In this document: in pieces, positions 1 to 30,287 of the stretch
Layout: the number at the start of each line of letters is the position of its first letter
Numbering within the stretch: position 1 is the first letter of the stretch
Virus record (IMG/VR): IMGVR_UViG_3300035698_007864
Location: 1 to 30,287 of that record
Length of the DNA: 30,287 nt
Direction: 5' to 3' (one strand)
Origin: a virus
Notes under the pieces: generated by a model
What the model was told of the DNA's origin: nothing
Database searches by the model: none
What the model saw: only the letters and a program-made list of their open reading frames with translations
Translations under genes and position numbers: made by a program

Positions 1-1706
1 TGGGGGTTGGCCATTGTTCCTTCGGTCCCAGTCCCCCTTCCACAGCATGATGCAGGCTGACTCCCCGGCGTCCCTGTGACTCCTGGGTTATCTTCCGGGT
101 CGTCGTTCCGTCCCGTGAGTTCTGACAGTCCGGGGTTGGCCATCTCACGGCCCCTCCCAGTGTCGTCCCGCCCGTTTGACCCGATGTCCTGTCCCACGAT
201 ACCTGGTCGCAACTGCTCGCTGTTGGGGTTGGGTACTTCCGCATCGGTTTCATTCGATTCGGTTCCAATGACCCCCCTATCATCGCTTCGGCTTCTTCCT
301 TTGAAATCTCCCCCGATTCGACTTTCTTCCGCATCTGTTTGATCATCCCTTCCGACCGTGCCATTGACGCTGTCGGTGTCGGGAACATTGCGGACGATGT
401 CCCTTCGTTCATCACCACGGCTTCCCCTGGTGTGATTGTTCCTTCGGCCACCAGCTTCTTCAGCCGGTCCTTGGTGCCGGACCCCCCGATTAATCCCGTT
501 GTCCTGGGTGTTGGGAAGGTCGTCCGTTCTTCTTTCAGTTTGACCAGATTCCGAAGTCGCTGGTCTGTACTCTTCATTTCCCCCGCCCGGACTCTGGCCA
601 TTACTTTTGGCCCGTCGGACTCGTGGTCTTGTGCTGTTGGGGTCGGCCATGTCTGGCAGGTTTGCTGGGTCGATTTCCCACCAGAAATTTCTTCTTGTGC
701 TACTTCCGCTGACAGGTGGTGATTGGCTGCCATCTTTTTGCAGACTGGAGTCCTCGGATTCCCTGGGCTTTTCCATGACGAAGCCGTCGGTGTTGCCCAG
801 TTCCTTTCTTCCGATTGCTTCGCTGCAATGTTCAACGGTCGATGGAGGTTGATTCCCTGCTTGGCTTTCCGTTGCCGTCTCAGTTCCCAGTCGGTTGGGT
901 CGTCCGCTTTCCCGGCTCTCTGTCCGTCCATCGAATAAGGGGTCGGCCACTTCACGTCCAGGTGCCCGTGTTTCGCCTGGTGTCCTAGACCCTTGTAGTG
1001 ATTCCCCGGCCCCCCCGGTGTCGCATCGTAGGCTACGGCTGTTGGGAACACTCCCTGAAGTTTCGTTCCGTTGGTAGTGTGGGGTATCTTGCCCTGCCCA
1101 TTGTTTGATCGATTCGACGACGGTTTTTGTGGGGTACATAACTGTTCCCCAGGGTTCATCTTTGATTTCCCAGCCGTCTGGAGCAAGTCCAGATTCAGGT
1201 ACTCCGTCCCAGTTTCTAAATGCAAGGATCCAGACTCGATTGCGTTTATGAGGTGCTCCGACGCCAGAAGCGGGTACAACGTCCCAGATAACGCCATACC
1301 CGAGCTTATGAAAGTCTGCAAGGATGGTACCGAAGTACTCCTGCCGAAGGAGCCCTGGGACGTTTTCCAGGAGTGCGAACTTGGGTCGTACCTCACCGAT
1401 GATTCTGGAAGTGTCAGGCCACAGATTTCGATGGTCTTTTTCGCCTTTTTGCTGTCCAGCCACGGACCAAGGTTGGCAGGGGAATCCTCCAGTGACGATA
1501 TGAACTTTTCCACGCCATGGTTTTCCATCAAAGGTGGTGACATTGTCCCAGATGGGTGCTTCGTGGAGGCATCCGTCTTTGATTCGGTTGGCAAGGATTT
1601 CGGCACAATACCTCTCGTGTTCGACGTAGCAAACTGACCGCCATCCGAGAAGGAGCCCACCAAGGATTCCTCCTCCAGACCCGGCATATAAAGCCAACTC
1701 ATTCAT
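1..1706 (-). CDS. DNA cytosine-C5 methyltransferase, partial (C-terminus beyond window edge)
   Basis: Reading the minus strand from the ATG at 1706-1704 gives an open frame with no stop to base 1 (568 codons seen). It should transfer a methyl group from SAM to C5 of cytosine in DNA. Visible family motifs: motif I with AGSGGG near residues 8-13; motif IV GGFPCQPWS with catalytic Cys77; motif VI ENV at 114-116; a motif VIII-like HKRNRVW at 153-159. After about residue 190 comes a hydrophilic, Gly/Arg/Asn/Asp-rich stretch of nearly 380 residues. It carries degenerate returning units such as EVADP, DMADP, DLPNT, NVPDT, EVPNP and EMANP, where the target-recognition region would start. Motifs IX and X are not reached. 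An SD (GGTGGAGG on the minus strand, 1718-1711) lies four bases upstream of the start. It is transcribed divergently from the structural genes. In a phage it probably protects DNA from host restriction (inference). Family assignment is firm; specificity is unknown. Confidence 0.93.
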   Translation of the reverse strand, partial: MNELALYAGSGGGILGGLLLGWRSVCYVEHERYCAEILANRIKDGCLHEAPIWDNVTTFDGKPWRGKVHIVTGGFPCQPWSVAGQQKGEKDHRNLWPDTSRIIGEVRPKFALLENVPGLLRQEYFGTILADFHKLGYGVIWDVVPASGVGAPHKRNRVWILAFRNWDGVPESGLAPDGWEIKDEPWGTVMYPTKTVVESIKQWAGQDTPHYQRNETSGSVPNSRSLRCDTGGAGESLQGSRTPGETRAPGREVADPLFDGRTESRESGRPNRLGTETATESQAGNQPPSTVEHCSEAIGRKELGNTDGFVMEKPRESEDSSLQKDGSQSPPVSGSSTRRNFWWEIDPANLPDMADPNSTRPRVRRAKSNGQSPGGGNEEYRPATSESGQTERRTDDLPNTQDNGINRGVRHQGPAEEAGGRRNNHTRGSRGDERRDIVRNVPDTDSVNGTVGRDDQTDAEESRIGGDFKGRSRSDDRGVIGTESNETDAEVPNPNSEQLRPGIVGQDIGSNGRDDTGRGREMANPGLSELTGRNDDPEDNPGVTGTPGSQPASCCGRGTGTEGTMANP

Positions 1707-1839
1707 TCTACCTCCACCTATACAGGTCGCTAAGATTCGTTTCCAACGGTCTATGATACAATGAGGCACCATCTTTTTCGAGAAGATTTTCCCCAGGGGC
1801 CTCATTTTCTTCATTTTAAGTCCGCTGGGGTGATACTTT

Positions 1840-1846
1840 GTTTATA
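1840..1846 (+). promoter_or_regulatory. Putative phage late-promoter element GTTTATA (site 1)
   Basis: GTTTATA begins 53 bases upstream of the ATG at 1893. It matches the motif found before the genes at 5186, 21535 and 27680, and, as GTTTATG, before 3928 and 15003. No conserved -35 box is visible, as with T4-type late promoters that carry only a -10-like element. Promoter function is inferred from recurrence and position. Confidence 0.5.
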
Positions 1847-1859
1847 TCCTGGGTCTTTT

Positions 1860-1882
1860 GGGTGATGGAAGGTCTATCACCC
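1860..1882 (+). promoter_or_regulatory. Inverted repeat immediately upstream of the SD of the 1893 gene
   Basis: GGGTGAT (1860-1866) and ATCACCC (1876-1882) form a perfect 7-bp stem with a 9-base loop. It ends one base before the SD GGAGG (1884-1888), which lies four bases from the ATG at 1893. It may modulate ribosome access or be an operator; only the symmetry and position are observed. Confidence 0.45.
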
Positions 1883-1892
1883 TGGAGGTTGG

Positions 1893-3599
1893 ATGGTGTC
1901 GAGTAAGCAAAACTGCCCCTACTGTGGTCAGGCAATCCCTGACGCTATCGGTAGTCTTCGAGACATCGGGGTGGAAGTCTTTCAACGCCGTCATCCTACG
2001 GCAACGGCTAAGGGCCGAACATTCGTCTTGTCCAAACATACCTATGTCATTCGAGTCGCCCGTCTGTCAGTGGTGAAAAAGAAACGCCGCTGGGCGTTCT
2101 ATTGTGGAAAGACCGAAGCTGACTTCTACTACTTCGTGGGGCTCAGTGGTACAGGGGCTGAAGTCATCAACCTCTGGAAAATCCCGACACACTCCGTTGC
2201 TGGCAAGAAAGTCATCAACATCTCTGATACGAAACACAATCAATGGCTTCAATTCCGGGTCTATTCCTTTAATGAAACGAAGGAACCGATTCGGGTATTT
2301 GACAAACACTCTGAGGAGGGTGACATGGGACCGATTCGATTCAAGTCTGGGGAGTTCCTTCGATTCACAGCGCTACTGGCTTTCACCATCGGTGAAGTTC
2401 AGTTGGGCCCCAATCAAGGACTCGCTATCCGTAAGGGCGATGTCCTGGAATTTGACGGCATGGTTATGCAGTACGGTGGTCAAACCTACCGAGCCCCGAC
2501 AGTGATGAACGCTTTGCGGGCTGGCTGGTTGATTCATGACCAGCACAGCGAAGTGAATGCCGACGACTACTCTTATGTCCCCCCTTCTGCTGGAATCAAG
2601 ATGGGGGCTGTGGATGAATACAAGGCCAAGCAAGAAGGGCGAGAAGGGCAGCGACATGCCCCTGAAATCATCACACAGAACGACCACCTGGTCAGCACTG
2701 TCACCCAGCATCAGCAGCGTGTTGAACAAGCGAATGAAGTGGCGTGGGACCAACGAACAAACGCTGTCCCGACTGTGGCCCAGCCCCAGCCAGAACCACA
2801 GCCGAATCAACAGCCACAATCAGCAAGACAGGCTCCTCAGCCGTCTCACATTGACCGGTCGGTTCCTGCATCGGTAGTACGAAAGGACGACCATGCTGGT
2901 ATGGCGGCGGCTCGGCAAGCTTCAGGGGCAGGGATGGTTCAAGAAGGCGAAGTCAAGGTTGTTAGCAACATCCCGATTCGTCAGGCGGCTAAGGGTGGGG
3001 TAACAGACGTGTCGCATGTTCCTTCAAATATCGGTGCGGTAGCAAACCCGCTGCTTCAACCTCGACCATCCCAGATGGGTCAGACTTCGACGTTTGAGGA
3101 ACAAGGCGTCGCCGGTTCTGGAATCATTCGGGACGTTCGTGGCAACGTTATGCAACAGCAACTTCCAACACCACCAGCAGGGCTTCCCTTGACCGGTGCT
3201 GTGGTAGTTGATCGGATGGAAGACATCCCCGGTGCCCTTGAACCAGCGGCACGGCCCGTACAGGCTACTTCGGAACCTGGTTTGAATGACCTTCCCGCTG
3301 ACGATGGTTTCGACTTTGAACCTCCGGCTGTTCCTGAAGACATGGTCGAATTCCTGGCAGGGTACAAGCCTGACAAGTTGATGGCTCACAAAGTCCTGGC
3401 CGCTAGAACAGTGTGGTCGAACTTCCCAGCGAACTACCCATTCAAGGCGAAAGTCGCTACTCGAATTGAAGCGTGTCAGTTTGTGTCTGACCAGCCGGTC
3501 TGTATTCAGGCTATCTTCATCGCTGAATCTGCTTCTTTTCAGAAGAAGATGGCTGAGTCCTTCCCCGTCATTCAAAAGCTGTTGGATTCCCTGTCCTAA
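1893..3599 (+). CDS. Hypothetical late protein with N-terminal CxxC and Pro/Gln-rich middle (568 aa)
   Basis: I do not recognise a named family. The N-terminus has a single CPYC knuckle (Cys8, Cys11). A compact basic domain follows to about residue 145, with aromatic and Trp-containing strands around LWKIPTHSV. A second segment near residues 165-215 (GDVLEFDGMVMQYGG, then an ALRAGWLI stretch) resembles a short domain I recall from virion proteins of large phages. Residues 265-450 are rich in Gln, Pro and Ala and probably disordered. A folded C-terminal segment (about 480-568) ends in predicted helices. The ATG at 1893 is chosen because GGAGG sits four bases upstream. It is the first rightward gene after the divergent region, and a structural or assembly role is inferred from its neighbours. 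No catalytic motif is visible. Confidence 0.85.
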   Translation: MVSSKQNCPYCGQAIPDAIGSLRDIGVEVFQRRHPTATAKGRTFVLSKHTYVIRVARLSVVKKKRRWAFYCGKTEADFYYFVGLSGTGAEVINLWKIPTHSVAGKKVINISDTKHNQWLQFRVYSFNETKEPIRVFDKHSEEGDMGPIRFKSGEFLRFTALLAFTIGEVQLGPNQGLAIRKGDVLEFDGMVMQYGGQTYRAPTVMNALRAGWLIHDQHSEVNADDYSYVPPSAGIKMGAVDEYKAKQEGREGQRHAPEIITQNDHLVSTVTQHQQRVEQANEVAWDQRTNAVPTVAQPQPEPQPNQQPQSARQAPQPSHIDRSVPASVVRKDDHAGMAAARQASGAGMVQEGEVKVVSNIPIRQAAKGGVTDVSHVPSNIGAVANPLLQPRPSQMGQTSTFEEQGVAGSGIIRDVRGNVMQQQLPTPPAGLPLTGAVVVDRMEDIPGALEPAARPVQATSEPGLNDLPADDGFDFEPPAVPEDMVEFLAGYKPDKLMAHKVLAARTVWSNFPANYPFKAKVATRIEACQFVSDQPVCIQAIFIAESASFQKKMAESFPVIQKLLDSLS

Positions 3600-3676
3600 C
3601 TTTGTAGGGCACAACTTCCCACCCAAGGCGTATCTCTATTGTGGCACTCAGAAAGTTCAACGATGGAGGAATCGCA

Positions 3677-3886
3677 ATGAGACATTTTTCAACACTTCAG
3701 GTCGGTCAGAAAGTTCGTTTTGGTCGTGGTAATGGCGAACAGACCCTGGGTGAAATCGTCAAGGTCAACTTGAAACGCCTCAAGGTGAAGATTCTTGAAG
3801 ACCGGGGAAGTCGGTCACAGGCCGGAACAGTCTGGTCGGTCCCCCCCAGTCTGTGTCGGCACGCAAAGGAATCCCAGACAGCCTAA
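3677..3886 (+). CDS. Small basic protein, KOW/SH3-like (69 aa)
   Basis: The frame is open from 3641, but the ATG at 3677 is preferred because GGAGGA (3665-3670) lies six bases before it, while the 3641 ATG has no SD. The product is short and basic, with a beta-rich pattern: VGQKVRFGRG, then GEIVKVNLKRLKVKILEDRG, then a conserved-looking AGTVWSVPPSL. This is reminiscent of small KOW/SH3-like barrels in phage proteins. There is no catalytic motif and no membrane segment. It sits between two late-type genes. Function is unknown. Confidence 0.75.
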   Translation: MRHFSTLQVGQKVRFGRGNGEQTLGEIVKVNLKRLKVKILEDRGSRSQAGTVWSVPPSLCRHAKESQTA

Positions 3887-3889
3887 ACT

Positions 3890-3896
3890 GTTTATG
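3890..3896 (+). promoter_or_regulatory. Putative phage late-promoter element GTTTATG (site 2)
   Basis: GTTTATG starts 38 bases upstream of the ATG at 3928, a few bases after the stop of the preceding small gene. It overlaps the left arm of the inverted repeat at 3894-3925. Assignment rests on similarity to the other GTTTAT(A/G) sites. Confidence 0.45.
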
Positions 3897-3925
3897 GTAG
3901 CCTTCTTGTAAGGGAGGGCTACCAT
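3894..3925 (+). promoter_or_regulatory. 9-bp inverted repeat containing the SD of the 3928 gene
   Basis: ATGGTAGCC (3894-3902) and GGCTACCAT (3917-3925) are perfect complements around a 14-base loop. The SD AGGGAGGG (3911-3918) lies in the loop and the first bases of the right arm, and the start codon at 3928 follows two bases after the stem. The hairpin could present or hinder the SD, or the palindrome could bind a dimeric repressor. Function is inferred. Confidence 0.55.
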
Positions 3926-3927
3926 TT

Positions 3928-4332
3928 ATGTCTCCAAACAAACTTGCCATTCGAGTCGCAGCACGCTACGCCAAGGATATTGACGAAGCCAAGCGTGTAT
4001 TCGTGATTCATCGCTTATCCGAAGCCCGCAAAGCGTTCTACAGTATCAAGGAAAGGTTGGTCGGGATGGCCACTCTTCTTCCAGAGCTACCTCTTGAAGG
4101 TAAGGACAGTGTTTACCAGTATGTTGGTGACCATATCCTTGCCTTGCCTGATGAGTTGGCTACCCTAGAAGAATCCTTGAATGCTGTCGCCCTTGCCATA
4201 TCTGAAATCGAAATCAATAAACTGAAAGAGATCCTTCCCAAGCAACTAGTGGAAGAATTCAAAGGTATTAGGGACGTAAGGATGTCCCCTATGCCTCCTT
4301 CCCCTAAAGAGGAAGCCAATGACCCCTGGTAA
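3928..4332 (+). CDS. Hypothetical helical protein (134 aa)
   Basis: This protein is predicted to be mostly alpha-helical, with charged amphipathic stretches and a Pro-rich, acidic C-terminus (PMPPSPKEE). The start is supported by AGGGAGGG nine bases upstream. It overlaps the next gene by 14 bases, suggesting translational coupling. No known domain or motif was recognised. Likely a virion or assembly component by context only. Confidence 0.75.
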   Translation: MSPNKLAIRVAARYAKDIDEAKRVFVIHRLSEARKAFYSIKERLVGMATLLPELPLEGKDSVYQYVGDHILALPDELATLEESLNAVALAISEIEINKLKEILPKQLVEEFKGIRDVRMSPMPPSPKEEANDPW

Positions 4333-5149
4333 GTTTTTCGTCGTCTCTGAGGCTTTCTGGGAGATGTTTGAAACCCAGGAAACATTCAAGACACTCTGGG
4401 AAATGATTGCCGCCACTCCAGAAGGGGTTCGTCAGGTTCACATTCGGGACATTCCTACAGAATCTATTGTCAAGGGGTCTGTAGAAGACCACGGTGGCTC
4501 CCATACCTTTGATAGACCTGATGTCCCTGATGAAGAACGACATACCTACTACACTCAGATACTGAGCCCGACGATGGATCCTGGTAACCTCGAATTCAAT
4601 CGGGGGGATGTTGGGACGGGTCTACGTGGCGGTTCGATTGAACAGATATCTCGGTCGGTCGTGTCCAGGTATATGGAAGAACACTTCCCGGTGGTTCTTA
4701 CAGTCGATGCTCTGCAACACCGTGAAGCGGTGCTGGTAGATAAGCTCATATCATCGGCGCCGGGTCCAATTCGACACAAGGCCGGTAGCTGTTCTGTGAA
4801 GCTCATTCGGTTGACGCCCAAGTACCACCGGTGGATTTACGGGGTCAACTGTGGGAAAGACACCCATACAGTCAGATTGAAGGTGCTTCGGAAGGATAAG
4901 CGGGTACGTCAGATAGGTAAGTCCCATGTCCTGGCATCGTGTTCCTGTCCGTTCTGGGTGTACTATGGATGTGAGTACCACGCTAAACAGCAAGGGTACC
5001 TTAGTGGGCGTCCCCGTGGAACACTACAGGCCCCTGAAGTTCGTGACTCTGAAGGGGCGAATCTGATTTGTAAACATGTGTACGCAGCATTGTCTGGGTT
5101 ACAGCGAAAGGACCTCTACGTCCCGGCCCCGAATCCAGACAAGCGTTAG
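4319..5149 (+). CDS. SWIM-type zinc-finger protein (276 aa)
   Basis: The C-terminal part carries a CxC ... CxH signature: Cys208 and Cys210 in SCSCPFW, then Cys251 and His253 in ICKHVYAAL. This matches the SWIM pattern, a zinc-binding fold used for DNA or protein contact. There are extra Cys218 and His221, and an insert of about 30 residues between the halves. The N-terminal 150 residues are acidic and aromatic without a recognised domain. The ATG at 4319 lies inside the end of the preceding gene and has GAGGAAG just upstream. The GTTTATA motif begins four bases after the stop. Similar SWIM proteins occur in large phages, to my recollection, with unknown role. Confidence 0.8.
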   Translation: MTPGKFFVVSEAFWEMFETQETFKTLWEMIAATPEGVRQVHIRDIPTESIVKGSVEDHGGSHTFDRPDVPDEERHTYYTQILSPTMDPGNLEFNRGDVGTGLRGGSIEQISRSVVSRYMEEHFPVVLTVDALQHREAVLVDKLISSAPGPIRHKAGSCSVKLIRLTPKYHRWIYGVNCGKDTHTVRLKVLRKDKRVRQIGKSHVLASCSCPFWVYYGCEYHAKQQGYLSGRPRGTLQAPEVRDSEGANLICKHVYAALSGLQRKDLYVPAPNPDKR

Positions 5150-5152
5150 TCC

Positions 5153-5159
5153 GTTTATA
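5153..5159 (+). promoter_or_regulatory. Putative phage late-promoter element GTTTATA (site 3)
   Basis: The 14-base string TAGTCCGTTTATAG at 5147-5160 is identical to the one at 27605-27618, and in both places the leading TAG is the stop of the upstream gene. The motif begins 33 bases before the TTG start at 5186. Confidence 0.55.
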
Positions 5160-5185
5160 GGGGCAGATAATTAGGAGGACTGAAC

Positions 5186-5572
5186 TTGATTTACGGATTC
5201 AAATGTGACGTTTGTGGGAAGACAGAAGATGTTTCCCGTACTGTAGCCGACCGGAACACCCCATTCCTCTGTTCACAAGATAGCTGTGAGGGAACGATGT
5301 GTCGTGGCTTTGATGCTACGGGGATTGACTTCGTACTGAAAGGGTATGGTTGGGCCTCGAAAGACGGTCGAGAAAAGAAGTACCGGGAAAAGCGGTCTGA
5401 TGAAATGGGCCGTAAGATGCACGACTCCCACCCCAGGTCTAAAATGCTTCCGAACTACAAAGGGAAGCAGACTGGAACCTGGAAGGAAGCTCAACAGTTA
5501 GCCAAGAAAGACGGGAAGAACTCCCGGTCATATACCAATAAAGTGAAGCAGGAACAGGCTGGGGCAATTTAG
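5186..5572 (+). CDS. FmdB-like zinc-ribbon protein, TTG start (128 aa)
   Basis: The protein opens with a zinc ribbon of FmdB type: Cys7 and Cys10 in FKCDVCG, then Cys29, Cys34 and Cys39 about 20 residues later. The rest is Lys/Arg-rich and likely extended (residues 55-128). FmdB-type ribbons are common in phage late regions, probably binding nucleic acid or regulating transcription, but this is not established here. The TTG start is chosen because AGGAGG (5173-5178) precedes it at seven bases and no ATG fits. It is the first gene after a GTTTATA motif. A second FmdB-like gene at 21535 has the same context. Confidence 0.82.
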   Translation: MIYGFKCDVCGKTEDVSRTVADRNTPFLCSQDSCEGTMCRGFDATGIDFVLKGYGWASKDGREKKYREKRSDEMGRKMHDSHPRSKMLPNYKGKQTGTWKEAQQLAKKDGKNSRSYTNKVKQEQAGAI

Positions 5573-5598
5573 GTCTCGGTTTCATAGGGAGGAAATTA

Positions 5599-6627
5599 AT
5601 GAAAAGATTCACCCATGCCAGGGCAAATGGAAGCAAGATTCTTCTGGAAGGACTGGCTGACGGTCGTCCAATCAAAGAGAATGGGTACCTGAAGAAGCAA
5701 GCGGTCTACCTCCCACCAACCAAAGAATTCACACGATACGCTTGTACTGAATTCTTGGAAACCTGGACTGGGGTTGCGGGGCTGACTTTTGCTGACCTGG
5801 GCTTACCAGAATTTGAAGAAACCGTCGAAGTTTCAGGTTATGTGGACGTAGTCTGGGATGATGGCGCCCCACTTCCGGCAAAGTTATCCGAATTGGTCAC
5901 CGATGGCTACATGGCTGAACAGGACTTCGATAGTATCCTGACTGAATCGCCCACTTCTGGTTTGCTGACTGGTGGGCCGACGCTCACTGGAATCGTGTAC
6001 GCTTACCCCGGTGACCTTGTCATCACAGGGACAAACCTGACAGCGGTCAGCCCGCTGACCACTGAAATCACGCTCATCCATCCGGCACTGATTGAAGGTA
6101 CTGAAGCTTCAGCGACCAAATCGTTCGGAGCTACCGCCCGGTACATCTTCCTTCGGAACAATATTGACCAGAATTGGGTGAAGGTTCCGTTTGTTGGGGA
6201 CATGACTGCTGCCCAGTGTGTCGCCAAGATCAATTCGGTCGTAGCGTCATACATATCAAACGGCAAGGGTCTTGGTGGAAGTTGGAAGAAGTACTCCCCG
6301 AACATAGTTGCCAGGACTCCAAGCGATGAAGTCATGCTCTTCTCATTTGGTGGGGTCGTTCGGCTGGAACTCGCTTCGGAAGCGGTTGTGGTTGCCGATG
6401 GCAAGCTTGCGGCGAATACCCTTCTCCTGGGTGCGGCGTTCTCTACTGGGTCCATCGACACCGGTGTGGTTCGAGGCACTGTTGCTCAAGCCGACATTAC
6501 CGCAGGTGGAGGGGGGACAACCCTGACAATCGCTGCGGCTGACCTTCCTTCTGGGGTAGCAGTTCCTGACTTTGCATATATCAATATCAACGGCTTTGAC
6601 CTGGTCACTTACGTGGACGGGCCGTAA
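5599..6627 (+). CDS. Virion structural protein, first of a tandem pair (342 aa)
   Basis: This is a beta-rich, low-Cys protein with the Gly/Thr/Val/Ala composition typical of phage head or tail proteins. No enzyme motif is visible. It shares a layout with the next gene: VYLPPT near residue 35, SGYVDVVW near 80, a Gly/Thr-rich middle, and a GVVRGTVAQADITAGG segment near 285 matching GRMTQAQIEAGG in the neighbour. This suggests duplication and divergence. The ATG at 5599 has GGGAGGAAA just upstream. It could be a head decoration, neck or tail protein; which one cannot be decided from sequence alone. Confidence 0.8.
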   Translation: MKRFTHARANGSKILLEGLADGRPIKENGYLKKQAVYLPPTKEFTRYACTEFLETWTGVAGLTFADLGLPEFEETVEVSGYVDVVWDDGAPLPAKLSELVTDGYMAEQDFDSILTESPTSGLLTGGPTLTGIVYAYPGDLVITGTNLTAVSPLTTEITLIHPALIEGTEASATKSFGATARYIFLRNNIDQNWVKVPFVGDMTAAQCVAKINSVVASYISNGKGLGGSWKKYSPNIVARTPSDEVMLFSFGGVVRLELASEAVVVADGKLAANTLLLGAAFSTGSIDTGVVRGTVAQADITAGGGGTTLTIAAADLPSGVAVPDFAYININGFDLVTYVDGP

Positions 6628-6642
6628 GATAAGGAGTGAATC

Positions 6643-7602
6643 ATGGCTACGAATGTACGGTTGGTTAGAAAGGTTGGGGCTACAGCGTCGATGCTGGTTC
6701 GAGGGGTGTACCCGGGCCATGGTGGAAAGGCCGGGGATCCGTTGGTTCGGACGAAGCAAGAAGTCTACGTTCCAGCAACTGGAACGGCTGGTATCCTGAG
6801 TGCCGCTGGGTTGGAAACAACCACGTCTGTTCAGGGATACATTGACCTTGGCTACACAATGGATGTTCAGCGGATGCTGGCATCTGGTGGAAGCATCTAC
6901 CAGATGCTAGCTGAAGGGGAACTAAGTTCAGCGGCAAGTTTTGATGATACCGCCCTTGCCGCTCCGGTATTGACTTCTGCGGCCCTCGTTAGTGCAACTC
7001 CACCCTACATCGTTGAGCACCTATCGTTGGTCGGATTACGTCTGATTTCAATGACACCAGAAGTAACTTCGGTAAGTTTCACACTACCGGGGAAAGCAAC
7101 TGGGGTCACTGGTGGGGCAACGAAAAATACTGTGGCAGCAACTGTGCTCACCCTCAGTGATGCCAGCGGTGTGAACAAGTCGTTCATCGTCACAGCGTCA
7201 GCGGTTCTGGCGAATGCCGCCCTTGCCAAGGAATTGATGCAAGGGTTTGAAGACGATGGCTTTGACGCCTTTGTTGACTACGATGCTGGAACCGGGGCGT
7301 TTACTCTGTACAGTGTGAACGGCACACTGACAGTGGTTGCTTCGACCCTCGCAACGGCTTTGGGAATCACAGTTGGTGCTTATGCCCCAACGACACGTGG
7401 GAGGATGACTCAGGCTCAGATTGAAGCTGGGGGGTCGATTGCTACGGCTGAAATCCAAATAAATGCTACTAATCCGTCGCTACCTGCGGCGATTGCAACA
7501 GGGGACTTCATCAAGGTGGTCGCTGGTGGAAGTATCGCCACACGAAGTGTTGTGTATGACGGCGAAACATTCACAGTGAACTTCATCAAGATGCCTGCGT
7601 AA
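6643..7602 (+). CDS. Virion structural protein, second of a tandem pair (319 aa)
   Basis: This resembles the preceding gene in order of segments: VYVPAT near residue 43, VQGYIDLGYT near 65, and RGRMTQAQIEAGG near 255. The central part (about residues 165-245) has the pattern of a small domain I recall from phage tail and sheath proteins: Thr/Val-rich strands, a helix with repeated Ala, then TALGITVGAY. The start follows AAGGAG by about five bases, 15 bases after the previous stop. Probably a virion component; the exact role is unknown. Confidence 0.8.
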   Translation: MATNVRLVRKVGATASMLVRGVYPGHGGKAGDPLVRTKQEVYVPATGTAGILSAAGLETTTSVQGYIDLGYTMDVQRMLASGGSIYQMLAEGELSSAASFDDTALAAPVLTSAALVSATPPYIVEHLSLVGLRLISMTPEVTSVSFTLPGKATGVTGGATKNTVAATVLTLSDASGVNKSFIVTASAVLANAALAKELMQGFEDDGFDAFVDYDAGTGAFTLYSVNGTLTVVASTLATALGITVGAYAPTTRGRMTQAQIEAGGSIATAEIQINATNPSLPAAIATGDFIKVVAGGSIATRSVVYDGETFTVNFIKMPA

Positions 7603-7606
7603 ACGG

Positions 7607-7960
7607 ATGCAAAATGAAGAACTCCTACAGCTACTCGAAGACCATTCCGGTGAATTCGCTGGGATTGTCTGGCGCCCAAGAGACCTGTTGGAGCCTTCAA
7701 CTATCGTCCGGGTATTTCGTATCGCTGAAGCATTGTACTTTGAAGTAGAAGAACTGCCCCTCCAGAACTTAGTTAAGGGGGGCAGGTTGAAAAAAGAGTT
7801 GAACCAGATGTTCTGGTCGCTAATGGCAGCGAAGAAAGCTAGGTCAATGAACCATGTTGAATTCTTCGTAGCTGTAGCTGGTGTCTTCAAGCACGGGAAC
7901 GCTATCCTGTCTGGGGTACACCAGTCGCAAATGCGGGGAGAACTTCAAAGCGGGGGATAA
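7607..7960 (+). CDS. Hypothetical small protein (117 aa)
   Basis: The start codon comes four bases after the upstream stop and lacks a clear SD, so translation is probably coupled to the preceding gene. The protein is predicted alpha-helical with an acidic N-terminus and a basic middle (VKGGRLKKEL). No domain was recognised. It sits within a run of tightly spaced late genes. Confidence 0.7.
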   Translation: MQNEELLQLLEDHSGEFAGIVWRPRDLLEPSTIVRVFRIAEALYFEVEELPLQNLVKGGRLKKELNQMFWSLMAAKKARSMNHVEFFVAVAGVFKHGNAILSGVHQSQMRGELQSGG

Positions 7961-7962
7961 CA

Positions 7963-8439
7963 ATGGCACGGATCGCAGTTCTTAGAACAGACATGGATAA
8001 CGCAAGGGTAACCCTGGGTGACTTGGAAAGCAAAGCTCAAGAAAGTTTTGACTACCAGGAAGGCCAGGTTCGGACAATGTTCCGACCAACGCTTGCTGCA
8101 ATCAACACCTGGCGGACGACATACGGCATCACAGCGGTTACAGCGGCGACTATCCTGGCTAGCACGGTTGATACCCTGGGTTCGCCGGATGTGTCCATCG
8201 CTACCATCACAGCCCTTGATGCTAGTATCCTGGCACTGTACGGGACGACTCCGGCAGCAATCACGGAACTTCAGGATATCCTGGCTCCGTTGTTCCTGGA
8301 ATCAGAAGCATTCAAGATTTCATTCCGGACTGGCGTCATCAGTGCTTTTGGCTCGGCTACGTTTTCGTATGCCGACACCGTAGCCCCGATGTTCGTTGTT
8401 CTGGAAAATGATGGCGTTACGGCGTACCATCTTGACTAA
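7963..8439 (+). CDS. Hypothetical Ala/Thr-rich protein (158 aa)
   Basis: The protein starts two bases after the previous stop, with GGGGGA as SD. It has a helical, charged N-terminus and a middle rich in Ala, Thr, Ile and Leu (residues 50-110), then beta-type sequence at the end. The hydrophobic content is spread out and does not form a clear membrane segment. No family was recognised. A virion or assembly role is inferred from context. Confidence 0.75.
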   Translation: MARIAVLRTDMDNARVTLGDLESKAQESFDYQEGQVRTMFRPTLAAINTWRTTYGITAVTAATILASTVDTLGSPDVSIATITALDASILALYGTTPAAITELQDILAPLFLESEAFKISFRTGVISAFGSATFSYADTVAPMFVVLENDGVTAYHLD

Positions 8440-8474
8440 GAGGGACAGGTCCGACCTATCCCTTACACACCCAC

Positions 8475-8481
8475 TGTGACT
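8475..8481 (+). repeat. TGTGACT motif copy
   Basis: One TGTGACT copy lies in the 59-base gap before the gene at 8499. It matches the copies at 16378, 21983, 22058, 28404 and 28487. Role unknown. Confidence 0.35.
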
Positions 8482-8498
8482 TTGACTGGAGTTTGAAA

Positions 8499-8768
8499 AT
8501 GGTTGGAATTGACAAGCAGAAGCCCCACGGTTCAAAACCTTACCTCACACCTGACCTTTATTTCGCAGCAACCCTCTTGTGTGCCGAAGTGCATTTCAAT
8601 GGGATTGTGCGTGACCAGAAGGGTCGGGCCAAGTTCTCATTCACAGATACCTTGGATGCTGTAGCTGACATCCGTCAAGACTACTACAACCGGACCTGTA
8701 AAGTCGATGCACTGACTTACAGTGACCGGGTAAAGTCGTTAAAGAGTCTGTGCCATGCCGACACGTAG
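8499..8768 (+). CDS. Hypothetical small protein preceding the modification cassette (89 aa)
   Basis: An in-frame TTG exists at 8493, but GGAG at 8488-8491 is seven bases from the ATG at 8499, which fits better. The protein is basic, with a helical middle (TPDLYFAATLLCAEVHF) and no recognised motif. Its last 14 bases overlap the twin glycosyltransferase gene, so the two are probably translationally coupled. It may belong functionally to the cassette, but nothing in its sequence shows this. Confidence 0.7.
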   Translation: MVGIDKQKPHGSKPYLTPDLYFAATLLCAEVHFNGIVRDQKGRAKFSFTDTLDAVADIRQDYYNRTCKVDALTYSDRVKSLKSLCHADT

Positions 8769-10878
8769 GAAAGTCCCAGCAGTTGTCAGGGCATCCGTTG
8801 AACCACGGAAGGTTCTGCTAGTCTGTGAACAGAAGGGATGGGTTTTTGAACGAATCAGCCAGCGTATCGCCGGGGAACTCAAGCACGCTGGATTTGAACC
8901 CGAAGTCTGTGATGCTGGTTCCTTGCCTCGGAAAATCACACACGAATTCGTTCTGTTGGTTTGGTGGGGCTCCTGGGCACAAGTCAAGCCTAAGATAATC
9001 CCTAAAAAGACCAAGGTGATACTCTTCCTCTATGACCACTTCACCTGGTTGGACTACAGCCCAGCCCTATTCAAAGAGGCAATGGCAGCTTCAATGGCTG
9101 TCTTTGTGTCGAACAAGATTCTTCAAGTCCAACTGAAACAGCATCACGGTGTTGACGCCACGAACCAACCAGACGGGGTTGATGCAAGTCGGTTCGTATG
9201 GAACCAACGCCGTGAGATTGACAATATCGTCCTGGGGTGGGCTGGTAATTCAACCGTCAGCCGAAAGGTGAAGCGGCTAGACCTCCTCAAGGAAGCTGTT
9301 TCTACATTTCCAGACATCACCCTGGAGGTTGCAGACGCATCCAATCCTAGTACGGCGGTACAGTACAGCCAGATGCCTGCCTGGTACAGCAACATTGACG
9401 TGATATGCAGTATGTCTACCACGGAAGGAACCCCGAATCCAGTTCTTGAAGGGGCGTCGTGTGGTAAGGCCATCTTCTCGACTCCGATTGGGGTTGTCCC
9501 TGAATTGCTGGCGATTAGTAAGGGGGGCATCCTAGTCAAGGATGATTCCGTAGAAGGGATTCGACAGCATCTTGAAATTCTTCGAGCCCACAAGGGACAC
9601 ATCTACAAGTGGGGTCGTCAGAACCGGGCTGAGATTGAGCGGGCGTGGACCTGGAAGGGTAGGTTCAATCAACTTATCGAAACGATGCGGCTGTCGTCAG
9701 GGCTTCCAGCACAGGTTATTGAAAGGAAGATCCAACCGAATGACTTCCCAGAGTCTTTTGGAAGCCGACCAGATATGAAAGTTCTTGAGGTTAAGACACC
9801 AGGTTATTCTAGTCAAGTCGCCCGACACATCAGCCGTATCCTTTCTTCAGATAAGTCAGTGAAGTTCTGTGCTTCCGATTCATCCAGCATCATGTTGGAA
9901 TTTGAAGAAGGTGTACTTGCTGAAGATGGGACGATAGCGTCTGATTTACCTAATTTAGCGGTTGTGTATGACTCCCCAAACTGGGCCTTCCACAGAATCG
10001 CTTTGCAGATACAGAAGCATCTTCAGAACAGCTTTAACATCTGCTTGTTTGAGTACTTAGACCTGAGTCGGGGGCGGCTACAGGGGTACGACTACGTCAT
10101 AAATTTGGCTCTGTGTGGGGTACCGCAAGTTCTTTCGGCTATGGGAGAGGAACAGCGTGGTCTGGTGACCTGTGTGTATGACCATTATACCTGGCGACAA
10201 GCAGCAATGATTCCAGCGTTTGAAGAAGCACTTCAGCGGTCTGATATTGTTCTCTGTGCTAATGAGGGTCTGTTGCGTGAAATCGGGGAAGTTTATCCCC
10301 ATGCAAGTCTGGGTCTTTGTGTTGATGGGGTTGATTCTAATCTATTTTCACCAGCAATGTCCGTCAGAGTTCCAGAAGCAAATGTCAGAGTCGGGTGGGC
10401 AGGCAATTCAAAGCATCGGTACGGTGTTAAGAGATTGTCTCTGATTCAGGCGGCTGCCGAAAAGGTGGTTGGTATTGATCTGGTTTTGGCTGACGGAAAC
10501 AATATCCCACACTCTGAAATGCCCCAATGGTACCGTGACCTTGATGTGCTGACTTGTGCGTCTGTTTACGAAGGGACACCAAATCCAATTCTTGAAGCGG
10601 CTGCTTGTGGCGTTTCATTCATCTCCACTTCAGTTGGGGTGGTTCCTCAGTTAGGTCTTCTCACTGACGGTGACCCTGGAGCTATCATTCAGGGGGAATC
10701 ATCCGCTGAACTTATAGACGGGTTCGTGTCGCAGTTTGAATTCATTGTGAAGAATCGACAGGTCTTAGTCGAACGTGGGAAAGTCGCAAGAAAGACTATC
10801 GTTGAAGAACGCTGGGATTGGGTAAGAAAAGTGAAGCAGTTTTCTACAGCCATCGAAATGATAGCGAAGAGGGTATGA
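8755..10878 (+). CDS. Twin-domain GT-B glycosyltransferase (707 aa)
   Basis: Two GT4-like GT-B glycosyltransferase units are fused head to tail, at about residues 18-325 and 395-707. Matching landmarks appear in each: YDHFTW and YDHYTW; GWAGNS at 161-166 and 547-552; DGVDASRF and DGVDSNLF; and the nucleotide-sugar binding EX7E motif at Glu224/Glu232 and Glu606/Glu614 within EGTPNPVLE and EGTPNPILE. Both EX7E motifs are intact, so both units may be active. The family transfers sugars from nucleotide donors in the cytosol. The gene overlaps its upstream neighbour by 14 bases and is followed after one base by a SAM methyltransferase. The acceptor is unknown: virion protein, DNA base or another glycan are all possible. 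The duplication is old, since the two halves are well diverged. Confidence 0.9.
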   Translation: MPTRRKVPAVVRASVEPRKVLLVCEQKGWVFERISQRIAGELKHAGFEPEVCDAGSLPRKITHEFVLLVWWGSWAQVKPKIIPKKTKVILFLYDHFTWLDYSPALFKEAMAASMAVFVSNKILQVQLKQHHGVDATNQPDGVDASRFVWNQRREIDNIVLGWAGNSTVSRKVKRLDLLKEAVSTFPDITLEVADASNPSTAVQYSQMPAWYSNIDVICSMSTTEGTPNPVLEGASCGKAIFSTPIGVVPELLAISKGGILVKDDSVEGIRQHLEILRAHKGHIYKWGRQNRAEIERAWTWKGRFNQLIETMRLSSGLPAQVIERKIQPNDFPESFGSRPDMKVLEVKTPGYSSQVARHISRILSSDKSVKFCASDSSSIMLEFEEGVLAEDGTIASDLPNLAVVYDSPNWAFHRIALQIQKHLQNSFNICLFEYLDLSRGRLQGYDYVINLALCGVPQVLSAMGEEQRGLVTCVYDHYTWRQAAMIPAFEEALQRSDIVLCANEGLLREIGEVYPHASLGLCVDGVDSNLFSPAMSVRVPEANVRVGWAGNSKHRYGVKRLSLIQAAAEKVVGIDLVLADGNNIPHSEMPQWYRDLDVLTCASVYEGTPNPILEAAACGVSFISTSVGVVPQLGLLTDGDPGAIIQGESSAELIDGFVSQFEFIVKNRQVLVERGKVARKTIVEERWDWVRKVKQFSTAIEMIAKRV

Positions 10879-10879
10879 A

Positions 10880-12034
10880 ATGATGTACTTGTTTGGAAGC
10901 GAATCAGATGTGATTGGGAGACTTCTACCTGAAGCGATTCCGCTTGATGTTAATGCTGTGAGTTCCGGTGATTTCATTGTCGCTGGTTTTCGCCATCCAG
11001 GGGCATTCGATGACCAGGTAGCCTGGGTTACTGAATGCCGGAACCTTTTCGTCCTGGTACAGAAGTCGAAAGCCCTGCTTGTCCCTGTTGATCTTGACCA
11101 TCTGGCTACTGACCCACAGATGGTGGCTAAGAATCTGCAACGGAGAATCGGACTTAGAGAAACTGTCATCGCCCCTACTGAAGCTACGCCGACTATGAAG
11201 AGGACTGGTGATGAATCAAGCATTGAAGCCCTGACCTTCTATGGGAAAATGAAGTTCAATGTGAACTACGCACCTTTTGGTGTTATTGACTGGAGTCAGG
11301 GCCCGTATCCTCTCGAAGAGGACGTGCGGTGTAATCTCTGCGGTGGGGCACCTAGAACTTTGGTCAAAGACGCTCAGTGTACCGGTCAGGACTTTGTAGA
11401 GTGTTCTGAATGTGGGTTTGGTTACTTTTCCCCAAGGGTTGCTTACAGTGAAGAGTTTAAGAAGGCCGTATCCAACGGCGGGCAGTTCACGAAGTGGACT
11501 CTTCACTGTAAATTTTTGGACACCTTTTATGGGGCCCACGCTATCCGTTTGAATGAACTATCCCAGCGACCGACAAAGAGCATTCTTGATGTGGGCTGTG
11601 GGGATGGTTACGCCTTGAGCGTGTTTCGATCCCACTGGCCAGATGCGAAGCTAGTCGGGTGTGATATCAGCAAGTGGGCCACTGATTTCGCTGAAGGAAA
11701 TCGGGGTGTCCAGTGCGTAGTGGGGTCTTTTGACGACCTGACAAAGAAAGATTTGGGGATGCACGACATCGTGACATGCTTCAACTTCATCGAACACACC
11801 TTCACCCCTCTGGAAGATATCAAGATGATGGTATCAAGGGTCCGTAAGGATGGGCTTCTGTTGATTCAGACGTTCCTCACTGAATTGGACCCGGACTACA
11901 CGATGATGTCTCCTCCGTGGCACACTGGTCATTTCACTGAAGAACATCTTGTTCGTCTTGCTGAGAGTTTCGGTGTCAAGATCGTTTCAAGCAAGTCGGC
12001 TGGGATTCTATGGACTGGAGTATTTAGGAAGTAA
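10880..12034 (+). CDS. SAM-dependent methyltransferase with internal zinc ribbon (384 aa)
   Basis: The N-terminal 110 residues are an unassigned alpha/beta domain. A four-Cys zinc ribbon follows: CNLCGG at 151-156 and CSECGFGY from 175. Next comes a class I methyltransferase domain with motif I ILDVGCGDGY at 235-244, VGCDIS about 25 residues on, and FNFIEH as the post-I/IV region. The ribbon-plus-methyltransferase arrangement is known from enzymes methylating sugars or nucleotide-sugar products, so the partner is probably the adjacent glycosyltransferase product (inference). It begins one base after the previous stop, with GAAGAGGG as SD. ATG codons at 10880 and 10883 are equally plausible starts. 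Confidence 0.88.
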   Translation: MMYLFGSESDVIGRLLPEAIPLDVNAVSSGDFIVAGFRHPGAFDDQVAWVTECRNLFVLVQKSKALLVPVDLDHLATDPQMVAKNLQRRIGLRETVIAPTEATPTMKRTGDESSIEALTFYGKMKFNVNYAPFGVIDWSQGPYPLEEDVRCNLCGGAPRTLVKDAQCTGQDFVECSECGFGYFSPRVAYSEEFKKAVSNGGQFTKWTLHCKFLDTFYGAHAIRLNELSQRPTKSILDVGCGDGYALSVFRSHWPDAKLVGCDISKWATDFAEGNRGVQCVVGSFDDLTKKDLGMHDIVTCFNFIEHTFTPLEDIKMMVSRVRKDGLLLIQTFLTELDPDYTMMSPPWHTGHFTEEHLVRLAESFGVKIVSSKSAGILWTGVFRK

Positions 12035-12035
12035 T

Positions 12036-13133
12036 ATGAGCCATTATTCTGACTTGATGGGTAAAACGGTTTCGACATTCTCCTTCACTGTACCTACTTC
12101 AAAGCTGGGTAACATTCTGTGTGGGTACTACAGTCAGGTTCCACTACCGTTCCATACGGCACTGGTGTCTGACACGCTTGCTGGGAAAAAGATTGATAGT
12201 GCAGACGCCAGCCACAAGTACGTGGAATATCTACGCCGAATTGAGCCGATGGAACACGCTAATGGCAAAGATTCTGAATCGTGGTTGGCCAAGCAGGTGG
12301 TGTACCGGCAGAAGCTAATCAACGACATCAAGAAGAATGGGGTGAAAGAGTCCGTTGAATTGTTCGTAGACAACAACAACAGTCGGATTGTCTACTACCA
12401 CGGGTACCACCGGTTTACGACGGCGCAGGCTCTAGGGACTGAAACTATGGAAGTGAAGGTCCACGTCTTGTCCCCAGAGCTTGCTGAGGCGTGTAAGCTG
12501 CTTTTTTCTATCTATCCAGCGAAACCACATTCGATTTACCAACCACTCAGTCATCCGATGTTCAGGCTTCTGGATGTTCATAATGTGGACTTACCTGTGA
12601 AGGTCAGTGCTATCTTGAACACGCAGCCAGCGACAGCCTTTCTTGATGTTGGGTGCAATCTTGGCTATGTCTCCCGGAGACTGCAAGCCGCCGGTTGGAC
12701 TGGCATTGGGGTGGATTTCGACAGCAAGTTGGGGAAGCTACAACCACTCCTGGCTGCCTGTGGGGAAGTCCCTGTTGATTATCGTGTGGGGTACATTGAC
12801 AAGTTCCTGGAAGAAAATCCTGACTATCAGTGCGTCGCTATCTTCCTTTCGTTCCTTCATCATTACTTCGCACTCCCAGAACGCTACCAGATGTTGGTAG
12901 ACACCGTATTTCCGTGGATGCGGCGAAACTGCAAAGTCGCTTATGTCGAACACGAATACGGTAGTGACTACAGTGGGCTCGTAGGTAGGGGGGTGGTCGA
13001 GAAGCACATTTCCTTTAGCGATAGGTCGGACGTGGTCTCCTATTGGGCTACGGTGGGTTACGATGCTAAGTTCCTGTTCAAGGCAAGCACGTACAATCGA
13101 GAGCTATTTCGTTTGGCTAGAAGGGGAGAATGA
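12036..13133 (+). CDS. ParB-like domain fused to SAM methyltransferase (365 aa)
   Basis: The start is set at the ATG at 12036 (AGGAAG four bases upstream), not the longer frame from 11949, which overlaps the previous gene without an SD. Residues 85-145 follow the ParB/sulfiredoxin-type fold pattern: a helix with LINDIKKNGV, then IVYYHGYHRFTTAQALG (HGYHR at 122-126), then a closing strand. A class I SAM methyltransferase domain starts near residue 200 with FLDVGCNLGY (Asp204 to Tyr211) and GIGVDFD. ParB-fold domains can bind DNA or CTP, and one (SbnI) phosphorylates free serine, so the N-terminal part could be a kinase or binding module. Its stop overlaps the next start as ATGA. Confidence 0.82.
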   Translation: MSHYSDLMGKTVSTFSFTVPTSKLGNILCGYYSQVPLPFHTALVSDTLAGKKIDSADASHKYVEYLRRIEPMEHANGKDSESWLAKQVVYRQKLINDIKKNGVKESVELFVDNNNSRIVYYHGYHRFTTAQALGTETMEVKVHVLSPELAEACKLLFSIYPAKPHSIYQPLSHPMFRLLDVHNVDLPVKVSAILNTQPATAFLDVGCNLGYVSRRLQAAGWTGIGVDFDSKLGKLQPLLAACGEVPVDYRVGYIDKFLEENPDYQCVAIFLSFLHHYFALPERYQMLVDTVFPWMRRNCKVAYVEHEYGSDYSGLVGRGVVEKHISFSDRSDVVSYWATVGYDAKFLFKASTYNRELFRLARRGE

Positions 13134-14953
13134 TGGAAATCAATCTGAAGTCTGAACTCACAGTTTTCGTGATTACGTCCGACGAACCCGAGTTCGAGAA
13201 GTGTCTTACAGCCCTTGAAGACCAGGATTGTGAGTTTACCCTGTCTGTGGTCAAGGGTGTGTCTCCGATGAACGCCGCTTTTCAGAAGATGCTGGATTTG
13301 TGTGAGACTCCTTTCTACATCCAGGTCGATGCCGATATGATTCTGTATCCGTCGGCAGTTCGACAGATGTACGAGGACATGCTGAACCAGGAAGAAAAGG
13401 TAGCACTAATTTGCTATCCGCTCCATGACCTTCATCTGGGTCATCTTCTGATGGGAGTGAAGATTTACCGCCATTCCATTATGGTGAAGCACCCCTACGT
13501 CACTTCGTATTCTTGTGAAGTTGATCAACTAAAGCGGGTGACTGACGCTGGATACAAATGGGTCACCAGGTGGCCCAGGACTTCCCCAGAGGCGTCATTC
13601 AATACTGGGTTCAGTATGACGGACAGCCCCCTAGTAAAGGGGCAGCATGGAACAGTGTGGACAAACGCACGGATATATGTGCGCTACAAGCGTCTGATGC
13701 AGAAGTGGCGGAAGTTTGGTTACGAATGGCTTGAAAGTCTTCCTCAGCGGTTTCTTACTCGTTTGACGAATGAACCGACGGACATAAATCTCTGGGCTTT
13801 TATGGGGGCCGTAGCGGGTCTTGTTTCATCGGTAGATGAAGACAAGGAAAGGGATTTCAACGAGATAGACCCTGCGATTGAACAGCTTGATTCAGTTCTC
13901 AAGGCCCCACTTCATTCTATGGGGATGATTCCGACGATAGGATGCAAGGTAGAATCTCCGATTCCGGCGAAGATTCATAAGCCAGTGGTTAGTCCTGACA
14001 TCTACACTCACGACCTGACTTTGGATACCGCCCCACCTGCCCCGATTTTTGATGGACCACGGGAACTAAATGTCTACATGACGACAAGATGTAATCTTCG
14101 CTGTAGGTTCTGTCGTCGCCAATACCTTGAAAACGCTTCCCATCCGTATGAAGTTCATGCCGGGTTTGTGGATGAAATAATGGAACGCTTCCCGACTATC
14201 AAGTCGGCGTGTGTCGCTGGGTTTGGTGAACCATTACTAGCCCAGACGCTGAATGAATCCCTGATGGCACTGTCGAGGCACAAGGTGACCACTGGGTTGA
14301 TTACAAATGGGACGTTGCTCACGAAGAACTATGCCAAGATCCAAGACACCGACCTTGCCTATGTTTCTGTGAGCTTGAATGCTGCCACGGCTACAGAGTA
14401 TTTCAATACGACTGGGCTAGGGCTTTTTGATGCTGCCCTCGATGGTGTTCGTTTGGCGGTGCGTATGGGCTACCGTGTCGGGGTGTCTTTCGTGTGTACC
14501 AAAGAAAACTACCACCTGGTCGAATCTTACATTGCCATTGCAAGGGAACTAGGCGTTGCATTTGTGTCTCTCCACAATCTGCTTCCTCACTTTTCTGATT
14601 GCTATTCGTCAGAGGAATTTTGGAATCTGGTTCTAACAGACCAGGACCGACAGGAACTAGATGTGTTGGAAAAGCTGAAGGAAAAGCACAGTGACATTGT
14701 GACATCGTGGCCGGTACCTATCAGTAGAGTGTCTTGTCCACGAAAGTGCAACAGTCCGTATGTCAGTATCGGGATTGACGGTCAGACATTTCATTCCGGT
14801 TGCCGAAGGGTGACTGGGCCTAGTATCCTAAATGGGTCTGTTCGGGAAGACAATGTGTGGAATTCTGACCACTACAAGACTCTTCGGGACGGACTTTCCG
14901 GCAAAGCTCCGATGCGGGATATCTGTGCAATGTGTTTTGGTAACTGGGCTTGA
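13130..14953 (+). CDS. GT2-like / radical SAM fusion protein (607 aa)
   Basis: The N-terminal about 110 residues resemble a short GT2-type glycosyltransferase: beta-strand FVITSDEPE, then VDADMILYP with the metal-binding-like DAD at 67-69. After a linker, a radical SAM domain starts near residue 310 with the iron-sulfur motif CNLRCRFC (Cys321, Cys325, Cys328) and GFGEP at 364-368, the SAM amino-group motif. The C-terminus holds five more cysteines (536, 540, 558, 599, 602), suggesting a SPASM/Twitch-like auxiliary cluster. Radical SAM-SPASM enzymes modify peptides, sugars or alcohols by radical chemistry. The ATGA overlap with the preceding methyltransferase indicates an operon. The substrate is unknown. 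The GT2 part is shorter than most stand-alone enzymes and may be only donor-binding. Confidence 0.87.
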   Translation: MMEINLKSELTVFVITSDEPEFEKCLTALEDQDCEFTLSVVKGVSPMNAAFQKMLDLCETPFYIQVDADMILYPSAVRQMYEDMLNQEEKVALICYPLHDLHLGHLLMGVKIYRHSIMVKHPYVTSYSCEVDQLKRVTDAGYKWVTRWPRTSPEASFNTGFSMTDSPLVKGQHGTVWTNARIYVRYKRLMQKWRKFGYEWLESLPQRFLTRLTNEPTDINLWAFMGAVAGLVSSVDEDKERDFNEIDPAIEQLDSVLKAPLHSMGMIPTIGCKVESPIPAKIHKPVVSPDIYTHDLTLDTAPPAPIFDGPRELNVYMTTRCNLRCRFCRRQYLENASHPYEVHAGFVDEIMERFPTIKSACVAGFGEPLLAQTLNESLMALSRHKVTTGLITNGTLLTKNYAKIQDTDLAYVSVSLNAATATEYFNTTGLGLFDAALDGVRLAVRMGYRVGVSFVCTKENYHLVESYIAIARELGVAFVSLHNLLPHFSDCYSSEEFWNLVLTDQDRQELDVLEKLKEKHSDIVTSWPVPISRVSCPRKCNSPYVSIGIDGQTFHSGCRRVTGPSILNGSVREDNVWNSDHYKTLRDGLSGKAPMRDICAMCFGNWA

Positions 14954-14962
14954 CCGTAACTC

Positions 14963-14969
14963 GTTTATG
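14963..14969 (+). promoter_or_regulatory. Putative phage late-promoter element GTTTATG (site 4)
   Basis: GTTTATG lies ten bases after the radical SAM gene and 40 bases before the ATG at 15003. It would restart transcription for the neck/tail block after the modification cassette. Confidence 0.45.
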
Positions 14970-15002
14970 ATTCAGGAGTAGTGTCGTCAAGGGGGTGATT
15001 CG

Positions 15003-16373
15003 ATGTCGGTAGTCTTTACACCAGGGCAAGAACTTGGGTCGTCTGATTTGGACCTGAATTTGACCAATGAAGCAGGTTACCCAACTAACGCCGCAAGTAT
15101 CAGCTACGCTATCTACTACGTCGTAGAGACCGTTGAATACCTGGTAGGCGACGCTACTAGAGTACCGGTGAATCCAGCCGTTGGACGGTATTACGCCGCT
15201 TTCCTTGTCCCCGTTGGGGCAGAGCTAGGCGACTATGTCATTCGTTGGACGATTCGTCAGTTCGTGAACTCACCAGAAATCCAGGTCATTCAAGAATTTG
15301 GGGTCATTTCCTCTTCGCTTGTTCCTGTCCAAACAGTAGACCCCAATGTTGCCACACTTCTTCGGAGTATGAGAATCCGTACCAGGGACAACAACCCCGA
15401 CCGGAACTACCACTTCAGACCCCCAACTGGGGAAGGGCCAATCAATTCTCAGAACCGAGTCTTCGGGTACATCTGGGAAGATGAAGAACTAGTTGAATAC
15501 CTGGAACGCTCCCTTGACCTTATCAACATGTATCCCCCGGAGACTGGCATTCCGAGCATCAGTTCTTTGGTAAGTCAGAAACCGGCGTGGCGTACAATGT
15601 TGATTGAGGGAGCGTTGATGGGGGCACTAGGAGCCCTCACTTTGAACTGGATCGAAGAGGAATTTTCGATTCGTGGAGACCAGGAAGTGACCGTATTCCT
15701 TCCTGATGGCGAAGAAGTTTCACTACCTATAAAGGAACTGTACAGGATATGTCACAGCGAATCCTACACACGAATCAGCGAGGCTTTTCGTGCTGGGAAA
15801 CTCCGGGTTCGGTCAGTGATGCCTGATGGAATTGTCCAGAAATGTGTTGTGGCTGACGTAGCCCGACATCGGGTGAAGGATAAGAGGATGATGGCTGTGG
15901 TCTGTGATGACCGGGCTGTTGTCTGTACCGAAGACCATAGCCTGTTCTCACCTAAGCCGTTTGTACCGATCAAGACTGCCGCAGTAGTTGAAGGTGGGGA
16001 CATCAGTGGTGTAGTGGGCAATAGTCATATTCCGTTGAAGGTCACGAACATTGCTGAAGTGGAACCAGAAGAATTCGCCTATGACCTCTGTGTACCCGGA
16101 CCTGAGAACTTTGTCCTCACTTCTGGAATTCTAGCCCATAATAGTTACAGCATCGGAGGCATCAGTCTTGACCTGAACAAGTCGTCGAACTACTCGAGTA
16201 TGTTGGATAATGCCCAGGGTCAGTTTGAAAAGTTTGTCGAAGCAGCGATGCGTACTGTCAAGATTACAAAAGGACTGAGGCAGTCAAGATATGGTATAGG
16301 GATTCAGTCGGCTTTTGGGCCGACGACTGGCCGGGGTATAATGTCCCCTGGGAAGTTTGTGTCCCTATTTTAG
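15003..16373 (+). CDS. Virion structural protein interrupted by a mini-intein (456-aa precursor)
   Basis: The precursor has three parts. Residues 1-221 are the N-extein: an Ig-like beta domain to about 105, then an alpha/beta part with VDPNVATLL and a helix ending ALTLNWIEEEF. Residues 222-380 are an intein. Residues 381-456 are the C-extein, starting SYSIGGISL. Splicing would join EEEF to SYSIGG and give a 297-residue protein that reads as continuous. Such proteins occur in large myoviruses as structural (baseplate or neck type) components, to my recollection. The ATG at 15003 has AAGGGGGTGA just upstream. Without splicing the structural domain would be split. Confidence 0.85.
   Translation: MSVVFTPGQELGSSDLDLNLTNEAGYPTNAASISYAIYYVVETVEYLVGDATRVPVNPAVGRYYAAFLVPVGAELGDYVIRWTIRQFVNSPEIQVIQEFGVISSSLVPVQTVDPNVATLLRSMRIRTRDNNPDRNYHFRPPTGEGPINSQNRVFGYIWEDEELVEYLERSLDLINMYPPETGIPSISSLVSQKPAWRTMLIEGALMGALGALTLNWIEEEFSIRGDQEVTVFLPDGEEVSLPIKELYRICHSESYTRISEAFRAGKLRVRSVMPDGIVQKCVVADVARHRVKDKRMMAVVCDDRAVVCTEDHSLFSPKPFVPIKTAAVVEGGDISGVVGNSHIPLKVTNIAEVEPEEFAYDLCVPGPENFVLTSGILAHNSYSIGGISLDLNKSSNYSSMLDNAQGQFEKFVEAAMRTVKITKGLRQSRYGIGIQSAFGPTTGRGIMSPGKFVSLF
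15666..16142 (+). mobile_element. Mini-intein (159 residues, Ser1, terminal HN, no endonuclease)
   Basis: The intein occupies residues 222-380 of the host protein. It begins with Ser222 as the N-terminal nucleophile. It has a block B TxxH motif (TEDH at 309-312), a block F-like YDLCVPGPENF, and ends with the block G sequence GILAHN (His379, Asn380) followed by Ser381 as the +1 residue. These are the residues needed for protein splicing. At 159 residues there is no room for a homing endonuclease, so it is probably no longer mobile by itself. Junctions are deduced from motif rules and from extein continuity. Confidence 0.85.
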
Positions 16374-16377
16374 TCAA

Positions 16378-16384
16378 TGTGACT
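16378..16384 (+). repeat. TGTGACT motif copy
   Basis: The copy lies in the 27-base gap between the intein-bearing gene and the coiled-coil gene, just before the SD AAGGAGAG. It matches the other intergenic copies. Confidence 0.35.
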
Positions 16385-16400
16385 GCGAAGGAGAGTAGCG

Positions 16401-16841
16401 ATGACCGAAGAAAAGATCCGCAAGTACGAACAGAAGATGGAAGATGGTGAGTTCCAGGTTCTGAAGCTGTTGAATACCAACCGCCAGAACATCGAATTGG
16501 AAGTGGGTCGGCAGGCTCGACGACTTCACGCCATGAACGCCCAAGCTGACCAGCTTGAACAGCAGCGACAGGGTTTCCTGAAAGGTATTGGAAACAAGTA
16601 CGGTCTGCCCGAAGGTGCCCGTTGGCAGGTGACAAACGAAGGAATCCTTCAAGCCGACATTCCCGAAGGAATGGAAATGCCGGAGCCCCCGAAGAAGCCA
16701 GCACTGGAAGTGGTTGAAAACGCCGCACCATCTGTGGTTGAAGACGCCGCCCCTGAAACGAAAGGTGCCGACGAACCTGAACCCGAAGCACCTGAATCAA
16801 CAGATGCCAAAGAAGCCGACGGTGAGGGTGTCCAGGAATAG
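16401..16841 (+). CDS. Coiled-coil protein with acidic, disordered tail (146 aa)
   Basis: Residues 1-60 form a charged helix with heptad-like hydrophobic spacing (KIRKYEQKMEDGEFQVLKLL, then further Leu/Ala repeats). Residues 60-90 are a short mixed segment. Residues 90-146 are rich in Pro, Glu and Ala and probably disordered. The SD AAGGAGAG precedes the start. The shape resembles scaffold or adaptor proteins of phages, but no family was recognised. Confidence 0.75.
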   Translation: MTEEKIRKYEQKMEDGEFQVLKLLNTNRQNIELEVGRQARRLHAMNAQADQLEQQRQGFLKGIGNKYGLPEGARWQVTNEGILQADIPEGMEMPEPPKKPALEVVENAAPSVVEDAAPETKGADEPEPEAPESTDAKEADGEGVQE

Positions 16842-16866
16842 CCGGCTCCTGTAATGGGAGATCGAC

Positions 16867-18222
16867 ATGCGTGACCGGAAAACACATATCCTTGAAGTGA
16901 CGGACCCGTCCAGGCCACTTCCCCCACTCAATTCTACTGCTATGTCAGCTTACGAACCAGGGCAGGTTGACCTTCGATGGGACAATCCAGCGTTGCTGGC
17001 AGCGAACAGTAAGTTCACTATCGTCGGGGTGAATATCTACCGTTCGTTTTCCTCTGAGATGGGTCCGTACACTCGGATAAACAAATTTCCTGTCCAGGCA
17101 CTTTACTGGCGGGACCGGTCTGATGTGGTCAGTGAGGTCGAAGAAGATATTTCAAGTCGTTGGCTGTCCTTTGGTAACCCGCCCCTGGGGAGACACCTAA
17201 ACCCAGCAGACCTGTACGTCATTCAGACGAAGTCCTTTCCTATCGTGAAGCCTGGTACAACCGATACTCCGGCAGATAGCCCTGACGATGTCATCTTGAC
17301 GGTTGATGGGCAGGTAGTACCCATCCGAAAGGTCGTTGGTCAGACCGGTGAAATCATCCTGGACATGAACCCCACGCCCGACACCGATACAAATGACTGG
17401 CCTGACCGGGTAGTTCCTACCGCTGACAGTCTTGTACGCTGCACCTACAACTGGTCCCGAACGGTTCTGAAGACAGACCTGTTCAAGAGAATCTTCTACC
17501 GCATCACTACAGTAGCTATTGATGCAGACACCCAGGAGTTCATTGAAACCGACATTGAGGCTGACTGGGTTCTGTCAATCAGTAGTCAGCAAATCGAGAA
17601 GCTGGATTACATCTGGTCGGAAGCGGTTCGTCGTAACCGGTGGATCCTGTACCAGGGTGGGGAACGGGTGAAGGTCTTTGTTCGTAAGGAAAATGGTCTT
17701 CGGTGTGGGTGTGTAGACCTAACGGGGCATCGTACTCCAAAGGGGGACTGTCCTATCTGTTTTGGTACTGGGTGGCGTGGGGGTTACGAAGGCCCCTACG
17801 ACATTCTTCTGGCTCCTGACGAAGCACCCCGTAGTAAGCGCCGTGAAGGGCCAGGTTCCAGCACAGACCACCAACGGGATACCTGGACTGGCCCGATACC
17901 GATGCTGAGTCAGCGAGACTTCGTATGCACCCAGAACAACCAGCGGTACAGCATTGGCCCGGTTCAATTCCCTTCAGCCCGTGGGATGGTTCTTCAGCAA
18001 CACTTTTCGATGGGACTTCTGGATGAAAAGGACATTCGGTATTCAGTTCCTATCAGTGGGTTGGATGGTCTAGCGTTCCCGGAGACGAGGTCAGCCCCAG
18101 CTTTAGGTGGCGACCCAGTCGGTACTGACCAGCGGTACCCACAGGTCACGGATAAGGATGACATTCCTGAAGAACGCCGACAACGAGGTCGGTCAGCAAC
18201 CTGGGAGAACATCACTTACTAA
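16867..18222 (+). CDS. Virion protein with Fn3-like N-terminus and zinc knuckle (451 aa)
   Basis: The N-terminal 85 residues follow a fibronectin type III-like pattern (VDLRWDNP, then FTIVGVNIYRS, then YTRINKFPV). A module with VDGQVVPIRKV, TGEIILDMNP and VRCTYNWSR (about 140-200) matches repeated modules in the tail sheath. Four cysteines (280, 282, 295, 298) in CGC and CPICFGTGWRGGYEGPY form a zinc-knuckle-like site. The C-terminus is Arg/Asp-rich. I recall similar proteins in large phages near the neck and tail genes, without experimental role. The stop shares one base with the next start (TAATG), so expression is coupled. Confidence 0.8.
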   Translation: MRDRKTHILEVTDPSRPLPPLNSTAMSAYEPGQVDLRWDNPALLAANSKFTIVGVNIYRSFSSEMGPYTRINKFPVQALYWRDRSDVVSEVEEDISSRWLSFGNPPLGRHLNPADLYVIQTKSFPIVKPGTTDTPADSPDDVILTVDGQVVPIRKVVGQTGEIILDMNPTPDTDTNDWPDRVVPTADSLVRCTYNWSRTVLKTDLFKRIFYRITTVAIDADTQEFIETDIEADWVLSISSQQIEKLDYIWSEAVRRNRWILYQGGERVKVFVRKENGLRCGCVDLTGHRTPKGDCPICFGTGWRGGYEGPYDILLAPDEAPRSKRREGPGSSTDHQRDTWTGPIPMLSQRDFVCTQNNQRYSIGPVQFPSARGMVLQQHFSMGLLDEKDIRYSVPISGLDGLAFPETRSAPALGGDPVGTDQRYPQVTDKDDIPEERRQRGRSATWENITY

Positions 18223-18743
18223 TGTCTGCAAAGAAACCAACGACAGCGAAACAGAGCTTCTACTTCCAGCCCCTTGTGAGGAAGGCATCTGCTAAACGGG
18301 TTGTCTTGAACCGGGTGAAGAAAGAAATCCTGGTTCGGGCAGGCAAGGCAGCGATAAAGGTCATTCGACAAGAGATTCGCAGGTCGAGTTGGAAGAAGCC
18401 ACCGACGAAGTTGATTCGTTCGTTTTCCTACAAGGTGGGAGCGAACATAGTCACGATTGAATCAAACCACCCGGCGATGAAGTTTCTGGAAGAAGGGGTA
18501 CACACCCACACGATGGAATACCTGAAGAACAAGACCGTCCCGATTATCACAGATACTGGGAAGCTAATCTTCAGGAAGGCCACAGCCAAAGCTATGGAAG
18601 ATGGTAAATGGGTTCATCCTGGCTACCAGGGTCGGCACTTCATTCGACGGGGTATGAAGAAAGCTCATCGAGAAGTCACTAAAATCATCGGTGATTGGAT
18701 TTCTGAGGAAGCGTTCAAGTCCTTAGAGATGGTGACGAAATGA
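18222..18743 (+). CDS. HK97 gp10-like neck / tail-completion protein (173 aa)
   Basis: The protein is strongly basic. It has an N-terminal helix with repeated Arg/Lys, strands SFSYKVGANIVTIES and a HPAMKFLEEGVHTHTM segment. Its C-terminal part, with KWVHPGYQGRHFIRRGMKKA, matches the HK97 gp10 pattern (HPG...F...A). HK97 gp10-type proteins complete the tail or neck. It overlaps the previous gene by one base and the next by four (ATGA). Length is typical of the family. Confidence 0.78.
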   Translation: MSAKKPTTAKQSFYFQPLVRKASAKRVVLNRVKKEILVRAGKAAIKVIRQEIRRSSWKKPPTKLIRSFSYKVGANIVTIESNHPAMKFLEEGVHTHTMEYLKNKTVPIITDTGKLIFRKATAKAMEDGKWVHPGYQGRHFIRRGMKKAHREVTKIIGDWISEEAFKSLEMVTK

Positions 18744-19282
18744 TTGTCATAGGAAGAATCAGCCCGACCCACTACCTTGGGGACATCCGGGTAATCGTCC
18801 CTTTCGGTCAGCACGTTGAAATCCCTGACGACTTGGCGTCGAAGTCATTGCACCTAGCTCAAGCCCTAAGCCGGAAGTTTGTCGAAGCTATCCGATTACC
18901 CCCAGCGGTGAAACCTGTTCCCACCCACATTCCGGCCAGGTCTTCAACGAATGAGATAAAGCAGCTTCGGAAGACGATAGAGGCACAGTCGGTTACGGGT
19001 CGGGTCGATAAGTTGGAAGAAAAGGTGGTAGGTGTAGACGAAAAGATGGACCAGGTTCTCGGCTTAGTTCAGCAACTCCTTGAACGGGGAATCCCTACAA
19101 GCCCAGTATCACACACTCGCCCAACTTCTGTAGAGGGGCTTCCACCGGTGCCACACGTTTATTTCGATGTGGACACATCTAGTGTAGAATCTGAAAGACT
19201 AGTCACCCAGGATAGTAGTGACGAAGGGTCTGGTCTTGACGATGCGAAGGAACTGTTGAAAAAGTTGAGGGGGAAGGAATGA
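18740..19282 (+). CDS. Hypothetical protein with central coiled coil (180 aa)
   Basis: The N-terminal about 60 residues are beta-type (MIVIGRISPTHYLGDIRVIV). Residues 75-118 look like a coiled coil (IKQLRKTIEAQ, then VDKLEEKVVGVDEKMDQVLGL). Residues 125-165 are Ser/Pro-rich and acidic. The C-terminal DDAKELLKKLRG is a short helix. It overlaps both neighbours with ATGA junctions, so it is co-translated with the gp10-like protein and the actin-like ATPase and may be an adaptor between them (inference). Confidence 0.75.
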   Translation: MIVIGRISPTHYLGDIRVIVPFGQHVEIPDDLASKSLHLAQALSRKFVEAIRLPPAVKPVPTHIPARSSTNEIKQLRKTIEAQSVTGRVDKLEEKVVGVDEKMDQVLGLVQQLLERGIPTSPVSHTRPTSVEGLPPVPHVYFDVDTSSVESERLVTQDSSDEGSGLDDAKELLKKLRGKE

Positions 19283-20274
19283 AAGCTACTCCAGGGGTTG
19301 GGCTCGACATCGGAACCATGAATATCGTATCAGCACGGTCAGTGACTGGGGAAGACGGTAAGAGGTCAGTGAGCACGAAGCGTGTCCGTGACGTATTCAT
19401 CGACTTAGAGCCCGACGCCGAAAAAATGCTGAAGATGTCGAACATGTCGTATGTGACTACCGGCGACCAAATCATTGTGATTGGGGATGAAGCCATCGAA
19501 TTGGCGAACCTGTTCAAGCGGGAAGCTCGCAGGCCTCTCCACAAGGGCGTCATTTCTTCTACGGAGCACGATGCCTTTGGAATCCTGGCAACCATCATCA
19601 AGCAAGTCCTGGGAGCCCCAGTCGTGAAGAATGAGGCGTGCGTCTATTCTGTACCCGCTGCTCCCATTGATAGTGATATGGATGTTGTCTTCCACCAGGA
19701 GACATTTCGTCAAATCATCCGTGACCTTGGGTACACCCCGACCCCTATCAATGAAGCCGCTGCGATTGTCTTTGCTGAATGCGTACCGGAATTCTTCACA
19801 GGACTGGCCTTTTCCTTTGGGGCAGGGATGGTAAACGCCGCCCTTGTCTACAAGACCATCACCGGGATTTCCTTCTCAGTCTCACGGGCTGGCGACTGGA
19901 TTGATTCTAGTGCTGCTAGGGCCGTCGGGACTACAGCCTCGAAGATGTGTACCCTGAAGGAGCGGGGGCTAGACCTGACGAACCCTGAAACCAGGGAACA
20001 GAAGGCTCTGACCATCTACTACGAGAACCTGATTCAAACGACACTGGATACGATGTCTTCCCGGTTCAAGCAGTCTGAAGTTGAAGTGGCAGGGAAGATT
20101 CCCATCATCCTGTCTGGGGGGACCAGCAAGGCGGTTGGGTTCCTAGACTTCTTCAAGAAGGTACTGGAATCCCAGAAGGGCTTTCCTTTTGAAGTCAGTG
20201 AGGTCCGTATGGCTACCGACCCACTGACAGCGGTAGCTAAAGGAGCCCTGGTAAATGCGGCACAGGAGCACTAG
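19279..20274 (+). CDS. Actin/Hsp70-fold (ASKHA) ATPase-like protein (331 aa)
   Basis: Three nucleotide-site motifs of the actin-Hsp70 superfamily appear in order: phosphate 1 GLDIGTMN near residues 8-15; phosphate 2-like SFGAGM at 179-184; and the adenosine motif IILSGGTSK at 276-284, followed by DPLTAVAKGALV near the end. Phosphate 2 lacks the usual Asp (DxG), so hydrolysis may be altered. I recall an Hsp70-like subfamily with this SFGAGM variant. Length fits a ParM/MreB-sized protein without an Hsp70 substrate domain. It could be a filament former or an assembly chaperone. It starts at an ATGA overlap, and the next gene begins directly at its stop, placing it within the tail morphogenesis operon. 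Confidence 0.85.
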   Translation: MKATPGVGLDIGTMNIVSARSVTGEDGKRSVSTKRVRDVFIDLEPDAEKMLKMSNMSYVTTGDQIIVIGDEAIELANLFKREARRPLHKGVISSTEHDAFGILATIIKQVLGAPVVKNEACVYSVPAAPIDSDMDVVFHQETFRQIIRDLGYTPTPINEAAAIVFAECVPEFFTGLAFSFGAGMVNAALVYKTITGISFSVSRAGDWIDSSAARAVGTTASKMCTLKERGLDLTNPETREQKALTIYYENLIQTTLDTMSSRFKQSEVEVAGKIPIILSGGTSKAVGFLDFFKKVLESQKGFPFEVSEVRMATDPLTAVAKGALVNAAQEH

Positions 20275-21495
20275 ATGTTTTTCCGACTGACCAAAGCCGT
20301 GAAGCGCCGCATTATGTGGGAACTGAAGGACGCCTTCAAGGACGACCCAGACTACAGCAAAATCGTGCCATTCATTCAACTGAAGCATGTATTTGATGAA
20401 CGCCCACAGTACGGCATCGTCATCAACTCAGCTTCGATGTCTACCCAACGACTGTCGCCTGACAACTTTGTCGGGACGATCATTTCCCACGCTATGCTGG
20501 CCAAGGTTGACGGCCATAAAGGGCTTTCTGTGGAGTGGGTGTCAGAAGACCTACAGGCTATCCGGGACAATGACGGGGTCTTCCCTGCACCCAGTGGGGT
20601 CTACTTCGTGGAAGTGGTGAAAGCTCCAGAATTGACGGACAAGGGGTGGCAACCAGGTTCATTCATCGTTGACCCAATGGTCAACGTAGTGGACGAAAAG
20701 ATAATCACTGTGACGAACCCAGCAGTCAGAACAGCCTACCTCACACAGCGTCCTGTTGAAGGGACGCTAACGCTCTGGTTGAATCGAAACACACAGATGA
20801 TTGAAGACCAGGAGTATGAAGTAGACTACACCACGAAGGAGATTCATTTCCTTCGTGCCTTGGAACGCAACGACCAGGTCTTCGCTACCTACAGGTACTC
20901 TCTACAAACGGTCGGCCCCATTGAATTGGAACAGAACCGTCTGTACCACGAAGTCATCCCAGGGGTAGTTCTTTCATTCGGGCGTCGTATCATTACTGGT
21001 GACAGGCAGGCTGTAGTAGTCACTGAAAGTCGTGTCGAGACCGCTAAGGAATATGGGGGTCAGACGGAGGTGTCTGTAGATTTTGACGTGATTGCCAGGG
21101 ATACAGACCAGATGGAAGATATTTCAGACCTGGTCTTTATGTTCCTTTGGGGGGAAAGGTCACAGGCATTGCTTGATGATGGACTTCAGGTTCTTGACCT
21201 GTCCCATTCAGGTGAAACGGAAGAAACGTACGACGAAACGGGCGAGGAATTTTACTACAACACCAGCTTCTCAATGTCGATTCGGTCAAGCTGGAGTATC
21301 TTTGTCCCCATGCCCCTTACTTTCAAGGGGCTCACCTATATGTCCGGTGAAGCACAGTCCGCAGCAGCACTCCTGACATCCGACCAGTTAGCCCGAATCC
21401 GGTCGTCAATCGTGATGGACAAGAACCTGGGGCTTACCTCAAGTAGCCGGGTCATTCTGAAGGACCTCACATGGGATTACGAACGCCCTTCTTGA
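20275..21495 (+). CDS. Virion structural protein, neck/tail type (406 aa)
   Basis: The ATG follows the preceding stop directly, with AGGAG a few bases upstream. The N-terminal 110 residues are alpha/beta. A strand-rich segment about 140-220 (TNPAVRTAYL, then TLTLWLNRNTQ, then IHFLRALERND, then VFATYRYSL) resembles the modules in the sheath and the Fn3-like protein. Residues 235-400 are beta-rich with aromatic residues. No catalytic motif was seen. A tail terminator, connector or baseplate role is possible; I cannot choose between them. Confidence 0.78.
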   Translation: MFFRLTKAVKRRIMWELKDAFKDDPDYSKIVPFIQLKHVFDERPQYGIVINSASMSTQRLSPDNFVGTIISHAMLAKVDGHKGLSVEWVSEDLQAIRDNDGVFPAPSGVYFVEVVKAPELTDKGWQPGSFIVDPMVNVVDEKIITVTNPAVRTAYLTQRPVEGTLTLWLNRNTQMIEDQEYEVDYTTKEIHFLRALERNDQVFATYRYSLQTVGPIELEQNRLYHEVIPGVVLSFGRRIITGDRQAVVVTESRVETAKEYGGQTEVSVDFDVIARDTDQMEDISDLVFMFLWGERSQALLDDGLQVLDLSHSGETEETYDETGEEFYYNTSFSMSIRSSWSIFVPMPLTFKGLTYMSGEAQSAAALLTSDQLARIRSSIVMDKNLGLTSSSRVILKDLTWDYERPS

Positions 21496-21501
21496 TTTTT
21501 T

Positions 21502-21508
21502 GTTTATA
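21502..21508 (+). promoter_or_regulatory. Putative phage late-promoter element GTTTATA (site 5)
   Basis: GTTTATA, preceded by a T-run, begins 33 bases before the ATG of the FmdB-like gene at 21535. This is the same distance as at site 3, which also precedes an FmdB-like gene. Confidence 0.5.
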
Positions 21509-21534
21509 GACCAACCATTGTAGGAGGGTTAGAA

Positions 21535-21960
21535 ATGCCCCTATATGATTTCAAATGTGGTAGTTGCGGTGCAAAGTTTGAAGAGCTCATTCGGGGCGGG
21601 TCAGCGAAAGTCATTTCTTGTCCCGTCTGTCAAAGCCAGCAAACAGCCCGTATTCCGTCGGTAGTGAACCACCAGTTTGGTGCTTCGACACAGGGCGGGA
21701 ACTCTGGAATTGATTCAATCGACAGTAGCCTTGACCAGAAAGTGGGTCGGGATGCTACGAGACGACATAAAGAGATTGAAAAGAGAGAGCACCACAAGAA
21801 AGCCATTCGAGAACAGACAGGGGCTTCGGCCCTCCAACGTAAAGGGGATACTTACGTCCCCTTGTCTGAGAAAGAACGGCAAGTGCAAGCGAAAGTTGCC
21901 AAAGGGTACAATCGTGGTCGCCAAGGGCTTGACGGTTGGAACGTAGTTGGTGACGCATAA
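21535..21960 (+). CDS. FmdB-like zinc-ribbon protein (141 aa)
   Basis: The start MPLYDFKCGSCG is typical of FmdB-family regulators, with Cys8 and Cys11 paired to Cys29 and Cys32 (CPVC). The C-terminal 80 residues are very basic, with helical stretches of Lys, Arg and Glu, suggesting nucleic-acid contact. AGGAGGG lies nine bases upstream of the ATG. Together with the gene at 5186 this gives two FmdB-like ribbons in one late region, each directly after a GTTTATA motif. Whether they regulate late transcription or are virion parts is unknown. Confidence 0.82.
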   Translation: MPLYDFKCGSCGAKFEELIRGGSAKVISCPVCQSQQTARIPSVVNHQFGASTQGGNSGIDSIDSSLDQKVGRDATRRHKEIEKREHHKKAIREQTGASALQRKGDTYVPLSEKERQVQAKVAKGYNRGRQGLDGWNVVGDA

Positions 21961-22105
21961 ACCCCTCTCTACGGGGTAACACTGTGACTGTGGCTAAGAT
22001 TGGCTGTGAATGAGCGAAGCTTGACTGCTTCGGCTTAGGTTGATTTTCAGTCTGGGCTGTGACTGTGACAGGCAAGTGTTTTAGAACCCGTAGAGGAGGA
22101 TTACC
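21961..22105 (+). promoter_or_regulatory. Structured 145-base leader of the tail sheath gene
   Basis: There is no ORF here. Visible structure: hairpin ACCCC/GGGGT (21961-21977), hairpin CGAAGC/GCTTCG (22015-22032), and a 9-bp long-range inverted repeat CTCTACGGG (21967-21975) / CCCGTAGAG (22087-22095). The right arm of that repeat abuts and partly covers the SD GAGGAGG (22093-22099). The first hairpin and the long-range pairing are mutually exclusive, as in two-state leaders. TGTGACT occurs at 21983 and 22058, with TGTGACA at 22064. A GTGTTTTA box at 22076-22083 may be a weak variant of the GTTTATA element. Confidence 0.45.
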
Positions 22106-25100
22106 ATGAGTATCAGCATCCTTGGTGGCTATGTACCACCTGGAGTCTACACCCGAACATCGAAGCAAGCGTCGAACCCCACGATTTCATCCGGAGTTCG
22201 CCTTCCTGTGATGATTGGGGTTGGAGAAGAAACCCTCACACAGGAAGGTGTGGAACTGGTTCGGGGGTCGTCTTCGTCTGTTGACCAGCAGATTACGAAC
22301 GAAGACCTATCCGAACGGTTCGTACTGGACGCTACGAATCCAGCCGCACTGGTGCTCGGCCCCTCTACCGGGGATGAAACCCAGCTTCAGGTCAGGAACT
22401 ACCCAGTTGTCGTAGGAAACGGGCAGGGAAGAACCACGAATGACCCCAACGACATCTCTGTGACAGTGGACGGCGTTCCAGTCGTAGTTTCTGTCCTGGC
22501 AGGTTCTACTGGGCTCCTTACCCTGATGACTCCTCCCGTTGAAGACGCTGTGGTCAAGATGACCTACTTCTTCAACCGGATGGACACTCGGATTACGGAA
22601 GACTTGTCCGACCAGGCCACAGAAGAATACGCAGTGATGCGTTTCCTTCTGGAAGGTTCCTATGTCGTGACTGAAGACGTCAACGATAACTGGATTGCGG
22701 TCATTGACGGTATCAGCATTGAAGAGACAGTCCCCTACGGTACCTACACGGCGGTGGACCTCGCCGGTGTGCTGAATGGTCTGGGGATTACGGGACTCAC
22801 TGTCAGTTCAGAAGCTACTGAAACTGGTGGGGTACGGTGTGTCCTCACTTCCCTGTACGACATCGTCAATGGGGCTGGAACCTTCAACGCTGTTTCTGGA
22901 ATTCTAGCAGCGGCTTCGACGAACCGGAACAAGGACTTCTACACCTTCCAGCAGCCGATTGTGGCAGGAGACAACGGTGGGATCACTACTAACTACCCCG
23001 AGAGTGTTGTCGCCAAGGTGGATGGGGTGCAAGTTATCCCAACCGCTGTTGATGGTACCACTGGGAAGGTTACGTTCCCTTATGCACCGACTCCTGGTTC
23101 CACGATTTCGTTGACCTACTACTTCAATACCTGGCAGGACACCTTCGACTATCTTCCAGCAGAAGAAGTCGTGGCTGTTTCAGCCTGTGGCTACGCTGAA
23201 GGTCGGAAAGACTACACGTCAGGAACGGATTTTGTTCTTGTGGGTGGCAGCAAGATTCACTGGGGAACTGCCGTTGAAGTAGCATCCTACCTCCGAACCA
23301 TTGGCTCTGACCCCTTCAACGGTTCCCAGATTACCCCAACGCTGGTTGACGACTACATGAAGTTGGTCGAAACAACCCGGTACTCTGACACGACAACCGT
23401 TCCAGCGACTCGGTACAACAACCGTTTCGTGCTTCCTGACGTTGCAACCACAGGCAACGGGCGAGACACCCCGCTGGGAACTTCGTTGTACCAGACTGTG
23501 ACCAATGACCGGATGGACCTTCCGACAAATCGACCTGACCTCATTACCTTGAGATACGGTCAAACAGTCGCTGAAGCCTTCCAGAATGCAGAACTGACAG
23601 TCATCGACGTGGATGAATCCACTCGGGTTGTTCGTACAGTGGAAGATGTGGCCCCCGACGTGAATGTCTACGCTTCATACTACTACAACCGCATCACTGA
23701 CGACAGTTACACGATGGCCGTCGTAGCCCCAGGGGGTTCGGGTGTTGGTCAGTACCGAGTCTATTCTGCGATTCAGTCCAAGTACCTCCACCAAGTCCGA
23801 TTTGGAACGAAGGGTGTCGGTTTGACCGAATCTGTGAACTTCCCTCGGGGCGTGGATTCGATGCACGGCATCATTCATACTGGTGGAGGGGCGTTAGGGG
23901 CTACGAATGAAATCGTGACCGTGAAGTTCCTGGCTACAGATGCTGAACCGGCGTCTTTCACCAATGACGATGTTGGCCCCTATGGGTTGTTCCCCGATGA
24001 ATCCGATACCCTGGATATTGCAGTCAATAGTGGAGCCAATCAGGCATATGACCTGAAAACCGGCGCTCCAGGTGGGTTCATCACAGACGTCATTGATGCT
24101 CCGACGATTGTCACAGGGGTCAATGACAAGTTGTTCCTCAAGGTTAAGTACTTTGACCCGAGTGGTGCAACGATTGAGATGTTTGAAGACACTGTCGAAG
24201 TGACCCTGACAACAGGTCTTCCGACTCCGTCGCTGGCAAATATCGTAACGGATGTTAACGCTGCTGCGGTTAGTGAACTTGGGGCAATGACAGACCTTGT
24301 CGAATCTATCGGTACGACTCGACTGTACTTCCGGAACAAATACGTGAATGACACGGAACAGTATCCAGGTGGTACCGTAGTGCCGTCCAATTCGTTATTC
24401 GTAGACTTTCCAACATCCATTGAAGTGCTCGCAACTTCTACAGCGGCTGAAGACCTTGGAGCTTCCAACTGGACCTCGCAGGAATTCGTGAGAACAATGA
24501 TGGCTGTTGTGAAGCCAGCCACACTCAAGGGGTATGTTGCCGTCGGTATTGGTTACACCGTCAATGCTACACACCACGCCTTTGCGTTTTCGGTCAATGG
24601 CGTACCATTGACTCTGGACATTCTTCCTGCCGACTACGGCATGTATACTGCTTTTGCTATGTCGGCGTTGCTGAACCAGTACATGGCAGAACGTGTTGGG
24701 CTTGATTCCTCACTGGGGGCAACACTGACTGCGGTGGCTGGGAACGATATTGTGACAGCATCAGCACCAGTATTCACTGATGATATGATGTTCGCTTCCA
24801 TTAGACTGGACGGGTCCGGGACAGGCAATTCAGGCGTGTTTATGATTTGGAGCGTAAACACCACCACGGAAGTCACACTAGACCGAGCCCTCGGGGCCGA
24901 TGAAGCACTGATTCCGGCTACGCTGGGGATCGGAACTTTTGCAGCAACACTGGGAACTTACATTCGGTTGATTGCAATTAACACAACTACCGGTGCTGTC
25001 AATCAGGGTGCTGATTCCAGCCTGGTGATCAACCAATGTTCCTACCCAACTGCCGATTTGGCGTCAACACTGGGATTCGATGAAGGTGACACGGCTTCTC

Positions 25101-26704
25101 TCACCAAGGTGACTGCCAACGAAATCGTTGCGGTGATGAACTTCAACGCTACCTGGAACGCTCTCGGGGCGTGCCAGGTTTCTTCGGTGGCCGGTGTAGG
25201 GGACTATGTCAACTTCACGACTCACGCTACTGGGATTGCAGCTTCGTTGCTGTTCTCAGCTACGCATGACGACACGGTCATCGTTCACGGTACCGACATT
25301 GGAATCGAAGCTGGTGATGGCGATATCGGTGAAGCAGCCTCCCAGGGGTACAACGTCGCCTCTGACCTCGGGATTATGGGGTCTGGTACGACAGATGCCA
25401 CTGAAGTCGTTGGGTACATCGGTCAAACCTACACAGACGCCAAGACGGGTCTTCGTATGTCGATTCTGGAAGCGGCAGATGGGGCGTACCCGGCAAATGG
25501 TACCTTCACTGTGATCGTCAGTGATGCGTTCGTCTGTGATGCAGCGGTTCCGACCTGGGGGATTCCTGGTATCGAGACCGTGGTGACCAACACGGTTGGT
25601 GTGGTAGAAGATGACACAGCCCTGTTGCAGACTTTCCCCCGCTCTGGGGTACAGCCTGAAATCGGAGCGTTCTACTACGTGGACTACGAGTATGCGAAGA
25701 CAAACTTCGATACTCAGATATTCTCGAAGTACAACGTAGTTCGTGCCAACTACGGGGCTGCCAGCACACAGAATCACCTGTCCCTTGCGGCACTCCTGGC
25801 CTTTTCCAATGGAGCCCCCGCTGTCGGCCTCAAGCAAGTCTTGAAGGCTTCCGGTCAGGGACAGGCCCCTGCTGCTAGCTTCATCGCAGCGATTGACGAA
25901 CTGGAAACGCCGTTGGATGGGGCTGTGAAACCCGACATCATCGTTCCGCTTACTGGGGATTCTTCGGTCATTCAGTGGTTGGGTCGTCATTGTTCAGTGA
26001 TGTCCACTTTGCGGCGTCAGGGAGAACGAACAGCGATTGTCGGTCTCAACTCTGGCGTGACGGTGGATTCGGCCCTTGAGATGATTCAGGGAATCACCAA
26101 TGAGCGCCTGATGGCTATCTACCCCGACCAGGCTGTGGTCACTCTGACTGACGACCTTGGTACGGCTCGGGAATACCTGGTTCCAGGGTACTTCATGGCA
26201 GCGGCCTTGGCTGGTTCGGCTGTGTCAGCACAGTTCGATGAAGCCACACCGATGGACCGCCGTCAGGTCTTTGGTATTACTCGAATGGGTCGGCAACTCA
26301 GTGCCCTTGACCAGAACAAGGTGGCTCAGGCCGGATTCACCGTGCTGGAAGATGCGAACAACATCGTCCGTGTACGGCACGCCTTGACTACGGACTTGTC
26401 CAATGAACTCACGATGTACCCCACGGTCATCGCTGTTCAGGACAAGATTCACAAGGGCATCCGTAGAATCCTGGACCGCTTCATTGGTATGAAGTACCTT
26501 GACACCCGCATCGCTGACGTGGAGCAGGCTGTCACGGAGTACCTGAAGCAACAGGTTGCCGCCGAGATTATTGGGGCGTTCCAGGGTGTAACCGCTGAGC
26601 GTGACCCGAACAACCCGACTAGTCTCCTGGTGTCTGCGTACTACCGACCTATCTTCCCGCTGCTCTACATCCTCGCTACTTTCAACGTCCGCTCTAGCCT
26701 GTAG
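22106..26704 (+). CDS. Contractile tail sheath protein, extra large (1532 aa)
   Basis: The N-terminus (GGYVPPGVYTRTSKQ) and the last about 300 residues match the conserved myovirus sheath architecture. In the C-terminal part, residues from about 1225 hold ALLAFSNGAP, a nucleotide-binding-like PDIIVPLTGD, and the final domain with MDRRQVFGITRMG, EDANNIVRVRHALTTD and an ending YYRPIFPLLYILATFNV. Sheath subunits polymerise around the tail tube and contract to drive injection. At 1532 residues it is far longer than T4 gp18 (659). The extra length is beta-rich inserts with repeated modules, the clearest at about residues 98-170 and 282-352 (P-V-x-G-x-x-x-G-x-T-T-N, then VDGV, then TYxFN) and a more distant one to about 535. 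AGAGGAGGA precedes the start. The minus-strand frames inside are shadows. Confidence 0.93.
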   Translation: MSISILGGYVPPGVYTRTSKQASNPTISSGVRLPVMIGVGEETLTQEGVELVRGSSSSVDQQITNEDLSERFVLDATNPAALVLGPSTGDETQLQVRNYPVVVGNGQGRTTNDPNDISVTVDGVPVVVSVLAGSTGLLTLMTPPVEDAVVKMTYFFNRMDTRITEDLSDQATEEYAVMRFLLEGSYVVTEDVNDNWIAVIDGISIEETVPYGTYTAVDLAGVLNGLGITGLTVSSEATETGGVRCVLTSLYDIVNGAGTFNAVSGILAAASTNRNKDFYTFQQPIVAGDNGGITTNYPESVVAKVDGVQVIPTAVDGTTGKVTFPYAPTPGSTISLTYYFNTWQDTFDYLPAEEVVAVSACGYAEGRKDYTSGTDFVLVGGSKIHWGTAVEVASYLRTIGSDPFNGSQITPTLVDDYMKLVETTRYSDTTTVPATRYNNRFVLPDVATTGNGRDTPLGTSLYQTVTNDRMDLPTNRPDLITLRYGQTVAEAFQNAELTVIDVDESTRVVRTVEDVAPDVNVYASYYYNRITDDSYTMAVVAPGGSGVGQYRVYSAIQSKYLHQVRFGTKGVGLTESVNFPRGVDSMHGIIHTGGGALGATNEIVTVKFLATDAEPASFTNDDVGPYGLFPDESDTLDIAVNSGANQAYDLKTGAPGGFITDVIDAPTIVTGVNDKLFLKVKYFDPSGATIEMFEDTVEVTLTTGLPTPSLANIVTDVNAAAVSELGAMTDLVESIGTTRLYFRNKYVNDTEQYPGGTVVPSNSLFVDFPTSIEVLATSTAAEDLGASNWTSQEFVRTMMAVVKPATLKGYVAVGIGYTVNATHHAFAFSVNGVPLTLDILPADYGMYTAFAMSALLNQYMAERVGLDSSLGATLTAVAGNDIVTASAPVFTDDMMFASIRLDGSGTGNSGVFMIWSVNTTTEVTLDRALGADEALIPATLGIGTFAATLGTYIRLIAINTTTGAVNQGADSSLVINQCSYPTADLASTLGFDEGDTASLTKVTANEIVAVMNFNATWNALGACQVSSVAGVGDYVNFTTHATGIAASLLFSATHDDTVIVHGTDIGIEAGDGDIGEAASQGYNVASDLGIMGSGTTDATEVVGYIGQTYTDAKTGLRMSILEAADGAYPANGTFTVIVSDAFVCDAAVPTWGIPGIETVVTNTVGVVEDDTALLQTFPRSGVQPEIGAFYYVDYEYAKTNFDTQIFSKYNVVRANYGAASTQNHLSLAALLAFSNGAPAVGLKQVLKASGQGQAPAASFIAAIDELETPLDGAVKPDIIVPLTGDSSVIQWLGRHCSVMSTLRRQGERTAIVGLNSGVTVDSALEMIQGITNERLMAIYPDQAVVTLTDDLGTAREYLVPGYFMAAALAGSAVSAQFDEATPMDRRQVFGITRMGRQLSALDQNKVAQAGFTVLEDANNIVRVRHALTTDLSNELTMYPTVIAVQDKIHKGIRRILDRFIGMKYLDTRIADVEQAVTEYLKQQVAAEIIGAFQGVTAERDPNNPTSLLVSAYYRPIFPLLYILATFNVRSSL

Positions 26705-26716
26705 TCCTAAGCCCTT

Positions 26717-26754
26717 GGGCACCTTCCTCATTGTATGATGAAGTGGAGGTGCCC
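26717..26754 (+). promoter_or_regulatory. Inverted repeat covering the SD of the 26756 gene
   Basis: GGGCACC (26717-26723) and GGTGCCC (26748-26754) form a perfect 7-bp stem with a 24-base loop. The SD GGAGG (26745-26749) overlaps the right arm, and the ATG at 26756 begins one base after it. The structure would limit ribosome access. It may also weaken transcription passing beyond the sheath gene, though no U-run follows. Confidence 0.5.
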
Positions 26755-26755
26755 G

Positions 26756-27607
26756 ATGCCCAGACAAGTTCATATCAGCAAAGAAACGGTTCCGGTCAAT
26801 GCAGTCTTGTACCGAATTAAGAACCTTCGTTCGTTTGACCCAGCGTCAGGGACATTTGCATACTCAACAGCACCATCTTCTGAAAATCCAACCCAGTGGG
26901 GCGTGAAGCATCCTCTTCAGCAATTCTGTGAAGACATGATGGCTGGGGTAGTCTTCCCAGATATGCTTGCCCTGGACGACATCAGCACTTACGATTCGGT
27001 TATTGCAGCCTACTTGTTCCTGTTTCCTGGGGCGTTTCATTCATCCCGTGTGAGGAAGTTGGTGGAAGCAGTATGTCTGTACGATTCCTGGGGAACGAAT
27101 ATCCTGGCAAACGTAGAGAGACGATACTTGTTTACACTTCAGACGCTGGATTCGATTCTCCCAACCCGAGCCCAGGTTGCGGAACTGACAGACGAGAAGC
27201 TTCAGAGTCGTCTTCAAAAAGCTGTAGAATATATTCAAGAGGCTGTCCTCTTTGAAGAGGGCTCTGGGGAACAAATGAAGGGGGTCACACAGGTTCATTG
27301 GGAAAACGACCGCTGCATCGTATTCTCGACCACCGGGGGCATTCATCCTCCCAATCTCTGGGATGGGGTTTTTAGTATTGGGAAGTTCGTGGGGGCGGCA
27401 TTCATTCCTTGTAACAACAACTGTTCACACGTGTCTATCATCCGAAAAACCCTGATGGTACCAGACCTGGATTTCAAGACGCTGGTAGACCAGATTTCGG
27501 AACTGGAACCAGACTGGCGGTGGGTGTCTCCTCTGGCAGTCGTCAGTCCCATCAATGGAACTTCCCTCACCCCAGAACAACTGGTGAAGCAAATCTTCAG
27601 CCGCTAG
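26756..27607 (+). CDS. Hypothetical protein between sheath and tube genes (283 aa)
   Basis: The frame opens at 26735, but GGAGG at 26745-26749 fits the ATG at 26756. The protein is alpha/beta with several helices (residues 60-150), Cys residues spread at low density, and a Gly/Asn-rich middle (TTGGIHPPNLWDGVFSIGKFVG). No family was recognised. Its place between sheath and tube suggests a tail assembly role. Its stop forms the TAG of the TAGTCCGTTTATAG string used as promoter site 6. Confidence 0.78.
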   Translation: MPRQVHISKETVPVNAVLYRIKNLRSFDPASGTFAYSTAPSSENPTQWGVKHPLQQFCEDMMAGVVFPDMLALDDISTYDSVIAAYLFLFPGAFHSSRVRKLVEAVCLYDSWGTNILANVERRYLFTLQTLDSILPTRAQVAELTDEKLQSRLQKAVEYIQEAVLFEEGSGEQMKGVTQVHWENDRCIVFSTTGGIHPPNLWDGVFSIGKFVGAAFIPCNNNCSHVSIIRKTLMVPDLDFKTLVDQISELEPDWRWVSPLAVVSPINGTSLTPEQLVKQIFSR

Positions 27608-27610
27608 TCC

Positions 27611-27617
27611 GTTTATA
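27611..27617 (+). promoter_or_regulatory. Putative phage late-promoter element GTTTATA (site 6)
   Basis: The 14-base TAGTCCGTTTATAG at 27605-27618 is identical to that at 5147-5160. The motif lies 69 bases before the tail tube ATG at 27680, the longest spacing of the set. Confidence 0.5.
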
Positions 27618-27679
27618 GTCAGGCATGTGTTGGACTGGCGGTCCCTGTGGGCCGTGGCGCTTTCCGAAGGAGTGTCCTG

Positions 27680-28369
27680 ATGAAGACGAACAATTATATC
27701 TATCGGCAAGGCGACAGCCCTGAAACAAGAGTTGCTGTCAGCCAGAAAAACCGCATCTATTCCAAGCACGAAGGGTCAGCGTCTGGTGCGTGGGCTCAGG
27801 TCGGAGCTACTTCCACTTTCGATGTGTCGGAAAGTCGGGCTCTGGAACCTATCCGAGGCGTTGGCTATGGCGACCAAATCGCTGAGATGGTTCCTGGGGT
27901 GACTGAACCAATGTCAATCACCATCAACCGCTACCTCTTGTACCTTGCCAGCATCCATCAGGTGTTCGGCTACAAGGGGTCTTCTGCCGGTCTGGTACGG
28001 TCCTTGAAGCACCACCGCTGGCCGTTTGACATCAAACAGGAACTGGTCATGGGGGCCATTGCCTCCCATGACATCGAAGATGTAGGTGTACCTATCTACG
28101 ACGGTGTGAAGCCTGATGCTACGAACAACTTCCAGGCTCTGTTCACATTCTACGAAGCGTGCTGGATGGAATCCTGGGATTCATCATTCCCGGCTGATAC
28201 AGCCCAGGTCGCTGAAAACGTGACGGCGAAGGCAACAGACGTCATCGATGGGTTCAGCAGCTACGGTATTGCTATGGATACCGGGAACAACCCTTTCGAT
28301 GATAGTACGGGGTCTTTCCGTTTTGGCGACGCAGGGACTGTGCAGCCCTCCACTCCGTTGAACGTGTAG
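27680..28369 (+). CDS. Tail tube protein (229 aa)
   Basis: Position right after the sheath region, size, and the pattern ALEPIRGVGYGDQIAEMVPGVTEPMSITINRYLLY, taken in short pieces, fit a myovirus inner-tube protein. Tube monomers form the central channel inside the sheath. The N-terminal about 30 residues are charged and likely extended; the rest is beta-rich. AAGGAG lies about seven bases before the ATG at 27680, preferred over the upstream in-frame ATG at 27647, which lacks an SD. It has its own upstream GTTTATA motif, in keeping with high expression. Confidence 0.8.
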   Translation: MKTNNYIYRQGDSPETRVAVSQKNRIYSKHEGSASGAWAQVGATSTFDVSESRALEPIRGVGYGDQIAEMVPGVTEPMSITINRYLLYLASIHQVFGYKGSSAGLVRSLKHHRWPFDIKQELVMGAIASHDIEDVGVPIYDGVKPDATNNFQALFTFYEACWMESWDSSFPADTAQVAENVTAKATDVIDGFSSYGIAMDTGNNPFDDSTGSFRFGDAGTVQPSTPLNV

Positions 28370-28581
28370 TATGTTCTGTTGTGTGCGGTTGATTTGAAAC
28401 CAATGTGACTTAATTTGACTGAGACTGTGGATGCGGGATGAATCTAAGGGTAGCCGGTAAGGCTACTGGCTTCTTCGGGAGCCAACTGTGACTGCGACAC
28501 CCAATGTGTAACCGAAGACTGTGACAGACCCTCTGTTTCTCCCGCACACTACTTGTGTTTTAACCGATGAAGGAGAACAGA
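28370..28581 (+). promoter_or_regulatory. Structured 212-base region between tube and chaperone genes
   Basis: There is no ORF here. Two adjacent hairpins lie at 28450-28466 (GTAGCC/GGCTAC, five-base loop) and 28468-28483 (GGCTTC/GGAGCC closing a TTCG tetraloop). A bulged inverted repeat pairs CTGTTTCTCC (28533-28542) with GGAGAACAG (28572-28580), covering the SD of the next gene. TGTGACT occurs at 28404 and 28487, with TGTGACA at 28520. GTGTTTTA at 28555-28562 is a possible weak variant promoter box. The paired hairpins could terminate or stabilise the tube mRNA, though no U-run follows. Confidence 0.45.
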
Positions 28582-29505
28582 ATGGGTATCGCTGACCTGA
28601 CCAAATCCCTACAAAAGCTGCAAGGAATCGGACATCAAGTCGAACAGGTAGACCTCCCGGCTATGGGGATGACCCTGTGGATTCGGACATTGCGTAAGAA
28701 GGAAGACCACAAGGTCTATTCAATGCTTGCCGAAGGTGCTGAATCTGGTGGAGAATCCCTGGAGTTTCTGGATGTCTTCCGATGGGAAACGCTTGCCCGG
28801 TCGATTATGGCCGTGTCCTTGAACGATGAAGTGGTCTTCGACTTCAGGGACAAGACTACCTTCACCGAAGATGGTAGTAAGGAGATGATTGATGATGAAG
28901 ACGGCCCCGTAGAAAAGTGCTCGCTTCTTCGTCCTGTCATTCAGAACTGGAGCCGGGACATCACTGGAATCCTGATTCGGAAGTACCAGGAACAGCTTTC
29001 TCACGTTGAATCAAAGATTCGTGAGGGGGTTGTCTTTGAGTACAGTTCCCTGGACGAAGAGATTGAGGAAACGGAAGCCCGCCTTCAAGACCTTTATTCC
29101 CGACGACAGAAAATCACGGAAGCTTCCAAAGAATCTGACGCCGTCCAGACGTTGCTCCAGACGCCTTTGGGTCGTCAGGCACAGGAAGACATTGCCCAGG
29201 GACTTCACAAGGTAGAAGCCCCTACTACGGAATCACAGCAGGGACATTCGGATGAAGTCCCGACATTGGACCAGGTTCAACGGCGTTCTAGCTCAGAATC
29301 AGCACCAAAACCTGTGGCCAAATCCTATCCGAAGACGATTGTGGAAAACGGGAAAGAGATCCCTGTAGTGCGGTCCAAGCCCATTGACCTGGATGAAGAA
29401 ACTAGGTTGAAGCCAGAAGGTCGTGGGGATATCCAAATTGACCCGACCCCGCCAGGGCGTAGCAATCCGAACTTCCGGGGGCCATCCGACCGAAATAAGG
29501 GGTAG
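28582..29505 (+). CDS. Probable tail-assembly chaperone (307 aa)
   Basis: It follows the tube gene, where tail-tape chaperones are expected. The N-terminal domain (residues 1-130: strand QVDLPAMGMTLWIRTLRKKEDHK, taken as two halves, then a helical core EFLDVFRWETLARSIMAVSL) resembles this class. Residues 135-200 are helical coiled coil. From about 215 to the end the protein is Pro/Ser/Glu-rich and probably disordered. The ATG at 28582 follows AAGGAGA; the in-frame ATG at 28567 overlaps that SD and is rejected. The gene ends with TAG followed in frame by TGA. Family assignment is by context and pattern, hence moderate. Confidence 0.65.
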   Translation: MGIADLTKSLQKLQGIGHQVEQVDLPAMGMTLWIRTLRKKEDHKVYSMLAEGAESGGESLEFLDVFRWETLARSIMAVSLNDEVVFDFRDKTTFTEDGSKEMIDDEDGPVEKCSLLRPVIQNWSRDITGILIRKYQEQLSHVESKIREGVVFEYSSLDEEIEETEARLQDLYSRRQKITEASKESDAVQTLLQTPLGRQAQEDIAQGLHKVEAPTTESQQGHSDEVPTLDQVQRRSSSESAPKPVAKSYPKTIVENGKEIPVVRSKPIDLDEETRLKPEGRGDIQIDPTPPGRSNPNFRGPSDRNKG

Positions 29506-29508
29506 TGA

Positions 29509-30287
29509 TTGGTAGACGACAAGAAGACGTCCTTCTCTGAAGCCTTCAAAGACCTTGAAGATTTACTGTACCAGGGGTTTGTAGTTTCCCCTGTGACTGT
29601 CGGGGGAGTCTCTGTCATTATGAAGAGTCTTTCCCCGGCTGAAGTGAAGCTTGCCACCTATATGGCTCAGACCATTAGTGAGGTCAATGCCGTTGAATTC
29701 CGGGTTCATCTGATTGCGGCGTCTATTTTCATTCTTGATGGCCAAGTCATTCTGTCCAACCGGCAAGAAAGTCTTCCTGAAGTGAAGCAGGTCATTCGAG
29801 AACTTCCTGAACAGGTGACGGCAGCATTCTTGAGGCGAATCTCCCATCTAACAGACAGGTCAAACCATTGCCTTTCACAAGTCGAAGGGTACACCTATCA
29901 CCCGTCGGCTCGGCAGCGGTGGCTGTCTTACAGTGGAGTTCATCTAAACTCCCAGATGATTACGGGGATACCAGGGACGGAAGGTCTGGGGATGAACTAC
30001 AGTCAGTTGCTGTGGTCGGCACTCAATCGCCTGGAAGACCACCGATTGGCCCACGAATCAGAATGGGAGAACGCAAAGTACGTCGCTTCAGCCTGGAATT
30101 CAAAGGGTGTTAGCCAAACAGACCAGAAGGACAAAGCTCGCCGCCGGCACCTGGAAGATGAACGCAAGAAATTGTACCAGGAAGCCAGCGGTGAAATCCA
30201 AAGGGAAGACGATGGAACTGTAAAGGTCGCCGCTGAAACAACTGAACAGCTTATTGAACAGCTTAACCGGACGATGACAGGGGAGAA
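29509..30287 (+). CDS. Probable second tail-assembly protein, partial (runs off right edge), TTG start
   Basis: An uninterrupted frame of 259 codons runs from TTG at 29509 to the window end. The TTG comes straight after an in-frame TGA and is six bases from AAGGGG (29497-29502). It is in the same frame as the preceding gene, separated from it only by TAG and TGA. The N-terminal about 110 residues (VVSPVTVGGVSVIMKSLS, then helices with VHLIAASIFILDG and RELPEQVTAAFLRRIS) resemble the short alpha-helical tail chaperones encoded as a second partner. The C-terminal part seen is helical and charged. The tape measure gene would be expected next, beyond the window. Confidence 0.7.
   Translation, partial: MVDDKKTSFSEAFKDLEDLLYQGFVVSPVTVGGVSVIMKSLSPAEVKLATYMAQTISEVNAVEFRVHLIAASIFILDGQVILSNRQESLPEVKQVIRELPEQVTAAFLRRISHLTDRSNHCLSQVEGYTYHPSARQRWLSYSGVHLNSQMITGIPGTEGLGMNYSQLLWSALNRLEDHRLAHESEWENAKYVASAWNSKGVSQTDQKDKARRRHLEDERKKLYQEASGEIQREDDGTVKVAAETTEQLIEQLNRTMTGE

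Follow-up and report, generated by a model that had tools for sequence, protein, structure and literature searches.

The locus described here raises the question of what a phage does with four consecutive genes for glycosyltransferases, methyltransferases and a radical SAM enzyme placed among the genes of its virion. The window, meaning the whole stretch of DNA that was analyzed, is a 30,287-base virus record from IMG/VR, in which four ORFs lie head to tail on the + strand at 8755-14953:

P1, 8755-10878, + strand: 707 aa, tandem GT4 protein
P2, 10880-12034, + strand: 384 aa, zinc ribbon plus methyltransferase (MT)
P3, 12036-13133, + strand: 365 aa, ParB-like/MT protein
P4, 13130-14953, + strand: 607 aa, GT2-like/radical SAM-SPASM protein

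The ORF coordinates bear out the arrangement that a sequence-only reading had claimed for this cassette, with its 1-base gaps (10879 between P1 and P2; 12035 between P2 and P3) and ATGA overlap (13130-13133, P3 and P4) among virion genes, and the motifs it had pointed out (EX7E twice, DVGCGDG, DVGCNLG and CNLRCRFC) were all located where it placed them. Shine-Dalgarno-like sequences precede the starts of P2, P3 and P4, and promoter-like and terminator-like matches between 8000 and 15100 do not rise above those in shuffled sequence. No membrane helix is predicted in any of the four proteins. The GC content of the cassette (49-50%) is not clearly different from that of the neighboring genes; a recent foreign origin was considered, and base composition gives no sign of it.

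When the domain calls of the sequence-only reading were checked with Pfam, the two GT4 domains, the methyltransferase of P2 and the radical SAM domain stood, and the GT2-like and ParB-like calls proved weak enough to need the help of relatives. P1 consists of two GT-B units (aa 1-350 and aa 351-707), and its place in GT4 follows from two matches over cut-off to PF13692 (E=6e-23) together with the EX7E motif at aa 224 and aa 606. The two halves are 30% identical to each other (E=6e-36) and therefore represent a true duplication. P2 has a zinc ribbon (CNLCGG...CSECG, with its Cys pairs) at approximately aa 151-180, followed by a class I methyltransferase (aa 224-370) that is matched by Methyltransf_23 (E=1e-16).

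The relatives came from two further phages, unrelated to the window, in which the set of domains recurs. L082 (a 95,880-bp contig), which has its own 989-aa sheath, was found with an alignment of the two P1 halves; its genes run in the order sheath, 116-aa ORF, GT4, GT4, GT2 and ParB-like-plus-MT, and then tape measure and further tail genes, with no radical SAM gene in the 20.9 kb examined. In L084 (a 34,188-bp contig), found with an alignment of the GT2 pair, genes for a cement protein and the major capsid protein (E=1.5e-23) and then a 138-aa ORF precede the cassette, in which a 971-aa protein unites GT4, GT4 and GT2 and is followed by a radical SAM/SPASM protein that stands alone, an MT and a ParB-like-plus-MT protein. 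The two units fused in P4 are separate in L084, where a single protein combines the units of P1 with that of the GT2 half of P4. Compared pairwise, the GT4, GT2 and radical SAM domains of the three phages score 101-201 bits; the P1 homologs (two genes in L082, fused to GT2 in L084) score 103-137 bits at best and the P3 homolog of L084 scores 50 bits, and likeness is weak between P3 and the ParB-MT protein of L082 (27 bits) and between P2 and the L084 MT in a similar slot (26.6 bits).

Where parts are joined in one genome and separate in another, a shared pathway is the classic conclusion, and here the same domains in differing fusions in unrelated phages argue for a single one. The presence of the domain set in two phages unrelated to the window is more than chance. 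Because L082 was reached through the GT4 pair and L084 through the GT2 unit, the search itself did not impose the co-occurrence. The proposal of the sequence-only reading that the four genes work together, for which it had suggested a genome-neighborhood search, is thus well supported. Just upstream of their cassettes, the small ORFs of L082 (8634-8984) and L084 (7461-7877) have in common a weak C-terminal domain (TGTG..I.H.L...P; pairwise E=0.007), and these ORFs may possibly encode acceptors.

The count of carriers is a lower bound, since the scans need short exact peptide patterns. P1, P3 and P4 have no tblastn match in 50,697 phage records, in which the set as a whole has no close matches and such GT4 and radical SAM matches as occur are weak and partial. 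IMG/VR pattern scans with each single protein gave nothing, as did a bacterial genome scan with P4; a bacterial genome scan with the GT4-half alignment gave one 42-residue match, which was not used, and the GT2 profile had 0 matches in 398 genomes from the phylum of a Sphingomonas, a set that holds no positive control. Neither the phage records nor the literature searched, which takes in few subscription journals, yielded the gene set of the cassette.

P4 comprises a GT2-like part (aa 5-258, with the motif QVDAD) and a radical SAM/SPASM part (aa 308-604, with CNLRCRFC). The GT2-like half has no credible Pfam match of its own; its L082 homolog, and this copy only, matches Glycos_transf_2 below cut-off (E=8e-4), and the GT2-like units of the three phages all retain a D-x-D motif. 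This half is 38% identical to the GT2 part of the L084 protein (184 bits) and 36% identical to the GT2 protein of L082 (164 bits). The C-terminal half matches Radical_SAM (PF04055) over cut-off (E=3e-13, 50.7 bits) and is 36% identical to the stand-alone radical SAM protein of L084 (201 bits), which itself reaches the SPASM cut-off (PF13186) and has Cys positions mostly in common with P4. P4 is accordingly placed in the radical SAM/SPASM family by its CX3CX2C motif, its Radical_SAM match over cut-off and, through the L084 homolog, its Cys-rich SPASM tail.

P3 has a ParB/Srx-like part with the motif HGYHR (aa 122-126) and a methyltransferase at approximately aa 194-291, which Methyltransf_25 matches below cut-off (E=1.6e-4). 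For a P3-type profile made from the three phages, the nearest solved structure over the methyltransferase is WbdD (E=3e-5), and the segment around G-x-[HR]-R gives weak matches to SbnI (E=0.3), a ParB/Srx-like serine kinase, and to ParB (E=0.9). Membership of ParB_N was tried and rejected, as the ParB_N profile gives no match; with ParB_N unmatched and the SbnI and ParB scores weak, "ParB-like" stays a call at the level of the motif. A bacterial homolog of P3 spans both the ParB-like and the MT parts (E=1e-17), in a locus that, from its genes (DegT aminotransferase, asparagine synthase, Stealth, GT4 and, by eye, a sulfotransferase-like protein), appears to be of the surface-polysaccharide type. 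P3 is taken as a glycan enzyme, and its ParB-like part as a putative kinase. Single-sequence structure predictions were too poor to use for both P3 (pLDDT 38) and P4 (pLDDT 34).

The window encodes a very long tail sheath (1532 aa; PHROG tail sheath, E=1e-31), a search with which gave 55 IMG/VR relatives on contigs of up to 536 kb. One of these is a 485-kb contig, apparently GenBank record LR745208, and a more distant relative exists as an isolate, Tunturiibacter phage Tunturi_5. Two genes bound the cassette:

8493-8768, + strand: upstream flank gene, 91 aa, conserved; left boundary of the insertion
15003-16373, + strand: downstream flank gene, head-tail connector, with a homolog annotated as such in Tunturi_5; right boundary of the insertion

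The connector gene is present in 21 of 40 related records; P1 is in none of the 40, and P4 has only one weak radical SAM match there. Two relatives, L062 (G015) and L070 (G034), lack the cassette and have the homolog of 8493-8768 directly adjoining the connector gene, which indicates that the cassette is an accessory insertion between two conserved genes. Related phages without the set could be held against the proposal of the sequence-only reading; such phages are found among the sheath relatives only, where they point to an accessory cassette and not to unrelated genes.

Elsewhere in this region, the connector gene contains a mini-intein (aa 222-380, window 15666-16142; Ser start and HN/S end; Pfam and NCBIfam), which is absent from most relatives, with G010, G023 and G032 matching intein sequence elsewhere in the gene. 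Farther along, among virion genes, the gene at 19279-20274 has an actin/Hsp70-like start (GLDIGTMNIVSA; by eye). On the - strand at 3-1814, a Dcm-like m5C DNA methyltransferase, whose long tail is of low complexity, runs off the window end (by eye).

Relatives carry other glycan genes at the same site. G007, G036/G014 and G037 have glycan islands upstream of the connector. These encode glycosyltransferases in the form of GT2-GT4 and MT-GT4 fusions, along with UDP-glucose dehydrogenases and epimerases; their other products are FkbM methyltransferases, a C-methyltransferase that has a zinc-binding domain, B12-binding radical SAM proteins, a GFO/IDH oxidoreductase and a cupin. Neither a flippase nor a polymerase was recognized in these islands among the Pfam-scanned genes and by a simple hydropathy scan. 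Long collagen-like (G-X-Y)n fiber genes, in which Thr occupies about half of the Y positions, lie beside the islands or a few kb upstream (L075, L076, L077 and L078); the window has no collagen-like gene and no nucleotide-sugar genes. Within 35 kb of the connector, 11 of 12 GT4 matches and 9 of 10 GT2 matches lie upstream of it, an enrichment that is inflated by ancestry. Because the island carriers are one clade with homologous islands in common, the site is counted as having been occupied independently twice, by the islands of the clade and by the cassette of the window, and not many times; none of the island genes matches the cassette at E 1e-4. The island of G007 has an intein with a LAGLIDADG domain inside a nucleotide-sugar epimerase gene (L059:5865-9302). 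A second island of glycan type lies far from the connector in G024 (approximately 215-224 kb; L079), with GMD-like and GDP-fucose-synthase-like starts (by eye), a radical SAM protein and a 1328-aa protein with GT2.

The cassette probably serves to glycosylate and tailor a virion protein of the phage itself, by a soluble pathway. A virion protein is the most likely acceptor because in three unrelated phages the set adjoins capsid, sheath or neck genes and because it includes no membrane protein; the lack of a membrane helix in P1-P4, and of a flippase or polymerase in the islands of relatives, suits a soluble acceptor. The nearness of the P3 methyltransferase to WbdD also speaks for this reading, as do the collagen-like fiber genes near the islands of relatives, whose repeats are of a type O-glycosylated in BclA3. 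Against it stand the lack of collagen-like and nucleotide-sugar genes in the window, the absence of radical SAM from the 20.9 kb of L082, the weak likeness of P3 to the L082 protein and of P2 to the L084 MT, and the dissimilarity of the cassette proteins to the mycobacteriophage enzymes. The late-gene neighborhood alone is no proof of a virion target. Acting late in infection, the pathway would build a short tailored glycan on the virion protein: the three glycosyltransferase units (GT4, GT4 and GT2) would add sugars from host nucleotide-sugars, P2 would methylate a sugar, the radical SAM/SPASM half of P4 would make a radical edit (e.g. epimerization, dehydration or cross-linking) on a sugar or on the acceptor peptide, and P3 would cap the chain with a methyl group, possibly once its ParB/Srx-like part has phosphorylated it. 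We infer the virion as acceptor, the order of the steps and the substrate of each enzyme.

The sequence-only reading had named the virion or the DNA as the target. The glycan genes that relatives carry at this site, the polysaccharide-type locus of the bacterial ParB-MT protein, the precedent in mycobacteriophages and the position among virion genes favor a virion glycan over DNA. Hypermodification of DNA, in which the enzymes would build a sugar-bearing base, is very unlikely: phage glycosyltransferases that modify DNA exist (cited in PMC12619734) and the window has the Dcm-like methyltransferase, but no hydroxymethylase, TET-like oxygenase or other base-priming enzyme was recognized in the window or beside the L082 and L084 cassettes, all of them fragments, and both the locus of the ParB-MT homolog and the same-site islands are of the glycan type. 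The absence of DNA modification genes is weak evidence, since the window is a 30-kb fragment. A pathway of the RiPP type, in which the radical SAM/SPASM enzyme, the methyltransferases and the glycosyltransferases would act on the product of a small ORF to give a peptide or small molecule, also seems highly improbable. SPASM radical SAM enzymes act mostly on peptides, and each of the three phages has a small ORF immediately before its cassette (8493-8768 in the window); yet no leader peptidase or exporter was recognized, three glycosyltransferase units would be a large number for a peptide, and the small ORFs of L082 and L084, with their common domain, lie amid virion genes and may themselves encode virion acceptors.

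Another target might be the surface polysaccharide of the host, the O-antigen or capsule of the infected cell being altered and superinfection blocked, as has been proposed for islands of cyanophages and pelagiphages. Glycosyltransferase islands near a neck gene of pelagimyophages are so interpreted in PMC7029224, sugar clusters of jumbo phages are interpreted likewise (PMC7824862), and the likeness of P3 to WbdD and the surface-polysaccharide-type locus of the bacterial ParB-MT protein are in keeping with it. This is nevertheless unlikely for the present cassette, in which, as in the islands of relatives, no membrane protein, flippase, polymerase or ligase was recognized, and which is set directly beside capsid, sheath or connector genes in the three unrelated phages. 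Judged by the helices of P1-P4 and the Pfam-scanned island genes, a complete O-antigen or capsule locus is not present, there being no flippase, polymerase or initiating lipid-linked transferase.

Glycosylation of a virion protein, the preferred reading, could extend to a more general system, although this is rather doubtful: a mobile, modular virion-glycan cassette common to unrelated phages, whose radical SAM/SPASM enzyme would edit the glycan or the acceptor peptide and whose ParB/Srx-fold kinase, fused to a WbdD-like MT, would cap the chain with methyl phosphate. If so, it would to our knowledge be the first radical-SAM-edited virion glycan, with a chain terminator that has a new kinase fold. 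Direct evidence of virion glycosylation exists for few phages, and the recurring set beside capsid, sheath or neck genes offers a searchable signature of it in uncultured large phages. The cassette also points to enzymes with unusual chemistry, namely the radical edit and possibly a new fold of chain-capping kinase.

Among known systems, WbdD is the O-antigen chain terminator, a kinase and methyltransferase. P3 is like it in being a two-domain enzyme with a methyltransferase, and unlike it in that the partner part is N-terminal and ParB/Srx-like, not a kinase of the WbdD type. In the exosporium of C. difficile, the GPT repeats of BclA3 are O-glycosylated on Thr, and the glycosyltransferase gene (SgtA) is next door (PMC7157674). 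The relatives of the window resemble that system in having collagen-like fiber genes beside glycan islands, whereas the window is without such a gene and BclA3 is not a phage system. The host recognition cluster of pelagimyophages and cyanomyophages is likewise a variable glycosyltransferase island that adjoins a neck gene within the structural region, but it is T4-like, rich in GT8, tens of kb long with tail fibers, and interpreted by its authors as changing host LPS; the accessible text makes no mention of a GT4-GT4-GT2/radical SAM/ParB-MT set (PMC7029224).

Cluster O mycobacteriophages (Corndog, Idergollasper) have, like the window, head-to-tail glycosyltransferase and methyltransferase genes among head and tail genes, the order in Idergollasper being portal, OMT, hypothetical, GT, GT, protease and capsid, with small overlaps. 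Their glycosyltransferases are GT2-like and GT25-like, in contrast to GT4, GT4 and GT2 here, and their gene set includes neither radical SAM nor ParB-MT. In blastp comparisons, Idergollasper gp33-36 match the cassette proteins with a best E of 0.01, which does not indicate homology. Such enzymes (primary paper Freeman et al. 2023) are reported in PMC11600133, which counts three tandem glycosyltransferases, to modify the capsid and tail tube, and PMC12363180 lists Che8, Corndog and Myrna as phages with glycosylated proteins. Cluster O is the closest tested precedent; since the layout matches and the sequences do not, the cassette would work like that system, of which it is not a member by descent.
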